From assembly GCF_023238445.1 (NCBI RefSeq), contig NZ_CP096658.1, positions 2,046,001 to 2,110,000 of the forward strand: a stretch of DNA of 64,000 bases, given 5' to 3'. This DNA comes from Halorussus gelatinilyticus. Its GTDB lineage: Archaea; Halobacteriota; Halobacteria; Halobacteriales; Haladaptataceae. A program made the position numbers and the translations under genes. Shown here piece after piece: positions 1 through 64,000 of this stretch. Positions within the stretch are counted from its first letter, which is position 1, and each line of letters begins with the position of its first letter. The notes beneath the pieces were generated by a model that saw only the letters and a program-made list of their open reading frames with translations, had not been told where the DNA came from and did no database searches.

Positions 1-1017
1 AGCCAATTCGTCGCACTCGCAATCGCGGTCGGCGTCATCACCGTCTACACGGTCGGCGGGGGCATGATCGCGGGCGTTACCACCGACCTTGTCCAGGGTG
101 TCGTGATGGTGATCGGTAGCATCATCGTGTTCGGACTCGCGCTCGACTACGGTGGTGGGCTTTCCCAGATGAGCCGCGATATCGCAGTGAATGATCCGCA
201 GATGGCAGGTGCCTTCGGTAGCTTCCCCGTCATGCTGACGCTCTGTTGGTACTTCCTGTTCACTGTCGGCAACTCTGGCCAGCCCCACATGGCGCATAAG
301 CTCTACATGATTCGCGACGTGAAGCTCCTCAAGTGGGGTGCACCCATTGCGGGCCTCTCCTACTTCGCGTCTTCGCTCATGATGCTTGGCATCGGCATCA
401 GCGTTCGAGCGAGCGTTGAGACCGGTGCTATCGAAGCGCTCCAGAGCGCCGACAACGCCGCCCCCTACTTCCTGACCAACTTTACTCCGTCGCTACTTGC
501 AGGGGTCGTGTTCGCCGCGGCGCTCGGTGCTATCATGAGCACGAGTGACGCGTTCATCAACATCGGCGCGGCGAACCTCGCTCGGGACATTCCCGAGAGC
601 CTCGGCATCCACTTCGACACCGACCGTCAGGAACTGTGGGCACACCGAATTGCTTCCGCGACGATAATCGCTGGGTCGTTGTTCCTCGCTTACTACGCCG
701 AGATTCTGGTCGGCCTCCTAGGCGTCGTTGGTTGGGCACTGTTCGCCAGCGCGCTGGTTCCGCTGCTCGGCATCGGACTCAATTGGGACGGCGCGACCAA
801 GGAGGGTGCGGTCGCGTCCGCGTTCACCGCGCTTGTCCTCAATATCGGCCTCGCGATTGCCGGCGAGTTCTACGGCTTCTCGCTCCCGAATAGTGTAGTC
901 ATCGGCGCGTTCACGCTCGTCGTCGCATCCATCGTTATGATTGTCGTCAGCTTCGCGACGTCGTCGGTGTCGCGAGAGCAGATTGCCAGTGACGTCCACA
1001 GCGTCATCACAAGTTAA
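1..1017 (+). CDS. Sodium:solute symporter family protein (5' truncated by window edge)
   Basis: The reading frame is open from base 1, so the gene starts before the window; 338 residues remain. Several hydrophobic helices alternate with short loops. The stretches GGGMIAGVTTDLVQG and GAIMSTSDAFINIGAANLARDI are characteristic of the SSS (sodium:solute symporter) family, in which the latter region lines the Na+ and substrate site. It would import an organic solute together with Na+ across the cytoplasmic membrane. The substrate cannot be read from sequence. The nearby operon (class II HMG-CoA reductase and AtuA-type genes) makes a carboxylate such as mevalonate a reasonable but unproved guess. 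Confidence 0.85.
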   Translation, partial: SQFVALAIAVGVITVYTVGGGMIAGVTTDLVQGVVMVIGSIIVFGLALDYGGGLSQMSRDIAVNDPQMAGAFGSFPVMLTLCWYFLFTVGNSGQPHMAHKLYMIRDVKLLKWGAPIAGLSYFASSLMMLGIGISVRASVETGAIEALQSADNAAPYFLTNFTPSLLAGVVFAAALGAIMSTSDAFINIGAANLARDIPESLGIHFDTDRQELWAHRIASATIIAGSLFLAYYAEILVGLLGVVGWALFASALVPLLGIGLNWDGATKEGAVASAFTALVLNIGLAIAGEFYGFSLPNSVVIGAFTLVVASIVMIVVSFATSSVSREQIASDVHSVITS

Positions 1018-1043
1018 CGAGGGACAACCCGGACTTTCCCGAG

Positions 1044-1715
1044 CTATTTTTCTCCATCGACGCCGATTTCGCTGTCGAACCGCGTGAAGAACTCGTTCAT
1101 GAACTGCCACCGGGACTCGCCGAGGCGACCTCCTGGTGCCGTATACAACTTCTCGAGTCGTTCCGCCGCCCATTCCCGAAGGAGTGTTACGTCCGGGTGA
1201 TTCGACGCCTCCAGGTCAGTCACAGTCGAGTTATCGATGACCGCATGTTTCTCTCCCGTTCTTCCCGATCGTTCGCCGACGATACAGGCGAGTCGAACGA
1301 TTCCGCGCGCCCCTGTGGCCTCTAATTTGTCCGCGTCGAAGAGTAACTTCGCCTCAATCGTCTCGGGATCGGGAGAGCTCGACCGGATGCTATGTGCCTC
1401 GATGCAGTGTGTGATGGCGTCGATTTGGTCAGTCGTCATCTCCACTTCCTCGGTTTCGAGGAGGGCCGTCGCTTCGCTCGCGCCCCACTCGTTATGGTCG
1501 TCGATTTCCCCGGTCCGCTCGCGCGGTCGTCCGATATCATGTAACCACGCCGCCGCAGAAAGCACGTCCCTATCGACGCTGGTTTCACACTTGTTTGCTA
1601 ACCGGAGTGATAGATCTCGGACGCGGTTAGCGTGGAAGCTGTCGTGGGCTGGGAGGGCATCCTCGTAGTAGGGCAACGCTAGTGTTCTAACGAGCGGACC
1701 TAATTCCGGGGGCAT
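1044..1715 (-). CDS. HD-domain metal-dependent phosphohydrolase
   Basis: About 223 residues with the HD superfamily metal ligands in order: a first His in HDSFHANRV, the HD pair in AAWLHDIG, a later His in HCIEAHS, and the Asp in FDADKLEATG. This is the usual YedJ/YpgQ-like single HD domain that hydrolyses phosphate esters of nucleotides or similar compounds; the substrate is unknown. I place the start at the ATG at 1715 because a TATA-like element (minus strand TATACTATC, 1741-1749) sits about 30 nt upstream, as expected for a leaderless haloarchaeal transcript. It converges on the symporter gene with 26 nt between them. Confidence 0.85.
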   Translation of the reverse strand: MPPELGPLVRTLALPYYEDALPAHDSFHANRVRDLSLRLANKCETSVDRDVLSAAAWLHDIGRPRERTGEIDDHNEWGASEATALLETEEVEMTTDQIDAITHCIEAHSIRSSSPDPETIEAKLLFDADKLEATGARGIVRLACIVGERSGRTGEKHAVIDNSTVTDLEASNHPDVTLLREWAAERLEKLYTAPGGRLGESRWQFMNEFFTRFDSEIGVDGEK

Positions 1716-1924
1716 CGTTATTCGAGAAGTCAAATCCCAGATAGTATAGTCGTTATGGCATTCTGCCAGGTATTAAGAAACGCTCTTGCCCAGGACTCTC
1801 CAAGAAACGCATCGTAGTTTGCTTCCCTACTCGATTCGACTGCCCACCCACAACTCGGGGGGAGAGAGACGACGCCACTGTTGCGCATTTACAGTAATAG
1901 CGAGGCGAAAGCGGTGGGAGGAGG

Positions 1925-2395
1925 TTAGAGCAACATGCCGCGCTCGCTATGGGAGACTTCGACATCGGCGTCTGCGTAGAGGGGCGTCAGTAATTTCACG
2001 AGTGGCGCGACGTCGTGGGACCGCGAGTGATGATAGAACTCGTGAGTCTCCTCTTTCGTTTCGACGACGAGTTTTGGCTTCACGAGGAGCGACCCAGACA
2101 CCAGTTGGATTCGTGTGAGAGATTCGGCCTCGATGGCGAACGACCGCTCGCCCCGCAGGAGTTTTTCTGCGGGGGCATCGGCGACTTGCTCGCCAATCTC
2201 GCGGGCCTCGCGCTCGCGGCCGTCCCGCCGAAGCAGAAGCGACTGGAAGGACTCGTCACCGAACACCGCGGCGAGGCGGTCTGATTCGAAGAAGAGTTCG
2301 AAGTACTCGAACGTCTCCGGGCGAACTCGGTACCACTGAGACGCCCAGACTCGGTCGTCTCCGACGGGTTTCGGGGCCGGCGAGTGGTCAGTCAT
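1925..2395 (-). CDS. Conserved protein of the AtuA operon, function unknown
   Basis: A 156-residue soluble protein starting at the ATG at 2395, which overlaps the stop of the preceding gene by 8 nt and so is probably translationally coupled to it. I recognise no catalytic motif. It has a basic middle (LLLRRDGREREAREIG) and an ORF end rich in His and Asp. A longer upstream extension of the frame is possible but would lie inside the preceding gene and has non-acidic composition. As the last gene of the HMG-CoA reductase/AtuA operon it is probably an accessory factor for that pathway. Confidence 0.7.
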   Translation of the reverse strand: MTDHSPAPKPVGDDRVWASQWYRVRPETFEYFELFFESDRLAAVFGDESFQSLLLRRDGREREAREIGEQVADAPAEKLLRGERSFAIEAESLTRIQLVSGSLLVKPKLVVETKEETHEFYHHSRSHDVAPLVKLLTPLYADADVEVSHSERGMLL

Positions 2396-2732
2396 TGTCA
2401 CCCTCCCGCCCCGGAAGCTTGTACTCCATGAGCGCCGCCGCGTAGGTCTTCCCCTGCGTGTCATAGCGGAGGCTCGCTTGACCGCCACCGTCGAGGGCGT
2501 CCTCGCAAACGAAATTGACTGCGTGTACGTTCGGGAGCTCGTACCGCTCAACGGCACCGTCGACGAGTCCCTCGAAGTAGGCCGCGACACGGTCAGCGGT
2601 CAGCTGTTCGATGAGTCGGTCGTAGGCGGCTGGCGTGTCCGCCACGACGCCGATGTTCACGCGGTTTCCCTTATCACCGGAGCGACCGTGTGCGATGTCG
2701 CCGACCGTGACCGGACTGGTTTCGTCAGTCAT
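2388..2732 (-). CDS. AtuA-like small subunit/C-terminal domain protein
   Basis: A 114-residue protein with the opening VTVGDIAHGRSGDKGNRVNI. This GRSGDKG signature marks the ferredoxin-fold domain that in many organisms forms the C-terminus of AtuA-type (DUF1446) proteins. Here it is a separate gene overlapping the end of the large AtuA gene by 8 nt, so the two products probably form one complex. The biochemical function of the family is unclear. The name comes from acyclic terpene utilisation in Pseudomonas. Confidence 0.8.
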   Translation of the reverse strand: MTDETSPVTVGDIAHGRSGDKGNRVNIGVVADTPAAYDRLIEQLTADRVAAYFEGLVDGAVERYELPNVHAVNFVCEDALDGGGQASLRYDTQGKTYAAALMEYKLPGREGDND

Positions 2733-4074
2733 ACGTGATCACCTCCGGAGTGGCTGCCTCGTCGGGAACCGTGGTGGGCCAGACGTCTATGACTGGTTGC
2801 GGACTCGGTCGTCCGCCGTCGGTCAGCCCCGTGACGCTCGGCGGTCCAGCCATGGACAGCGGTGCGAACTCCATTCCGAGGCGGCGAAGTGCAGCCTTGT
2901 CGTCGCTCCGAGCAGCGTATCGAAGCATGACTTCGTTGTGGTCGTCCTGTGGCGGTGCAGTCGGACCATGGGCCGCGTCATGCCCGACAAACTCCGAGTG
3001 CGTCTCGTCGACGTCGAGTTCTAGCATATCGATTCGCCGATCAAGGATGGATGCCGCCTCACGCGCCTTAGCCAACGCATCGGGACGTGAATAGAGGAGT
3101 GATCCCGACAGTTTGTATCCTGACTCATAGTGAATCGTCGCTTTATATATCTCAGGCGGCGCCCGCCCTTCCATACCGGTGACGCGAACGGCGTTCTCAC
3201 GGAGTTGTTCGACCGAGGGCGCGGTAAAGTCCGCCGTCACGTCCGGTGTGAGATATGCGCTAGGGTCGTGTACCTCGTAGACCAGTTGCTCGGCCACGGT
3301 CTCCGTCGAGACGGTTCCGCCCGTCCCCTGCGGTTTCGTTATCACCGCGGTTCCGTCGCGCTCAACTTGCGCAATTGGGTAGCCAAGGTTCTCGAAGTCG
3401 ACGCTCTGCCAATCACCGAGGAAGTTGCCGCCCGTGACTTGCGTGCCGCACTCGATAAGGTGGCCTGCGACAACGCCTGCCGCAAGGCGGTCGTAGTCAT
3501 TCCGAGTCCAGCCGTACTCGTGAACGAGCGGCCCCAGCGTCAGCGCGGGGTCGGCAATGCGACCAGTGATAATGATGTCAGCACCGGTACTGATGGCGTC
3601 AGCAACGGGAAAAGCGCCGAGGTATGCGACTGCCGCCGTCACGTCGTCAAGCTCGTGGGGGAATGGTTCATCGGTCTCGACGTTGCACAGCCCCGTCTCG
3701 GTCTGTAGTCGGTCAAGGTCAGCGCGGACGGAATCACCCGTGACCGTTGCCACATCGACCTCGACGCCCTGTTCGTCCGCGAGTCTGAGTACCTCGCGGG
3801 CGCACGCTTCCGGATTTATGCCGCCGGCGTTCGTTACGACCGTCACATTGCGCTCAATGAGTTCTTCGAGGTGGTCGGCGACCACGAACCGGGTGAAGTC
3901 AGTGGCGTACCCGCGGTCCGGGTCTGATTCGTGAAGTTTGCCGAGGACGCCCATCGTCACCTCCGCTAGATACTCTAATTGGAGGTAGTCGAACGTCCCG
4001 TGGTCGAGGAGTCGCCGCGTGGCGTCAGGGTAGTCGCCCCAGAACCCTGCCGCGTTGGCGATGCGGACGCTCAT
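2725..4074 (-). CDS. AtuA-family protein (DUF1446, acyclic terpene utilisation type)
   Basis: A 449-residue protein that begins MSVRIANAAGFWGDYPDATR, the typical opening of DUF1446/AtuA proteins. Further family features are the segment VTNAGGINPEACAREVL and the glycine-rich TGRIADPALTLGP stretch. AtuA proteins occur in terpene and branched short-chain acid catabolism, but the reaction is not established to my knowledge. The start ATG overlaps the HMG-CoA reductase stop by 4 nt, which indicates a single transcript and coupled translation. The domain usually fused at the C-terminus is here the next gene. Confidence 0.85.
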   Translation of the reverse strand: MSVRIANAAGFWGDYPDATRRLLDHGTFDYLQLEYLAEVTMGVLGKLHESDPDRGYATDFTRFVVADHLEELIERNVTVVTNAGGINPEACAREVLRLADEQGVEVDVATVTGDSVRADLDRLQTETGLCNVETDEPFPHELDDVTAAVAYLGAFPVADAISTGADIIITGRIADPALTLGPLVHEYGWTRNDYDRLAAGVVAGHLIECGTQVTGGNFLGDWQSVDFENLGYPIAQVERDGTAVITKPQGTGGTVSTETVAEQLVYEVHDPSAYLTPDVTADFTAPSVEQLRENAVRVTGMEGRAPPEIYKATIHYESGYKLSGSLLYSRPDALAKAREAASILDRRIDMLELDVDETHSEFVGHDAAHGPTAPPQDDHNEVMLRYAARSDDKAALRRLGMEFAPLSMAGPPSVTGLTDGGRPSPQPVIDVWPTTVPDEAATPEVITYD

Positions 4075-5360
4075 TCGTTCGGGTCGTCCTCTACGAGTTC
4101 GTCAAGAAGTTCCTCGGCGCGGTCCTGCCGTATCGCGTCTTCGACGACCATCCGGTCGGCGATTTCGTCCACAAGCTTCTCGGGGGCACCGGCTTGGACG
4201 GCGAGGTTCTTTGCATGTAGTCGCATATGGCCGGTCTGAATTCCCTCCGAGACGAGGGCCCGGAGTCCCGCATAATTCTGAGCGAGGCCGACGGCAGCCA
4301 TAATCCCTGCCAGTTCATCGGCGGAGTTTGCGTTGAGCAGATTCATCGCGGCGGCCGCCCCGTTGTGCAGTGCCGTCGCGCCGCCCACGGTGCCGACTTG
4401 CATCGGAATCTCGATGCTACACGCAAGGTTTCCAGCCTCGTCGACCTCGTAGTTTGTAAGGGGACCATAGCCGCCCTGTGCGGCGTATGCGTGAGCTCCT
4501 GCTTCGATTGCCCGCCAATCGTTGAACGTTGCGGTCGCGACAGCATCAACGCCGTTCATGATACCCTTGTTGTGGGTAGCGGCACGGTATGGGTCGGCGT
4601 CGGCGACAGCCCACGCGTCCACGATGCGGTCCCGGACCTCCTCGCCAGTGAGGTCGACCTCGTCGGTTTCGAGTTCGGCGGGCGGAATCTTGCAAGACGC
4701 GCGGGCGAGCCGTCGGTCCGCGAGGTTCGAGAGGATGCGAAGTTCCACCTCGCCTCCTGTGAGCGACTCGATTTCCGGGGCGAGCGCTTCCGCCATCGTG
4801 TTAACTGCGTTCCCACCCATTGCGTCGCGCACGTCGACGACTAGGTGAGTCACCACCATCTGCCCACGAGCGGTGTCGATGACTCGGACCTCGATGTCGC
4901 GACAACCGCCGCCGTGCTCGACAAGAACCGGATCCTGTTCGTTCGCCAAACCGACCAGTTCATCTTTCTGTTCGAGGATACGGACCTTTGCCGCGTGTGG
5001 GTCTGAGACGTCTTTCGCTTGGATTTGAGAGAGCATGATTGGGCCCGAAACGTCGGCAGTGAATCCGCCCGTAGGCCGAGCCATGAGCGCTCCGTAGGAC
5101 GCGGCGGCGACCACGCTCGTCTCTTCTATCGCCATCGGGACGAGGACATCGTCGCCGTTAACTTTGAAGTTCGTGGCGACGCTCAGCGGGAACTCGACCG
5201 TCCCAATGACGTTCTCACTCACTTGGTCGGCGGTTTCCACGCCGAGACCGATGTTCGACAGCGCTTCTTGATCCTTAGAAGAGAGATTCGCTCTATCCGC
5301 TACTTCGGCCAACCTGTCTCTGGGAGATGCTTTATAAAACCCTTCTATTCTCGAATCCAT
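4071..5360 (-). CDS. Hydroxymethylglutaryl-CoA reductase, class II (degradative type)
   Basis: About 429 residues, the length of class II HMG-CoA reductases. Catalytic residues are visible: Glu in AIEETSVVAAAS, Asp in DAMGGNAVN, Lys in HNKGIMNG, and the C-terminal flap His in LHAKNLAVQAG. Class II enzymes interconvert HMG-CoA and mevalonate, in Pseudomonas in the oxidising (catabolic) direction. Haloarchaeal lipid synthesis normally uses a class I enzyme, so this is probably a second, catabolic copy. I choose the ATG at 5360 rather than the one at 5375 because the TATA element (minus strand TATATTAA, about 5388-5395) is then about 30 nt upstream. It is the first gene of the four-gene operon. 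Confidence 0.9.
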   Translation of the reverse strand: MDSRIEGFYKASPRDRLAEVADRANLSSKDQEALSNIGLGVETADQVSENVIGTVEFPLSVATNFKVNGDDVLVPMAIEETSVVAAASYGALMARPTGGFTADVSGPIMLSQIQAKDVSDPHAAKVRILEQKDELVGLANEQDPVLVEHGGGCRDIEVRVIDTARGQMVVTHLVVDVRDAMGGNAVNTMAEALAPEIESLTGGEVELRILSNLADRRLARASCKIPPAELETDEVDLTGEEVRDRIVDAWAVADADPYRAATHNKGIMNGVDAVATATFNDWRAIEAGAHAYAAQGGYGPLTNYEVDEAGNLACSIEIPMQVGTVGGATALHNGAAAAMNLLNANSADELAGIMAAVGLAQNYAGLRALVSEGIQTGHMRLHAKNLAVQAGAPEKLVDEIADRMVVEDAIRQDRAEELLDELVEDDPNE

Positions 5361-5564
5361 GTCAATGAAACCCATTCAGGCATGATTAATATATGTGTGC
5401 AATCGGAGACCGATTGCCGATTCCAGACGCGCTTCAATCGTCTTCATATCGAACGTTGCTTTGAGTAAGTCTACGAATTACAAGGCACAGATCGCTATGA
5501 CCTACTCACTTCTCAAATCGCGCACCTAGATGCTGTGTGTTACTAACTTGACCCGAGTTTAGAC
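5361..5564 (+). other. Upstream/intergenic region, no gene seen
   Basis: AT-richer DNA that holds the promoter of the HMG-CoA reductase operon (TATATTAA on the minus strand near 5388-5395). I see no coding sequence. It marks the left edge of the region whose composition and gene content look accessory. Confidence 0.5.
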
Positions 5565-5717
5565 CTACAGTTGATACTTGACAAATTCGTTGTTTCCACA
5601 CTCTGGGCAGGAATCCGCTTCTTCATCCAGTTTCGAGCCACAGTGACGACACTCAACCAGTACATCTGGGGAGCTCCTATTCCAGAAAATCTGCTTGAAA
5701 TTACGGAATATGATATA
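5565..5717 (-). pseudogene. Small CxxC zinc-ribbon ORF lacking a start codon
   Basis: Fifty codons are open between a TGA at 5718-5720 and a TAG at 5565-5567. The product contains two zinc-knuckle pairs, VECRHCGSKL and SCPECGNN, and ends FVKYQL. It closely resembles the intact 51-residue protein at 11004-11159 (HECRRCGTTV, SCPYCGPT, VVEYEL), with matching spacing. No ATG, GTG or TTG lies in frame before the first Cys pair at a sensible place; codons ATC-ATA stand where the paralogue has its Met. Either the start codon has been lost or initiation is non-canonical. Confidence 0.5.
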
Positions 5718-5720
5718 TCA

Positions 5721-5798
5721 TTATAGGTTGACTACCTCGCCACGTTCGGGACCGTTAGCCCAGAAGTTCGTCCTGGTCGTTGTCTCGTATTTGCTCAT
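5721..5798 (-). CDS. 25-residue micro-ORF preceding the zinc-ribbon fragment
   Basis: ATG at 5798, stop TAA at 5721-5723, followed directly in the same frame by TGA and then the zinc-ribbon frame. The product starts MSKYETTTRTNFWANGPE. A TATA-like run lies upstream (minus strand TTATATTTATC, about 5826-5840). It could be a real small protein, a leader peptide, or the N-terminal part of a gene now split by two stop codons. I do not recognise the peptide. Confidence 0.35.
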   Translation of the reverse strand: MSKYETTTRTNFWANGPERGEVVNL

Positions 5799-5932
5799 AA
5801 CGTGGGTAGGTAAGGATAATAATCTAAGATAAATATAATTCTAAATGCCAATGAAGAATCCTTCTGATTTTTCGTCCGCAAGCAAACGATTCAATGGTCT
5901 CGTAGTCATGAGAGGTAAGAAGTCAGAGCAGA

Positions 5933-6760
5933 CTATCCAGAGGTCCAGTCGTTCAGATACTGCTCGACGAGACTTGCTGGGTCGTGAGTTGCATAGGTGG
6001 CGTCCTGATACGAGTGATAGACCTCTGGCTCAACAGGTTCTGGGGCCTCATTCGGGCCACGCGAAGACTGGTGCTTCGGTACGCCGCCGGTCGTAAGTCC
6101 GACGACCGTCTTATCGAGGGTCACGAGCGGTGAACCGCTGTTGCCGCTCATGTTCGGCGTGGTCGTCAAGATGGCGTCACCAAATTTCTGGTCGCGGACG
6201 TATTCGCCGCTGGCGATAACCCAGTTGCCGATGGCGAAGGGGTGGCCGACCTGTACGACCGTCTGGCCCTCGCTCAAGGAGGACTCATCGCCGAGTGAAA
6301 GCGTCGTCGGCGCGGAGAAATCGGTTTGGAGGAGTGCAACGTCGTGGTACGGCGGCGAGCGGTGGTCGGTCGCGTTGAGGACCTCCGGTTCGAAGGAGTC
6401 GCCGTCGAGCGTCCAGCAGGTGATCGAGGACGCGCCGTCGATGACGTGGCTGTTCGTGACGACCAGATTCTCGGCGACGAACCAGCCTGTCCCGCTACCG
6501 CCAGCGGTACTACTCGTCTGCGTATTGACGCTCACGACCGCCGGACGAATCGACTTGCCGACTTGCTGGACCTGCTGGTTGTCCGCTCGAGATTTGGTAG
6601 CGTCAGCTTGCTCGGTCCCGGCTGTCGGTCGCGAGGATTCGTCTGTTGGTTCCGTAGTCTCGACTAGCGATGCTTGTAGTTCGGTACAGCCTGCGAGACT
6701 CGTGACCGCTCCGACTGCGGTCGCCGTGAGAAGGCGGCGTCTCGTCGTTCGCTGTTTCAT
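5933..6760 (-). CDS. Secreted trypsin-like serine protease, Tat lipoprotein
   Basis: 275 residues. The N-terminus has a twin-arginine run (TTRRRLLTATAVGA) and a lipobox (SLAGC), so it is probably exported folded and lipid-anchored outside the membrane. The chymotrypsin-fold triad is visible: His in TNSHVIDG, Asp in HDVALLQ, Ser in SGNSGSPL. It resembles the protease half of Deg/HtrA proteins, but no PDZ domain follows. A Thr/Gln/Ala-rich linker separates signal and catalytic domain. Composition is less acidic than core haloarchaeal proteins. The target is unknown. Confidence 0.88.
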   Translation of the reverse strand: MKQRTTRRRLLTATAVGAVTSLAGCTELQASLVETTEPTDESSRPTAGTEQADATKSRADNQQVQQVGKSIRPAVVSVNTQTSSTAGGSGTGWFVAENLVVTNSHVIDGASSITCWTLDGDSFEPEVLNATDHRSPPYHDVALLQTDFSAPTTLSLGDESSLSEGQTVVQVGHPFAIGNWVIASGEYVRDQKFGDAILTTTPNMSGNSGSPLVTLDKTVVGLTTGGVPKHQSSRGPNEAPEPVEPEVYHSYQDATYATHDPASLVEQYLNDWTSG

Positions 6761-6868
6761 ACCAGACCGTTTCGGACGACGCGGATAGGTCTTGTTCTAT
6801 CGGAGGCGAGGTCACAACGAGAATGCTACTCGAAATATCTGATTCGGGACGTAGAGTTCTCTCAAGCT

Positions 6869-7813
6869 CTATGAATTGAGAGTCTGGCTTCCGTCTACTT
6901 TCTCGATAATCTCGCTTGCAGTCTCCCGAATCCGACCGAGTCGGTCGAGGACTACCTCTGCATCCTCGTCTCGCCACGCCGCAAGGTAGAGTGCTGACCC
7001 GCTCGTGTCGAGACCAAAATAGCGTCCGACGACGTACCCGACTGCCTCAGCCTCGACTTCGCGTTTCGAGCGCTCACTTCTCTCCTCACGTTCGATATGG
7101 AGCAGAGCATGAGCATACTCGTGGACGAGTGTCACCGCGAGATCTGCACTGTTTGCACGAGCCTTCACCTCCACGACCGGAGCTCTTTCCTCCGAGCGGT
7201 TGTATTGGCAAACACCTTTAGCGTCACCGTGCGACCACTCCGCTACCGAGACTACCCTCGCTTCGACTCCTAAGCTCTTTGCTCCCGCCAACAGCGTTGG
7301 CACGAGTGCCTCCGCGTCACCGGTCGCCGCTGTGTCCAACTCTGGGAGTGGTTCACCTTCGGTCTGTGAGACGTCGAAGACCGCGGTCGGTCGAAAGCCG
7401 ACCAGTCCTTTCGACCAGTCTTCGGACGGTGTCTCGTCGTACGTACAGTCGCTACGCTCGTGGTAGGATGGAGAACTCCCACAGTCAGGGCACTTTCTCG
7501 TGATGATCGGTGCCCAAATCCAGATTGCTTCTTCGCCTCCCTCGACGTGCCGGTCGAACTCTGTCTGCCACGTCCGGTAACCAGCGACGCGAGTCGCTTC
7601 GGGACACTGGAGTTTGATGAGAAGCGTATTTCGATGCGAGTAGCCGTGAAAGCGACTCTGTACGTCAAGCCACGTCTGGAACTCCGTACTTGCGGTCGCT
7701 TCATCGACGCGGTCAAGGAGGTCCTCGATCCACGCTTCAATTGTACTGTGCATCTCGTCAGAACGGTCGTCCGACTCGGCGAACGAGACCGTTTCATCGT
7801 CAGTAGTCGTCAT
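6869..7813 (-). CDS. ArdC-like protein with ImmA/IrrE-type zinc metallopeptidase domain
   Basis: About 314 residues. The N-terminal part (FQTWLDVQSRFHGYSHRNTLLI) matches the ArdC ssDNA-binding domain. The C-terminal half has the zincin motif HEYAHALLH and a downstream Glu-rich helix (EVEAEAVGYVVGRYFG), as in ImmA/IrrE peptidases. Plasmid ArdC proteins protect incoming ssDNA from restriction. A CPDCG...C zinc-knuckle-like insert lies between. The start may be ATG 7813 or GTG 7822; the 7-bp inverted repeat GATTCAC/GTGAATC (7816-7838) surrounds both. It is typical of haloarchaeal plasmids and integrated elements. Confidence 0.8.
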   Translation of the reverse strand: MTTTDDETVSFAESDDRSDEMHSTIEAWIEDLLDRVDEATASTEFQTWLDVQSRFHGYSHRNTLLIKLQCPEATRVAGYRTWQTEFDRHVEGGEEAIWIWAPIITRKCPDCGSSPSYHERSDCTYDETPSEDWSKGLVGFRPTAVFDVSQTEGEPLPELDTAATGDAEALVPTLLAGAKSLGVEARVVSVAEWSHGDAKGVCQYNRSEERAPVVEVKARANSADLAVTLVHEYAHALLHIEREERSERSKREVEAEAVGYVVGRYFGLDTSGSALYLAAWRDEDAEVVLDRLGRIRETASEIIEKVDGSQTLNS

Positions 7814-7933
7814 GAGATTCACAAGGAGTCCGTGAATCGGACTGCCCTGCACCCATCAGGGGACAGAAAACAAGCTGTGAGCAGATACCGTTAGTCGAGT
7901 TCGCATAGGAGGATGGAATTAGTCCACCGCCTC

Positions 7934-8944
7934 TCACCCTGCAGGTGGGATGTAGACGCTTTCTTCACCCATAATCTCCTCAAGATGGTTACGGACGCGA
8001 TGGGAGAAGTAGCATTCGTAGCAGCAGTACCCACAGAGTACTCCTGTATCGTACTCGGCGACGAACGGCCCACGCGCGGTCGCCCAGACGTCTCCGTTGC
8101 ACTCCGTGCAACTTGACGAGTCCAAATCCGCTGGCTGCGGAGAACGATACTGAACTGATTCGCCATCTGCTACTGGTGTCGTTTCAGGCCAAATACCGTG
8201 TTCCTGCCAGAAGGCCCGGACATGGGCGAGCCCGTGACGAACGGTTTTCCGTACCGTTACGTGGTCGGCGTCTCGACCACTGTCGTCCCAACCGTCGCCG
8301 GTCCAGAATTCACCGAACTGTGCGCCACGATGGAGACCGTTCCAGTCGACGCCCACGATATCTGCAGGTGGGTCCCCCGATAATGTTGGTTGGGTAAGCT
8401 CCTCGATGACTGCTCGCTGTTTCGGCGGACTCCCACCGAGTACGTGGACTCGACGACCTCGCCAATCGACAGGGTCCGAAAATTCATGCGCGAGCAGGTC
8501 GGCGTAGCCTCGTGAGTAGCCGAGTGTGATATCCGGGGGTATCTCGTCGATAGTTGCTCGGCATTTCGGGACGACTATGAATTCCGTCTTCGGGAGACTT
8601 GATTCGAGGTCACGAATCGCGTCGACGTACGACCGTGCTTCTGCGACGTCGTGTGCATCGCCGATGATACTGACCCTTGGTTCGTATTCGAGAACCTGTT
8701 CGACGTACCGCTCAAGATCGGGATTCCGGAAATCGTTGTCGAGCATTCCGACCGGGAGGTCAAGGTGCAGAAACTGCTGTTGTTGGTACGAACAGTCTTC
8801 ACGAAAGCCGGTCAGAAACCCGAGGTCGAACGCGTCGATAGCAAACGGGACACGATGAAGGAAGGCAACGTAGTCTACTTGTCGTGCGTCCGAATACGAT
8901 TTCGCGGAGCTGTCGCTATGCTGTATTGGGTTTTCGATCGCCAC
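7934..8944 (-). CDS. DUF6610-like haloarchaeal plasmid/virus protein with C-terminal Zn cluster
   Basis: 336 residues starting at a GTG at 8944, with AGGAG eight bases upstream. The middle (VSIIGDAHDVAEARS, FIVVPKCRATIDEIP, GRRVHVLGGSPPKQ, IVGVDWNGLHRGA) looks like successive beta-alpha units of a TIM barrel and faintly recalls tRNA-guanine transglycosylase/DpdA proteins. The C-terminus has four or more zinc ligands (CTECNGDVW, CGYCCYECYF). I recall this as family DUF6610 of haloarchaeal mobile elements; function is unknown and the DpdA likeness is only an impression. Confidence 0.6.
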   Translation of the reverse strand: MAIENPIQHSDSSAKSYSDARQVDYVAFLHRVPFAIDAFDLGFLTGFREDCSYQQQQFLHLDLPVGMLDNDFRNPDLERYVEQVLEYEPRVSIIGDAHDVAEARSYVDAIRDLESSLPKTEFIVVPKCRATIDEIPPDITLGYSRGYADLLAHEFSDPVDWRGRRVHVLGGSPPKQRAVIEELTQPTLSGDPPADIVGVDWNGLHRGAQFGEFWTGDGWDDSGRDADHVTVRKTVRHGLAHVRAFWQEHGIWPETTPVADGESVQYRSPQPADLDSSSCTECNGDVWATARGPFVAEYDTGVLCGYCCYECYFSHRVRNHLEEIMGEESVYIPPAG

Positions 8945-9096
8945 AAGGAGTCTCCTGCAGGGCTCGGTCGCCCTACGACTCTCGTCAGGGCCGGAAAATC
9001 AGGAGACAGTTCTCGATTCGAGACAAACGTTGGATAATAGACTCTCGCCGCACAAACGTTGAGGTCACACCGTTCGGCGAAGCTAGCCGGGTGTTA

Positions 9097-9393
9097 CTAC
9101 TCGTAGAGACAGTGATTCTCCGCCGCATCGCCTGTGAGCGTCTGTTGGTCTTCGTCCGTCGCTGCGAAGAGTTTCGACTGGTCGTGTTCGCTACCTTGCC
9201 TGATTTCGGGACGGTCGTCGATCCCGAATTCACTCGCCTCCGGTTGGTCACGGCGTGATTTTCGTTCACGGTGGTCGACTTCTGCGCCGAAATCCTCAAG
9301 CGATGTTTCGACGCTGGTTTCCGTTACTTCGAGTTCGCCGTCTTCGCCGAAGGCGGTCTGTTGTTGAATCGGGATGGATGGTCGCTTGGTCAC
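9097..9393 (-). CDS. Small acidic island protein, unknown
   Basis: 98 residues from a GTG at 9393: MTKRPSIPIQQQTAFGED, then a highly acidic, low-hydrophobicity sequence without recognisable motif, probably largely disordered. A perfect 10-bp hairpin (TTTTCGAGCC/GGCTCGAAAA, 9396-9428) ends two bases before the start codon. That structure and the same-strand neighbours support a real gene. Confidence 0.55.
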   Translation of the reverse strand: MTKRPSIPIQQQTAFGEDGELEVTETSVETSLEDFGAEVDHRERKSRRDQPEASEFGIDDRPEIRQGSEHDQSKLFAATDEDQQTLTGDAAENHCLYE

Positions 9394-9430
9394 CGTTTTC
9401 GAGCCTCCACCGACTGATGGCTCGAAAAAA

Positions 9431-9667
9431 TTACTCGTCGCTGATCCTCTCTCGCTCCGAGCGGAGTTCGATGGCTCGGTTATCGAGACGCTGTAAAATC
9501 TGGAGTCGGTTCTGGTGGGTATTCTCGTAGGCTACGCACGCTCGCAGTAGCGCCATAGTCTTGATCGTGGCTATCCCCGGTTCGATGAGTTTCAGATTTG
9601 GAGGTTCGAGAATCTGTTCTGGCTTAAGGTCGCTCGGTTCCGTGGACTGGTCCAACGAGGTATTCAT
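9431..9667 (-). CDS. Small helical hypothetical protein
   Basis: 78 residues from the ATG at 9667. The C-terminal half (ACVAYENTHQNRLQILQRLD and onward) is predicted helical and charged. I see no known motif. A GCCCTG-T-CAGGGC hairpin (9684-9696) precedes the start, as with other genes of this cassette. Same strand and close spacing suggest one transcription unit with the 98-residue protein. Confidence 0.5.
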   Translation of the reverse strand: MNTSLDQSTEPSDLKPEQILEPPNLKLIEPGIATIKTMALLRACVAYENTHQNRLQILQRLDNRAIELRSERERISDE

Positions 9668-9836
9668 TTCGGTGTCGCCTCTGGCCCTGTCAGGGCGACA
9701 TAATAGCCGGATTAGAGTAGCCATGATGGAATTGATATGCGCTAGATTTCTACTTCGATAGACTACGGTACGATAATTCTAATTATCTCAGTTCAGAATA
9801 CGCTCAAAGACTTCGTATGTGGACTTCCGAGTGATG

Positions 9837-10295
9837 TCAGTCGGAAAGTGCGTCGATATCATCGAGATACGCACGAACCTCGAGGACGAACGTTCGGTAG
9901 CGTTCGAGGTCCTGCAGTGCGGTATACACCATATCGTGGTCGATGATGTGACCGTACGTGTGCGAGAGGACGTTTCGAAACCGTGTAGCCTGTGTCATTT
10001 GCTCAGTAGTGCCCTCTGAGAGGACACCGAGGTCACCTAGGATGGCCATCGACTTCGGATTACTCTCCGGTAGTTGGTCCTGCTCGTATTTGGCGAGTAC
10101 TTCGGCGATATCAATCGACGCTTCGGTCATTTTCACGAACCGCCGCTCGACGATATCTTGCGTTTCTATGTCGCTCCGGTACTCCTCACGGGTCAGTTGT
10201 TGTTTGCTGGCAAGGATACCGAGACTCTTCTCGATGGTTTCGACAGCAGCGAGAATACGATTGAGCTTATCCGTGGGGAAATCGTCGGTCGTCAT
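9837..10295 (-). CDS. hepT: HepT-family toxin (HEPN ribonuclease) of a MntA/HepT pair
   Basis: 152 residues, all-helical HEPN protein with the RX4HXY motif at Arg107-His112-Tyr114 (sequence RNVLSHTY). In studied MntA/HepT systems this motif is the RNase centre and its Tyr is modified by AMP transfer from the partner. The ATG at 10295 overlaps the stop of the nucleotidyltransferase gene by 4 nt, so the two are co-translated. Function as a type VII toxin-antitoxin system follows from family knowledge. Confidence 0.9.
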   Translation of the reverse strand: MTTDDFPTDKLNRILAAVETIEKSLGILASKQQLTREEYRSDIETQDIVERRFVKMTEASIDIAEVLAKYEQDQLPESNPKSMAILGDLGVLSEGTTEQMTQATRFRNVLSHTYGHIIDHDMVYTALQDLERYRTFVLEVRAYLDDIDALSD

Positions 10296-10774
10296 CGCTC
10301 CCTATGCGACCCTTCAGTTGCCGATACTGCGGACCCGCTATCGAGGTGCTCGTCGATTTTCCGGAGTGCCGTGTCGAACCGCTCGCGGGGCGTCCGATGG
10401 TCACTCTGAGTCGTGAGCTGACGGCGAAGCGTTTCGACCCGAGTTTGTTCGCCGACGAGTAGCACGCCGTGCTCAAAGAGTGACGATGCAACGTCCGGTG
10501 ACGTCGTATGGATATCGACTAAGTCAACCTCCTCGGTATCCAATATTTCGCTGAGGGCTTCGCTCAACTCGAAGAACACCGTATTGTAGTTAGGGTCATC
10601 GTGCTGTCTCGACTCGAATTCGACTGCGATGTCGATATCACTCGTTGAATGCGTCGTCTCCGTGGCGTGCGAACCGAAGAGAATCGCTAGTCGGACAGCG
10701 TGCTCTCGAAGAACGCGTTGAAGCCTCTCAACTGGGAGACCGTCATCGAGATTTGCTGTCTCGACGGTTTTCAT
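10292..10774 (-). CDS. mntA: MntA-family nucleotidyltransferase antitoxin
   Basis: 160 residues from the ATG at 10774. It has the minimal nucleotidyltransferase signature: Gly34-Ser35 (ILFGSHATET) followed by Asp46 and Asp48 (SDIDIAVEF), and a later EVDLVDI strand giving the third carboxylate. In MntA/HepT modules the enzyme AMPylates the HepT Tyr and silences it. A minus-strand TATA (TTTTTATGTAG, about 10797-10807) lies about 26 nt upstream, so the mRNA is probably leaderless; an inverted repeat brackets it (see 10780-10824). Confidence 0.9.
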   Translation of the reverse strand: MKTVETANLDDGLPVERLQRVLREHAVRLAILFGSHATETTHSTSDIDIAVEFESRQHDDPNYNTVFFELSEALSEILDTEEVDLVDIHTTSPDVASSLFEHGVLLVGEQTRVETLRRQLTTQSDHRTPRERFDTALRKIDEHLDSGSAVSATEGSHRER

Positions 10775-10779
10775 CGTTT

Positions 10780-10824
10780 GTCTTCTCGTTCCCGAGCTAC
10801 ATAAAAACTCAGTAGTGAGAAGAC
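10780..10824 (-). promoter_or_regulatory. Inverted-repeat operator around the mntA promoter
   Basis: GTCTTCTC at 10780-10787 and GAGAAGAC at 10817-10824 form a perfect 8-bp inverted repeat. Its 29-nt spacer contains the TATA-like element of the MntA/HepT operon. Such a placement fits autorepression by the toxin-antitoxin complex or another dimeric regulator. Seen in sequence; the binding protein is inferred. Confidence 0.5.
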
Positions 10825-10934
10825 CGCTAGGTAACTGATTCATGATTCTGCCGGACCCCTCGACAAGTCGAGTGACCGCAGGGAACGAGGCGATGGCGAA
10901 AGCCCGACCGCGCAACGAAGTGAGCAGTCCGGAA

Positions 10935-11003
10935 CGTGGAGGCGGGCGGGGTGGTGGACGCCAACGAAAAAAGACGGCAGAGGGAACTCACAGAGACCGC
11001 GTC
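10935..11003 (-). terminator. T-tract terminator and conserved downstream module
   Basis: Just after the zinc-finger stop (reading the minus strand) comes TCTTTTTTCG followed by a C-rich stretch CCACCCCGCCCGCCTCC. The same order (T6 tract, then GTCCACC, then CGCCCGCCTCC) occurs after the OB-fold gene near 18235-18280. A run of Ts is the usual archaeal termination signal. Confidence 0.45.
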
Positions 11004-11159
11004 TCAGGAGAGTTCGTACTCGACAACATCGGTTGGCCCACAATAGGGACACGAGTCCGTACCGGAGGAGACAGTCGTCCCGCAGCGCCGACACTCGTGG
11101 ACCGAGGACGGCTCGTCTCGACTCCTGATGAGGTGCTCGAAGAAGCGAGGAAGACTCAT
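11004..11159 (-). CDS. Small CxxC zinc-ribbon protein
   Basis: 51 residues from the ATG at 11159. Two zinc knuckles HECRRCGTT and SCPYCGPT follow a short amphipathic N-terminus (MSLPRFFEHLIRSR); it ends VVEYELS. This matches the haloarchaeal family of tiny zinc-binding proteins; I cannot name the exact DUF with certainty. The start codon overlaps the stop of the preceding gene (ATGA), so they are coupled. A decayed paralogue lies at 5565-5717. Confidence 0.8.
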   Translation of the reverse strand: MSLPRFFEHLIRSRDEPSSVHECRRCGTTVSSGTDSCPYCGPTDVVEYELS

Positions 11160-11377
11160 TTGCGTGGTCTTCGCGTCAACCGATTGGTCACACGAGATTT
11201 TCTCTCCGACGTTCGAGGAACGAAGCCACGGTGTTCGATACTGTCGGCGTAGTCTCGGAGGACTCCGACAAGAACGAGTTCGGGAACGCCTCCACGAGTT
11301 TGCAAGAGAAGCCAGCGTTCGAGGTCGTGTTCAACAGCGTCGATTCGACTCGGGCGAAACGGGGTGCGTCTAGCCAT
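11156..11377 (-). CDS. Small basic haloarchaeal protein coupled to zinc-ribbon gene
   Basis: 73 residues starting MARRTPFRPSRIDAVEHDL. The sequence DLERWLLLQTRGGVPELV looks helical. There are many Arg and few Asp, unusual for this organism, so a nucleic-acid-binding role is possible. Overlap with the next gene (ATGA) supports reality. A 9-bp hairpin (GCGCCTGCA/TGCAGGCGC, 11412-11433) lies about 35 nt before the start. Function unknown. Confidence 0.6.
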   Translation of the reverse strand: MARRTPFRPSRIDAVEHDLERWLLLQTRGGVPELVLVGVLRDYADSIEHRGFVPRTSERKSRVTNRLTRRPRK

Positions 11378-11468
11378 GTTCGATCACTTCTGGAACGCGA
11401 CCTTGTGGGCCGCGCCTGCACCCCTGCAGGCGCACAGAAACTCGACGGATGCGCCACCTGAATAAGCC

Positions 11469-12086
11469 TCACTCTCGGGAAACGAGGAGTTCTGTCTCAT
11501 CGCTATTCCACGCTCGAAGCTTCTCAATGATGTACGTCCGCGCTTCTTCGAGAGTGAGGTCGCCGTCGTCGATTCGGTCACCGACGACATCTTTCAACGC
11601 TTGAAACTGGCCGTGGACGTACTCATCGTGGACGGGTTCACCGTCTGCCCACATCACGGATTGGAGGACGCCGTTTCCAGTCGTCGGAGAAGCATCGACG
11701 GCCTCGCAGTCGTACTCCAAGCCGAGCCAGAGGGTTCGGTACGTCGTCACCTCGAACGCTTCTGAGACGACGTAGAAGGCTTCGTGGTGAAGGAAGTCGA
11801 GGTACGCAGACCGAATCTCGTCCAGCGAGATAGCTACTGCAATTGGCTCCGGGTTAACTGGTGTTGAGGAAAGTCGCTCTAACGAGCGTGAATTCTCCGG
11901 AGTATCCGTACTGGCAAGGAGTTCTTCGAGATGCTCACGGTGCGATGGTGAGGGTTCGTCGCCACCGAAGGGTGTTTCTGGCGTAAGTCGGTGTTTCAGG
12001 TGATAGTTTGAGGCTCCGTTGTGCGAGTAGTGGAGAGCGTACGATTCGTCTGGTCGTTCGTAGGCAACGAGTGCGCGATTTCCCAT
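11469..12086 (-). CDS. DUF6735-like haloarchaeal protein
   Basis: 205 residues beginning MGNRALVAYERPDESYALHY, the opening I associate with the haloarchaeal plasmid-borne family DUF6735. Aromatic-rich centre (FLHHEAFYVVSEAFEVTTYR) and acidic C-terminal helix (LTLEEARTYIIEKLRAW). No catalytic motif recognised. A hairpin (TGCGCCCG/CGGGCGCA, 12110-12134) lies 24 nt upstream of the ATG. Genes of this kind commonly travel with the ArdC-like and DUF6610-like genes nearby. Confidence 0.65.
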   Translation of the reverse strand: MGNRALVAYERPDESYALHYSHNGASNYHLKHRLTPETPFGGDEPSPSHREHLEELLASTDTPENSRSLERLSSTPVNPEPIAVAISLDEIRSAYLDFLHHEAFYVVSEAFEVTTYRTLWLGLEYDCEAVDASPTTGNGVLQSVMWADGEPVHDEYVHGQFQALKDVVGDRIDDGDLTLEEARTYIIEKLRAWNSDETELLVSRE

Positions 12087-12303
12087 TCGGAATCAGCGGG
12101 CCACCGAGGTGCGCCCGCACTCCTGTCGGGCGCAAAAATGATGACGACACGATAGTAAAACGGTGATCTAATGGCCGTGCTGAATGCAAGGCGTGTATAG
12201 TGTTCGTTGAGCCGCTAGATTCCAACCTTAGCGGGTATTCTTGAAACCCTATCTGCTGATGGAAGTGCCTCGATGGTGTCGTTGTCGACACAGCACAGTC
12301 CGC

Positions 12304-12645
12304 TCAGGAAGAGATGTAGCCGATTAATTGTCTCGCCACGTCCGCGGTACGTTCGTTGACGAGAGAGGTCATATGGAGTTCGACTTCTACAGCACTGTTG
12401 AGAGTCGCGAGCGCCCACGGAAGAACGTGACTTCGTTCCCCGAGTGGGTCACCCTCGTAATCGTCGTCTTGGAGCGTGAGTGACTCCTCGTGGTAGGTCT
12501 TCGTAGAGATGAGGACCGTAATGAGTTGTAAGCCGTGGTTCGGGAACCGAGGTGTTCCCAGAATGAGCATCGGGCGACCTTTGTCCGAGAGCGGGTCAGT
12601 TCCCCAGATGATGTCACCGCGCTGTAGTTCCTCGAACGCGGTCAC
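12304..12645 (-). CDS. PemK/MazF-like toxin
   Basis: 113 residues from a GTG at 12645. The motif QRGDIIWGTDPLSDKGRPML with the following beta-rich sequence (LITVLISTKT) fits the MazF/PemK barrel that cleaves mRNA. The GTG overlaps the TGA of the winged-helix gene (GTGA), so the pair is coupled. Such MarR-like + PemK pairs are frequent in haloarchaea. Confidence 0.8.
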   Translation of the reverse strand: MTAFEELQRGDIIWGTDPLSDKGRPMLILGTPRFPNHGLQLITVLISTKTYHEESLTLQDDDYEGDPLGERSHVLPWALATLNSAVEVELHMTSLVNERTADVARQLIGYISS

Positions 12646-13001
12646 TGTACTTCCTCCATCTCGTCGGTCTTCAAGTCCTCAAGATGTTCCTCACCGTATT
12701 GCTCGTCAGCGGTCTGGTGGTGCTGGTGAAGGCGGTAAGCGGCCCGGAGCCGTTCTTTATCGTCAGTAATCGCCCAGTACGGGCGCTTATGCCGCACGAG
12801 ACCTCGTTCCTTCAATCGCGAGAGAATCGAACTGACGGCGTCTGTATCCAACTCAAGTTGCTCGGCAATCGTCGCCGCCTTCCACGCACGGTCGTCGTTC
12901 TCGTCAAGGAACAATACGATCCGCTCAGTATCGTTCTGCTCCTCGAATTCGTCGTCGTCGGCGTTCTCGAACTCGTCGATATCGATGGTGCCGCTCGACA
13001 T
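12642..13001 (-). CDS. Winged-helix (MarR-like) antitoxin/regulator
   Basis: 119 residues. An acidic N-terminus (IDIDEFENADDDEFEEQND) precedes a winged helix: WKAATIAEQLELDTDAVSS as the helix-turn-helix and RGLVRHKRPYWAI as the wing. It probably represses its own promoter and neutralises the PemK product encoded next. A TATA-like sequence AAATAGCTATAGG lies about 25-35 nt upstream on the minus strand. Confidence 0.75.
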   Translation of the reverse strand: MSSGTIDIDEFENADDDEFEEQNDTERIVLFLDENDDRAWKAATIAEQLELDTDAVSSILSRLKERGLVRHKRPYWAITDDKERLRAAYRLHQHHQTADEQYGEEHLEDLKTDEMEEVQ

Positions 13002-13120
13002 GGACTAGTGTTGGGACCGTTGACCTATAGCTATTTGGGATGTTTGTTATCGCTGTAGCGAGGAGAACCCTTTGTAAAGACCGGCGTGACTTTGATCACT
13101 GACTTTACCACCACCGGAAT

Positions 13121-13155
13121 AAGGTCGCAGCTGCGCGCGCAGCGAAGCGAGCAGA
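13121..13155 (+). repeat. Palindromic GC repeat, copy 1
   Basis: AAGGTCG followed by CAGCTGCGCGCGCAGCGA; the core GCTGCGCGCGCAGC is a perfect palindrome. A second copy with two base changes lies at 18133-18157. Between the two copies lie the TnpB element and the CHAT group. Confidence 0.5.
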
Positions 13156-13196
13156 AACTCCACCCTCAACTTCATTTACTAAAATCAATACTAATG

Positions 13197-13251
13197 CCCC
13201 GTCCTCAAGGAACAACGCAGGCCGAAGGCCGAGTAGCGTAGTAGGGCGGGG
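13197..13251 (+). ncRNA. Orphan omega-RNA-like scaffold upstream of the element
   Basis: CCCCGTCCTCAAGGA, an inner GGCCGAAGGCC hairpin, then GAGTAGCG and AGGGCGGGG. Pairing CCCCGTCCT with AGGGCGGGG (one G-U) gives a 9-bp stem. The order and motifs (CTCAAGGA, GAGYAG) copy the scaffold at the tnpB 3' end (14740-14789). It is probably the right end left behind by a related insertion, or a second guide RNA. Confidence 0.5.
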
Positions 13252-13300
13252 ATACAGCGTCGTCAGAAATCTACGATTTCTGATTGACAGTCAGATTCTG

Positions 13301-13549
13301 ATGGAGTCTGACAACGCCCGCCATCGTCTCACAGACACTCTGCAACGACTGGCCCACAGGCCCACCGAATCATTCATTAATATCGACAATGTATCTACAC
13401 CGTACATGGACCAGTTCACAATCAACGGCCACGAAGTCGTGGAGGGCAACGTGAAAGCCACCGGCAACGGCGCTCACGTCTACGTCCCGAAACGCTGGCG
13501 TGGCGCGGACGTGAAAGTCGTCCGTACTTCCGACCCCAACGACGAATAG
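13301..13549 (+). CDS. DUF2080 transposon-associated protein
   Basis: 82 residues. The conserved part MDQFTINGHEVVEGNVKATG, then GAHVYVPKRWRGADVKVVRT, is the typical DUF2080 (AbrB/SpoVT-like small DNA-binding) family that accompanies tnpB in haloarchaeal IS1341-like elements. The initiator may be Met1 (13301) or the internal Met at 13406. Its stop codon is immediately followed by the tnpB ATG. Confidence 0.85.
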   Translation: MESDNARHRLTDTLQRLAHRPTESFINIDNVSTPYMDQFTINGHEVVEGNVKATGNGAHVYVPKRWRGADVKVVRTSDPNDE

Positions 13550-14758
13550 ATGAACTACAACTACAGGTATCGACTGAACCCAACCGAGGACCTCCGCGAG
13601 CGATTAGCGTGGACTGTCGATACCTGTAGACAGGTCTACAACCACTTCCTCCACCGCCTCAACCGACACGACGGCACCTCGGCATACTCCGAGCAGAAGC
13701 GCCTGCCAGACCTCAAGAAGTGGTGGACCGACGACCTGCAAGACGTTCACTCGAAGGTGCTTCAGAAGGTCGTCCAGCGATTGTACGACAACCTCTCGAC
13801 GCTCAAAGGCCGGAAGCAGAACGGCTACAGCGTCGGGGAGTTGAAGTGGAAAGCACCGGGCGAATACCAATCGTTCACCTACAGTCAGTCCGGCTTCGAA
13901 CTCAAAAACACGAGTGGTCGGACTCGACTATGGCTCTCGAAGATTGGTGACATCCCCATCATGTTCCACCGCGACTTGCCCGACGACGCCACCATCAAGA
14001 CCCTCACGGTCAAACGCGAACCCACCGGCAACTGGTACGCCATCCTCGGCGTCGAAACGCCTGACGACCCACTCGAGAAGCCCGACGAGGTGACTGACGC
14101 TGTTGGTATCGACGTGGGTGTCCTGAAATACGTCCACGACAGCGATGGGACCGCTGTCGAGTCGCCAGATCTCTCGGATGAACGCGAGCGGTTGGAACGC
14201 GGCCAACGCAACCTCTCGCGGAAGGAACACGGCTCGAACAATTGGGAAGAACAGCGCAAGACGGTCGCTCGACGCCACGCCGACTTGAAGCGCAAGCGAC
14301 GTGATTTCTTGCACAAACTCTCGGCGTACTACGCCCGCGAGTACGACCTTGTGGCGGTCGAGGACTTGGACGCGAAGGGGTTGGTCGAACTCCCTGGCAA
14401 CTCTCGGAACCGAGCCGGGGCCTCGTGGGGAACGTTCCTGCGAATGCTCGAATACAAGTGCGAACGGGAAGGCACACACTTCGTCGCCGTGGACCCCCGA
14501 GGCACGACCAAAGAGTGCGCGTCGTGCGGAACAGAGACGGGCAAACCACTATGGGTCCGCGAGCATTCATGTCCAGCGTGTGGGTTTGAAGCGGATAGAG
14601 ATGCGAATGCGTCGTGGAACGTTCTGTCTCGTGGTCTCGACAACGTAGGGGCGGGCTGTCCCGAATCAACGCCTGTGGAGACTGCGCTCCCTGCGGATAC
14701 CGATTCGGTGTCTGCAAAGCGTGTCGTGGAAGCAGGAAGCCCCACCCTCAAGGAGTGA
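13550..14758 (+). CDS. tnpB: TnpB, RNA-guided DNA endonuclease of IS200/IS605 family
   Basis: 402 residues, intact. RuvC carboxylates are in place: Asp in AVGIDVGVLKY (about residue 188), Glu in LVAVEDLDAKG (about 271), Asp in EADRDANASWN (about 351). A zinc finger CASCG...CPACG lies between the last two. TnpB is a guide-RNA-directed nuclease that cuts the target next to a TAM and promotes element retention. The last ten codons overlap the 3' guide-RNA scaffold. Confidence 0.95.
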   Translation: MNYNYRYRLNPTEDLRERLAWTVDTCRQVYNHFLHRLNRHDGTSAYSEQKRLPDLKKWWTDDLQDVHSKVLQKVVQRLYDNLSTLKGRKQNGYSVGELKWKAPGEYQSFTYSQSGFELKNTSGRTRLWLSKIGDIPIMFHRDLPDDATIKTLTVKREPTGNWYAILGVETPDDPLEKPDEVTDAVGIDVGVLKYVHDSDGTAVESPDLSDERERLERGQRNLSRKEHGSNNWEEQRKTVARRHADLKRKRRDFLHKLSAYYAREYDLVAVEDLDAKGLVELPGNSRNRAGASWGTFLRMLEYKCEREGTHFVAVDPRGTTKECASCGTETGKPLWVREHSCPACGFEADRDANASWNVLSRGLDNVGAGCPESTPVETALPADTDSVSAKRVVEAGSPTLKE

Positions 14759-14789
14759 ACCGCGTCAGCGGTGAGCGAGTAGGGTGGGG
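14740..14789 (+). ncRNA. Omega-RNA scaffold at the tnpB 3' end
   Basis: A 9-bp perfect stem CCCCACCCT/AGGGTGGGG encloses CTCAAGGAG, the inner hairpin CCGC-GTCA-GCGG (14760-14771) and GAGCGAGT. It spans the tnpB stop codon. In TnpB systems the RNA continues past the element end into flanking DNA, which serves as guide; here the guide would start near 14790 (AGGAAGTCACTGAAC). Confidence 0.65.
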
Positions 14790-14986
14790 AGGAAGTCACT
14801 GAACTAGCGTACTTCGGATGAAAGTTCGGTGGTTCGCACGTTTACTTCGGAGCTATCAGTTTACGTATTCCGACGACTGATTGACTACCGATTTTCAGAA
14901 ATTTCTGGCGGATGTACTTATAGCATAACTATTCAATGGAAATAGATAATTTCAAATTTTGCGGTGTTGGATGATTTGATGGAACC

Positions 14987-15133
14987 ATGTCAGAGGCACC
15001 AGATGCAACGATAGCAGGGTACTGTAGTAAGCATCCTCGAATGATGGGCGTCCTCTTCACCGTTGGCCTTCTTACGCTTGAAGCAGTCGGGCAGGTGAAA
15101 GCAGGAGGCGGGGCCGCTACCGCAGGGCCGTAA
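14987..15133 (+). CDS. 48-residue single-helix membrane protein (DUF7503-like)
   Basis: ATG at 14987, TAA at 15131-15133. The product has a short polar start (MSEAPDATIAGYCSKHPR), one hydrophobic helix (MMGVLFTVGLLTLEAVGQV) and a Gly/Ala-rich tail (AGGGAATAGP). The pattern 'HPR + one helix + Gly tail' is what I recall for the haloarchaeal family DUF7503. The stop lies 2 nt from the stop of the CHAT gene on the opposite strand. A TATA-like ACTTATAGC lies near 14914-14922. It may be the membrane-acting partner of the CHAT protease, which is inference. Confidence 0.7.
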   Translation: MSEAPDATIAGYCSKHPRMMGVLFTVGLLTLEAVGQVKAGGGAATAGP

Positions 15134-15135
15134 GC

Positions 15136-17235
15136 CTATTCTCGAAGGTCGGTGACAGTGACCTCGTTGGTCCAGAAAAGTTCGTCATTGAAAATAACGG
15201 GGTGGCTCTCAATAGCGAAGTGGTTTTCGAGTTCCTCGTCAGTGACAGAGAAGGTATTTAGAAGACCCGAAGCTAGATATTGAGTCGACTGGTCTCCAAG
15301 TACTGGGTCGAACAGCGTTCCCATATTGAACGTCCGCATCGGAATAGTCGTGAAATCGACGAACCAACCGTCTTCCGCTTGCTCTAACTCTGAAAGATAG
15401 CAACAACCACTCTCAGACTGCACGAGGGTCAAACCTCCATCTCCGATTGTCATATACGAGTATCCACCGACGACTCGTTGCACTAGATCGACCGCCACCT
15501 GTAATGGAAACCCTCTGTTCAGGGCTTTCGCTAATGCACAGCCTACTCGCGTCCCTGTATTGTTCGTGATTTCCGACAGGGTCACGACGCCACCGAGGCT
15601 CCCAGATTCTACGAGCGCTTGCCCCTGAGCGTACGACCGACAGGCATTCAGGACGAATGCTTTCACTTGAACTTCATCCAACAACCGTGCGTCGAGATGC
15701 CCGTCAGGGCAACGAAGACCCTTCGAATCAACGTGGCCGATGAAATGGAAGAGGTCGGCCGAAGCCGTGAGGAGTTCCTGCAACTCCTCGGTGTCCAGTC
15801 TGTAGTGGACAGTAACATCGAATTCGAGGAGTTCACGGACGCCGTAGAACTCCTCGACAACACCTTCAGACTCCATCTGTTCGTCGTTACAGACGACGTG
15901 GATTGTAATCGAGGACTGCTCGGGTCCTCCTTGGTCGAGTTGGCGTTCGTAAGCCTCGGTCGTCGCCTTGTTCGCGCCGAGTGGGTAGCCTTCGCCGACC
16001 CACGTATGCCTGATAGACTCCGTCGATTCGGGCGTGAAAATCTCGTCCTCAGCGATATCCTGCAACTGGTGGGCAGACCTCGTTAACACCTCCGTTTTAT
16101 TGACCGACTCACCGCCACGGGTAAACTCGGTAATCATATCCGGAGTCGGAGCTGGTTCCTGAGTATCGGGCGTTGGACTTCGAATGACCGCGAGTTGTGT
16201 GGCCGCAAAGGGAAGCATCGAAACGTGTTCTGGATTAGGGACGATATCCATCGTCACCGACCACTGCGGGAGATGCGGTTCTAGTATCGAGATTGGCACA
16301 GACAGATACGCTTCAAGCTGGGCCGCGAGCGACTGGTCGTAGAGCGCCTCGAAATCGAGGCTGACGAGCGGCTCGACCTGCGTACGTTCGTGAAGATCGA
16401 CGTCGTACAGTCCCTCAGTCCGAGTCAAACAATCGAGGAAGAATACCTGTTGGAGTGTCCGACGGACGTTCTCCTCGTAGCCGAGCGGACCATCCAGTAC
16501 ATGTTCGAATCCGTTCTCAGTCACGAGTCGCGGTGTATTCGCTGGTCGTACGTCTGCACCAAGGTAATACGCGAGCGACGTCGCGGGGTAAACGTACTCG
16601 TATTCGGGCGGCAACTCGATACTGACGCCTGTCTCCGGCCGTTCGATGTCGGTCGGTGCATCGAACGAATTTCCTCGCTCGATTAGGGGCGGATGACCGC
16701 GTAACGTCGGGAACGACCGCTCGGGAGAGAGGTCCTTCAAGGCCGAGCCGAACAGCGACACCGCCTTCATCACGTCTCGTGGGTCGTCTGGTACCGTAAT
16801 CGTCCCTGCAGGATGCTCGTGGAACGACCGCGTTCCGACGTAGACGGCCACAGGATGCGGTCCGAACCCTATTCGAACGGTTGCCTCGCGGTACTTGATG
16901 TCAAGTGCGCTCTCGACTCGAAGATAGAGTTTGACTGGCGCTGTCGTGAGTTCAAGGACGTACTCGTTCCGGGGGAGCGACTGGTCGGTCTGCCCACTGG
17001 TCTCTGTAATCAGGTCTCCGGTGGGAGAACGAACGTAGATGTTCGACAGCGAGGGAACGTCGATGCCAGTGGTATTGATGCGGACGGCAGTAGAGACGGG
17101 AGCAGGAAAGATGTCGACGTCAGCGGTCATCGGGTCAACAGCGGTCGGGGTATAGAGTGCAAACTGGGCCTGCTCAATCGGGTCAAAGATAGTGATGCCG
17201 GGTCGGTCCGTCGATGTTGTGATTCGTGGTTCCAT
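15136..17235 (-). CDS. CHAT-domain (caspase-like) cysteine protease
   Basis: 699 residues. The C-terminal CHAT domain (about 440-640) has the catalytic dyad: His501 in LFHFIGHVDSKG and Cys532 in AFVLNACRSYAQG, followed by GVVTLSEITNNTGTRVG, which corresponds to the loop after the Cys. The N-terminal 400 residues are beta-rich (YVLELTTAPVKLYLRVES and similar) without TPR repeats, unlike typical TPR-CHAT proteins. No signal peptide, so cytoplasmic. It follows the RecA-like gene by 30 nt and faces the small membrane protein gene. CHAT proteases elsewhere act in regulated cell death and type III CRISPR defence; the target here is unknown. Confidence 0.85.
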   Translation of the reverse strand: MEPRITTSTDRPGITIFDPIEQAQFALYTPTAVDPMTADVDIFPAPVSTAVRINTTGIDVPSLSNIYVRSPTGDLITETSGQTDQSLPRNEYVLELTTAPVKLYLRVESALDIKYREATVRIGFGPHPVAVYVGTRSFHEHPAGTITVPDDPRDVMKAVSLFGSALKDLSPERSFPTLRGHPPLIERGNSFDAPTDIERPETGVSIELPPEYEYVYPATSLAYYLGADVRPANTPRLVTENGFEHVLDGPLGYEENVRRTLQQVFFLDCLTRTEGLYDVDLHERTQVEPLVSLDFEALYDQSLAAQLEAYLSVPISILEPHLPQWSVTMDIVPNPEHVSMLPFAATQLAVIRSPTPDTQEPAPTPDMITEFTRGGESVNKTEVLTRSAHQLQDIAEDEIFTPESTESIRHTWVGEGYPLGANKATTEAYERQLDQGGPEQSSITIHVVCNDEQMESEGVVEEFYGVRELLEFDVTVHYRLDTEELQELLTASADLFHFIGHVDSKGLRCPDGHLDARLLDEVQVKAFVLNACRSYAQGQALVESGSLGGVVTLSEITNNTGTRVGCALAKALNRGFPLQVAVDLVQRVVGGYSYMTIGDGGLTLVQSESGCCYLSELEQAEDGWFVDFTTIPMRTFNMGTLFDPVLGDQSTQYLASGLLNTFSVTDEELENHFAIESHPVIFNDELFWTNEVTVTDLRE

Positions 17236-17265
17236 TCTCTGGGTCTCGAGGAGGGGGAGATTTGG

Positions 17266-17991
17266 TTACAGGCGCGTCCAGCCAGTCGTTCCAACGTCAG
17301 GAATCCGCCATCGTTGTTCCGCAGGATTCCCGTTCCGCTTTCGGAGTTGAATTTCAGCATCGCAGTAAGCCATCAGGTTTTCGATGGTTTCGCGGTTTTC
17401 GTCTGGGTCTCGTTGATAGATGAAGTGCGACATCCCGTTATCGACCTTGACGCTGGCGCTGATGCTTGCTACAAGTCGTTCGACTTCGGCGAAGCTGTAC
17501 TCGTCGAGGAGATAGCTCAACGAATCGATTCCGACGCGGAGTTCGGCTGGTTCGAGGTCGTCACGGGCGAACCAATCGATCGCGTTCTGTAGTTCTGTCT
17601 GGAGTGCCGTAAGTGAGTTCGGCTTCCGCTCGAGCGCAGGAAGATTCGGGCTTGCAGTGGCCGGAATACTTCGCTCTTGTTCTTGGAGGTCGGTGACCCA
17701 GTTTCGAGACTCTGTTTGTAGTCCAGTTTCTTGGAAGTGGGCTCCGGTCTGTGCCCGTGAGCCATCGGTAAGAGCGAGCACTCGTTTTCGGGGCGGTGAA
17801 GCCTCTGGGCCTCCGAAGAGATTGCTACTCGCGTAGGCGGTAGTTCGTTCACCGACGGTCCCTGTCACGAGGAGCGTACTCCCGGTCTGTTTGAGTTCCT
17901 TGAGTTTGGCCTGTATTTCGTGTATATCGTATTCGTCGTCGTCTGCCGACCCGCCACGAAAGCAGACCCTTTTGTGATTCCCTACCGACAT
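17266..17991 (-). CDS. KaiC/RecA-like ATPase-fold protein with degenerate Walker A (DUF7504-like)
   Basis: 241 residues. STLLVTGTVGERTTAYASSN occupies the Walker A position, but the Lys of GK[ST] is replaced (GERTT). A Walker-B-like strand LRVGIDSLSYLLDEY is typical of KaiC/RadA-like proteins. It may bind nucleotide poorly and act as a sensor or scaffold. The TATA box TATATAAT (about 18012-18019, minus strand) lies about 25 nt before the ATG, giving a leaderless operon of this gene and the CHAT protease. I recall the family as DUF7504, haloarchaea-specific. Confidence 0.75.
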   Translation of the reverse strand: MSVGNHKRVCFRGGSADDDEYDIHEIQAKLKELKQTGSTLLVTGTVGERTTAYASSNLFGGPEASPPRKRVLALTDGSRAQTGAHFQETGLQTESRNWVTDLQEQERSIPATASPNLPALERKPNSLTALQTELQNAIDWFARDDLEPAELRVGIDSLSYLLDEYSFAEVERLVASISASVKVDNGMSHFIYQRDPDENRETIENLMAYCDAEIQLRKRNGNPAEQRWRIPDVGTTGWTRL

Positions 17992-18289
17992 CTATTACCT
18001 AGTGGGATTATATATGAAATCAAACTTAATACTATTGGATTTTTACGCGTGAGACTCAACGTCTGCTGTCCGACTCTTGCACCTGTGACGCACCTCCGAG
18101 GATGTACCAAGACGCTCGTATAAACCCGTCAAAAGGTCGTGGCTGCGCGCGCAGCGACTTTCTCGTGAGCGAAGCGAGCGAGAGTCGGTGAGACGAACGT
18201 GTGAGTCTCACCGAGTGAGCACGGAGCGGTGGGTGGGGAGGCGGGCGTCGGGTGGACGGTATCGACAAAAAAGAACGAAGTGAGGTCTA
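17992..18289 (-). other. Intergenic region with promoter, palindrome and terminator module
   Basis: Contains the TATA box of the KaiC-like/CHAT operon (near 18015), a second copy of the GCTGCGCGCGCAGC palindrome (18133-18157), inverted GAGCGAAGCGAGC motifs, TGAGAC/GTCTCA arms (18189-18220) and, next to the OB-fold gene stop, a T6 tract on the minus strand. No coding sequence seen. Confidence 0.5.
18133..18157 (+). repeat. Palindromic GC repeat, copy 2
   Basis: AAGGTCG, TG, then the perfect palindrome GCTGCGCGCGCAGC and GA. It matches 13121-13145 except at two positions. Confidence 0.5.
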
Positions 18290-19186
18290 CTACTCCCACC
18301 ACCGACCGCGCTCAGGGAAATGGACACTGCTCCAGCCCGTGAGCGCGACCGAGCATCGTCCTTCGTACCAGTTTTTGGCCACACTCCGGAATTCGACCTC
18401 CTCGCCCTCTCGAACCATTGGTTGGTCACTCTTCGTCCACGTTGTGAACTTGACCCGTCCCGTCTCGTCTTCTAGGAGTCCGACTTGCGAAATCCGGTGG
18501 TGGCTCGGACTCCACAGTTGGCTCACCGTCCCCACGATGCTCACTTCCCGCCGATTCACCTCGCTAACGTCTGCGATTGGAATCACGTGCCCCCGTGCTC
18601 GCCGTAGTTCTTCGGACACGCCAACGACCGCGCTCACCAGTTCTGCACCTTCGACCACGCGCTCGGCCAGTCGCCGACTAATCGCCGCCCTCGACCACCC
18701 CGGTAGTCGCTCGGCGATCCGCCTCGTCTGCTCGTTCACCGCCGCCAGCTCCGCTCGCGTCAACTCCTCGCGTGGGTCCGGCCGGTCCGGGTCCACAAGC
18801 GGATTCACACTCGCCGCTCGCTTCTCGAACGTCCGCCGTCTCTCCGTGCTTCCTTTCGCTGCTACTTCTTGAGTCCGTTCTGCACGACCGTCTTGGCGAC
18901 TGAGTTTCGCTTTGGCGCTGATGTACGCCAGTTCTTCCTCTCGTGCTCTGATGCACTCTTCCTGTTCGAGGGTCACGCCTCTCATTCGCTCGTCGCTCGT
19001 GTCCAGCAGTCCGTCCGGGTGGTTCGCATCCACCTTCGCTTGAATCTCCATCTGCACCGTCGCCCGCAGTTCCGGGGTCTCCTCGACGACCTCGAACTCG
19101 TCCTTGTCTTCGATTGTTCGCTCGTCCTGTTCGTACGCCTGTTCATCGACCGAAACGACCTTGCTACTCGCGTTCTTACTTGACAT
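18290..19186 (-). CDS. RPA-like OB-fold DNA-binding protein
   Basis: 298 residues. An acidic, charged N-terminal half with a helical repeat-like region (LTRAELAAVNEQTRRIAERL) precedes an OB fold near residues 210-298: REVSIVGTVSQLWSPSHHRI, QVGLLEDETGRVKFTTWTKS, VEFRSVAKNWYEGRCSVAL. This strand order and the 'GLLEDETG' loop are typical of archaeal RPA and haloarchaeal plasmid OB-fold proteins. It probably binds ssDNA during replication or transfer of the element. Confidence 0.8.
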   Translation of the reverse strand: MSSKNASSKVVSVDEQAYEQDERTIEDKDEFEVVEETPELRATVQMEIQAKVDANHPDGLLDTSDERMRGVTLEQEECIRAREEELAYISAKAKLSRQDGRAERTQEVAAKGSTERRRTFEKRAASVNPLVDPDRPDPREELTRAELAAVNEQTRRIAERLPGWSRAAISRRLAERVVEGAELVSAVVGVSEELRRARGHVIPIADVSEVNRREVSIVGTVSQLWSPSHHRISQVGLLEDETGRVKFTTWTKSDQPMVREGEEVEFRSVAKNWYEGRCSVALTGWSSVHFPERGRWWE

Positions 19187-19742
19187 GGGTTCCTAGACCC
19201 GAAGGCGCTCACTCGGCGTCTTCTTCCGACACCACGACTCTCCAGCCGTGGCTTTCTCTCAGTCCGACTCCTCGCTCTTCGATGCTCTCGCTCGCGCCTT
19301 CAGTGCGGTCTGGGCGCGAGCGAGAGCGGATTCGAGGAGAAACAACCAGCACCGCGCACCGACCCGTCCGGAGCGAGCGTCCAGCACGCAAGCCTGTTTC
19401 GCGTCCGTCGAGCGACGCGAGACGCAACCGAAACAGCGCTTGGTGCTGGCGTCGAAGCCAGATGCCCGGACCGGCCCGTGCGAGGCGCAAAGCGCCTCAA
19501 GAAGCGAGCGGCGAAGCCGCGAGCACGGCCGCACGCCCGGAATGGTCAGTCGCGAGCGCTGCGGAGGGCGGAACGCGGTGCGCGGGGCGCGCTGTCAGCG
19601 AAAACGAATAGAGACGAAACGAATCTCCACAGTCCACGGCGTGGTGGAGTCCGAAGGCCTTCGCCTACTTACCGACTGCTTTCGGTTCCTACGAGAACGC
19701 TACTCAAGAAATGTTTATTTGAACGGCCTGACGTGATGGAGT
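19187..19742 (-). other. Gene-free GC-rich stretch upstream of the OB-fold gene
   Basis: About 550 bases without a convincing gene. It is rich in short inverted motifs, for example GAGGCGC-AAA-GCGCCTC near 19480-19497 and many GAGCGAGCG/CGCTCGC repeats. A minus-strand frame ending at 19209 (tail RESHGWRVVVSEEDAE) has an acidic end and might be a small gene, but the rest is Arg/Ser-rich shadow-like sequence, so I do not call it. The promoter for the PQQ gene (TTTATTTG near 19709) lies at the right end. Confidence 0.4.
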
Positions 19743-21011
19743 ATGCAGCGCAGACAGGTCCTCGCGACTCTCGGTAGTACGGCCGTTGCTGGCTGTGCGT
19801 CTCTTCCCTCCATTCAGTCCTCTCAAGCAGACTCGTCGCCGACCGAACCATTACCCGGCGAGAGCGACGAGTCCTGGGCACAGTTCGGGCGAACTGCCGC
19901 CCATCCCGGCCGGAATACGGACGTTACCATCGATACCCCAGAAATCCGCTGGCAGACCACCCTTCCTGCAGGCGTGACAGTCCCAGCAATCGTCGGCGAG
20001 ACGGTGTTCGTCAGTGGCGGCATCTTCAACGACCGAAACGAGGACTACGCCGCAGGCGGCGTGTACGCCTTCGACCGCGAGACGGGCAACGAGAAGTGGA
20101 AAACGGCCCTTCCAGCGCTCGGCGGCGGGTTCGCGGGGTGTCCGCCGACGGTCTACGAGGGCTCGATTTACGTCGGTGACGCTGGGGAGCATTATTTCCA
20201 CGCGCTCGATGCTCGGACTGGCGAGAAACGGTGGCATCTTGACCTCGGCGGATCAGTCAACGAGGCGATTCCTGTAACGAACGACCGCGTTTGCTTCGTC
20301 CAACAGGAGGCCGTCATCGCCGTCGATACAGCGGGCGAGGAGCGCTGGCGCTACACGAACGATGGTCACGTCTTCCTCGCTGAGCCAGCTATCGCTGACG
20401 GGAAGGTGTACGTCGGGTCCGTCTACGACCAGCAAAATCAGTCCGAGAGTGAAGATAATACGTTGTCGCTCCTCGCGGCACTCGATGTCGAAACAGGCGA
20501 CGTTCGCTGGACGGACCAGCACGGAGAGAACTTCCACAGTCTCGTCGTGGACAGAGATACCCTGTTCGCGTCCGATACGCGCGCCGTCTACGCTGTCGAG
20601 GCTACGACGGGAACCAAGCGCTGGCGACACGTCATCGAGGACTTCGGCCTCGGAGAACTCGCCGTCGGCGACAAGAGAGTATTCGTCGCGGACGGCCAAG
20701 AGCTTCGAGCGCTTTCGCGCGAGGATGGGAGCGAGCAGTGGCAGTTCGCAGTCGAGGAGGGATACCTGCGAACGACGCCGGTCGTCATCGACGGTGCAGT
20801 GGTGGTAACGTCCGATCATCCACAGTCTCCCTCGACCGACGCGACGACCTACGCGCTCGATACCGAGACGGGAAAGCCTCGTTGGACGTACAAACAGCCG
20901 GGGAACATGGGGTATTCCGCGACTGCTGTCGGGGATGCACTGTATCTCCCGGTGTATCGGAGTAGTGGGAACACAGGGTCGACGATGACTGTCTTAGAGG
21001 CCGAACAGTAA
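19743..21011 (+). CDS. Outer-surface PQQ-like beta-propeller lipoprotein
   Basis: 422 residues. Signal MQRRQVLATLGSTAVAGCAS has a twin arginine and lipobox (VAGC), so it is anchored outside the membrane. At least six repeats of the PQQ/BamB type follow (VYAFDRETGNEKWKTALP, FHALDARTGEKRWHLDLG, LAALDVETGDVRWTDQHG, VYAVEATTGTKRWRHVIE, YALDTETGKPRWTYKQPG). Such propellers usually serve as protein-interaction scaffolds or bind a quinone cofactor; nothing here decides between these. A decayed relative lies just downstream on the other strand. Confidence 0.88.
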   Translation: MQRRQVLATLGSTAVAGCASLPSIQSSQADSSPTEPLPGESDESWAQFGRTAAHPGRNTDVTIDTPEIRWQTTLPAGVTVPAIVGETVFVSGGIFNDRNEDYAAGGVYAFDRETGNEKWKTALPALGGGFAGCPPTVYEGSIYVGDAGEHYFHALDARTGEKRWHLDLGGSVNEAIPVTNDRVCFVQQEAVIAVDTAGEERWRYTNDGHVFLAEPAIADGKVYVGSVYDQQNQSESEDNTLSLLAALDVETGDVRWTDQHGENFHSLVVDRDTLFASDTRAVYAVEATTGTKRWRHVIEDFGLGELAVGDKRVFVADGQELRALSREDGSEQWQFAVEEGYLRTTPVVIDGAVVVTSDHPQSPSTDATTYALDTETGKPRWTYKQPGNMGYSATAVGDALYLPVYRSSGNTGSTMTVLEAEQ

Positions 21012-21022
21012 ATGCTGGATCG

Positions 21023-21455
21023 CTAAGTAGACTCTAATGCGATGAGGCGTAGAGATGAATCGACGAGAAAGAGATGTCCAGCACCGACTGCAGGTGCCGC
21101 GAACTCAACCGGCTTGAATTCTGTCTCCCAAAGTTCCGCCCGGAGAGCTTGACTTGGAGATCGTTTCTACGTCGGATTGCGATCGCACGGTGACTCGGCG
21201 CGATACTAGCGTTCTCAAGTATCGGCGGTAGGGACGACGTGACTGTCGTTCGAAGTCGAACGACCAGTTGGTCTCACCACTCTCCATGTCGAGTTCTCGA
21301 ACTGTATTGCCGTCCTTCGCATACACTGCATCGTCGGATAGCGTTGACGCAGAAGCCCTGCCAATATCGTTACGCGTCCGGCAATCAACTCCATCGGGAG
21401 TGAATGCTTGAAGTTTCGTCTCCGCTACGGTACTCCTGCTGCTTGCGCTCAGTTT
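21023..21455 (-). pseudogene. Decayed PQQ beta-propeller protein gene
   Basis: On the minus strand one frame encodes VYAKDGNTVRELDMESGETN then WSFDFE, a propeller repeat. After a frameshift another frame gives EFAAPAVGAGHLFLVDSS, then LRLIALEST and TAG at 21023, the usual last blade of such proteins. Stops interrupt both frames upstream and there is no start codon. It is therefore a truncated, frameshifted copy, convergent with the intact 19743 gene and probably related to it. Confidence 0.7.
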
Positions 21456-21519
21456 TCAACTCGCCTGAACGAGAACTTATTGGGATTCAGCGTGAGTAGG
21501 GGGTGTCACACCTACCCAT

Positions 21520-24500
21520 ATGCCTACTGACGATTCCCAGACATCCTCCGGACGACGATACATCCGAATCCAGCCGACCACGGACTCGCTCTCGGTCGAC
21601 TCTGTGACGATGCAGTTCACGCGACTGCATCGCTTGCTCACGAACGACGACGACCGCTCGTGGTCCCGACGACTCGTCTCGAAGATCGACCCAGAACCGA
21701 GAACGCTCGAATGGCTGTTCGCCGCCTCACCGGCGGGCCGTCTCGAATATTACGTCGGTCTCCCCACGTCCGACGACGAAGCCGACCGAGAACTGGAGTC
21801 GCTCGAAGGACTGCTCCGAAGCTTCTTCCCCGATAGTTACGAACTCGACCAGTGTTCGTTCGACCTCGATGAGTTTCTCGGCCTTCGGTCACTCGATGAG
21901 CGTACGACCGATGAACTTGAGCGACGTTTGGATGCATCGACAGACGACTCTTCTACAGACGAGAACCAACCTCCGGAAACCCACATCGGGGCTGTCGAGT
22001 ACCGTGGAATGGGCGACCGGCGTGCGGACTGGCAGACGCGCCTCACCCCATATGCGCAGTTCCGAACTGACGACGCCGACGTGCAGCCACCGCTCACGAG
22101 TGTCGCCGAGACGCTTGCAACCACCGAGACGCTTGCAACCACCGAGACGCCTGTCGTCTTTCAGGTCCTCCTGCAACCAAAGCCCGATTGGACGACCGAG
22201 GCCGACCTGCGTCGTCGGCGTCTACAGCGCGGCGAGGAAGAGTCGTTCATGGGCCGTCTCGTCACGGGGCTGTTCGTTTCCAACGAGACAACCGCCGACG
22301 AACCTCGTGACCTCCCGCCCGAGGTCCAGCGACGACTCGACGAACTCAACGAGAAAGAGACGCGCCATTCGTTCAGCGTGAACGCTCGTGCGATCGCGGT
22401 CACCGACCCCGGCCAGCATCCGCCACGAGTCACGAAGGACCTTCGGACGGCGCTCGAATCAGTCGGCCACTCGTGCTACCAACTCGACGCCGAAACCCAC
22501 GAGGTAGCCTGCTACGGCCTCCAGTTGGATAGACTGTCCGCAGAGGACGTTTCTGCACTCGACCTTCTCGATGCTGTCCGCGAACGGACGTTCCGAAATA
22601 CGCCGACAGGACTGCAAACACGGCTTCCCGGATGGGGCCGAAGTAGTCCTGAACTCGTTGCAGATCCGCGCGAAGTCCCAAGTTTCTGCGTTCTCGGGGG
22701 AGCCAGCCTTACGTCGAATGCGAAGCGAGCGCTCGACCTGACGCCGGGCGAGCAGACCTCGCTTTCGCGGCCAGCGACCGACCGCTTGACACCCTACTAC
22801 GAGTTGGGATTGACGCTTGGATATGCGCTCACCCAAGACGGCAGGAAGGCGACGGACCCGATTGCACTTCCGCCGGACCTTCAAGCCATGCATGCTGTCT
22901 GGTTCGGAAAGACTGGTTCGGGGAAGACGACCTCGCTCATCACGGGAATGCTGGATAATTACGAGGCGAATCGAGGTCCCTCGATTCTCATCGAACCGAA
23001 AGGCGACGGGATGCCGGTCGAGTACCTTCGGGCGCACTACACGACGTACGGCACGCTCGACAACGTCTACTACTTCGAGTGCGCTGACGTGCTACCTGCG
23101 CTCTCGTTTTTCGACATTCGGCCACAGCTCGCCGTGGGTATCGACCGTGCGACTGCCGTCCAAGACGTGGTCGACCACTACGTCGAGGTCCTCATCGGCA
23201 TCATGGGTCGGGAGCGTTTCGAGCGTGCGGTTCGCTCTCCCGATATCATTCGTTATCTCGTCAAGGCCCTCTTCGACCCGGTTCATGGCTCAGACGCATT
23301 CACTCATCGCGACCTCCAACAAGCCGCAACCCAGATGGCGGAAACTCGGGATGCTCCACCGGTCACCGACGACGACCTCGCGGCCCTCCTCGGCGGGATC
23401 GTCACGAACAGCAAGCGCTCGTTCGACGAACTCCTGCAGGGTGTTCACAACCGCATCGAGAAGATCCCCGTGGACGACCGACTCGCGACGCTGTTCAATC
23501 ACGTGCCCACCGAGGACTCCGATGCAGACTCGCGCTTCGATTTCTTCGACGTTCTCGACGAGAATGCGGTCGTCATCGTGGATACGAGCCAACTCCGCAA
23601 AAAGAGTCGCCGGGCGTTCACGCTCGTCTTGCTCTCGAACCTCTGGACGGCGCTCCGTCGCCGCCAAGCCTATCGGACGACCGATTACACCCAACACACT
23701 GCAGACCGTGAGGCGGGCCACACGACCACGAGAACGGAAACTGATGGTGGACCCAACTCAGATGAACTCCCGCTGGTCAACCTTTACATCGAGGAGGCCG
23801 CCGATGTCGCGGCTTCGGGATTAATGACGGACCTCCTCGCGCAGTCTCGTGGCTTCGGGTTGTCGGTGACACTCGCGATGCAGTTTCCCGCGCAGGTCCG
23901 CTCGGCGGATACGGAAGCGTACGCAGAACTCCTGAACAACGTCTCGACTATCGTCACCGGGAACGTCGCGGTCGACCCCGACTTGGAGAAGCGACTGGCG
24001 ACCGACGAGATGCCACCGAGCGAGGTCGGGAATCGACTACGGGCGCTTCGTCGCGGCCAATGGTTCGTGAGCCTACCCGCGAAGTTCGGTGACCCCGAGC
24101 CGAGACCATTTCTGGTGTCGTCTGCGCCACTTCCGGCTGGCCATCCCGAAGGTGACGACCCGCTTTCGGAAACGCAGGCGCTCGCGTTCGACGCACTCCT
24201 CGACGTTGTGCGCGACCGAACACGACTTGACCACGGCTTGGAGGTGCGAGACCGGAAACGCCCTACTGCGGACACGACTGCGAAAGCAGATTCGATTTCA
24301 CAGTCGAGCAACGACCAGTTGCCTGCCGACGAGTCCTCCTCATCGACGGCTCCGACGACTGTGACGCGAGTAGACTCGGCCCTCCCGTTCACGAAGCGCC
24401 TCCCGACGTGTATCAAGTACGACGCTGAGACCCACGCTATCGTCTGTACGGGCTGTTCGAATCGACACGCCGCGACACGGACGGGGGTCCGCCGTGGAAT

Positions 24501-25344
24501 CGAATGCTGTTCGAGTCTCGACCGTGTTGACCGAGACGAAATTCCGATTGCGGATGTTCCCGTGACGCTCTCTGAAAGCGAGCGTGAGGCCAGCGAGTAC
24601 ACCGACCGCCAACTCTGCTTCCTCCAAGCTGTCTACTCTGCGCATCAAGGCGAGTACGACCCCGACTTGGAGTACGATACCTGCTGGGACAGCATGCTTC
24701 GCTTGCAGGAATACGTCGGTATCGAGTCTGATGCCGTTCAGGAGTTGGTCGATGCTGGCCTACTAGCCGTCGACTGCGACCATCCCCACCGTCTGTACAC
24801 AGTCACCGCCGAGGGACGTTCGGAGATTCAGGCCGCTCACCGCGAGGGCGTCGCCTATGGTCACGGGGTTGGCGACCTCGGAGAATCGACGCTCCATCGC
24901 GTGATGGTCGAGTTCGGCCGTCGGTACGTCGAAGACGCGTACGCCGACGACGCAGAATCGGCGGTGGTTGAGGTCGTCCCCTACTACGAACTTGATGATG
25001 GGCATCGTTTGGACGTGGTCGGACTCAACGAGGAGGGCGAGGTCTGTGTCGTCGTTGAGGCCGAGCGCTCGAATCACGATATTCTACGGGCCGTGCCGGA
25101 CGACTACGATAAGATGGCCGATTTCGACCCCGAGGATGCAATCTGGATCACGAAGAACCGCGAAGGCGCACACGACGTGCTGGACGCGCTGAACGACCCG
25201 CCAACTGGCGGCGTCCGAGTGGAGAAGACGTACAGTCGGTCGTCGCCACCTCAAGCGTTCCGTCTCGACGCGCCCGGCTGTACCCAGATTCACACCCTTC
25301 GATACGTCCGCGAGACGCTCCTCGGGCTTGAGCCTCCAGAATAG
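21520..25344 (+). CDS. Very large conjugation-type (VirD4/TraC/HerA-like) ATPase with C-terminal nuclease-like domain
   Basis: 1274 residues. N-terminal about 450 residues: domain of unknown role, rich in Thr/Glu. ATPase: Walker A VWFGKTGSGKTTSL (about 463), IEPKGDGM, Walker B LVNLYIEEAADV (about 750), and sensor-like LLAQSRGFGLSVTLAMQFPA, as in type IV secretion coupling proteins. Then a Cys cluster (CIKYDAETHAIVCTGCSNRH, about 963-985), a winged-helix-like part, and near 1159-1182 a PD-(D/E)xK-like core GHRLDVVGLNEEGEVCVVVE. It probably pumps or processes DNA for the element. The nuclease assignment is inference. There is no membrane helix, so it needs a membrane partner. Confidence 0.8.
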   Translation: MPTDDSQTSSGRRYIRIQPTTDSLSVDSVTMQFTRLHRLLTNDDDRSWSRRLVSKIDPEPRTLEWLFAASPAGRLEYYVGLPTSDDEADRELESLEGLLRSFFPDSYELDQCSFDLDEFLGLRSLDERTTDELERRLDASTDDSSTDENQPPETHIGAVEYRGMGDRRADWQTRLTPYAQFRTDDADVQPPLTSVAETLATTETLATTETPVVFQVLLQPKPDWTTEADLRRRRLQRGEEESFMGRLVTGLFVSNETTADEPRDLPPEVQRRLDELNEKETRHSFSVNARAIAVTDPGQHPPRVTKDLRTALESVGHSCYQLDAETHEVACYGLQLDRLSAEDVSALDLLDAVRERTFRNTPTGLQTRLPGWGRSSPELVADPREVPSFCVLGGASLTSNAKRALDLTPGEQTSLSRPATDRLTPYYELGLTLGYALTQDGRKATDPIALPPDLQAMHAVWFGKTGSGKTTSLITGMLDNYEANRGPSILIEPKGDGMPVEYLRAHYTTYGTLDNVYYFECADVLPALSFFDIRPQLAVGIDRATAVQDVVDHYVEVLIGIMGRERFERAVRSPDIIRYLVKALFDPVHGSDAFTHRDLQQAATQMAETRDAPPVTDDDLAALLGGIVTNSKRSFDELLQGVHNRIEKIPVDDRLATLFNHVPTEDSDADSRFDFFDVLDENAVVIVDTSQLRKKSRRAFTLVLLSNLWTALRRRQAYRTTDYTQHTADREAGHTTTRTETDGGPNSDELPLVNLYIEEAADVAASGLMTDLLAQSRGFGLSVTLAMQFPAQVRSADTEAYAELLNNVSTIVTGNVAVDPDLEKRLATDEMPPSEVGNRLRALRRGQWFVSLPAKFGDPEPRPFLVSSAPLPAGHPEGDDPLSETQALAFDALLDVVRDRTRLDHGLEVRDRKRPTADTTAKADSISQSSNDQLPADESSSSTAPTTVTRVDSALPFTKRLPTCIKYDAETHAIVCTGCSNRHAATRTGVRRGIECCSSLDRVDRDEIPIADVPVTLSESEREASEYTDRQLCFLQAVYSAHQGEYDPDLEYDTCWDSMLRLQEYVGIESDAVQELVDAGLLAVDCDHPHRLYTVTAEGRSEIQAAHREGVAYGHGVGDLGESTLHRVMVEFGRRYVEDAYADDAESAVVEVVPYYELDDGHRLDVVGLNEEGEVCVVVEAERSNHDILRAVPDDYDKMADFDPEDAIWITKNREGAHDVLDALNDPPTGGVRVEKTYSRSSPPQAFRLDAPGCTQIHTLRYVRETLLGLEPPE

Positions 25345-25394
25345 GGCGAGGCGTAGCTCTTGTGAAACAGTCACTTACTTTGGTAGCGTTGTTG

Positions 25395-26036
25395 ATGACC
25401 ATAGACGGAATGGATGGGTCAGACTCGTCGCGTCGAGGAATACTAATAGGAGTAGGAGCGGCACTCACTGGTGGATTCCTTCTTCCCCATACCGAGAGCA
25501 AAGCAAGTTCCAAGAAGTTCGAAGAACAAACAGCAACGACAACGACAAGCCAGTCAAGAGTTCCACCTGGGACAACACCGTCAGAGATTGTCCCAGTAGG
25601 TAAGCGAGCGACTGTCGTCAGCGAGGATGGGAGTGAGCAGATTACTTACTGGATTGAGAATGGCGCTCGATTCGAATACTTTCGAGTGGGAGACGAACGG
25701 GTGACTCCTGACCCTGGCGAGGAGTTCCTGCAAGTTCTAGTGAGCGCGCATAACGAAAGCCAGCAAGGGGCGATAATTGACTCAGACCATTTCGAGGTCG
25801 TGACATCAAGTGGGCAGGCGTATGAGCCGGATGAGGATCTGATGCTTGACTTCGATGACACTTTTTATATTGAGGATATCGACCCGCAGATAACGAAGAC
25901 ACGCAGTGTCTTCTTTGAGATTGCTCCGGATAAAAGACCGGTGTGGCTAAAAATCGGCCCAGGATTTGCTGATGACGGTGAGTCGGTCTATTTTTCGCTT
26001 CCAGACGAAACCGGGATCACTACGACAACTGCTTAA
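25395..26036 (+). CDS. Secreted DUF4352-like protein
   Basis: About 213 residues. The N-terminus SSRRGILIGVGAALTGGFLL is Tat-like. A Thr/Ser-rich linker leads to an immunoglobulin-like domain (EEFLQVLVSAHNESQQGAII, FEVVTSSGQAYEP, VFFEIAPDKRPVWLKIG), the pattern of DUF4352. Initiation may be at 25395 or at 25410. Lower GC and codon use unlike the core genes suggest transfer. Function unknown; it follows the conjugation ATPase by about 50 nt. Confidence 0.65.
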   Translation: MTIDGMDGSDSSRRGILIGVGAALTGGFLLPHTESKASSKKFEEQTATTTTSQSRVPPGTTPSEIVPVGKRATVVSEDGSEQITYWIENGARFEYFRVGDERVTPDPGEEFLQVLVSAHNESQQGAIIDSDHFEVVTSSGQAYEPDEDLMLDFDDTFYIEDIDPQITKTRSVFFEIAPDKRPVWLKIGPGFADDGESVYFSLPDETGITTTTA

Positions 26037-26051
26037 TTTCCCAATTCAGTT

Positions 26052-27326
26052 TTAATTAAAAAGTCGCTGGCTGAGACGGCCTAAAAATCCCCTTTTGGGG
26101 CCAGTCTGTCGTTGCCCACGTGCAACTGCTTCCAACCGATGACGTGCGCGGTTCCGTTCATCTTGAAGCCTATCGCGCTCTCGCTCTACATCACGGAGCT
26201 GACGCTCAAGACTAGTAATCGTCTCGATACGGGCTCGTTCGCGCTCAGTTAGGCTATCCGGTTCGATGGTCACGTCGGGCGTCTGGGCCTTTTCGGTCGG
26301 GTCCGCTTCCACCTCGATCGATTCCGGTTCGGACTCGGACTGAGCATCTGTCGAGTCCCCGCTTTCTTTAGCACGACCTGTCTTCGGTGAGAAGTGTTCG
26401 TTCGTCACGTTCCTCGCACGAGCGAGGGTCACCTCGCCGTAGGTGCGGCCGTTGGCGTAGTGGACCGCGTCGAACTTCTCGCGCATCAACCCTGACTGTC
26501 TGAACAGCCGGTCCATCTGAGTCGTATTCCCGCCCGTCCAGAACGCGAGGAGACACGCGAGCGCCATATCCGCTTCAGAATGACTGTCGTAGCCGTGGGT
26601 GTCGCCCCGCCAGAGTCGCTCGAACTTCGCGCCGTTCGCCGCCGACCGTGCGCGTTCGAGAAGGTCCTCGTCCGAGAGATCAGAACCCAACCCTGAGTCA
26701 GACTCCTCGTTGCTCTCGGTTTCGCCGTCCTCGTAGAATTTCGCTATTTCCACAGCCGCCGGTTCGGAGTCAGATTCATCATCGTGCTCGTCTGCGAGGT
26801 GGCTTGCGTACACTCCACGAAGCTCCTCGCTCCGTGCTTCGATGCCGCCGCGGGTACCGTGGACGCGCTCGCCGGTCATGGTGAAGAAACGAGCCGTCTC
26901 GTAGATTTCGACGCTCCCGCGCCGGTTCCGGCCGGGCGGCAGTTCGCCCTCCACGAGAACGTGATAGCCAGTTCCGGACGGACTGACCTCGGTGTACGAA
27001 TCGAGGTCGTCGATGATTTCCTCGGCCCACTCGGTTGGAGTTTCTTTCTCGGAGTCACGCGCGTCGTCGAGGTCGACACCGACGAAGGGATCCCCGTCCG
27101 TGAACACGAAGCCCAGCCCATCGACAGACTCGCCGTCCGCGTACAATCGGGCCTCCTCGAAACTCGTCCATGTCGCTGAATCAGTTGCCGAGGCATATTG
27201 CCCGTTCTGTGGGTCGACCGGGACTTTGGTTGGTTTCGACCCACGGGCCTGCTCACGCCAGCAAATCCACTGGTCGTACTCGTGAAGTGATTCTGGAAGG
27301 TCAGCTGTTGTTGGAAGTGTCGTCAT
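26052..27326 (-). CDS. Primase/NrS-1 polymerase-like protein with C-terminal coiled coil
   Basis: 424 residues from the ATG at 27326. The N-terminal half (WICWREQARGSKPTKVPVDP, GLGFVFTDGDPFVGVDLDDA, SPSGTGYHVLVEGELP, FFTMTGERVHGT) is the archaeo-eukaryotic primase fold of NrS-1-type phage primase-polymerases; GVDLDD carries the catalytic carboxylates and GTGYH the conserved His. The next part (EADMALACLLAFWTGGNTTQ) matches the linker helical domain. The end is a coiled coil rich in Arg/Glu (about 370-410). No helicase domain. It probably initiates replication of the element from the iteron-bearing DNA just upstream. Confidence 0.75.
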   Translation of the reverse strand: MTTLPTTADLPESLHEYDQWICWREQARGSKPTKVPVDPQNGQYASATDSATWTSFEEARLYADGESVDGLGFVFTDGDPFVGVDLDDARDSEKETPTEWAEEIIDDLDSYTEVSPSGTGYHVLVEGELPPGRNRRGSVEIYETARFFTMTGERVHGTRGGIEARSEELRGVYASHLADEHDDESDSEPAAVEIAKFYEDGETESNEESDSGLGSDLSDEDLLERARSAANGAKFERLWRGDTHGYDSHSEADMALACLLAFWTGGNTTQMDRLFRQSGLMREKFDAVHYANGRTYGEVTLARARNVTNEHFSPKTGRAKESGDSTDAQSESEPESIEVEADPTEKAQTPDVTIEPDSLTERERARIETITSLERQLRDVERERDRLQDERNRARHRLEAVARGQRQTGPKRGFLGRLSQRLFN

Positions 27327-28274
27327 ATCGGTTCGCGTGCCAGTTCCCTCGAACGCAGAGAGATACCCTCGGATACGCTGGCGGTTCACTTGATGCTACC
27401 TCGTCCTGTAATCCGGCGAAGTACTGTTTTCGGGGGTGTAGCAAGTGCCGGTTGTTCGGTGTCCGACCACTGTTCGCTACACCGTCGAATTTACGGGATA
27501 CGAGACCTGTTCGGGAGTACCAGAGGGTCCCGCGGCTGTTTTGGAATCGTACACCCTGCTAATCCCCCGGTAGAGGTGTTCTTGTGACAGGGTGTAGGAC
27601 TTCGGTACGAGGAGTGAGCGCGCACTAACGCGAGGGGGGCTTTCGCGGAGTTCTATTTCGGGCATAGAGCGGCTGGAGAGTCCAACTAGAGATTAATAGC
27701 TTGTCTGTCGAGGCGGCCTTAGAAATGAGTAAAATCGCATGGCGTAACCGAGGTGTATGGATAATAACTCTGGGGAAAACCAAGCAAAGTCGATACAAGC
27801 TCTTCGAGGAAATACACCCTAATCCGTCGAATACAGCTGTTTGAAAGAATACACGGTGAGTGTACGTCGCTCAGGTGACCGCCGAATTTTGCTCATCAAT
27901 AGATACCGGAAGGTCTGAATTCGGCCCTATCACTCGGGGTGTACCGGCGAATCCAGAATATCGACGGCGAGTCGGAGTGAGACGTCGATTGACCATAGCA
28001 TAGAGCAATCAGTGGAAACGCCCTGAAAGACCACAGCGACCGGTGTAGACTCTGTTTCGAGACCTCGGGCCGTTGCCCTGAAACGAGACCTGCCCGTCAT
28101 CCACGAACAGCAATCTACACCCACTCACGTCCGTACAATTACCGGAATACGGGCTATCTGTAGTGGGTAGCACCCAAGACGACAGTCACGTGTTTGCCCG
28201 CGAGACCGATGGCGACGCTACGTCGCGGCGGCGAGAAAAACTTATGTTCTAGCGATAGGTTTCCTTCGTCAGAC
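27327..28274. other. Gene-free region with TACACCC iterons, candidate replication origin
   Basis: About 950 bases without a convincing gene. The 7-mer TACACCC or its complement occurs exactly at 27434-27440, 27550-27556, 27590-27596, 27813-27819, 27937-27943 and 28116-28122, with near matches at 27478, 27850 and 28041. ACACCCTG (27551-27558) and CAGGGTGT (27588-27595) form an inverted pair. Short AT-rich tracts are interspersed. It sits upstream of the primase-like gene. Weak ORFs inside (for example a 39-codon frame at about 27724) have no family resemblance. Confidence 0.45.
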
Positions 28275-28736
28275 GTGGCCCTCTCACGACGACGCGTGCT
28301 GAAGACCGTCGGCGTCTCCGCCGTCGGATTGACTGCGCTCTCGGGTTGTTCGAGGCTCCTGCACGGCGAGACGAAACTCGAACAGTTGGCACTGGTGAAC
28401 ATCACCGACGCGGAACACGACGTTCGAGCAGTCGTCCGCCGAGACGGTGAGGAAGTCTATCGAAACGCGTTCTCGCTTCCGCCGGCCGACGCGAACGGAG
28501 ACGACCCGTATCCTGCACCGATAATCGACGAGGAGTGGATGCGAGACCCCGGACGGTTCACCGTCGAGTGTACGCTGAAATCGAAGGAGAACGTCGAGAC
28601 GAGACGGTTCCCATCGAAACGTCGGAACGGGGATTGCTTTCGGGTCGAAATCGTGGTCTGGGAGGGGCCGTATCTGACCGTCCCGTCCACGGGAGAAGGC
28701 TCCTGCCGGGAATCGACCGGACGCACGCAGTCGTGA
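28275..28736 (+). CDS. Tat lipoprotein, hypothetical
   Basis: About 153 residues from a GTG at 28275, chosen because a TATA-like CTTATG (28239-28244) lies about 30 nt upstream and the Tat signal (LSRRRVLKTVGVSAVG) then begins at residue 4. Lipobox LSGC. The mature part (LALVNITDAEHDVRAVVRRD, DPGRFTVECTL) looks like an immunoglobulin-type beta domain common in haloarchaeal surface lipoproteins. Function unknown. Confidence 0.7.
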   Translation: MALSRRRVLKTVGVSAVGLTALSGCSRLLHGETKLEQLALVNITDAEHDVRAVVRRDGEEVYRNAFSLPPADANGDDPYPAPIIDEEWMRDPGRFTVECTLKSKENVETRRFPSKRRNGDCFRVEIVVWEGPYLTVPSTGEGSCRESTGRTQS

Positions 28737-28805
28737 CGATAAGCGGGGGCGTGACGAAAGACGAGGGCGTGACGTTCGACGGGGCGTGACGTTCGACCGG
28801 GACAC

Positions 28806-29540
28806 CTACGCCGCCACTTGCCCCGTCGCCAGCAGGTACGCGACCGCGAACTGGACCGCGTTGTACGTGCCGTGGACGAACGCCGGGACGAGCAGGTTGT
28901 CGGTGTACTCGTAGAGCGCGCCCAGCACGAGCGCGAGACCGAAGACGATGACGACGTAGGTCAGTTTGCCCGGCCCGGACAACGAGAAGACGTGGACGAC
29001 GGCGAAGAGACTGCTCGCCAGCACTATCGCGCGTGTCGTGCCGAACCACTCGGCGAACGTCCCTTGAATGACGCCCCGGTACAGCAGTTCCTCGCCGGGA
29101 CCGATGAGCAGATACGAGAGCGGGACCAGCAGGAGGAAAATCTCGGGGGACTCTTTCCCGATCTCCGCGACCTGGTTCGTGGCGGTCTGGACGCCCAACA
29201 ACGACGAGGCAACTCGCGCCGTCGCCAAGAGCGCGAACAAACCGACGACGCCGCCCACGGCGACCAGCGCGTCCCGGACGGTCGGGAGTCGGACTCGCAG
29301 GAACTCGACGCTCCGGTCGCCGTATCGCAGGTAGAGGAGCGCGATACCGCCGAACGTCACGCCTTGGAGGAAGACGACGCCGACCGCGACCCGCATCGTC
29401 GGGTTCGTCACCGCCGGAATCCCGACCGACTGGAAAGCGAGCGCGGCGATGAAGACGACGATTTGCCCGATGCCGAACGCACCGACCGCGAGCGCCGACC
29501 CGCGCAGGAAGACTCGGAGTCGCTGTGATTGCTGTGTCAT
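28806..29540 (-). CDS. CPBP family intramembrane glutamic endopeptidase
   Basis: 244 residues with about seven membrane helices. CPBP (Abi/Rce1-like) motifs: EELLYRG in GPGEELLYRGVIQG, His in FAVVHVFSL, and HGTYNA near the end. Family members cleave prenylated or other membrane-associated peptides, and some give bacteriocin or phage immunity. The N-terminus starts MTQQSQRLRVFLRG. It stands alone, converging on the lipoprotein gene. Confidence 0.88.
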   Translation of the reverse strand: MTQQSQRLRVFLRGSALAVGAFGIGQIVVFIAALAFQSVGIPAVTNPTMRVAVGVVFLQGVTFGGIALLYLRYGDRSVEFLRVRLPTVRDALVAVGGVVGLFALLATARVASSLLGVQTATNQVAEIGKESPEIFLLLVPLSYLLIGPGEELLYRGVIQGTFAEWFGTTRAIVLASSLFAVVHVFSLSGPGKLTYVVIVFGLALVLGALYEYTDNLLVPAFVHGTYNAVQFAVAYLLATGQVAA

Positions 29541-29985
29541 GGTGTTGCGTTCTGGAGGGTAATTCGCGCCGACAGTATCTTCGACTCGTGAGGCTGAATA
29601 TTTAAAAACGGCGAGACGACCCCGGACGCCCCGCCTCGCGGGTCGCTCCTCTTTGGACCGACATCGCGGGTCAGCGGCCGCAATCTAGCGCTGCGAGTGC
29701 CGGCGGTGTCGGCGACGAACGGCAGGATGTCCGGTCCGTCGTCCGACGCGGCTGAGTTCGCGGCGAGCCGAAACCGGTTGGGCGGTCGAGGACGGCTATC
29801 TCCGACGTTCGGTCCTTCCCGGTCGATACTGCTTCGGAGTTCCGCCGATAGCGAACAACGAGATACACCCTCTACGTGGCATACTAATCACGACACGATA
29901 AAATAAATATAAAATATTAATTATCGGAAGGAGCGACGTTACGCCGGAGGTGAACAAGAGGTGATTCTTCCCCCGTGTACGCCGA
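29541..29985. other. Intergenic region, no gene seen
   Basis: Contains the promoter side of the CPBP gene (AT-rich near 29600-29612), a GC-rich middle without coding character, and a strongly AT-rich tract at 29896-29932 (ATAAAATAAATATAAAATAT) that may be a terminator for the disrupted gene at 29986-30300 or a leftover junction. Confidence 0.4.
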
Positions 29986-30300
29986 TTACGTGGTGTCCCA
30001 TCTGAGGACGGTCCGACCTGCGAACGAGTCGATAACCAACACGTCGTTCTCTTTATCCGCGGACAGCACTCCGTGTTCTCACACTCGTCCAGCTTCCAGA
30101 TCAGACACACGGTATTCCCGTCCATCGTTCTTGCCTAAGCGAACGATCTTGGGCTTGAAAGTGGTGAAACCGTACACGTTCGCGGATGGCAGCACCTCCG
30201 GAAGGAAGACCCATCGTGGGCCGGAACCGCCTTCCAAGAGACCAACGTTATCGGTGGGTTCACCGATTTCGATGTCGTGAGCATCCGATAGACATAACAT
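29986..30300 (-). pseudogene. Hypothetical protein gene interrupted by one in-frame TGA
   Basis: From the ATG at 30300 a frame of 73 codons ends at TGA 30079-30081, then continues in the same frame for 30 more codons to TAA at 29986-29988. The sequence before (KIVRLGKNDGREYRVSDLEA) and after (LSADKENDVLVIDSFAGR) is equally protein-like, with the acidic composition of the host. The simplest reading is a single nonsense mutation. No relative recognised. Confidence 0.6.
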
Positions 30301-30355
30301 TTTAGAGGGTGAGAGTTAACATAACGTTTTTCTACTGCTCCAAATCATATCAGCT

Positions 30356-30775
30356 ATGTACCCTCCACTTACTCGACGTCGATTTCTCGCCCTGAGTACG
30401 ACTGGAGTCGTTTCCCTCGCGGGATGTCAGTCGGTCCCCTTCGGCGACTCAAAGACACCGGTTCGAATCACCGTGACGAACGCGACGCAGGAGAGCCGAG
30501 AGATTTGGGTACAGCTTACCCGAGAGACTGACTCTGACCCGATTGCGGAGTCGGTTCAGTTGGCTGGACGGACGACGACAGTACTCGAACGAACGGTCCC
30601 GACCAACGCGTATCGGCTGACGGGGAGCGTGGATGACCCGAGCCCGTCGCTGAAGCAAAAGGTCGAGTGGGAGATTACGGAACAGCCCTGTTCGGCGACG
30701 GGCGTAATTACCCTCACTTCGTGTGAGGGCACTCCAGAACTTCTCGTCGATACGGCGTCCTGTGACGATGCGTAG
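30356..30775 (+). CDS. Small Tat lipoprotein
   Basis: 139 residues: Tat motif TRRRFLALSTTGVVSLAGC with lipobox, then one beta-rich domain (VRITVTNATQESREIWVQLT, AYRLTGSV) and two Cys pairs near the end (QPCSATG, TSCEG, TASC) that may form disulfides outside the cell. Found as short orphan lipoproteins in many haloarchaea; function unknown. Confidence 0.75.
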   Translation: MYPPLTRRRFLALSTTGVVSLAGCQSVPFGDSKTPVRITVTNATQESREIWVQLTRETDSDPIAESVQLAGRTTTVLERTVPTNAYRLTGSVDDPSPSLKQKVEWEITEQPCSATGVITLTSCEGTPELLVDTASCDDA

Positions 30776-30835
30776 TTCGTTGACCGAGAGACGGTACGTC
30801 GTTCGTTTTAGCCAGAAGAACAGCGGTCAATGCCC

Positions 30836-33085
30836 TCATACTTGCTTCCGCTTCGCGTGCTCGACGGTCGCGGCCTCGTCGTTGCGCAAATCGGCGAGGA
30901 ACGCGAACAACTCTTGGAAGTCGTCCATCCCTTCCTGCGCCATGTACTGGACGTAGCGGTGCTTGCGGTGGAACTCGGCCTCGACTTCCTCGACGGGGCG
31001 GTCGGTCCGCTCGGCGAGTCTGTCGAGGAACCGGAACCGGTGTGCGTCCCCTGCCGCATCTCCGTTCGCCCCCGCGTGGTCCGTCTCGCCCGCGAGGTGG
31101 AACTCGCCCTCCGTGTCGCGCCACGCGACGGTGTTCCAGTAGACCGTCGTCTCGTCCTTCTCGATGGCACCGCAGCGCGCCCGTTCGGCGTCGAGGTCGG
31201 CGAACTCCGACTCGGTGAGCAGTTCCACGACTTCGCCGACGTAGCGCTCGCCGTCCACGTTCCGCGGGAACACCACGAGGTCCAGCTCGCGGAGGAGGTA
31301 GGGCGGTAGGCCCTGTTCGATGACGCGGTTCACCAGTTTCTCCACGTCCTCGGCGTGGGTGGTCCCGATGATGCCGTGGCCCGTGTTCAAACTCTCCGCG
31401 AACGTCTGGAAACTCGCGGGCGTGTTGATTTCGGCGATGACCTCCACGTCGGGGTTCAGGTAGTTGCATTCGGTCATCAGGTCGGCCATCGTCACGCGCT
31501 TGTAGTCGCTCTCGTGGTCCCGCGTCGTCAGCGAGACGCCGGTCTCGTGCGGAAGTCTGACCTCCCGCGACCCCTCGTCGATGGAAATCGGTCGGTCACG
31601 GTACGGGATAAACGGCATATGCGAGTTCATGAGCGTCGTCTTACCCGTGCCGGTCGGCCCGGAGAACAGCACGACGCCGTGATGCTCGTAGGCCTGCCAC
31701 AGCAGGGTCACGATTTCGGTCGAGAGGCTCTGGGAGTCCAGCAGGTCCACGGGCGTCATCGCCTCGGGGGCCTGCTTCCGGATGGAGATGTGCGGCCCGT
31801 TCTCGCTGATGACCCCGAGCGCGACCGCTGCCCGAATCGTGACCTCCTCGGGCACGCCCTCCGGTTGGAGGTTCACCTTCGCGCTCGGGTTCGAGGCGTT
31901 GAGTTCCGTGCCGTCGCTGGCGGCCATCTGCGTGACGACGTTGGCGAACGTCTCCTCGTCCTCGAAGGCGAGGTTGGTCGGGGCGCGCTCGCCGTGGCCG
32001 ATTTCCCGGCCCCGCGGCACGACCTTGATGCGCTCGCCGACGCGGTTGGCCTCGATGTCCTCCAGCAGGTCGTCCCGAATCGGTACCGTCAGTTTCCCGT
32101 GGCCGACGAAATCGCGCATCACGTAGTACACCAAGTCCGAGAGCCTGTCGGTCGAGAATCGGCGGTCCACGGGCGGCACCGCCAAGTCGTACTCCGCCAA
32201 GGCGGTCCGGACCCGATACCTCGCAGCGTCGAGCCACGCCCGCGTATTCCGCGCCGTCAATCGCCGCGAGAGGAAGGTCCGGGCGCGCTCGCGGACGAAT
32301 CCCGCGCGGTCCTCGACCACGCCGTCCACGTTGGTCTCCCAGATGCGGTCCTTGCACTCCTGAATCAACTCCTCGTCGCCCGGCAGGAGGTCGGGTTCCA
32401 GCACGGCGTACTTCGTCGTGAACGAGTCGTTGGCCAGCAGATGCTCGCGGTAGACGACGACCGGCACCTGAAACTCGCGGAAATCGACGGTGTGGGTCTC
32501 GACGCGCTCGCTGGCGAACCGCTCCAGAAACCTGGCGTCGGCCGGGCAGTCGGTGTCGGCGGGCGCGTAGTCGTCGGTGTGGACGACCAGGTACTCGCCC
32601 GCGGTGTCGCCGACCTCGATGCCCTCGTCTAACGCCAACGGCGTCAACTCGTCCAGACACCGCAGGTCACGGAGCGCGTGGTACTCGACGCGCCGTCGGG
32701 CCTCGGGCGGCAGGTCGGTCAGCCGGTCCACGATACGCCGGTACTTCGGGTCGAAGCCGGCGGCCATCCGTTCCTGGGCGGCCTCGCGGGTCAGCGGCCG
32801 CGCGAGGTTCGCGTCGGCGAAGTGGTCGAAGATGGCGTCGAGCGCGTCTCCGCCCGCGGGCGAGAGGGTGGGCTCTCGGACGCGGTAGTCGAACCCGGCT
32901 TCGGTCTCCGCGATGGTGGCGACGACGCCGGGGTGGAGTTCGTACTGCGAGCGGACCTCGGGCGCGTACCACGCGTCGGCGTCGTCGGGCGGTTTCGGCG
33001 GCGGGACGCGACCGAGCGACGAGTCGCCGGTCGGCGGGTCGCCGGTCCCGGCGGCGTCGGCGGCGCGGCCCTGCGAGTCGGTCAT
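30836..33085 (-). CDS. PilB/GspE-type type II/IV secretion ATPase
   Basis: 749 residues. Walker A GPTGTGKTTLMNS, Asp box FIPYRDRPISIDEGSREVRL, Walker B-like PDVEVIAEINTPASFQTF and His box TTHAEDVEKLVNR are those of archaeal PilB/FlaI motor ATPases. A long Pro/Asp-rich N-terminus precedes the N1D domain. It would power assembly of a type IV pilus, but no TadC/PilC platform gene adjoins it, so its partner lies elsewhere. The C-terminal tail (VEAEFHRKHRYVQYMAQEGM) is typical of the haloarchaeal members. Confidence 0.88.
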   Translation of the reverse strand: MTDSQGRAADAAGTGDPPTGDSSLGRVPPPKPPDDADAWYAPEVRSQYELHPGVVATIAETEAGFDYRVREPTLSPAGGDALDAIFDHFADANLARPLTREAAQERMAAGFDPKYRRIVDRLTDLPPEARRRVEYHALRDLRCLDELTPLALDEGIEVGDTAGEYLVVHTDDYAPADTDCPADARFLERFASERVETHTVDFREFQVPVVVYREHLLANDSFTTKYAVLEPDLLPGDEELIQECKDRIWETNVDGVVEDRAGFVRERARTFLSRRLTARNTRAWLDAARYRVRTALAEYDLAVPPVDRRFSTDRLSDLVYYVMRDFVGHGKLTVPIRDDLLEDIEANRVGERIKVVPRGREIGHGERAPTNLAFEDEETFANVVTQMAASDGTELNASNPSAKVNLQPEGVPEEVTIRAAVALGVISENGPHISIRKQAPEAMTPVDLLDSQSLSTEIVTLLWQAYEHHGVVLFSGPTGTGKTTLMNSHMPFIPYRDRPISIDEGSREVRLPHETGVSLTTRDHESDYKRVTMADLMTECNYLNPDVEVIAEINTPASFQTFAESLNTGHGIIGTTHAEDVEKLVNRVIEQGLPPYLLRELDLVVFPRNVDGERYVGEVVELLTESEFADLDAERARCGAIEKDETTVYWNTVAWRDTEGEFHLAGETDHAGANGDAAGDAHRFRFLDRLAERTDRPVEEVEAEFHRKHRYVQYMAQEGMDDFQELFAFLADLRNDEAATVEHAKRKQV

Positions 33086-33257
33086 ACGACTGATTCGGCG
33101 CGCGATGTAATTTAAAACTTAGTAATCGAAGCTCGGAATTTGGGGCCGGACGACGAGCGGGACCATCCGTCGAACCGGACGGCCGTCGTCACGAATGCTC
33201 TCGTTTCGGGACTCGCACGAGCGAAACGCTTGAATAAGGGCGGGATAAGGAAGGGGT

Positions 33258-33407
33258 ATGCCAGACGAAGCGGCCGCGATAGAACGCTGTACCTACTGCC
33301 GAGGGTACGTGCCGGTGACCCACATCGACATCCCCGACCGAACGACGGACGCACCGCTCCGGGCACGAGTCGCCGTCTGCGAAAACTGCCTCGGAGGCGG
33401 TCGGTAG
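33258..33407 (+). CDS. Small zinc-finger protein
   Basis: 49 residues from the ATG at 33258: knuckle ERCTYCRGYVP, linker with THIDIPDRTTD, second knuckle AVCENCLGGG. The CxxC...CxxC arrangement is that of the many small zinc proteins of haloarchaea. Stand-alone gene, no partner visible. Function unknown. Confidence 0.65.
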   Translation: MPDEAAAIERCTYCRGYVPVTHIDIPDRTTDAPLRARVAVCENCLGGGR

Positions 33408-33505
33408 CGACGCCCCCGAGGCCCCGCGAGAGCGCGGTTCCCCGCTACGCCGGAACGTTCGTCGCCTGCGACGCGCCGCGTCCGTTACAGGGCCACGTCC
33501 GTCCG

Positions 33506-33799
33506 CTACTGGACCGCTTCCAGTTCTTCCGTCAGGTACTGGCTCTCCCACTCGCGGCGAGCGTCGAGCTCTCGCTCGCCGCGGTTGTTCAGCGTGTAGA
33601 AGTTGGTCCGGCGGTCGCGCTGGCCCTTCTCCACGAACCCCTTGTCCACGAGCGTATCGAGGTTCGGGTAGAGTCGGCCGTGGTGAATCTCCTTCTCGTA
33701 GTACGATTCGAGTTCGTCTTTGATGGCGAGGCCGTGCGGTTCGTCTAACCCCGCGATGACGTACAGTAGGTCACGCTGGAAGCCGGTCAAATCGTGCAT
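33506..33799 (-). CDS. PadR-family transcriptional regulator
   Basis: 97 residues: FQRDLLYVIAGLDEPHGLAI and the motif HHGRLYPNLDTLVDKGFVEK are the PadR winged helix; YTLNNRGEREL is the wing. It is divergent from the ABC transporter genes 230 nt away and may control them. It is shorter than bacterial PadR proteins, lacking the large C-terminal dimer domain, as is usual in haloarchaea. Confidence 0.88.
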   Translation of the reverse strand: MHDLTGFQRDLLYVIAGLDEPHGLAIKDELESYYEKEIHHGRLYPNLDTLVDKGFVEKGQRDRRTNFYTLNNRGERELDARREWESQYLTEELEAVQ

Positions 33800-34031
33800 A
33801 AATCTCTCCCCTCTCCTTCAAAGATATTCCGTAATCTAATAAGTGTTCGGGCAATTATGAAATAATACTCCCCGTTTCGGTCTGAAACAAGTGTCAGACA
33901 AACATCTGTGAATCGTCATTTATGCCTTTGAGCTGTCCATTCGCGGCGCACACTCGCGCTCGCCGTCAGTTCGCCCGACCCGATAGCGTCCTCTCAAAAA
34001 TACTATACGGTGTCGTGTCGATGAGCCAACT

Positions 34032-34946
34032 ATGCCAGCAATCGAGACCGAAGGGCTGACCAAGCGCTTCGGGAGCGTGGTCGCGGTCGAGGACTTGAAC
34101 CTCACCGTCGAGCAGGGCGAGGTGTTCGGCTACCTCGGCCCGAACGGCGCGGGCAAGTCCACGACCATCAACGTCCTGCTCGACTACATCAGACCGACGG
34201 AGGGTACCGCGACCGTGCTGGGCTACGACGCCCAAGACGAGACCCAACGGATTCACGAGCGAATCGGCATCCTGCCCGAGGGGTTCGACCTCTACGACCG
34301 CCTCTCGGGGCGCAAGCACGTCGAATTCGCGGTGGACTCGAAGGGGACCGACGACGACCCGGACGCGATTCTCGACCGCGTAGGACTCGAACCCGAGGCC
34401 GCCGACCGGAAGGCCGGGGGCTACTCGACCGGGATGGCCCAGCGGCTCGCGCTTGGGATGGCGCTGGTCGGCGACCCCGACCTCCTGATTCTGGACGAAC
34501 CCTCGTCGGGACTCGACCCCAACGGCGCGCGCCAGATGCGCGAGTTGGTCCGCGAGGAGGCGTCTCGGGGCACGACCGTCTTCTTCTCGTCGCACATCCT
34601 CGGACAGGTCGAGGCGGTCTGCGACCGCGTGGGCATCATGAGCGGCGGTCGCCTCGTCGCCGAGGACACCATCGAGGGCCTGCGCGAGTCGGTCGGGTCG
34701 GGTTCGACGCTCGAACTCACGGTGGACCGCGTGCCCGACGACCTCGACCTCGGCGGCATCGAGGCGGTCGACGACGTGACGGCCGGCGGAACCTCGATTC
34801 GGGTCACGGTCTCGGACCCCAGCGCGAAGTCCGCCATCATCAACCGCGTCGAGGAGCAGGGCGCGACCGTCACCGACATCTCGACGACGCAGGCCTCGCT
34901 GGAGGACCTGTTCGCGGCCTACACCACCGAGGGGGTCACGGCGTGA
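34032..34946 (+). CDS. ABC transporter ATP-binding protein
   Basis: 304 residues: Walker A LGPNGAGKSTT, signature YSTGMAQRLALGMAL, Walker B LLILDEPSSGLDP, switch SSHIL. The pattern and the C-terminal extension (about 225-304) are those of the DrrA/NatA-type exporters. Overlaps the permease gene by 4 nt. Substrate unknown; drugs or Na+ are common for this group. Confidence 0.93.
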   Translation: MPAIETEGLTKRFGSVVAVEDLNLTVEQGEVFGYLGPNGAGKSTTINVLLDYIRPTEGTATVLGYDAQDETQRIHERIGILPEGFDLYDRLSGRKHVEFAVDSKGTDDDPDAILDRVGLEPEAADRKAGGYSTGMAQRLALGMALVGDPDLLILDEPSSGLDPNGARQMRELVREEASRGTTVFFSSHILGQVEAVCDRVGIMSGGRLVAEDTIEGLRESVGSGSTLELTVDRVPDDLDLGGIEAVDDVTAGGTSIRVTVSDPSAKSAIINRVEEQGATVTDISTTQASLEDLFAAYTTEGVTA

Positions 34947-35782
34947 GCTGGCTCGTCGTCGCCCGGAAGGACTTCGAGGACGCGGTGCGCTCGCGGCTGC
35001 TGTGGGTCATCACCGCCATCTTCCTGCTGTTCACCGCGGGTGCAGTGTACGTCCGGAAGGCGGTCCTCGGTGATACGCCCGGTCTCCCGAGCGCCACGCA
35101 GTTCCTGACCGCGCCGTCGTCGCTGATCATCCCGCTGGCCGCGCTCGTCGTGGCCTACCTCGCCATCGCGGGCGAACGGGAGTCGGGGAGCATCAAGATT
35201 CTGCTCGGCCTGCCCCACACTCGCGCCGACGTGGTGTTCGGCAAGTTGGTCGGCCGGACCGCGGTCGTGACCGCGGGCATCGTCGTCGCGTTCGCGGGCG
35301 CGGCCGTCACCATGCTCGCACTGTTCGGCGAGTTGCCGGTCGTCGACTTGGCGCTGTTGACGCTGTTGACCGTCGCCTTCGGACTCACGTACGTCGGCAT
35401 CGCAATCGGTGCCTCGTCGTTCGCGGCGACGCGGTCGCGGGCGATGGCGCTCGCCGTCGGCGCGTTCTTCCTGTTTCAGGTCCTCTGGGACCTCGTTCCC
35501 CTCGGTGCCTACTATCTGGTCGAAGGGGGCCTTCCGAATCCGACGACCGGGCTTCCGGCGTGGTACTACTTCACCCAAATCGTCAACCCGAACACCGCTT
35601 ACACCCGAGCGTCCGACATCGTCTTCTCCGGGTTCGGGCCGTACGTCGCGCCGGAGACGCTGGCGGGCTCCGGAACCCCGTTCTACGTCCAGAACTGGTT
35701 CGGACTCGTGGTGCTGGCGCTCTGGCTGGTCGTCCCCGTGGCGCTGGGCTACTGGCGATTCGAGCGAGCCGACATCGGGTAG
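34943..35782 (+). CDS. ABC transporter permease
   Basis: 279 residues, about six helices, of the ABC-2 subtype with the family segment ERESGSIKILLGLPHTRADV after the second helix. Starts at GTG 34943, overlapping the ATPase stop. Together they form a two-subunit exporter; the divergent PadR gene is the likely regulator. Confidence 0.9.
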   Translation: MSWLVVARKDFEDAVRSRLLWVITAIFLLFTAGAVYVRKAVLGDTPGLPSATQFLTAPSSLIIPLAALVVAYLAIAGERESGSIKILLGLPHTRADVVFGKLVGRTAVVTAGIVVAFAGAAVTMLALFGELPVVDLALLTLLTVAFGLTYVGIAIGASSFAATRSRAMALAVGAFFLFQVLWDLVPLGAYYLVEGGLPNPTTGLPAWYYFTQIVNPNTAYTRASDIVFSGFGPYVAPETLAGSGTPFYVQNWFGLVVLALWLVVPVALGYWRFERADIG

Positions 35783-35876
35783 CGGTCGGCTTCGGTCCGT
35801 TCGCTGGCAGCCCGTTCTCGCCGCTCGGCCTTCCGCAAACACCAGTTATTACCGCCTGTAGCGGCATCACGAACCC

Positions 35877-35924
35877 ATGACTCACCGCGACAGCGACGAA
35901 GCTCTCGGAGGGTGGCGACCGTGA
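35877..35924 (+). CDS. 15-codon leader ORF upstream of hyuA
   Basis: ATG at 35877, TGA at 35922-35924; product MTHRDSDEALGGWRP. The TGA overlaps the GTG of the next gene (GTGA at 35921-35924). A TATA-like AGTTATTACC near 35844 lies about 30 nt before the ATG, so ribosomes may initiate on a leaderless mRNA at this mini-ORF and pass to hyuA. Confidence 0.4.
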   Translation: MTHRDSDEALGGWRP

Positions 35925-38020
35925 GCGAGGAGAGGGACGCGGCGCGAAACGCGAACGACGGCGCTCGGACCGCGACCGACCGCGTCCGCGTCGGCGCGGA
36001 CGTTGGCGGCACCTTCACCGACGTCGCGTTGCTGACCGCCGAGGACGATCTCGTCACCGCGAAGGTCCCCTCGACCGACGACCAGAGCGAGGGCGTCCTC
36101 GACGGCATCCGGAAGGCCTGCGAGCGCGCCGGTCTCGACCCCGACGACATCGACGCCTTCTCGCACGCGATGACGGTCTCGACCAACGCGCTCCTCGAGT
36201 CCGACGGCGCGCGCACCGCGCTCGTCACGACCGAGGGGTTCCGCGACGTGCTGGAAATCGGTCGCCAAGACCGGCCCGCGCTCTACGATTTGGACGCCGA
36301 GAAGCCCGACCCGCTGGTCCCCCGGCGCAGGCGCTTCGAGGTCAGCGAGCGTACGACGCCAGAGGGAATCGAGCGCGAACCCGACGCGGATTCGGTCCGC
36401 GAGGTCGCGGACCGAATCCGCGACTCGGACGCCGAGAGCGTCGCGGTCTCCCTTCTCCACGCCTACGCCGACCCCGAGAACGAACGGACCGTGGCTCGAA
36501 TCCTCCGCGAGGAGTTGGACGCGCCGGTCTCGGCGTCCCACGAGGTCCTCGCGGCGTTCCGGGAGTACGAGCGCACCGCGACGACCGCCGTGGACGCCTA
36601 CGTGACGCCGAAGATAGACGCCTACCTCGGCCGACTGGTCGAGCGCGCCGAGTCGGTCGGACTCCCGGCCCCGCTCGTGATGCAGTCGAACGGCGGCATC
36701 GCCGACGCCGCCACCGTCCGCGAACACGCGGTGACGACCTGCCTGTCGGGTCCCGCGGCGGGCGTGGTTGGCGCGGACGCGACCGCGAGGCGAGCGGCCG
36801 CGGGAGACGACGGCGCGGACGCGACCGCCGAAGCCGCCACCGACGCCGCGGGTCTCGTCACCTTCGACATGGGCGGGACCTCCAGCGACGTGAGCCTCGT
36901 CAGAGACGGCGAGGTGGAGCGCACGACCGAGGCGGAAATCGCCGACCGACCGGTCGGCGTCCCGATGGTGGACGTGACGACCGTGGGGTCGGGCGGCGGG
37001 AGCGTCGCGTGGGTGGACGCGGGCGGCGCGCTCCGCGTGGGGCCGCGGTCGGCGGGCGCGAACCCCGGCCCGGCCTGCTACGGCAAGGGCGGGACCGAGC
37101 CGACCGTCACCGACGCGAACGCCGTGCTGGGCTATCTGGGCGACGACACCGCGCTCGGGGGCGAACTCTCCTTAGACCTCGACGCGGCGCGCGAGGCGCT
37201 GGCCGACCTCGCCGATGAGGCCGACTTAGCGGGACCCGTCGAGGCGGCCCGCGGCGTCTACCGCGTGGCGAACGCCAACATGACGCGGGCGGTCCGGGCG
37301 GTCACGGTCGAGCGCGGCCACGACCCCCGCAACTTTGCGCTGGCGGCGTTCGGCGGCGCGGGACCGATGCACGCCGCGGCGCTCGCCGACCGCCTCGACG
37401 TGGGCCGGGTCGTCGTCCCGCGGGCCTGCGGCGTCCTCTCGGCGTTCGGCCTGCTGGCGGCCGACGAGACCCGCGACGCGGTTCGGACCTACCGGACGAC
37501 GCTCGCGGCGGCGGACGCCGATTCAATCGAGGACGTGCTGGCGGACCTCGCCGACGAGGCCCGCGCGGGCCTGCGCGACCCCGACGCCGCCGCGATTTCG
37601 CGGCAGGCCGACCTCCGGTACGCGGGCCAGAGCTTCGAACAGTCGGTCGCGGTCGGCGAGTCGTTCGACCCGGCGACGGTGGCCGAGCGGTTCCACGAGG
37701 TCCACGAGACCGCCGCGGGCTACCGGATGGACGAGACCGTCGAACTCGTCGGTCTGCGCGTGCGGGCGACCGTCGAACGTGAGACGCCCGCGGTGGCCTA
37801 CGAGAGCGCGGGCGAGGCCCGAGTCGGCGAGCGCGAGGCCGACTTCGGCGGCGAGGTCCGCGAGACGCCCGTCTTCCGCCGGGAGGCGCTCGCGGCCGGG
37901 CGGGAACTCGCGGGGCCGGCCGTCTGCGAGCAGGACGACAGCACCGTGGTCGTGCCGCCGGAGTGGCACGCGACGGTCGAAGACGACGGAACGCTGGTGC
38001 TGACGGAGGGCGAGCGATGA
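35921..38020 (+). CDS. hyuA: Hydantoinase/oxoprolinase subunit A
   Basis: 699 residues from GTG 35921 (GTG 35912 is also possible). It has the actin-like ATP-binding fold: VGADVGGTFTDVALLT (phosphate 1), VTFDMGGTSSDVSLV (phosphate 2), and FGGAGPMHAAALADRL near the end. With subunit B it hydrolyses a cyclic imide or lactam such as N-methylhydantoin or 5-oxoproline using ATP; the substrate cannot be told. The gene for subunit B overlaps its stop. Confidence 0.92.
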   Translation: MSEERDAARNANDGARTATDRVRVGADVGGTFTDVALLTAEDDLVTAKVPSTDDQSEGVLDGIRKACERAGLDPDDIDAFSHAMTVSTNALLESDGARTALVTTEGFRDVLEIGRQDRPALYDLDAEKPDPLVPRRRRFEVSERTTPEGIEREPDADSVREVADRIRDSDAESVAVSLLHAYADPENERTVARILREELDAPVSASHEVLAAFREYERTATTAVDAYVTPKIDAYLGRLVERAESVGLPAPLVMQSNGGIADAATVREHAVTTCLSGPAAGVVGADATARRAAAGDDGADATAEAATDAAGLVTFDMGGTSSDVSLVRDGEVERTTEAEIADRPVGVPMVDVTTVGSGGGSVAWVDAGGALRVGPRSAGANPGPACYGKGGTEPTVTDANAVLGYLGDDTALGGELSLDLDAAREALADLADEADLAGPVEAARGVYRVANANMTRAVRAVTVERGHDPRNFALAAFGGAGPMHAAALADRLDVGRVVVPRACGVLSAFGLLAADETRDAVRTYRTTLAAADADSIEDVLADLADEARAGLRDPDAAAISRQADLRYAGQSFEQSVAVGESFDPATVAERFHEVHETAAGYRMDETVELVGLRVRATVERETPAVAYESAGEARVGEREADFGGEVRETPVFRREALAAGRELAGPAVCEQDDSTVVVPPEWHATVEDDGTLVLTEGER

Positions 38021-39642
38021 CAGAGAGCAACATCGACTCCGTGGAACTCGAAATCCTCCGGAACCAACTGGAGAGCGTCGCCGAGGAGATGGGCCGAGTC
38101 CTGATTCGGGGGGCGTACTCGCCGAACATCAAGGAGCGACAGGACTGCTCGACCGCGCTGTTCGACGACGAGGGCCGGATGGTCGCGCAGGCCGAACACA
38201 TTCCGGTCCACCTCGGCGCGATGCCCGAGGCGGTCGAGGCGGTGCTGGAACTGGACCCCGAACCCGGCGACACGTTCGTCGTCAACGACCCCTTCGCGGG
38301 CGGGACCCACCTGCCCGACGTGACGCTCGTCTCGCCGCTCGCGCCCGAATCCGCGGCCGCGGATTCGGGCCGCGAAATCGTCGGCTACGCGGTCTCGCGC
38401 GCCCACCACGCCGACGTGGGCGGGATGTCGCCGGGGAGCATGCCCGCGGGCGCGCGAGAAATCTATCAGGAAGGCCTGCGCCTGCCGCCGGTCCGCCTCG
38501 TCGCGGGCGGCGAGGTGAACGAGGACGTGCTCGACCTGCTGCTGGCGAACGTCCGGACGCCCGACGAGCGCCGCGCGGACCTCCGCGCCCAACTGGCGGC
38601 CAACGACCGCGCCGAGGAGCGCGTCGGCGAACTGCTGGCCGACCACGGCGACCGCCTGCTCGCGGCGTTCGACGCCGTGATAGACTACTCCCGCGAGCGC
38701 GTCGAGGCGGAACTCCGGGACCTGCCGGACGGCGAGTACCGCGCACGGGACTTCCTCGAAGGCGACGGCGTGACCGACGACGACGTGCCGATAGCGGTGA
38801 CGGTCGAAATCGACGGCGCGTCGCTCGCGGTCGATTTCTCGGGGACCGCCGACCAAGTGCCGGGCAACCTCAACGCGCCGCTCGCGGTCGCCAAGAGCGC
38901 GGTCTACTTCGCGGTCCGGTCGGTCACCGACCCGGAGATCCCGCCGAACCACGGGTGCTACGCCCCGGTCTCGGTCAGCGCGCCCGAGGGGAGTCTCCTG
39001 AACCCCGACCCGCCCGCCGCGGTGGTCGGGGGCAACGTCGAGACCAGCCAGCGCGTGACCGACGTGGTGTTCCGCGCGCTCGCCGAGGCGGTGCCCGAGC
39101 GCGTGCCGGCGGAGGGACAGGGCACGATGAACAACCTGATAATCGGGAGTCGGGCCGGCGACTTCACGTACTACGAGACCATCGGCGGCGGGTCGGGCGC
39201 GCGCCCGACGAAGGACGGCATGGACGGCGTGCAGGTCGGGATGACCAACACGCTGAACACGCCGGTCGAGGCGCTGGAAGCCGAGTACCCGCTCCGGGTC
39301 GAACGATACGCGCTCCGGCCCGACAGCGGCGGCGAGGGCCGCCACCGCGGCGGACTGGGGCTGGAGCGAGCCGTCACTGTCGAGACCGACGCCACCGTCT
39401 CGTTGCTCACCGAGCGCCGCCGTCACGCGCCGCAGGGCCTCGACGGCGGCGGGCCGGGCGCGCTCGGCGAGAACCGCATCGGCGGCGAGCGCGTCGGCGC
39501 GAAGACGACCCGCGAGGTCGCGGCCGGAACGACCGTCACGGTGCTGACGCCCGGCGGTGGCGGCTACGGCGACCCGACCGAGCGCGAATCGGAAGCCAGC
39601 GAGCGCGACCGCCGGGACGGGAAGGTCGGCGACGACGAGTAG
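38017..39642 (+). CDS. hyuB: Hydantoinase/oxoprolinase subunit B
   Basis: 541 residues from the ATG at 38017, which overlaps the hyuA stop (ATGA). Family motifs: VELEILRNQLESVAEEMG, NDPFAGGTHLPDVTLVSP, VSRAHHADVGGMSPGSMPAG, YETIGGGSGARPTKDGMDGV. The terminus (VLTPGGGGYGDPTERE) is conserved in HyuB. It forms the ATP-dependent complex with HyuA. Confidence 0.93.
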   Translation: MTESNIDSVELEILRNQLESVAEEMGRVLIRGAYSPNIKERQDCSTALFDDEGRMVAQAEHIPVHLGAMPEAVEAVLELDPEPGDTFVVNDPFAGGTHLPDVTLVSPLAPESAAADSGREIVGYAVSRAHHADVGGMSPGSMPAGAREIYQEGLRLPPVRLVAGGEVNEDVLDLLLANVRTPDERRADLRAQLAANDRAEERVGELLADHGDRLLAAFDAVIDYSRERVEAELRDLPDGEYRARDFLEGDGVTDDDVPIAVTVEIDGASLAVDFSGTADQVPGNLNAPLAVAKSAVYFAVRSVTDPEIPPNHGCYAPVSVSAPEGSLLNPDPPAAVVGGNVETSQRVTDVVFRALAEAVPERVPAEGQGTMNNLIIGSRAGDFTYYETIGGGSGARPTKDGMDGVQVGMTNTLNTPVEALEAEYPLRVERYALRPDSGGEGRHRGGLGLERAVTVETDATVSLLTERRRHAPQGLDGGGPGALGENRIGGERVGAKTTREVAAGTTVTVLTPGGGGYGDPTERESEASERDRRDGKVGDDE

Positions 39643-39830
39643 TTGAGAAGACACGGGTTTCGGACGTAGAACGCGTCTTTCTCCGACTCCGACGACAGTG
39701 GCCCCGACAGCGACGACTCCGACAGCGGCGGCAGAACCGCCGACGCCGACGGAAATTCCGACGACCACGCGAAGGCAATCTCCGGGAAGAAGGCAGAACC
39801 TCTAAGTTATCAATCCTGCTACCTACCTCC

Positions 39831-40883
39831 GTGGACCGTGATACCGTACGCCCCGTCGTACTCGCGCTGTTGGCGGTCGTCGCCATCGGCGTCGCCGCCG
39901 CGACGCTGAACTCCGCCGTCGTCACCGACGGTTCGGGCGGGTTCGGCGTCGGCCAGCCGAACTCCGACGCGGGCGCACCGAACGGCAGTCAGCCCAGTTT
40001 CGAGTTGGGCAACCAGTCGTCGAGCGGCGACGTCGCGCCGCCGCTGCAACTCCCGTGCTACCCGTTCCTCGACTCGTGGTGGGCCATCGCGCTCATCGTC
40101 GCCGGGTTCGCGGGCGGCGCGTACGTCGCCTACCGACGGCTCGGCGGTCTCGGCGTCGTCGCCTACGCCGGACCGGTGGGCATCCCGTTGCTGTTCGCCC
40201 ACGCCATGCTCACCGTCTGTAGCGACCCCGCCGAGAACGCCACGAGTTCGTTCTTCGAGAAGGGCAACGTCTCGCTCGTGCCGGAGGGCGGGAGCGGCGC
40301 GCCCGGCGGTTCGACCGGGACGAGCGTCACCGACCCCTCCGTCCTCCTGCTGGCCGGACTCGGCGTCGCCCTCCTCGCCGCGGTCGCGCTCCTGTTCGTC
40401 TCCTCCAGCGGCGAGGACCCCGAGGAAGACGAGGAGTTCGCGGAGCCCGACGACGGAACCGACGTGCGCGCGGTCGGCCGGGCCGCGGGCGAGGCCGCAG
40501 ACCGCATCGAGACGACGACCGACGTGGACAACGAGGTGTTCCGCGCGTGGCGCGAGATGACCGACCACCTCGACGTACCGAACCCCCGTTCCAGCACGCC
40601 CTCGGAGTTCGCGGCCGCCGCGGTCGAGGCGGGCATGGCCCGCGAGGACGTGGACCGCCTCACCACGCTGTTCGAGGAGGTCAGATACGGCGGCGAGTCG
40701 CCGACCGAGCGACGCGAGGAGCAGGCGCTCGACGCCCTCCGGCGCATCGAACGCGAGTACGCTGGCCGCGGCGCGTCCGCTCGCGGCGGACGCGCCGCGG
40801 GTGCGGAGTCCGCCCCCGACCGCGGAGGCGACCACGACGCCGCCGACGGGAGCGACTCCGGACCCGGAGGTGACGCCGCGTGA
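39831..40883 (+). CDS. DUF4129 membrane protein of the MoxR cluster
   Basis: 350 residues from GTG 39831. N-terminal helix (VVLALLAVVAIGVAAATL), extracellular Gly/Ser-rich linker, three further helices, then the cytoplasmic DUF4129 part: VFRAWREMTDHLDVPNPRSS, TPSEFAAAAVEAGMAREDVD, LTTLFEEVRYGG. DUF4129 proteins occur with MoxR ATPases and DUF58 proteins; the function is believed to be in envelope assembly or modification. First gene of a chain of 4-nt overlaps. Confidence 0.85.
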   Translation: MDRDTVRPVVLALLAVVAIGVAAATLNSAVVTDGSGGFGVGQPNSDAGAPNGSQPSFELGNQSSSGDVAPPLQLPCYPFLDSWWAIALIVAGFAGGAYVAYRRLGGLGVVAYAGPVGIPLLFAHAMLTVCSDPAENATSSFFEKGNVSLVPEGGSGAPGGSTGTSVTDPSVLLLAGLGVALLAAVALLFVSSSGEDPEEDEEFAEPDDGTDVRAVGRAAGEAADRIETTTDVDNEVFRAWREMTDHLDVPNPRSSTPSEFAAAAVEAGMAREDVDRLTTLFEEVRYGGESPTERREEQALDALRRIEREYAGRGASARGGRAAGAESAPDRGGDHDAADGSDSGPGGDAA

Positions 40884-41704
40884 GCGAGCAGAGCAGCCAC
40901 CCGATTCTGACGACCGTCGGTATCGTCACGGTCGCGGTCGGCCTGCTGATGATGTTCGTCCCCGGTTTCGCGGCCGCAATCGGCACCGGGTACGCCGCCG
41001 TCACCGTGATAGGCCTGCTGGCGCTGGTGCAGGCCCTGCGAATCGGTCGCTCGCGGATGACGACCGACCTGCACGCCGCCGAGACCGACGACGTGGAGAC
41101 GGTCGAAGCGATGCCGACGCCCGGCGACGAGTTCGACCGGTCGGTCGCCGAGTTGCGCTCGGGACCGCGCCGAGTCCTCATCCGCGAGCGGGCCGACCTC
41201 CGCGAGACGCTCGAAAGCGCGGCGCTGACCGCCGTCGCCGACCGGGAGAACTGCTCGCGCGAGGCGGCCCGCGAGCGCGTCGAGGCCGGCACGTGGACCG
41301 ACGACCCCCACGCCGCGGCGTTCCTCGGCGAGGGCGACGTCCCCTCGCCGCCGCTGTTCGACCGCGTGAAGATAGCCGCCAGCACCGAGTCGCGGTTCCA
41401 GTACCGGATTCGCCGGACCGCCGACGCCATCGCTCGAAAAGCGGGCGTCGAACCCGACGCGGCCGGCGAGAGCGACGGCGGCGAGTCGGACGAAGGCGAC
41501 GCGAACGACGACGAATCGGCCGACGCTGACGACCGATTCGGCGACGACGCGACGGGCGTCGGTTCCGGAGACCGCGGTTCGGCCGACCGCGAGAGCGAGG
41601 CGACGAGCGCCGATTCGACCGACGCCGGGACCGACCGACCCGACCGGGGAGCGAACGCCTCCGACGGAGCGACCGACTCGGACCGAACGGAGGCCCAAGC
41701 GTGA
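40880..41704 (+). CDS. Two-helix membrane protein of the MoxR cluster (DUF7269-like)
   Basis: 274 residues from GTG. Two N-terminal helices (ILTTVGIVTVAVGLLMMFVP and the following IGTGYAAVTVIGLLALVQAL) with a cytoplasmic helical domain (GPRRVLIRERADLRETLESA) and a long Asp/Ser/Glu-rich disordered tail from about 195. Overlaps both neighbours by 4 nt. I recall the family number DUF7269 but cannot confirm it. Confidence 0.75.
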   Translation: MSEQSSHPILTTVGIVTVAVGLLMMFVPGFAAAIGTGYAAVTVIGLLALVQALRIGRSRMTTDLHAAETDDVETVEAMPTPGDEFDRSVAELRSGPRRVLIRERADLRETLESAALTAVADRENCSREAARERVEAGTWTDDPHAAAFLGEGDVPSPPLFDRVKIAASTESRFQYRIRRTADAIARKAGVEPDAAGESDGGESDEGDANDDESADADDRFGDDATGVGSGDRGSADRESEATSADSTDAGTDRPDRGANASDGATDSDRTEAQA

Positions 41705-42978
41705 AGTCGATTCGTCGAACCAATCGCTGGCGCGGCATCAGCGGCGTCGCCCTGCTGGCCGGCGCGCTCGGCGTCCTGTTCAGTCGGCCGCTGGTCCTGC
41801 TGTCGGGCGTCGTCGGCGTCGCGTTCGCGGCCTACGCCCGGACCGCGGGCACGCCCGAACCGGCCCTCGACGTGACGCGGACCGTCAGCGACGGGGAACC
41901 CCTGCCGGGCGACGAGGTGCAGGTGCGACTCACCGTCGAGAACGTCGGCGGTTCGATGCTCGCGGACGTCCGGGTCGTGGACGGCGTGCCCGACGCGCTA
42001 CCGGTCGTCTCCGGCTCCGCGAGACTCGGGACCGCGCTCCGGCCCGGCAAGTCGGCGACGCTGACCTACGCGGTCGAGGCCGAGCGCGGCGACCACGAGT
42101 TCGACCCCGCGACCGCAATCGTCCGGGACTTCAGCGGTGCCATCGAGGTCGAACAGGAGGTCGAGACCGAGACCAAACTCCGGTGCGTCCCGAAGCTGGG
42201 AACCACCGTGGACGTGCCGCTGCGCGCCCAGACCACACAGTACACCGGCCGGGTCACGACCGACGCGGGCGGGTCGGGCGTCGAGTTCCACGCGACCCGC
42301 GAGTACCGGCCGGGCGACCCGCTCTCGCGGGTGGACTGGAACCGCCTCGCGCGGACGGGCGAGGTCACGACCATCGACTTCCGCGAGGAGCGCGCCGCGA
42401 GCGTGGTCGTCCTCGTGGACACCCGCGAGAAGGCGTATCTGTCTCGGGACGCCGAGTCGCGCAACGCGGTCCAGTACGGCGTGGACGCCGCGGGGAAGGT
42501 CGTCACGAAGCTCCTGGACGCGGGCGACCGCGTGGGACTGGCCTCGCTCGGTCCCGAGTCGTGCTGGCTCGCGCCCGGCGCGGGCCACGACCATCAGGCC
42601 CGCGCTCGGAGCCTGCTCGCGACCCATCCCGCGTTCGCGCCGACGCCCGGCGACGGGATGTTCTACCCGACGACGCGGCTCAAGCAGATTCGCAAGCGCC
42701 TGCCCGCCTCGACGCAGGTCGTGTTCGTCACGCCGCTCTGTGACGACTTCGGGCCGGATGTCGCCCGCAGGCTCGACGCCGAGGGCCACCTCGTGACCGT
42801 CGTCAGCCCGGACCCGACCGCGACCGACACCGCGGGCCAGCGGTTCGCCCGGACCCAGCGCAAGCATCGCGTCTCGAAGCTCCGGCAGGCCGGCATCCGC
42901 GTCGTGGACTGGGACGTAGACGAGCAGTTGGGCGTCGCGTTGGCTCGGATGGCGAGAGTGACAGGAGGTGTCGCTTGA
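41701..42978 (+). CDS. DUF58 domain protein
   Basis: 425 residues. Two N-terminal helices, a beta domain (VQVRLTVENVGGSMLADVRV), then the DUF58 motif EYRPGDPLSRVDWNRLARTG and the VWA-like core VVVLVDTREKAYLSRDAESR. DUF58 proteins are partners of MoxR ATPases. GTG start overlaps the previous stop, and the stop overlaps the mini-ORF ATG. Confidence 0.9.
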   Translation: MKSIRRTNRWRGISGVALLAGALGVLFSRPLVLLSGVVGVAFAAYARTAGTPEPALDVTRTVSDGEPLPGDEVQVRLTVENVGGSMLADVRVVDGVPDALPVVSGSARLGTALRPGKSATLTYAVEAERGDHEFDPATAIVRDFSGAIEVEQEVETETKLRCVPKLGTTVDVPLRAQTTQYTGRVTTDAGGSGVEFHATREYRPGDPLSRVDWNRLARTGEVTTIDFREERAASVVVLVDTREKAYLSRDAESRNAVQYGVDAAGKVVTKLLDAGDRVGLASLGPESCWLAPGAGHDHQARARSLLATHPAFAPTPGDGMFYPTTRLKQIRKRLPASTQVVFVTPLCDDFGPDVARRLDAEGHLVTVVSPDPTATDTAGQRFARTQRKHRVSKLRQAGIRVVDWDVDEQLGVALARMARVTGGVA

Positions 42979-43025
42979 TGAGCGATACCGACTGGTGGGA
43001 TAGCGTGACGGGAGGTGTCGCGTGA
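42978..43025 (+). CDS. 15-codon coupling ORF between DUF58 and the next gene
   Basis: ATGA overlap with the DUF58 stop, product MSDTDWWDSVTGGVA, and stop TGA at 43023-43025 overlapping the next GTG (GTGA). The ribosome-binding context GGAGGTGTCGC occurs twice, at 42964-42974 before this ORF and at 43011-43021 before the next gene, so this ORF looks like the product of a short duplication that inserted a translational relay. Confidence 0.5.
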   Translation: MSDTDWWDSVTGGVA

Positions 43026-43522
43026 CCCGCGAAATCGACCGGTCGCCCGCGCGCCTCTCGTCGGCGCTGGCGGTCAGCGCGGCCGCGCTCGCGGCGGGCA
43101 CCAGCGCGCTCACGACCAGCACGGCCCTCGCGCTCGGCGTCGCCGGATTCGTCGTCGTCGCGCTCGGCGTCGTCCGCGGGTCTCGGCGGGCCATCACGCT
43201 CGGTGCGACCGCACTGCTCGTCGGCGCGCTGGTCGGCGGCTTGTTCTCCGGCGCGCCGTACTTCCTCCTGCCGGGGGTCATCGCCACGGTGTTGGCGTGG
43301 GACTTCGGCGAGCAGGCCATCAACGTCGGCGAGCAGTTAGGTCGTGAGGCCGACACGACCCAACTGGAAGTGACCCACGCCGCGGGGAGTACGGTCGTCG
43401 GCGTCGGTGCCGGCGCGCTGGGCTACGGCATCTATCTGGTCTCCTCTGGCGGTCAGCCGGTGCCCGCGCTCGTGTTCCTCCTGCTGGCCGCGGTGGTCCT
43501 CACGTCGGCGCTCCGGAACTGA
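43022..43522 (+). CDS. Five-helix membrane protein of the MoxR cluster (DUF7519-like)
   Basis: 166 residues from GTG 43022. Hydrophobic stretches at about 14-30, 35-55, 60-95, 115-135 and 140-165 give a polytopic protein, with QAINVGEQLGREADTTQLEV as a conserved-looking cytoplasmic loop. It ends the overlapping operon. Probably a membrane partner of the DUF58/MoxR machinery. Confidence 0.75.
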   Translation: MTREIDRSPARLSSALAVSAAALAAGTSALTTSTALALGVAGFVVVALGVVRGSRRAITLGATALLVGALVGGLFSGAPYFLLPGVIATVLAWDFGEQAINVGEQLGREADTTQLEVTHAAGSTVVGVGAGALGYGIYLVSSGGQPVPALVFLLLAAVVLTSALRN

Positions 43523-43729
43523 CCGGTCGGGGTTCGGGATTCGCTGGACCCCGGACTTCGCTTCTCGCTCGCGCTCGGTGACGCGAACTACCGGAAGCGC
43601 ACCTACGGATTGCTTCTTCTCCGCAACCACTCCAACTTCGAGAACAACGAGTGAAATCCCGAGGACCGCAGACTGAACTGCGAAAATCACCGAAAGCCCG
43701 CCGAGAAACCCGAATCGACCGACGGCCCG

Positions 43730-43882
43730 CTACCCGCGCAGTTCGCGCTGAAGTCGTCGCAGTTGCCGTTCGACCTTCCGGGCTTGCTCTTCGGCGTTCG
43801 GGTCGAGGTCCGAGAGCTCGGGTTGCTCCTCGTCGTCGGACTCCGACTCGTCGCTCGTCTCCCCCGCGGCGTCTTCGTCCAT
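43730..43882 (-). CDS. 50-residue acidic helical protein
   Basis: ATG at 43882; the product starts MDEDAAGETSDESESDDEEQ and ends with a helix EQARKVERQLRRLQRELRG. The acidic start and charged amphipathic end fit a small haloarchaeal protein that may dimerise as a coiled coil. Function unknown. Close to the HalX-like gene on the same strand. Confidence 0.55.
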   Translation of the reverse strand: MDEDAAGETSDESESDDEEQPELSDLDPNAEEQARKVERQLRRLQRELRG

Positions 43883-43943
43883 GCCTCGGGGTGGTCGCCG
43901 GATTGATATAAAAGCGAGCCAAGCGGAGTGAAAGTGAACCTGA

Positions 43944-44540
43944 TTAGCTTTCGCCCGCGTCGTCCAAGACCTGCTGGAGGTCCCGGAACAGCGCTTCGTA
44001 CTCGTCGGGGGCCATCTCGTCCTCGATGACCGACAGTTGATTCTGCACCTCTCGCAACTCCGCCTCGACTCGGGCGTGAGTTTCACTCTCGGCCGCCTCG
44101 TCCCTCCGGGGGTCGGCCCGGCAGGTCACCAACCGGTAGTATCGCTGGAGGAGTCGGTTGTACCGCCGGCGCTTGACGAGTCGGTCGAGGACCGTCCGGA
44201 CTTTCCACTCGGCGAGCGGCCGGCGGATGCAGTCGTCGAGATCGAGTTCGAGCGCATCGACGTCGGCGTCTTCCGAGAGAACGACCGCCGCGGGTGCCTC
44301 GATACCGCGGTCGCGTAGCTTCGAAACGAACTCGTCGCCGGACACATCCTCGCAGTGTCGAGGAACCAGTATCACGTCTACGTCCGCGTCGGCAGCGGAG
44401 AGGGCGGTCTCGCCGTCGCTGGCGGTCGTTACGTCCGTACTCGACAGCCACTCCGAACATTCGCTCACGGTTTCGCCGACTAAGAGGGCGCTCGGCCGAT
44501 AGGCGCGAGCGTCCGCGGACGTTTCCGATTCGGCACCCAT
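43944..44540 (-). CDS. HalX-type response-regulator-like protein lacking the phospho-acceptor Asp
   Basis: About 198 residues. The receiver fold can be followed (ALLVGETVSECSEWLSS, VTTASDGETALSAADADVDV), but the strand that normally reads hhDxxMP is ILVPRHCEDVSGDEFV, so the usual Asp is missing. The HalX domain comes after (KRRRYNRLLQRYYRLVT, then a coiled coil to QVLDDAGES). A constitutive or ligand-controlled regulator is likely. The start at 44540 (MGAESET) is preferred over 44558. Confidence 0.7.
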   Translation of the reverse strand: MGAESETSADARAYRPSALLVGETVSECSEWLSSTDVTTASDGETALSAADADVDVILVPRHCEDVSGDEFVSKLRDRGIEAPAAVVLSEDADVDALELDLDDCIRRPLAEWKVRTVLDRLVKRRRYNRLLQRYYRLVTCRADPRRDEAAESETHARVEAELREVQNQLSVIEDEMAPDEYEALFRDLQQVLDDAGES

Positions 44541-44658
44541 TTCGACTCGAAATAGCAAATAGGTGGTGTTATAAATTACTCATATTTCCATTACTACACA
44601 CATTATATTTGTAATTCGATAAAATAAGTCGACGTTCGAGTGGTGCGCGCTCGGGGTC

Positions 44659-45609
44659 TCACTCCACCGTCGGCACCGGTACGTCGTCCAGCACGCGGTC
44701 CACGATGGAGGACTTCGAGACGTTGTTGACCTGCGCGTCGGGGGTCAGGACGACCCTGTGGGCCAGTACCGGTTGGGCGACGCGCTTCACGTCGTCGGGG
44801 GTGACGAACTCACGGCCCTTCATCGCGGCGTAGGCGCGGGCCGTCTCGAAGAGTCGTTGGGTCCCGCGGGGTGAGACGCCGACCTGCACGCGGCGGTCCT
44901 CGCGGGTCTCGCGCGCGACGTTGGCCATGTACTCCAGCAGGTCGTCGTCCACGCGGACCGTCTCGGGGACCTCCCGGAGTTCCGTCACGAGCTGCTCGTC
45001 CAGCACGGTCCCGACCGAGGGACTCTGGGCCGACCGCCCGGCGCGCCGGCGCAGGAGTTCGTACTCGCCGTCCACGTCGGGGTAGCCGATGGAGGACTTG
45101 ACGGCGAAGCGGTCCACCTGCGCTTCCGGCAGGGGGAAGGTGCCCTCCTGCTCGACGGGGTTCTGCGTGGCGATGACGAAGAACGGCTTGGGGAGGTCGT
45201 GGGTGTCGCCGTCCACGGTGACTTGGCCCTCCTCCATCGCTTCCAGTAGGGCGGCCTGCGTCTTGGGCGGCGCGCGGTTGATCTCGTCGGCGAGGACGAC
45301 GTTGGCGAAGATTGGACCCTCGTTGAACTCGAACTCGCGGTCCTGCTCGTTGAACACGTGGGTCCCGGTCACGTCCGCGGGCAGGAGGTCGGGGGTGAAC
45401 TGGACCCGCGAGAAGGAGAGTCCGAGCGCCGACGCGAAACTCCGCGCGGTCAGGGTCTTGCCCGTCCCCGGCACGTCCTCCAGCAGGGCGTGTCCGCCCG
45501 CCATCGCGCCCAAGAGTACGGTTTCGAGGAACTCTCGGTCGGCGATGACGGCGTTTCCGATAGCGTCGAGGACGGCTTCGCACTGCTCGTTTGCCTCGGT
45601 TACGTCCAT
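44659..45609 (-). CDS. MoxR-family AAA+ ATPase
   Basis: 316 residues: Walker A EDVPGTGKTLTARSFA, Walker B NVVLADEINRAPPKTQAALL, sensor 1 FFVIATQNPVEQEGTFPLPE, arginine QVGVSPRGTQRLFETARAYA. MoxR ATPases act as chaperones that activate or assemble partner complexes, here probably with the DUF58/DUF4129 proteins encoded 1.1 kb away on the other strand. Confidence 0.95.
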   Translation of the reverse strand: MDVTEANEQCEAVLDAIGNAVIADREFLETVLLGAMAGGHALLEDVPGTGKTLTARSFASALGLSFSRVQFTPDLLPADVTGTHVFNEQDREFEFNEGPIFANVVLADEINRAPPKTQAALLEAMEEGQVTVDGDTHDLPKPFFVIATQNPVEQEGTFPLPEAQVDRFAVKSSIGYPDVDGEYELLRRRAGRSAQSPSVGTVLDEQLVTELREVPETVRVDDDLLEYMANVARETREDRRVQVGVSPRGTQRLFETARAYAAMKGREFVTPDDVKRVAQPVLAHRVVLTPDAQVNNVSKSSIVDRVLDDVPVPTVE

Positions 45610-45711
45610 ACCCTACCCGGTGGCGGGCCGACCGCTTGAAGGTGACGGTCGCCTGACTGAAGCGCCGGGAATCGAAATCCATAAGAGCCAGAGGGCAGTA
45701 GGGAGGAGTGA

Positions 45712-45797
45712 GCCGAGGTAGCCTAGCCTGGCCAAGGCGGTTGCTTCGAGAGCAACTGTCCTTCACGGACACAGGAGTTCAAATCTCCTCCTCGGCG
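45712..45797 (+). tRNA. tRNA-Ser (anticodon CGA)
   Basis: 86 nt with a 7-bp acceptor stem GCCGAGG/CCTCGGC, D-arm, anticodon stem GTTGC/GCAAC with loop TTCGAGA (anticodon CGA), a long variable arm TGTCCTTCACGGACA as in type II tRNAs, a T-arm GGAG-TTCAAAT-CTCC, and discriminator G, which marks Ser. No encoded CCA. TATA-like ATAAGAG about 25 nt upstream. No integrase adjoins it. Confidence 0.95.
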
Positions 45798-45888
45798 CTC
45801 CAACTTCTTCGATTTTCGCTGGATTAGCGTCGTCGCTGTCGGGTAAGAACGACACTTCGTCGAGAGAGCAGTCCCCGTCTATCGAGGT

Positions 45889-46350
45889 TCAGAACAGGAA
45901 CATGAAGTTGTGGACGCCCAGGAACCCGTACCAGACGGCCGCCGAGGAGTAGGTCACGACCCGGAACGCGGCGGGGTAGCCGTCCGGTGCCCACGCGTCG
46001 GGGACCAGTCGGGCGACGACCTCGCCGCTCTCGGCCAGCAGGGCCACGCCGACGACGGCGAGGACGACGGTGACGAGGACGCCTTCGACCATCCCGAACT
46101 CGTCCATCAGCGTCCGGGTCAACCACATCGACTCGTACACGTCGTCGCGGAGCGAGAGGACCGTCACGGTGCTGACCGCGTCGAGCATCTTGCCGACGAC
46201 CAGCACGACGAGCAGGGTGAGTCGGTCCGCGCCGACCGCGAAGCGACCGCCCCCGACGGCGTAGGACGAGGAGCTGTTCGACACGACACCAGCGACGCCG
46301 CCGTCGGCCTTTGTTATGGAGTGCAAATGGAGCGGGTAATCGGGGTCCAA
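45889..46350 (-). CDS. Four-helix membrane protein, hypothetical
   Basis: 153 residues; hydrophobic spans LTLLVVLVVGKMLDAVSTV, GVLVTVVLAVVGVALLAE, and the end VVTYSSAAVWYGFLGVHNFM. DAVSTV after the first helix recalls DUF5658-type proteins. The first 30 residues are uncertain and the true start may be internal. No partner seen. Confidence 0.6.
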   Translation of the reverse strand: MDPDYPLHLHSITKADGGVAGVVSNSSSSYAVGGGRFAVGADRLTLLVVLVVGKMLDAVSTVTVLSLRDDVYESMWLTRTLMDEFGMVEGVLVTVVLAVVGVALLAESGEVVARLVPDAWAPDGYPAAFRVVTYSSAAVWYGFLGVHNFMFLF

Positions 46351-46493
46351 TCGAACTCAGGCGACGGTTGTCACCGTCTCGCGACCAGTAACGACTCGAT
46401 ACCGTGAGCTTCGATACCGCAAGTTTCGACACTGCGAGCCTCGATACCTCAGGTCTCGGCATCGCGAGTCGCCGACGTGAGGACTCGCCCGGT

Positions 46494-47000
46494 TCAGTTC
46501 AGTCGCCAGAGTTCGTAGTTCAGCGCTGTGGCGAACCCGACCCAGAGCAGGTAGGGCACCAGCAACGCCGTCGCCCGGCGGTCGATACGGGCGAACGCAG
46601 CCATCGTCGCCAGAATCGCCGCCAGCAGGACGAGGATGACGACCAGACCGCCCAAGATGGCCTGTGCGCCGAAGAAGACCATCGTCCACGCGGCGTTCAG
46701 GACCAACTGGACGACGAAGACCGCGAGCGCGACGTTACGGAGCCGGCCGTCGTCGCTCCGCCAGACGAGATACAGCGCGACGCCCATCAGCAGGTAGAGC
46801 GTCGTCCAGACCGGTCCGAACAGCCAACTCGGCGGCGTGAACGCGGGTTTGGCCAGCGTCGGGTACCACGTCGCCACCTCGTCGGCGGTCAGAATCGACG
46901 GGACGATTCCGGCGAGTTCGCAGACGACGACGCTCCCCAGTAGGACCGGCCAGTCGATGCCCTCGCCGTCGCCGCCTCGCAGGGTCTCGGTGACGTTCAT
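46494..47000 (-). CDS. TspO/MBR family protein
   Basis: 168 residues, five helices. The family core WYPTLAKPAFTPPSWLFGPV and WTTLYLLMGVALYLVWR, then LNAAWTMVFFGAQ and LPYLLWVGFATALN-like end (VPYLLWVGFATALNYELWRL), identify TspO. Family members bind porphyrins and affect stress or photosensing responses. Single gene. Confidence 0.95.
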   Translation of the reverse strand: MNVTETLRGGDGEGIDWPVLLGSVVVCELAGIVPSILTADEVATWYPTLAKPAFTPPSWLFGPVWTTLYLLMGVALYLVWRSDDGRLRNVALAVFVVQLVLNAAWTMVFFGAQAILGGLVVILVLLAAILATMAAFARIDRRATALLVPYLLWVGFATALNYELWRLN

Positions 47001-47111
47001 GGGTATCCGTAGGGCGGCCGACGAGAAAGAGATGGGGGGTCGAGAGGATTGTACGCCGAAGTCCGCCGCGCGACCGGAACTTTCAGAACGAGTCTCCCCG
47101 TTGCTGTGGGT

Positions 47112-47390
47112 ATGTCACCGACCGTGGACGCCCTCCGCAACGAAATTCGGACGGCGGTGGGCAGGTACGAGCGCGTCGAATCGACCGGTTTCACCAAGGA
47201 GGCGCTCGCCGCGATTTGCGAGGCCGTGGGCTACGACGCGGAGGCGAACCGGCGTCCGTCGAAACCCCAGATGCGAGCGGGGATTCTGTGGAGCGTCGGC
47301 GAACTGGACGACGACGACCCGGAGGAGGCTCCGCGACAGTTCCGGAAAGCGGAGCTAGAGGCAATCGCCGAGGCGCTTCGGGACGAATAA
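47112..47390 (+). CDS. Small conserved haloarchaeal protein
   Basis: 92 residues from the ATG at 47112: MSPTVDALRNEIRTAVGRYE, GFTKEALAAICEAVGYD, QMRAGILWSVGELDDDDPEE, FRKAELEAIAEALRDE. Helical, acidic, soluble; no motif with known function. Coding bias is typical for the host. It begins downstream of the divergent TspO gene. Confidence 0.7.
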   Translation: MSPTVDALRNEIRTAVGRYERVESTGFTKEALAAICEAVGYDAEANRRPSKPQMRAGILWSVGELDDDDPEEAPRQFRKAELEAIAEALRDE

Positions 47391-47838
47391 ATCGTCGTTA
47401 GACGAGCCGATGTTTTCGCGGTAGCCGGACGGTCGGTCTCGAAAGCTCCGGTATCGACAGTGAATCCCGTGAGGGCCGTCGCCGAGAACGCCTCGAAAGC
47501 CCCCGCGCGCTCGCGGTCGCTCAGCAGGATATTTCGGGCGCGCAGAACTGCGCGCCCGAAATAGTGGCCGTGCTGAGACGACTAAACTGCACGCGAGCGC
47601 GCGGCCCCTTTCAGTCCACCCAGACGGCGGCCGGTGTGGTCGAGCGTTCGCCGGTGGCCTGTCCGACCGAGCGCGTCCCCGTCGTCTGCGTCACCGAGCG
47701 CACGCCGACCGCCGGGTCGTCAGCCGGGCGGTCGGCTCACGTCCGAGACGGACTGCTATCGAAGTGTTTTGGAAATATCTATCAACCTCAAAGAACGAAA
47801 AATATTCCTCAAAGAAATATACAACTGTTTCAGAGCGC
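47391..47838. other. Intergenic region dominated by a nested palindrome
   Basis: Holds the inverted-repeat element at 47495-47612, then GC-rich sequence with several GTCxGxCGGG-type repeats and an AT-rich tail (47763-47830) that is probably the terminator zone of the citramalate synthase gene. No gene seen. Confidence 0.45.
47495..47612. repeat. 118-nt nested inverted repeat
   Basis: Four nested arms: GAAAG (47495-47499)/CTTTC (47608-47612); CCGCGCGCTCGCG (47503-47515)/CGCGAGCGCGCGG (47592-47604); CTCAGCA (47520-47526)/TGCTGAG (47571-47577); and the 16-bp TATTTCGGGCGCGCAG (47530-47545)/CTGCGCGCCCGAAATA (47548-47563) with a 2-nt loop. This is a strong cruciform or RNA hairpin. I believe similar sequences recur in haloarchaeal genomes as dispersed intergenic repeats, but cannot check. 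Confidence 0.75.
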
Positions 47839-49464
47839 TCAGTCGTCGGCGGTCGCGGGGTCGGCCTCCTCGTCCGCCACGAGGAGCCGGTCCAGCGCGT
47901 TCACCATCGCGGTGACGCTGGCGCGGGTGATGTCGCCGTCGCTCGCCCGGACCGTCACCGAGCGGTCGCCCTGCGACATCTCGACCTCGACCGTGACCAC
48001 CGCGTCGGTGCCGCCGGTGATGGCGTCCACGTGGTACGAGTCGAGGTCTGCGTCGGCGGCGACCGCGGCCGAGTCGCCCGACCCGGCGACCGCTTCGCGG
48101 ACTGCGCCGACCGCGGCGTCCACCGGGCCGTCGCCGGTGCCGCTGGCGACCCGCTCGTCGCCGTCCACTTCGAGGCGGACGCTGGCGGTGGGTCGCGGGC
48201 CGCCGCTGGTCGCGGTGAGTTCCAGTAGCGTGATGCGCCGGTCGCGCTCGCGGCCCCGCACGTCGTCGGCGATGGCCAGCAGGTCGGCGTCGGTCACGCG
48301 CTTCTCCTGCTCGGCGAGTCGCTGGACGCGCGCGACGACCGCCGCGAGTTCGTCGTCGCTGACCTCCACGCCGTGTTCGGCGAGCGCGGCCTTCGCGCCC
48401 GCTCGTCCGGTGTGCTTGCCGAGGACGAGGCGACGCTCCCGGCCGACCGTCTCGGGCGGGTACGGTTCGTACATCCGCTCGTCCTTCAGCGTCCCGTCGG
48501 TGTGGATGCCCGACTCGTGGGCGAAGGCGTTCTCGCCGACGACCGCCTTGTTCGGTGCGAGCGGCACGTCGGTCGCGTCGGCCACTGTTCGCGCGAGGTC
48601 GTAGAGTTCGGTCGTCGCGACGGTCTCGACGCCGTAGCAGTGGTCGAGCGCGATGGCGACCTCTTCGAGCGCGACGTTGCCCGCGCGCTCGCCGACGCCG
48701 TTGACCGTGGCGTGGACGAGGTCCGCGCCCGCCGCGACGCCGGCGAGGGCGTTGGTCACCGCCAGCCCGAGGTCGTCGTGGGTGTGTGCGCTGGTCGGTC
48801 CCAGTTCCGCGAGCCGCGAGACCGCCTCGTAGGTGCGCTGGGGACCGGTGTGGCCCACCGTGTCGGCGAAGCAGAACCGGTCGGCCCCGGCGTCGTGGGC
48901 GGCCTCGGCGAGTTCTTCGAGGAACTCGAAGTCGGCGCGCGAGCCGTCCTCGCCGATGACCTCGACCCAGAGACCGTGGTCGCGGGCGTACGCCACCAGC
49001 TCCTCGGTCGTCTCGACCACCTCGTCGCGGGAGGTGCCGACCTTCCCCTCGACGTGGCGGTCGCTGGCGGGCACGACGAGGTTCACGCCGTCCACGCCGC
49101 AGTCCAGCGCGAGGTCCACGTCGCGCCGGACGCCCCGCGCGAAACTCGTGACGCGGGCGTCCAACCCGAGGTCGGCCACGCGCCGGATGGTCTCGCGCTC
49201 GCCGTCGCCGGTGCAGGCGCTCCCGGCTTCGACGACCGAGACGCCCGCGCGGTCGAGCGCGGTCGCTATCTCGGCTTTCTCGTCGGGCGCGAGCGAGACG
49301 CCCGGCGCTTGCTCGCCGTCCCGAAGCGTCGTGTCGAGAAGCCCGACCTCGCGGTCCGACAGCCGTCGGTCGCGGTCCGCGAGTCGTTCGTCGCGTTCTG
49401 AGTGCTGTGCGTCGTCGTCTGCGGGAGGTGTGTTATTCGGGGAGCCCCCGAATAAATCGTTCAC
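47839..49464 (-). CDS. (R)-citramalate synthase / 2-isopropylmalate synthase family
   Basis: 541 residues from GTG 49464. DRE-TIM signature LLDTTLRDGEQAPGVSL, metal site SAHTHDDLGLAVTNAL and HATVNGVGERAGNVALEEV, HESGIHTDGTL, then the C-terminal LeuA regulatory (allosteric) domain (RRITLLELTATSGGPRPTAS). It condenses acetyl-CoA with pyruvate or 2-oxoisovalerate in isoleucine or leucine synthesis. Which substrate cannot be decided by eye. The first 40 residues are Asp/Arg-rich and not conserved, so the start is uncertain. A hairpin and a mini-ORF overlap the first codons. Confidence 0.88.
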   Translation of the reverse strand: MNDLFGGSPNNTPPADDDAQHSERDERLADRDRRLSDREVGLLDTTLRDGEQAPGVSLAPDEKAEIATALDRAGVSVVEAGSACTGDGERETIRRVADLGLDARVTSFARGVRRDVDLALDCGVDGVNLVVPASDRHVEGKVGTSRDEVVETTEELVAYARDHGLWVEVIGEDGSRADFEFLEELAEAAHDAGADRFCFADTVGHTGPQRTYEAVSRLAELGPTSAHTHDDLGLAVTNALAGVAAGADLVHATVNGVGERAGNVALEEVAIALDHCYGVETVATTELYDLARTVADATDVPLAPNKAVVGENAFAHESGIHTDGTLKDERMYEPYPPETVGRERRLVLGKHTGRAGAKAALAEHGVEVSDDELAAVVARVQRLAEQEKRVTDADLLAIADDVRGRERDRRITLLELTATSGGPRPTASVRLEVDGDERVASGTGDGPVDAAVGAVREAVAGSGDSAAVAADADLDSYHVDAITGGTDAVVTVEVEMSQGDRSVTVRASDGDITRASVTAMVNALDRLLVADEEADPATADD

Positions 49465-49471
49465 TGGCCAT
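49433..49471 (-). promoter_or_regulatory. Overlapping mini-ORF and perfect hairpin at the citramalate synthase start
   Basis: A 12-codon ORF (MASERFIRGLPE) begins at 49471, five nt upstream of and out of frame with the GTG at 49464. The perfect 10-bp hairpin TTATTCGGGG-AGC-CCCCGAATAA (49433-49455, plus strand) lies inside both reading frames. The arrangement could modulate initiation. Confidence 0.4.
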
Positions 49472-49598
49472 GATTGACCACGCTCCCGCTTTCGTGGGGG
49501 AGTAGTTAAGGGGGGCTTTGTGACAGGCCGGTCTGTCGGACTCGGCGTCCCCGGTTCGGTACCGCCTACGTTTTTCGGTGTCGAGGCGGAGGTAGCGG

Positions 49599-50156
49599 AT
49601 GGTCTCGGAGAAAGAGAAGATGCTGAACGGAGACCTGTACGACGCCATGGACCCCCAACTCGTCGCCGAGCGCGACCGGGCGAGCGAACTCACCCGCCGC
49701 TACAACCGAACCGCGCCGGACGACGACGAGACTCGGCGCCGTATCCTCGAAGAGCTGTTCGGGTCGCTCGGCGACGAGTGCAGGGTCGAACCGCCGTTTC
49801 GGTGCGACTACGGCTACAACGTGCGCGTCGGCGAGAACTTCTACGCGAACTTCGACTGCGTCGTGCTGGACGTCTGCCCGGTCGAAATCGGACGCAACTG
49901 CCAACTCGGGCCGGGCGTCCACGTCTACACCGCGACCCATCCGCTGAACGCGGCCGAGCGAGCGGCGGGTCCCGAGTACGGCGAGCCGGTGACGATAGGC
50001 GACGACGTTTGGGTCGGCGGTAAGGCGGTCGTCAATCCGGGGGTGACGATAGGCGACGAGGCCGTCGTCGGGTCCGGCGCGGTCGTGACCGAGGACGTTC
50101 CCGCGGGCGTCGTCGTGCAGGGGGACCCGGCGACCGTGGTGAAGGAAATCGAGTGA
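49599..50156 (+). CDS. Maltose/galactoside O-acetyltransferase-like (hexapeptide) protein
   Basis: 185 residues. N-terminal Mac domain (EKMLNGDLYDAMDPQLVAER, RYNRTAPDDDETRRRIL), then left-handed beta-helix hexapeptides (VRVGENFYANFDCVVLDV, IGRNCQLGPGVHVYTATHP with the catalytic His, IGDDVWVGGKAVVNPGVTIG). It transfers acetyl from acetyl-CoA to a sugar hydroxyl. Single gene. Confidence 0.92.
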   Translation: MVSEKEKMLNGDLYDAMDPQLVAERDRASELTRRYNRTAPDDDETRRRILEELFGSLGDECRVEPPFRCDYGYNVRVGENFYANFDCVVLDVCPVEIGRNCQLGPGVHVYTATHPLNAAERAAGPEYGEPVTIGDDVWVGGKAVVNPGVTIGDEAVVGSGAVVTEDVPAGVVVQGDPATVVKEIE

Positions 50157-50293
50157 CGACACCGAGACGCGCTCCTCAGTGACGACAGACATTTCGAGAC
50201 CGCCACGCCCGACGCTTCGAGACCCGCCACGCCCGACACCGACACGGGTCGCCGACGGGGTACTTTTATCCGAGGCCGAACAACCACCGTGCG

Positions 50294-50929
50294 ATGAAGG
50301 AGACGCCCGCCGGAACCCCGGTCGGCGTGGACGACCCCTACGACCACGCGGGGGTCTGCGACCACCTCACCGACGAGGGCAAGTGCCGGTTCGCCTTCGA
50401 GCATCCCGAGCAGGACCCCGAGTTCGCCCGCGAGCGACGCCGCGACGAGTTGCGGTGTCCGGCTGTCGACCCCGATAGCGAGGCGCTGTGCGCCTCGAAA
50501 CGGTCGAGCGGAGAGCGAATCGACCCGCGAGACGGAGACTGGAATTGGGAGGACTGTTCCCACTACCGGTGCCGGAACCGCGAGCGCGAGTGCATCCGCT
50601 GTGGCCTCGAAGAGCGCCGGATGGCCCACTCCGACGAGCGCCCGCTCCTCGAAGAGCACCACCTCTCCTACGCGGGCGAGGGCGAGACGCTCGGTCACGA
50701 GATCACCGTCTTCCTCTGTCGGTGGTGCCACGCCAAGGTCCACAAGTCGTGGGCGCGCATCGACGACGACGTGAATCCCGACCCCGAAGCCATCGCCGAG
50801 AAGGAGGGCCGACGCTCGCGCGAGCAGTCCGAGGCGAGTTTCGAGTCGGCCGCCGACCGGTTCGACGTGGGCGGTGACCGCGACGCGAAAAACGGCGGCG
50901 ACCGCGGCGACGCGGAGCGCGGCGAGTAG
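50294..50929 (+). CDS. HNH-like zinc protein (DUF7097-like)
   Basis: 211 residues. N-terminal Cys/His cluster (GVCDHLTDEGKCRFAFEHP) and a central zinc/HNH-like site: CIRCGLEERRM, LLEEHHLSYAGEG, FLCRWCHAKVHKS. The order CxxC-HH-CxxCH-H is that of HNH folds, and EEHHLSY could carry the catalytic His. Acidic disordered tail. Haloarchaeal family that I recall as DUF7097; nuclease activity is unproved. Confidence 0.65.
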   Translation: MKETPAGTPVGVDDPYDHAGVCDHLTDEGKCRFAFEHPEQDPEFARERRRDELRCPAVDPDSEALCASKRSSGERIDPRDGDWNWEDCSHYRCRNRERECIRCGLEERRMAHSDERPLLEEHHLSYAGEGETLGHEITVFLCRWCHAKVHKSWARIDDDVNPDPEAIAEKEGRRSREQSEASFESAADRFDVGGDRDAKNGGDRGDAERGE

Positions 50930-50984
50930 CCCACTGCGGCCGGTCGGCGACAATCCTTATTGAACTCCCGGCCGTTCGACCGAC

Positions 50985-51641
50985 GTGACCGACGACTCGA
51001 CGTTCGACAGGCGTTCGTTCCTTCGACGGGCGAGCGGGGCGGGACTGCTCGGGGTTTCCGGACTCGGCGGTCTGCGGTCCCGCACGCGCGGCCGCGAGTC
51101 GGACGGCGCGAGAACTGCGCAGGACGGCACGGACGGCGGCGACGACACGAACGAGGAGGGTCCCATCAACTACCTTCAGGCGGTGTTGCCGCGCGGCGAC
51201 ATCCTCGACGCGGACCTCGTGTACCGCATCGTCGTCGTCGGCGGTCCGATTCAGCCGGGCACGCGACCCCCGCCGCTGTGCTTCCCGGAGACCGAGGACC
51301 AGTGGCTCGCCCGCAACGCGTTGGTGGTGAAACCGACCCAATCGACCGGCATCTTCGGCGACGACGACATCGGCGAAGTCAACGAGTCGCGGATACACCT
51401 CGAAAGCCCCGTCCCGGTCGGGGCGGTGTACCGCATCGCCGGTGGCGAGTACTGCGACGGGTACGCGCAGGTGACGATTCACGAACTCCCGCCGCAACTG
51501 AGCGAGTACTTCAGCAAGGACATGCTCGACACGATTCGGACCTTCGAAGCGAACGAGACGGCGAGCACCGAGACGACGGCGGACGGCGCTCCGGCCGCGC
51601 TCGGGAACGAGACGGCGGGGAACGCGACCGACGATACCTGA
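50985..51641 (+). CDS. Tat-exported protein, hypothetical
   Basis: 218 residues from GTG 50985. Twin-arginine signal DRRSFLRRASGAGLLGVSG without lipobox Cys, so probably secreted or held otherwise. One beta-rich domain (LVYRIVVVGGPIQPG, NESRIHLESPVPVGAVYRIA, YAQVTIHELPP) and a Thr/Asn/Ala-rich tail. Function unknown. Confidence 0.7.
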   Translation: MTDDSTFDRRSFLRRASGAGLLGVSGLGGLRSRTRGRESDGARTAQDGTDGGDDTNEEGPINYLQAVLPRGDILDADLVYRIVVVGGPIQPGTRPPPLCFPETEDQWLARNALVVKPTQSTGIFGDDDIGEVNESRIHLESPVPVGAVYRIAGGEYCDGYAQVTIHELPPQLSEYFSKDMLDTIRTFEANETASTETTADGAPAALGNETAGNATDDT

Positions 51642-51756
51642 CGGGGCGTCCCTCGAACGGGGACGGCCGGGTCTCCGAGACGCCGCTGACTCCTCTCTGG
51701 CGGCGTGGCTCGCGTCTTCGAACTCCTTTTGTGGGCTTACTCACTACGCTCGGGCA

Positions 51757-52305
51757 ATGACTCGCATCGTCGTGGTGGACAACCACGGGCAGTTCACGCA
51801 CCTCGAACATCGCGCGCTCCGGGATATGGGCGTCGAGACCGAAATCATCGACAACACGACCCCGGCGGAAGAGATCGACGCCGACGGACTCGTCCTCTCC
51901 GGCGGTCCCGACATCGAGAACATCGGCAACTGCGCCGACTACCTCGACCTCGACGTGCCCGTGTTGGGCATCTGTCTGGGCATGCAGGTCGTCGCCGACG
52001 AGTTGGGCGGCCGGGTCGGCGAAGGCGAGTACGGCGGCTACGCCGACGTGACGGTCGAGATTCTGGACGACGAGGACCCGCTGGTCGGGTCGCTCGCGCC
52101 AGAGACCCGCGTCTGGGCCAGTCACGCCGACGAAGTGAAGGAAGTGCCCGAGGGCTTCGCTCGGACGGCACGAAGCGACGTCTGCGGCGTCGAAGCGATG
52201 GCCGACCCCGACCGCGACCTCTACGGCGTCCAGTGGCACCCGGAAGTCGCCCACACCGAGGAGGGCGAGGAAGTGTTCGAGAACTTCCGGGCCGTCTGCG
52301 AGTGA
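51757..52305 (+). CDS. guaA: GMP synthase subunit A (glutamine amidotransferase)
   Basis: 182 residues, the stand-alone class I glutaminase of archaeal GMP synthase. Oxyanion and nucleophile region VLGICLGMQVVADELGG, catalytic His and Glu in QWHPEVAHTEEGEEVF, and the start MTRIVVVDNHGQFTHLEHRA. It supplies ammonia to the synthetase subunit (subunit B), which is not in this window. Confidence 0.95.
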   Translation: MTRIVVVDNHGQFTHLEHRALRDMGVETEIIDNTTPAEEIDADGLVLSGGPDIENIGNCADYLDLDVPVLGICLGMQVVADELGGRVGEGEYGGYADVTVEILDDEDPLVGSLAPETRVWASHADEVKEVPEGFARTARSDVCGVEAMADPDRDLYGVQWHPEVAHTEEGEEVFENFRAVCE

Positions 52306-52436
52306 GCGTCGGACCGACTGCGAGTGAGCGCTGGACCGACGGGTCGCGCTGACGAGTCGCCCGACGAGTTGTCCGGTTTTTAACTGGGGAGTCGCCGAGT
52401 AGTACCTTTTATCCTTCCCCGCCGAAAGACCCGAGT

Positions 52437-54398
52437 ATGACAGCGACGCAGGGCGACCTCGCCAGCCTGTCGCGGTACATCTTCCGCGCCCCGAAGTGGT
52501 ACGCCAGCGTGACGTTCGCGCTCGTCATCGCGGCGGTCGCAGGCGTCGGTGCGTTCGACTCGCGGTTCGTGCTGGAGGACGCGTGGCAGGGGGTCTTCTT
52601 CATCGGCGTCCCCACCGTCGCCGCCAGTCTCCTGACTACCCCGGTAGACCGCTACCTCGGCGGCCAGTTGACCTACAACCGGTCGTCGCTGTTGGCGCTG
52701 ACCTGCGAGGGCATCATCGTCGCCATCATGGCGGCGGCGGGCGCGATAGCGGTCTTCACGCCCCGACTCGGCCAGCAGTTCGTCTTCGACGCGCTCATCG
52801 TGGGCGTCGCCTCGGTGTTCGCGCTCCGCCTGCTGGTCGTGATGGCGGTCTCGGGCCGGTCGGTCGTCGTCGCCGCGATTCCCGCCAGCATCCAGACCGG
52901 CGCGGCCGCCCTGCTGTTCTTCATCTACAGCGGGACGATGAAGTACCTCTACGTCGGCGGCGGCCCGCTCGTCGAGGTCGTGTTCATGCGCGCCGACGAG
53001 GCACCGCCGGAACTCGGCGTCATCGTTCCGGTGGACTTCGCCCTGCTGGGCGTGATGTGTCTCATCTACGGCTTCGCGGTCTGGGCGTTCGTCAAGTTCA
53101 TCGACCGGCCGTGGAAGCGGAGCCTCGGCGTGAGCGTCCTCGACTTCCTCCGGGGGTTCATCGGCCACATCGCGGAGGGAACCAACGAACTGGAGGGCTT
53201 CTTCGAGGACATCGGCGAGGAGGCCGTGGTGCCCGTGACGGTCCTCTCGTTCCGGAGCGCCGACGACGAGACCGAGAAGGCCCGGTTCGTCCTGCCGATG
53301 ATTCACCCCGGTCCGATGGGCGAAATCGGCGGCGGGAACCTGCCCGAGCGCGTCGCCCAGTCGGCCGAGGGCGTCGCGTTCCCGCCCCACGCGACCGCGG
53401 GCCACGACTTCAACCTCGTCACCGAGCGCGAGGTCGAGACCCTCATCGAGACGGCGAACGACGCCTACGAGGACATCGAGTACCACGACACCGCGACCCG
53501 CGCGGTCAGGGTACGGGAGGGCGACGCCAAGATGATGGGGCAGGCGTTCGGCGACGACGCGCTCCTCGTCGCGACCTACTCCCCGGAGTTCGCCGACGAC
53601 GTGGAGTACGCGGTCGGTCTCTCCGCGGCCGCGGAAGCGCGCTCCGCCGGCGTCGAGGACGTGATGCTCGTGGACGCCCACAACTGCAACAACGGACTCG
53701 AAGGCCCGGACCTCGGCCACGTCTACCCCGGTAGCGAGCGCTCCTTCGAGATGATGCAGGCCGCGGGCGAGACCGGCGACAGACTCGCCGCCGCCGAGCA
53801 GGGTCCGGTCCGGATGGGCGTCGCGTGGGACGAGACCGACTGGGAACCGCTGGACGGCATCGGTCCGCTCGGAGTCCGGGTCTCGATTCTGGAGGTCGGC
53901 GACCACCGCACCGCGTACGTCCTCGTGGACGGCAACAACATGGAACCGGGCCTGCGCGACCGCATCGTCGCGCGACTGACCGGCGACGACTCGGCGGCCG
54001 CCGAAGCGCCCGCGGACGGTTCGGCGGCGGCCGACGCCGCGGAAGTGGCGGCCGACGGCGCACCGCTCCCGCGCATCGACGCGGTCGAAGTCATGACCAC
54101 CGACACCCACGTCGTCAACCAAGTCGAGGCCTCGAATCAGGTTGGCGAGGCCATCGACCAAGACGAACTCGTCGCGGTCATCGACCGCCTCGTCGCCGAG
54201 GCGACCGACGACCTCGAACCTGTCGAGGCGGGGATGGCCAGCGAGCGCGCCGAGGTGACGGTGTTCGGCAACGACCGGACCGAGACGCTGGCCAGCCACG
54301 CCAACGCGGTCATCTCGATGGGCGCGGCGCTGGCCGCGACGGTGGTGCTGGCCGCGATGGCGGTGAGCCTGCTCATCTTCTTCGTCGCGGCGTCGTGA
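52437..54398 (+). CDS. DUF2070 family membrane protein
   Basis: 653 residues. Six to seven N-terminal helices (52.4-53.1 kb), then a large cytoplasmic domain with motifs typical of archaeal DUF2070: RFVLPMIHPGPMGEIGGGNL, FPPHATAGHDFNLVTEREVE, VMLVDAHNCNNGLEG, and a last helix pair (SMGAALAATVVLAAMAVSLL). His and Asp residues in the soluble part suggest a metal-dependent hydrolase. Role unknown. Confidence 0.9.
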   Translation: MTATQGDLASLSRYIFRAPKWYASVTFALVIAAVAGVGAFDSRFVLEDAWQGVFFIGVPTVAASLLTTPVDRYLGGQLTYNRSSLLALTCEGIIVAIMAAAGAIAVFTPRLGQQFVFDALIVGVASVFALRLLVVMAVSGRSVVVAAIPASIQTGAAALLFFIYSGTMKYLYVGGGPLVEVVFMRADEAPPELGVIVPVDFALLGVMCLIYGFAVWAFVKFIDRPWKRSLGVSVLDFLRGFIGHIAEGTNELEGFFEDIGEEAVVPVTVLSFRSADDETEKARFVLPMIHPGPMGEIGGGNLPERVAQSAEGVAFPPHATAGHDFNLVTEREVETLIETANDAYEDIEYHDTATRAVRVREGDAKMMGQAFGDDALLVATYSPEFADDVEYAVGLSAAAEARSAGVEDVMLVDAHNCNNGLEGPDLGHVYPGSERSFEMMQAAGETGDRLAAAEQGPVRMGVAWDETDWEPLDGIGPLGVRVSILEVGDHRTAYVLVDGNNMEPGLRDRIVARLTGDDSAAAEAPADGSAAADAAEVAADGAPLPRIDAVEVMTTDTHVVNQVEASNQVGEAIDQDELVAVIDRLVAEATDDLEPVEAGMASERAEVTVFGNDRTETLASHANAVISMGAALAATVVLAAMAVSLLIFFVAAS

Positions 54399-54534
54399 GT
54401 CGGGGTTCGACTCGGACTGCTCGTCGAGACACTGTAGATCGAACGGGACGGGATAGCTCCGGAAGGTCGGAACGGGACGGCGATTGTTTTGAAAGTGGAG
54501 CAACATTTAAGAGTTAGTTAAACCAAACCCGGAC

Positions 54535-55029
54535 ATGGAAAACCGACGACTCGTTCCGGTGGTGATGGCTGTCGCTGGGTGTACGGCCATCGTAATCGGC
54601 GTGTATCAGGGACTGGTCCACGTTGCACCGGGGTACGAGGGGACGATCACGGCGGGATGGGGTGGAGATCTGAATCGAGAGGAAATATTGCTCGTCCAGT
54701 TGGGTGTCGTCGGCGTCGGCGGTGCGGTTGCCGCCCTTCGGTGGAAGCGTCTGGCGAGCGTCCCGTTCGCGACGGGCGGTATCGTCCTGTTCTACGCGTT
54801 CCGAGCAGTAGGTCCCTTCCTCCGGTCGCCGACGAGACCGCTCTATCGAGAGTTCTCGCCCGGAGCCCCCGGCTTCGAGGGGGAGTCCGTCATGCTCGTC
54901 CTCGGTGCAGAGCCGTTCCTGCTCGCCGGTGGCGGGCTATTGCTCGTGGGTGCCGGCATCGCAGCGTCGAGATTCCGAACTCCCGGCGACGAAGGCGACG
55001 AGTTGACACCCCCGCCGTCGCGAGCGTAG
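54535..55029 (+). CDS. Membrane protein, hypothetical
   Basis: 164 residues, four helices (VVMAVAGCTAIVIGVYQGLV, ILLVQLGVVGVGGAVAALRW, VPFATGGIVLFYAFRAVG, LLAGGGLLLVGAGIAASRF). A TATA-like TTAAGAGTTAG (54507-54517) lies 20-30 nt upstream of the ATG. No known family. Confidence 0.7.
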   Translation: MENRRLVPVVMAVAGCTAIVIGVYQGLVHVAPGYEGTITAGWGGDLNREEILLVQLGVVGVGGAVAALRWKRLASVPFATGGIVLFYAFRAVGPFLRSPTRPLYREFSPGAPGFEGESVMLVLGAEPFLLAGGGLLLVGAGIAASRFRTPGDEGDELTPPPSRA

Positions 55030-55090
55030 GGCCACCCGAGACGGCCCGTCGCGGATTCAGTCAGACCGAGATTCGGGGAGACCACCGACC

Positions 55091-56002
55091 TCACTCCGGA
55101 TTCGACTCGTAGTCGTCCCCGACCTTCACTCCGAGCGCGCCCGGCCGGGTGTCGAGGGTGACTTCCTCGAACTCCCGAATCTCGCCGTCGAGGCTGAACG
55201 TCACCGGCTCGCCGTCGAGGCTCTCGAAGTCGAGTCGCCGGGCGTGGAGTTCGGTGACGTGGTCGGTCTCCCACTGGAAGACGCGCTGTTCGACGTACTC
55301 CACGAGGGCGTCGCGGGCCGGGAGCGTCTCGATTATCGTGACCTCCAACAGGCCGTCCTCGGCGTCGGCCTGCCCGCCCTCCTCGGCGAACTTCCGGGCG
55401 TTGCCGACGAGGATGGCCTCGGCCTCGCCCACCCACTCGCGTTCGGTGCCGTCGTCGTCCACCGCGTCGATTTCGACCCGGAGGCCGTCGAAGTCGAGCG
55501 CCTCCTCGATGCCCGCGACGACGAACGCGACCGGACCGAGGCTGTTCTTGCGGTCGTGGGTCGCCGCGGCGCTCGCGTCGGCGGGCAAGCCGGCGATGGC
55601 CGAGAGGACGAACGGTTCGTCGCCGGCGACCCCGAGGTCGAGGCGTCGGGTCTCGCCCTCGGCCGCGACCTCGAAGCCGGTCGCCAGGTCCCGGATGCCG
55701 AGGTCCCGCGCGAAGAAGTTCTCGGTCCCCGCGGGAATCACGCACAGCGTCACGGAATCGAGTGCGTCGGCCGTGACGAGGCCCTGCACGACCTCGTGGA
55801 GCGTTCCGTCGCCGCCGCAGACCGCCAGCGTCTCCACGCCGTCGGCGGCGGCCGCCTCCGCGAGGTCGGTGCCGTGGCCCGCGTACTCGGTCTCCACGAT
55901 GGGGAACCCGTACTCGTCGGCGAGGTCCCTGACGCGCTCGACGTGGGTGCCGCCGCCGCTGGTCGGGTTCAGAACCAGTCGGCGGTCGGTCTCACGAGTC
56001 AT
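55091..56002 (-). CDS. Diacylglycerol/lipid kinase family protein
   Basis: 303 residues. NPTSGGGTHVERV at the start, CGGDGTLHEVVQGL as the ATP site, CVIPAGTENFFARDLGI, and EDGLLEVTIIETL in the C-terminal beta domain identify the DagK/YegS family. In archaea such enzymes may phosphorylate isoprenoid glycerol lipids; the substrate is not shown. Confidence 0.92.
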   Translation of the reverse strand: MTRETDRRLVLNPTSGGGTHVERVRDLADEYGFPIVETEYAGHGTDLAEAAAADGVETLAVCGGDGTLHEVVQGLVTADALDSVTLCVIPAGTENFFARDLGIRDLATGFEVAAEGETRRLDLGVAGDEPFVLSAIAGLPADASAAATHDRKNSLGPVAFVVAGIEEALDFDGLRVEIDAVDDDGTEREWVGEAEAILVGNARKFAEEGGQADAEDGLLEVTIIETLPARDALVEYVEQRVFQWETDHVTELHARRLDFESLDGEPVTFSLDGEIREFEEVTLDTRPGALGVKVGDDYESNPE

Positions 56003-56095
56003 ATCCCCGCTACGGGCCAGTCGCCTAAATGCTCGGAGGCCGGACCCGTCCCGTTTCGGGACGGGTCCGCGCCGCGAGCGGTCGGCGCGTCGGTC

Positions 56096-56530
56096 TCACC
56101 CGCTGGCCGGGCCGGCACATTCCATCGACGCGGCCGCGTCGAGCAATTGCTCCACGGTCGGGTCGCCGCGGTAGCGGACGCGCCCCGAGTCGTGGTCGTA
56201 CGCGACCAGACCGGCGTCGTCGAGTTTCGGCAGGTGGACGTGAGCGAGGTCTATCCGGACGCTGCGAGCCGTCTCTCCGCGCAGTTCGCACCGGCCGTCT
56301 CCGGCGTCGTTTCCGCCGTCGGTCAGTTCGTCCGCGAGTCGCTCGACGGTCGTCGGGTCGGCGTCGGTTCGGTCAGGGTCGGCTCGGTCGGTGTTATCTC
56401 GGTCGGAATCGCCCGGCGCACCCCGGAGGAGGGACAACGCGCGTCGTCGCCATACGTTCGCCAGCACGCCGAACGCGGTGTCGGTAGAAATCGAGTCGTC
56501 GTCGGTCTCGTCGAGTTCGTCGCCCGTCAT
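56096..56530 (-). CDS. Winged-helix protein (DUF7344-like)
   Basis: 144 residues with a helix-turn-helix region (TAFGVLANVWRRRALSLLRG and TVERLADELTDGG) and a strand-helix end (LAHVHLPKLDDAGLVAYDHD, then RVRYRGDP), the pattern of haloarchaeal winged-helix regulators of the DUF7344 type. An insertion of Asp/Arg repeats (DRDNTDRADPDRTDADP) lies in the linker. Target unknown. Confidence 0.78.
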   Translation of the reverse strand: MTGDELDETDDDSISTDTAFGVLANVWRRRALSLLRGAPGDSDRDNTDRADPDRTDADPTTVERLADELTDGGNDAGDGRCELRGETARSVRIDLAHVHLPKLDDAGLVAYDHDSGRVRYRGDPTVEQLLDAAASMECAGPASG

Positions 56531-56600
56531 CGACTGGTTGGGAGTACTCCGGGGCGGGAACTCCGTCTGTCGGAGGACTATTCACACCGTTTATGTGCGC

Positions 56601-57248
56601 TCACTCGTCGTGTATCAGCGTGTTCTCCACGAGGTTGGCGTAGCCGCGCTGGAGGCGGGCGGAGGCGGCGTTCTTCGAGATGTCGAGTCCGTCGGCGACG
56701 CCGCGGAGGTCGGTCTCGCTCGGCACCTCGAAGTAGCCCAATCGGTAGGCCGCAACGAGCGCATCGTACTGCTCGTCGGTGACGCCGTACTTGCCCAGCG
56801 CCTCGGGGTGGGCCGACTTGCTGAGTCGCTTGAGTTCGAAGGAGAGGTCGTGGGCCGCGGCGTAGTCCTGAAAGGAAGCGAGGTCCTCGCTGTCGGGAAA
56901 CAGCGTCTCGACGGTCCACACTCCGCCGTCGCTGGTCGCTTGCAGCACCGTCGCGCCGCTCTCCGAGATGGCGTAGACGATGCCCTCGGTGTTGCGCCTC
57001 CACTCGACCTGATAGAGTCGCTGGTCCTCGTGGGTCTCGACGGTACTGGGGTCGGCCACGGACGAGTCGTCCTCCAGCGCGGCCTCGAACGCCTCGAAAT
57101 CGACGCCGCTCGCCCAGAAGAAGGGGGTCACGGCGTCGTCCTCGACGGCGACTCGCTCGATTTCGACGTGAACGTCCGGTAGAGCGTCGAGCGTCCACGC
57201 GAGCAGGAAATCGTCGGCGGGGACCGCGAATTCGGTGACTATTCCCAT
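56601..57248 (-). CDS. Bat-type (bacterio-opsin activator) HTH regulator, copy 1
   Basis: 215 residues. N-terminal ligand-like domain (VPADDFLLAWTLDALPDVHV), then a C-terminal HTH_10 (LVAAYRLGYFEVPSETDLRG, LDISKNAASARLQRGYANL). It shares most of its positions with the next gene, so the pair arose by tandem duplication. Both lack the PAS and GAF domains of full-length Bat. The regulated genes are unknown. Confidence 0.85.
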   Translation of the reverse strand: MGIVTEFAVPADDFLLAWTLDALPDVHVEIERVAVEDDAVTPFFWASGVDFEAFEAALEDDSSVADPSTVETHEDQRLYQVEWRRNTEGIVYAISESGATVLQATSDGGVWTVETLFPDSEDLASFQDYAAAHDLSFELKRLSKSAHPEALGKYGVTDEQYDALVAAYRLGYFEVPSETDLRGVADGLDISKNAASARLQRGYANLVENTLIHDE

Positions 57249-57312
57249 GCGGTGTCAGTGTCTACGTGGGGTCGGGCGATAATCAGTGTATCCGTTCGCG
57301 GTAGCACTCGCG

Positions 57313-57960
57313 TCACTCGTCGTGGACGAGCGTATTCTCCACGAGGTTGGCGTAGCCCCTGTGGAGGCGAGCGGAGGCGGCGTTCTTCGAGATGTCGAGT
57401 TCGTCGGCCAACTCGCCGAGCGACACCTCGCCGGGCACCTCGAAGTAGCCCAATCGGTAGGCGGTGACCAGCGCCTCGCGCTGTTCGTCGGTGACTTCGT
57501 ACTGGCCGAACGCCTCCGGGTGGGCCGAGTCGTGGAGCCACCGCAACTCGAAGGATAGGTCGTGAGCCGCGGCGTAGTCCTGCAACGCCGAGACCGCCTC
57601 GTCGTCGGGAAAGAGGAGTTCGACCGACCAGTCGGTTCCGTCGCTCTCGGCCTGTAGAATCGTCGCGTCAACCTCCGAGACGGCGTAGACGAGGCTCTTC
57701 GCGTCGCGCTTCCACGCGACCTGATAGAGGCGCTGGTCGCCGTGGTCCTCCAGTTCGACGCTTCTATCGACGGTCGGGTCGTCGGCCAGCGCGGCCTCGA
57801 AGCGCTCGAAGTCCTCGCCCGCGACCCAGAAGTACGGCGTCACGCTCTCGTCCTCGACGGCGACTCGCTCTATCTCGATTTGCATCTCGGGCGCGCGTTC
57901 GAGCGTCCATCCCAGCAGAAAGTCGTCCCCCGGGACGGTGAACGCGGTCAGCACGCTCAT
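57313..57960 (-). CDS. Bat-type HTH regulator, copy 2
   Basis: 215 residues from the ATG at 57960, the start that aligns with copy 1 (MSVLTAFTVPGDDFLLGWTL versus MGIVTEFAVPADDFLLAWTL). HTH region LVTAYRLGYFEVPGEVSLGE, LDISKNAASARLHRGYANL. The two C-terminal ends are nearly identical (NLVENTLxHDE). It lies 64 nt upstream of copy 1, which suggests co-transcription. Confidence 0.88.
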   Translation of the reverse strand: MSVLTAFTVPGDDFLLGWTLERAPEMQIEIERVAVEDESVTPYFWVAGEDFERFEAALADDPTVDRSVELEDHGDQRLYQVAWKRDAKSLVYAVSEVDATILQAESDGTDWSVELLFPDDEAVSALQDYAAAHDLSFELRWLHDSAHPEAFGQYEVTDEQREALVTAYRLGYFEVPGEVSLGELADELDISKNAASARLHRGYANLVENTLVHDE

Positions 57961-58193
57961 TGCTACCATCATCGTCGCGCCACATATCAATCGCTCGCTT
58001 CGTTTGAACTGCCGTCTCCCGTCGTGCCCGGCGGTCGCCGGTCCCGCGACTCGGTCCGGGCCGAGCGACGCGACTGGCGAATCGGCGTCGAAAGAACACC
58101 GCAAGGTACCCCTACCCGCGGTGTTCACGGCATTTCGGGCACTGTAAATAGGTCTTGTGGTGTCTGAGCGCGCTCGCGGTCGGCGGGCGGCGG

Positions 58194-58439
58194 CTATCCC
58201 AGACGGTCCCGAAGCCGGAGGACGGCGTAGAGACCGCCGAAACCCGACACGGCGAGCGCGACCACGAAACCGGGGAACGCGAGGCCGGGCGGGAGCGCGT
58301 CGTAGACGAGTTTGGCGACGACGCCGACCCCGGCGAACACCGCCGCGACTGCGACGGCGGTGACGAGCGTCGAACCGAGGCTTCCGGACGACGATTCTCC
58401 CCCGCTCGCTCGCCGAATCGGTCCGCTTCGACCGGTCAT
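58194..58439 (-). CDS. Small two-helix membrane protein
   Basis: 81 residues. Two hydrophobic spans (LVTAVAVAAVFAGVGVVAKL and LAFPGFVVALAVSGFGGLYA) follow a short Ser/Gly/Arg-rich start. Encoded divergently from truD. Function unknown. Confidence 0.65.
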   Translation of the reverse strand: MTGRSGPIRRASGGESSSGSLGSTLVTAVAVAAVFAGVGVVAKLVYDALPPGLAFPGFVVALAVSGFGGLYAVLRLRDRLG

Positions 58440-58571
58440 GTTCGAATCGTTTCAGGTGGCCGGGCATAGGTCTTGGGTCGTACGCGAGTCGGATTCCGCT
58501 CGAACGGTCGGACTCGGAAGACCCGTCGCGGGAAGTCAGATACAAGCCGTCCGACTCCCAAACACGCTCGA

Positions 58572-59912
58572 ATGCGCGAGGCGTACCCAGTCGAGGCGGC
58601 GGTCGGCATCGAATCCTTCGTCAGCGACGGCGACGGCGTGGGCGGGCGACTCCGGGCCTCTCCCGAGGACTTCCGCGTCCGCGAAATCGAGCGGTTCGAC
58701 GCCGAACCCGCCGACGCCGACGCGGGGGCGTACCCTCACCTCGTCGTCCGGGCGACGCTGCGAGAGTGGGACACCAACGACTTCGCCAAGCGCCTCGCCG
58801 ACGCGCTGGGAATCAGCCGCGAGCGCGTCTCGTGGGCCGGCACCAAGGACAAGTACGCCGTCACGACCCAACTGTTCACGCTCCGGAAAGTGGACCCGGC
58901 GGACCTCGACGACGTGTCGGTCTACGACGCCGACATCGACGTGTTGGGTCGCGCGGGCCGCGGATTGGAGTTCGGCGACCTCGCAGGCAACGAGTTCGAG
59001 ATTACGGTCCGGGACTCCGAGAACCCGGAGAACGCCGAGGCGATTCGCACGCAACTGGCCGACTGGGCCGACGAGTCGCCGGGCGCGGTCGGCGTCCCGA
59101 ACTTCTTCGGTCAACAGCGGTTCGGGAGCCGTCGCCCCATCACCCACGAGGTCGGCCTTCACGTCGTCCGCGGCGAGTGGGAGGAGGCGGTCAGAAGCTA
59201 CGTCGCCAACCCCTACGAGACCGAACCCGAGGACAGCCAGCGCGCCCGCCGGGAGGCCGACGACGCCTTCGCCGAGCGCGACTGGCAGGCCGTCCTCGAC
59301 GCCATCCCGCCGCGACTCGGCTTCGAGCGCGCGATGGCGAACCGACTGGTCGAGTCCGGCGGCGACGGTCCCGAGGAGTTCCGCGCGGCGCTCGAAGCCG
59401 TGCCCTCGAACCTCCAGCGACTGTTCGTCAACGCGGCCCAGTCGTACGCCTTCAACCGCATCCTGAGCGAGCGACTGGACCGCGGCCTGCCCTTCCACCG
59501 CCCGGTCGCGGGCGACGTGGCCTGCTTCGCCGACGACGTGGACGGGTTGGCCCTGCCGGACCCCGACCGCGAACAGCGCGTGACCGAGCGCCGGGTCGAG
59601 ACGGTCGCGCGCCACTGCGAGCGCGGCCGGGCCTTCGTGACCGCGCCGCTACTCGGGACCGAGACGAAACTCGGGGAGGGGGAACCGGGGAAAATCGAGC
59701 GCGAGGTACTGGACGAGTTGGACCTCGAACCGGGCGACTTCGACCTGCCGGGCGAGTTCCACTCGACGGGAACCCGGCGCGCGATTCTGGTTCGGTCCGA
59801 CCTCGGAATCGCGCGCGACGACGCGCTGACCTTCGAGTTCGCGCTCCCGAAGGGGTCGTACGCCACGGTGGTCCTCCGGGAGTTCCTGAAGACCGACCCC
59901 GCAGCGGAGTAG
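58572..59912 (+). CDS. truD: tRNA pseudouridine(13) synthase TruD
   Basis: 446 residues from the ATG at 58572. TruD family motifs: [30 protein letters not shown] (with the catalytic Asp), [20 protein letters not shown], and the TRUD-domain insert with its terminal [18 protein letters not shown]. It converts U13 (in archaea often other tRNA sites) to pseudouridine. Upstream codons to 58473 read poorly and are not included. Confidence 0.95.
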
Positions 59913-59955
59913 CCTCAAACCATATCCCGGATGGCGTCGTAGCAGTTCCGACCGC

Positions 59956-60312
59956 ATGAGCTACGCCAACAGAACCGAGAGTCTCCAGCGTCGGATAGAC
60001 GACGCTATCGCCGAAGGGTGGCGAATCGAGTCCGAGACGCCCGAGCGCGTCGTCCTCGTCAAGCGCAACGTCGGGAGCCTCGGCGTCCACCTGATTCTGG
60101 CCCTCCTCACGGGGTGGTGGTCGTTCGGTCTCGTCAACCTCGTCTACGGCGGATACAAGTACCTCAACGACTCCCAGCGCCGGGTCCTGCGCGAGGGTAC
60201 CGCCTGCCCCGAGTGCGGGGCTTCGGTAGCGGCCGACGCGAGCTACTGCCAGAACTGCGGGACGGAACTCCCGCACGCGGCGGTCGAGACCGAGACCACG
60301 AGCGCGAGCTAG
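59956..60312 (+). CDS. Membrane-associated zinc-ribbon protein
   Basis: 118 residues. Cytoplasmic start (SLQRRIDDAIAEGWRIESET), one or two helices (VHLILALLTGWWSFGLVNLV) and a C-terminal zinc ribbon TACPECGASVAADASYCQNC. Typical small haloarchaeal protein; role unknown. Confidence 0.75.
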   Translation: MSYANRTESLQRRIDDAIAEGWRIESETPERVVLVKRNVGSLGVHLILALLTGWWSFGLVNLVYGGYKYLNDSQRRVLREGTACPECGASVAADASYCQNCGTELPHAAVETETTSAS

Positions 60313-60378
60313 CGACCGGAGTCGAAGTCGAGCGCGAAAAGCAGGGAAGTTAAATCCGCCTCGGAGTAACGTCCGCTC

Positions 60379-61128
60379 ATGGAATGTCGGCACTGCGCGT
60401 CCCCGCTCGAACGACCGGGCGACTACTGCCTGGTCTGTCGGACGTCCAACGCCGACGCCGTGGTGCTGGAACTCGACCGCGATCGGGCGACGCTGACGAT
60501 GTTAGACGACGAGGAGGTCGTCGGCGAGACCCACGTCACGACCACGCCCGAGGAGGGCGGCGAGGCCGGCGTCGTGGAACTCCGGAACTTCGCGGGCCGG
60601 GTCGCCGACGAAGTGCGGCGCAAGCGCCCCGAAGAGGTGTACGCCGCGGGCGACCGCGACGTGCTTCGCTCGACGCGGAGTCAACTGCACCACACGTTCT
60701 ACCGCATCGGCGACGCTGGTCGCGGCGGGGCGGACGCCGACGGCCCCGTCGAGACGGTCCTCGCGCGGCGGGACGACCGCGCGCTGGAGGTCGTGGAAGC
60801 GACCCCCGCCGAGAAGTTGGGCGGGAGTCACTCGACGCTCATCGGCGACCGCGCGGGCCGGACGGCCATCGAGACCGTCGCGGGCCACCCGCACGTCAAG
60901 AAGATAATTCCCGGTCCAATAGACGCGGGCGGTTCGGGCAGTCGGACCGGCGTCCGCGCGAAGGCGACCCGCGCCGACGAGAACGGCAACGTCCGGATGC
61001 TGTTGCGCGACGGCTCCAGCGTCCAAGAGAACCGGGTCGTCACGACCGCGATGGACCGCGAGCGCGGCGAGCAGGTCCGGGCGGACCTCAACGACGCGCT
61101 GGCCGAGGCCGGGCTTCAGTCGGCCTGA
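60379..61128 (+). CDS. DUF2103 protein with N-terminal zinc knuckle
   Basis: 249 residues: MECRHCASPLERPGDYCLVC at the start and LGGSHSTLIGDRAGRTAIET, HPHVKKIIPGPIDAGG, RVRMLLRDGSS-like (NVRMLLRDGSSVQENRVVTT) at the end, as in archaeal DUF2103. The conserved Gly/His-rich segment hints at nucleic acid or nucleotide binding. Function not established. Confidence 0.85.
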   Translation: MECRHCASPLERPGDYCLVCRTSNADAVVLELDRDRATLTMLDDEEVVGETHVTTTPEEGGEAGVVELRNFAGRVADEVRRKRPEEVYAAGDRDVLRSTRSQLHHTFYRIGDAGRGGADADGPVETVLARRDDRALEVVEATPAEKLGGSHSTLIGDRAGRTAIETVAGHPHVKKIIPGPIDAGGSGSRTGVRAKATRADENGNVRMLLRDGSSVQENRVVTTAMDRERGEQVRADLNDALAEAGLQSA

Positions 61129-61297
61129 GTCCGCCGAGGGGTGGCATTAAGCCGCGGTTGTCGTGCGAGTCGGATTTTCACGCCGGATTACGCACCGCGT
61201 AGCTTTGGTGTTGGCGCGCGTCAGTGGGGTCGGACGAGGTACTTTCTGGCGGGGAGCCCCAACCTTCTTGGGGATGGTAATTATATCTAATTACGCA

Positions 61298-61465
61298 ATG
61301 GTCAGCCACTACGACGCGGTCCTCGCGGCTATCCCGCTGCTCTCCGGGGGAGGGTTTCTGGTCGGCCAGTTCACGGGGCTTCCCGGCGCTATCGCCGGCA
61401 TGATCGCCTCGCTCGCGGTAATCGGCCACGAACTGTTCAATCCGCCCGCCGACATCGGGGAGTGA
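61298..61465 (+). CDS. 55-residue membrane protein
   Basis: ATG 61298: MVSHYDAVLAAIPLLSGGGF, LVGQFTGLPGAIAGMIASLA, VIGHELFNPPADIGE. One or two helices with small residues. A TATA-like TTATATCTAATT (61280-61291) lies just upstream. Found as a short conserved hypothetical in haloarchaea, as far as I recall. Confidence 0.65.
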   Translation: MVSHYDAVLAAIPLLSGGGFLVGQFTGLPGAIAGMIASLAVIGHELFNPPADIGE

Positions 61466-61625
61466 CCGGCCCGTTCGGAAGTGGAGCTAACCGGCCCGTT
61501 CGGGAGAGACCCGACCGTCCGCTCGGTGGACCGACCAGCGGCGAAGCCCCGACGACTCCGAGGGTCGCCGACGGCCGCCTCGACTCAAAGGCTTTATCAG
61601 CGCGCCGGGACAAATCCGCAGTACT

Positions 61626-61907
61626 ATGGCCGAAAACAGGAAGAGCCGAACCGGAAGCGCCGGTCGCTTCGGCGCGCGATACGGCCGCGTCTCCCGCAAG
61701 CGCGTCGCCGACATCGAGAGCGACATGAACGCCGACCACACCTGTCCCGAGTGCGGGACCGACGACGTGGACCGGCAGGGCACCGGCATCTGGCAGTGTA
61801 GCAGTTGCGGATACAAGTACGCGGGCGGCACGTACCGTCCCGAGACGCCCGCCGGCCGGACGGTCACGCGCTCCATCCGTGCCGCGCTCGGCGAAGACGA
61901 AGAATGA
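61626..61907 (+). CDS. rpl37ae: 50S ribosomal protein L37Ae (eL43)
   Basis: 93 residues. [20 protein letters not shown] start and zinc site [40 protein letters not shown] identify eL43. Part of the large ribosomal subunit. Its stop overlaps the rpoP start (ATGA), the usual archaeal order. Confidence 0.97.
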
Positions 61908-62038
61908 GCTACAAATGTTCGCGGTGTAAGCGCGACGTGGAACTCGACGAGTACGGCGGCGTCCGCTGTCCGTACTGCGGCCACCGCGTCCTCCTGAAGG
62001 AGCGGAGCCGCGACGTGAAGGAAATCGACGTTCACTGA
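61904..62038 (+). CDS. rpoP: DNA-directed RNA polymerase subunit P (Rpo12)
   Basis: 44 residues from the ATG at 61904: [40 protein letters not shown]. The two CxxC knuckles and length are those of archaeal Rpo12. It joins the RNA polymerase core. Overlaps the ribosomal protein gene by 4 nt. Confidence 0.97.
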
Positions 62039-62051
62039 TTCGCCTTTCTTC

Positions 62052-62372
62052 ATGGGCGATTCTTCTGAGGACCCGTCTCGCTCGCGCGACGCGACCGGTG
62101 AGCCTCGGGGCCGCGACCTGCCGGGCGACCGACCCCACGACGCGACGCTGCGATTCGAGTACGAGTCGCCCGCTCGCGCCCGCGTCGTCGCCCGCTCGGT
62201 CGCCCGAGAGGTCGGCGAAATCGACGGCGACCGCTCGGCCGCGGCGGTCGAACGCGAGGACGACGCCGTGGTCGTCCGCGTCGTCGCCGACGACCTCGTG
62301 GCGCTCCGCGCCGGCTGTAACACGTGGGGGTCGCTGGTCGAAGTCGCCGAACGAACGTCGAATCTCGCCTGA
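62052..62372 (+). CDS. pcc1: KEOPS complex subunit Pcc1
   Basis: 106 residues with a Pcc1/CTAG-like fold: DATLRFEYESPARARVVARS, VAREVGEIDGDRSAAAVERE, VVRVVADDLVALRAGCNTWG. KEOPS makes t6A37 in tRNAs; Pcc1 mediates dimerisation. The first 25 residues are an acidic extension common in haloarchaea. Follows rpoP by 13 nt. Confidence 0.92.
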   Translation: MGDSSEDPSRSRDATGEPRGRDLPGDRPHDATLRFEYESPARARVVARSVAREVGEIDGDRSAAAVEREDDAVVVRVVADDLVALRAGCNTWGSLVEVAERTSNLA

Positions 62373-62974
62373 CGGCTCGACCGAGTTTTCTCTCGCTGGG
62401 TGATTCTGCGACAAACGTCTGCGGTTCTGCACTCGTAGTCTCCATTAGTCGGCGCGTGCTGGCGCGGCCCTGTGCCGCGCCAACCGCGCGAGGTCTGCGC
62501 GAGCGGACGCGAGTGCAGGCTCGGAGGACGCGGGTTGTCCTCCGGTGGAGTCGGGAGCGGAGCGACCGACCGAGGCTGGGGAGGTGTGAGGCTGGGGTGG
62601 TGCAGGCGGTAGGGGACGGTGAAGAGCGGTACAGGGCGGTGCTGCGCTGTGTGGTCTTGACTGGCGTCGGCAGTAGCTAGCGCGTTCCCGAGGAAAGGAC
62701 GGAGACGCTAGCTGTCGCCGACGACGAGGAGTCTCCGGCAACCGCACGGCACCTCGTTCTCCCCAACCTCCTGCGGTCCTCACTTCGTTGATGGCCTCGT
62801 CGCTCGCACGCCGTTACTCGCGCGTGCCGAATCGCTGTATTCGTCGGAATATGGCTTTGGCTTCGACCCCGACGGCGACCTCTCAGACGACCGCGAACCG
62901 CCGGAACGGACGCTTTCGACTCCGGCGAAAACCGAAAGCGGGGGTTTTTCTGTCCGGGCCGCATTCCCGTAGGT
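62373..62974 (+). other. Gene-free structured region between pcc1 and prefoldin
   Basis: About 600 bases, GC-rich, without gene. It holds GAGGAC/GTCCTC arms (62524-62542), a tandem 16-nt repeat (GAGGCTGGGGAGGTGT at 62572-62587 and GAGGCTGGGGTGGTGC at 62588-62603), and a 14-of-17-bp inverted repeat with arms at 62666-62682 and 62706-62722 (AGCTAGCG/CGCTAGCT core). This may encode a structured RNA. Length, position and composition are not enough to name one. Confidence 0.45.
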
Positions 62975-63376
62975 ATGCAGGGCAACCTACCACCGGAAGC
63001 ACAAGAGAAACTCGAAGAACTGCAGGACCTACAGGAGACCGCACAGCAGGTCGCCATGCAGAAGAATCAGGCCGAGACCCAGCTCAACGAGGCCGAGACG
63101 GCTCTCGACGAACTCGACGACATCGACGAGGATACCACGATGTACCGCGAGGTCGGCGAGCTGTTCGTCAAGACGGGCTACGACGAGGCCCAGGACGACC
63201 TCGAAGAGAAGGTAGACAGCCTCGAAATCCGCGTCGAGACCCTCGAAAAGCAGGAGGAGCGCGTTCAGGAGCAGTTCGAGAGCCTCCAGTCCGAGCTCCA
63301 GAACATGCTCGGCGGCGGTGGCGGCCCCGGCGGCCCGCAGGGACCGGGCATGGGCGGCGGCGCCGGCGGCGCATAG
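62975..63376 (+). CDS. pfdB: Prefoldin subunit beta
   Basis: 133 residues: coiled-coil arms ([20 protein letters not shown], and the closing [20 protein letters not shown]) around the two beta-hairpin region [20 protein letters not shown], then a Gly-rich tail ([20 protein letters not shown]). It forms the hexameric chaperone with alpha subunits. The next gene begins directly after its stop. Confidence 0.95.
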
Positions 63377-63619
63377 ATGCCGACCGACGACGAAGTCGTG
63401 CAGACGGCCGCCGAAGCCGCCGAAGGTCTCATCTTCGCTCGGCTGAAGAACTCGGCGGTCAAGGACCTCGACGTGACCGTCGAGTTCGAGGAGGGCGTCC
63501 TCGACGTGGACGTGTACCTCAACGCACCGGAGGCCGACGACGAGGACGAGATTGCCGAGGACGCCGCGCTTGCGGCCCGGTCTGCGGTAGACGACCTTTT
63601 CGCCGACGCCGAGGACTGA
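63377..63619 (+). CDS. DUF3194 family protein
   Basis: 80 residues: VVQTAAEAAEGLIFARLKNS, AVKDLDVTVEFEEGVLDVDV, ALAARSAVDDLFADAED. This archaeal DUF3194 protein is often encoded next to prefoldin beta, as here. Helix-strand-helix; function unknown. Its ATG abuts the pfdB stop. Confidence 0.88.
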   Translation: MPTDDEVVQTAAEAAEGLIFARLKNSAVKDLDVTVEFEEGVLDVDVYLNAPEADDEDEIAEDAALAARSAVDDLFADAED

Positions 63620-63733
63620 CCTCGGTTCTCGCCGTTCTTCCGTTCGACTCGCCTCCCGTCGAGACGCGGGTAGGTTCGTCGGGTTTCGGGAGCGGTAACG
63701 ATTGCTTCGAGGACGAGCGACCCACGCCGCGAC

Positions 63734-64000
63734 TCAGTACAGCGACAGGTGTCCCGTGACCTTGTCCACGATGTCGTCGTCGGCCGGGCCGACCGCCAGC
63801 GCCGTCACGGTGCCGGGGTCGAGTTGGGTGTGGCCCGCGTCCCGGATTATCGCGTGGGGGACGCCCTCGGCCCGGGCCTTCTCGGCGAGGTCGAAGAGTT
63901 CGCTCTCGCCGTTGGCCTTCACGACGACTTTCTTCTGGCCCTCGCCCTTCCAGCGCTTCCGGGCCTTCGTGCCGGTCTCCTCGTAGGCCGACAGCGAGGC
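63734..64000 (-). CDS. pth2: Peptidyl-tRNA hydrolase Pth2 (5' end outside window)
   Basis: C-terminal 88 residues of an archaeal/eukaryotic-type hydrolase: [80 protein letters not shown], ending LY. It releases peptidyl-tRNA fragments from stalled translation. The gene continues past base 64000. Confidence 0.95.

Follow-up and report, generated by a model that had tools for sequence, protein, structure and literature searches.

A CHAT protease gene paired tail-to-tail with a gene for a small Gly-Pro-ending protein in haloarchaea

Some CHAT proteases, Csx29 among them, have dedicated partners on which they act, and in the type III-E CRISPR Craspase the gene of Csx29 (TPR-CHAT) has a dedicated partner gene, Csx30, nearby. 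In the RRNPP systems, the Phr and PapR pre-peptides of about 45 residues combine a signal-like N-terminus with a short C-terminal peptide and are encoded by a tightly linked gene. Genes for a CHAT protein and for a small precursor, hetF and patX, are also found adjacent to each other. In filamentous cyanobacteria the CHAT protein HetF shares a pathway with PatX and PatS, small precursors of a short signalling peptide (PMC8406250, PMC9410556).

A locus with a CHAT protease gene and a small convergent gene was analyzed in Halorussus gelatinilyticus, within a stretch of 64,000 nucleotides that is called the window here. The three open reading frames that the preliminary description had placed at this locus were recovered at the same positions and on the same strands, and the stop codons of the small gene and of the CHAT gene lie 2 nt apart. 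Two of the three proteins belong to families that Pfam lists, DUF7503 and DUF7504. An Rfam scan of window positions 10-26 kb gave no match. The features of the locus are:

14987-15133, plus strand: DUF7503 small gene, 48 aa, converging on the CHAT gene (Pfam PF24335, 45.2 bits against a cut-off of 27)
15032-15040, plus strand: HPR motif of the small protein; HP[RK] or NP[RK] in 111 of 114 homologues
15041-15103, plus strand: hydrophobic segment ending in a small-x-small site (VKA), from the column profile and hydropathy; putatively signal-peptide-like or a single membrane helix
15104-15130, plus strand: C-terminal 9-residue tail GGGAATAGP, a variable part plus conserved Gly-Pro; GP in 112 of 114 profile-found homologues; tandem units in Haloplanus
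15136-17235, minus strand: CHAT (clan CD, caspase-like) protease gene, 699 aa; AlphaFold pLDDT 91.9, pTM 0.92; gingipain R Z 20.6, SAVED-CHAT Z 18.3
15733-15735, minus strand: codon of the predicted catalytic His501, invariant in 89 of 89
15640-15642, minus strand: codon of the predicted catalytic Cys532, invariant in 89 of 89
16261-17235, minus strand: CHAT N-terminal region, residues 1-325, a beta-sandwich plus a helical part with conserved RSFPTLRGHPP; fold matches weak, with Z at most 7.7
17266-17991, minus strand: DUF7504, KaiC-like and without Walker A, 241 aa, 30 nt upstream of the CHAT start codon (Pfam PF24336, 142.1 bits against a cut-off of 27)

The AlphaFold model of the CHAT protein gave a clan CD/CHAT fold, in agreement with the earlier identification. 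Residues 325-642 of the model matched gingipain R (Z 20.6, rmsd 2.6 over 240) and SAVED-CHAT (Z 18.3, rmsd 2.4 over 168), and the C-terminal half also matched separase, Csx29, legumain and caspases. The His501/Cys532 dyad, which had been described as intact, is invariant in all 89 homologues, and from these residues and the clan CD fold the protein is predicted to be an active protease. No match was obtained for it among the Pfam, NCBIfam and PADLOC models, nor in a sequence search against the PDB; the relationship became visible by fold comparison. As proposed earlier, TPR repeats were not seen, and the N-terminal part consists of a beta-sandwich and helices. A fold search with residues 1-325 returned galactose-mutarotase/YidC-type sandwich matches, none of them reliable, while the RSFPTLRGHPP segment in the helical part is strongly conserved. 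One CHAT gene, that of Haladaptatus halobius (L105), is split over several frames and represents a decaying copy.

By Foldseek, the closest CHAT to the window protein is the SAVED-CHAT filament protease (E 2.7e-6); however, no SAVED domain was recognized in the window protein, which carries the beta-sandwich and helices at its N-terminus. The likeness to Csx29 comprises the fold (Z 13.7) and the possession of a dedicated partner gene. In contrast to the Csx29/Csx30 system, no TPR repeats or CRISPR link were seen for the haloarchaeal CHAT, which is near-universal in haloarchaea, and its partner, unlike Csx30, is a peptide-tailed protein of 44-50 aa encoded tail-to-tail with the protease.

CHAT relatives were detected in 179 of 194 haloarchaeal genomes (92%), representing 58 of 65 genera. 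DUF7503 was present in 164 of the 194 genomes and in none of the 15 that lack CHAT (Fisher p = 1.7e-14, a value that is indicative only as the species are related). An opposite-strand small ORF was found at the CHAT stop codon in 122 of 132 distinct CHAT loci, which derive from 79 named genome loci and further fetched loci and, having been chosen by similarity to the CHAT/DUF7503 family, are not independent. Of these small ORFs, 114 were identified by profile; for the other eight, the GP ending counted towards acceptance. A convergent small ORF was seen at 0 of 252 control genes (at least 200 codons each) from the same loci, and the co-occurrence suggested in the preliminary description is thus above chance. 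The reverse search, starting from DUF7503 alone, yielded a convergent CHAT gene in 30 of 30 loci. The stop codons lie between -4 and +6 nt apart in 91 of the 122 convergent pairs; in a sizeable minority of loci they are separated by 40-206 nt, and in a few rearranged loci DUF7503 and CHAT are 0.9-1.4 kb apart. Thus, the CHAT-DUF7503 pair is kept tail-to-tail in most haloarchaea.

The small gene is missing at about 8% of CHAT loci. The main exception is found in Haladaptatus, where two tandem CHATs lie behind one DUF7504 and have no convergent small gene (L048, L051 and L096). Seven CHAT copies are present in the window genome; identity between the window copy and the remaining six ranges from 31 to 54%. 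The detected DUF7503 genes of this genome are located at CHAT 3' ends on the opposite strand, further CHAT copies have convergent GP-ending small ORFs that the family model missed, and one of the seven has no partner. Beyond haloarchaea, distant CHATs were found in four genomes of one other family of the same phylum (L222-L225), for which neither DUF7503 or DUF7504 nor a Gly-Pro ORF at the CHAT stop was recognized. Numerous CHAT matches were obtained in two genomes, 14 in G124 and 11 in G174, some of which are fragments of a single gene.

DUF7503 proteins share a layout of HP[RK], 20 hydrophobic residues ending in AxA, about seven variable residues and Gly-Pro directly before the stop; the column profile reads HP[RK] - MIGVLFTLLLLLSQAGNVAA - variable stretch - GP. 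The distance from HP[RK] to the C-terminus is 28 or 29 residues in 112 of 114 members. Most of the 90 members of identical length show signal-like features: HP[RK] takes the place of an n-region, a run of about nine hydrophobic residues follows, and positions -5, -3 and -1 are occupied by Gly, V/A and A/G, respectively. The variable tail that follows the small-x-small site is of fixed length. As far as can be judged from sequence, DUF7503 looks like a Sec signal peptide that has a small-x-small site and is followed by a nonapeptide; alternatively, the segment may be a plain membrane helix. The dN/dS ratio was 0.14 in the hydrophobic part and 0.32 in the variable tail, with zero replacements at GP. 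Together with the Pfam match and the 0/252 controls, these ratios exclude that the 48-aa ORF is a chance or annotation artefact. The tail is composed of small residues and is almost uncharged (2.4% D/E/K/R), so that the Arg-, Lys- or Asp-directed cleavage of several clan CD relatives would miss its interior. In 112 members, the window copy included, an AT-rich, promoter-like stretch precedes the start codon by about 30-40 nt and indicates a separate promoter for the small gene. Deviating tails were observed as well. Those of L227, L228, L229 and L233 end in STIG, NGTVT or similar and have no final Gly-Pro, and at the G124 and G174 loci (L181-L202) they are longer, with up to about 45 residues past the hydrophobic part, most of them ending in GP.

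In two lineages the partner differs more strongly. The Haloplanus small gene encodes no membrane segment and carries 2-13 tandem copies of a 13-residue tail, e.g. YTADGNSGGISGP. One search gave 13, 10, 7, 7, 5 and 4 units in six species, and two units are present in L077; every array ends in GP and overlaps the CHAT stop. In an alignment, the unit corresponds to the final 13 residues of ordinary DUF7503 proteins from related genera, e.g. VAAGNHGAISGP in Halobellus. In the 13-unit array (L109) no two units agree in DNA, yet the 11-residue core is identical in all of them, which points to purifying selection on each unit. A second partner in Halococcus (MSDS...TYSGP) has no clear membrane segment, only a weak one by hydropathy, and keeps the Gly-Pro tail. 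The HP[RK] motif is missing in both variants. Hence the description of the partner as a one-helix membrane protein may hold for the window copy and the 114 DUF7503-type members, all of which have the hydrophobic segment, but not for Haloplanus, where it is absent, or Halococcus, where it is reduced. Since the membrane segment was lost while the tail was kept or even amplified, what has been conserved for function appears to be the Gly-Pro peptide rather than a pore-forming helix, and its carrier appears to be exchangeable. Judged from this conservation, the partner's output is a peptide of about 9-13 residues at its C-terminus, with Gly-Pro as the last two residues.

DUF7503 proteins resemble Phr and PapR in size, signal-like N-terminus, short C-terminal peptide and linkage to a single gene. 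They differ from the RRNPP systems in that the linked gene encodes a CHAT protease and no TPR receptor, in that the two genes are convergent, and in that some forms have no signal segment. The identical tandem units behind a leader in Haloplanus are reminiscent of multi-core RiPP precursors and yeast alpha-factor, although most DUF7503 members are single-unit, and no RiPP-modifying enzyme was recognized among the recurrent, partly annotated neighbors of CHAT loci. HetF and PatX/PatS provide an analogy only, a CHAT together with a small peptide precursor; in that system the peptide ERGSGR acts on HetR, and HetF has TPR and TM parts.

The third gene is a common but optional partner of CHAT. The DUF7504 family profile matches KaiC chains in the PDB (E about 1e-4), and Pfam KaiC matches a DUF7504 paralogue at 3.7e-6. 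The loss of Walker A (GERTT) noted earlier for the window protein was observed; the view that this protein is damaged did not hold, since GxxxxGK[ST] is missing in all 77 DUF7504 proteins and GERTT is therefore a family trait. DUF7504 adjoins CHAT in 51 of 91 evaluable loci, 43 times directly upstream and eight times beyond the small gene. Its absence beside the other 40 CHATs rules it out as a universal third component and leaves a role as obligatory sensor of the system unsupported. The window genome encodes 15 DUF7504 proteins.

The preliminary description had placed the locus in an island with two toxin pairs and TnpB and had inferred a defence role. From about position 1 to 31000 the window has a GC content of about 0.54-0.62, compared with 0.65-0.74 downstream. 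This stretch contains a DUF6735 gene (11469-12086), next to it a MazF/PemK-like gene (below the Pfam cut-off) with a winged-helix neighbor, likely a toxin-antitoxin pair (12304-13001), and, just before the small gene, a TnpB (OrfB/IS605 type) that follows a protein of 82 residues matching DUF2080 (transposon-encoded) weakly (13301-14758). The gene at 21520-25344 encodes a putative coupling-protein-like ATPase of 1274 aa, whose match to type IV coupling proteins is weak. The window copy probably sits in an acquired or integrated element, and the low-GC setting with TnpB and toxin-antitoxin genes is its own, atypical of the family. None of six proteins matched a PADLOC model at E values up to 10, no relevant NCBIfam match was obtained, and a scan of viral contigs found no relative. 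The recurrent neighbors of CHAT loci besides DUF7504 include histidine kinases and HalX response regulators; HalX genes lie within 1.5 kb of CHAT in nine genome loci, e.g. L085:8433-9104. Given the near-core distribution, no PADLOC match and no relative among the viral contigs scanned, a defence role is unsupported, and the distribution together with the HalX and histidine kinase neighbors fits regulation better.

With moderate confidence, we propose that a haloarchaeal CHAT protease and a peptide partner dedicated to it are encoded here, and that the two form a module for regulation or signalling in which CHAT recognizes the Gly-Pro tail. The peptide would usually be borne on a signal-peptide-like hydrophobic segment and, in Haloplanus, in 2-13 copies on a soluble leader. 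The cognate CHAT would bind the tail as ligand or substrate, and the state of the peptide (membrane-held, released or bound) may set CHAT activity, with DUF7504, where present, serving as a putative nucleotide-independent KaiC-like scaffold or sensor. The expected role would be regulation or signalling of stress or population state and not that of a dedicated anti-virus weapon. Against this proposal counts that tail similarity is only weakly correlated with CHAT divergence (Spearman 0.18), as do the near lack of charge in the tail, the CHAT loci that have no small gene and the few tails not ending in GP. In addition, a real signal peptide would place the tail outside, apart from a CHAT without evident signal peptide, while the soluble Haloplanus forms argue for the opposite.

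It is possible, though doubtful, that the partner is a secreted pheromone, from which a Sec signal peptide is cut after AxA to free a Gly-Pro nonapeptide, with CHAT as processor or as intracellular receptor in a Phr/PapR-like manner. The signal-like profile with its fixed-length variable tail and the multi-copy units of Haloplanus are in line with such a peptide. Most members agree with this reading; the soluble variants do not, as the Haloplanus forms have no hydrophobic segment and that of Halococcus is weak. Moreover, no Opp-type importer was recognized beside the loci, and the disk-forming signal of Haloferax has been described as a small molecule that proteinase K does not affect (PMC12240190).

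Rather unlikely is a small protein that inhibits or anchors CHAT, its tail acting as pseudo-substrate and tandem tails binding several proteases, which would be held inactive at the membrane until stress sets in. The presence of a single partner for each protease gene, the separate promoter-like region and the multiplicity of tails would suit this role, whereas the CHAT copies without partner do not. The preliminary description had favored a protease-activated membrane effector. In such a system CHAT would cut the small protein, e.g. at HP[RK], and release a hydrophobic, pore-forming peptide, leading to death or arrest of the cell. The basic residue conserved before the hydrophobic segment and the action of CHAT proteases like Csx29 on dedicated partners speak for it; nevertheless, we consider it improbable, given the near-core distribution, the many paralogues and at least two lineages in which the Gly-Pro tail persists, even amplified, while HP[RK] and a clear membrane segment do not. 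The dispensable membrane segment weakens the pore idea, and Arg/Lys cleavage at HP[RK] is excluded as a general mechanism by the variants without this motif. Antisense coupling alone, with mutual regulation of the overlapping convergent transcripts and a protein product of secondary importance, is in keeping with the closely spaced stops of the 91 loci but very improbable in view of the strong amino-acid constraint, the synonymous variation among tandem units and the preservation of the protein across gaps of 40-206 nt and 0.9-1.4 kb.

No literature on DUF7503, DUF7504, haloarchaeal CHAT or their pairing was found among open-licence papers. The CHAT and Gly-Pro peptide genes look like an undescribed pair, more similar to a core signalling or regulatory module than to a defence island. 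Caspase-like activity on LEVD, VEID and IETD has been described in Haloferax volcanii and reported also from other archaea (PMC3615174). DUF7503 is present in H. volcanii, used here as control genome, and the CHAT-DUF7503 pair occurs in several other Haloferax genomes, which makes CHAT a gene candidate for this activity, although the activity has been reported also for archaea outside the range of the CHAT family. We further raise, as a tentative idea, that the pair represents gene-encoded peptide communication in archaea, in which nearly every haloarchaeon would make its own lineage-specific Gly-Pro peptides, one or several in number. A dedicated CHAT would mature or sense them, and in Haloplanus they would come from multi-copy precursors. 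The near-core caspase-fold protease of haloarchaea remains tied to a very small peptide gene, and this pair offers named genes both for the source of the caspase-like activity in H. volcanii and for the question of gene-encoded regulatory peptides in archaea.
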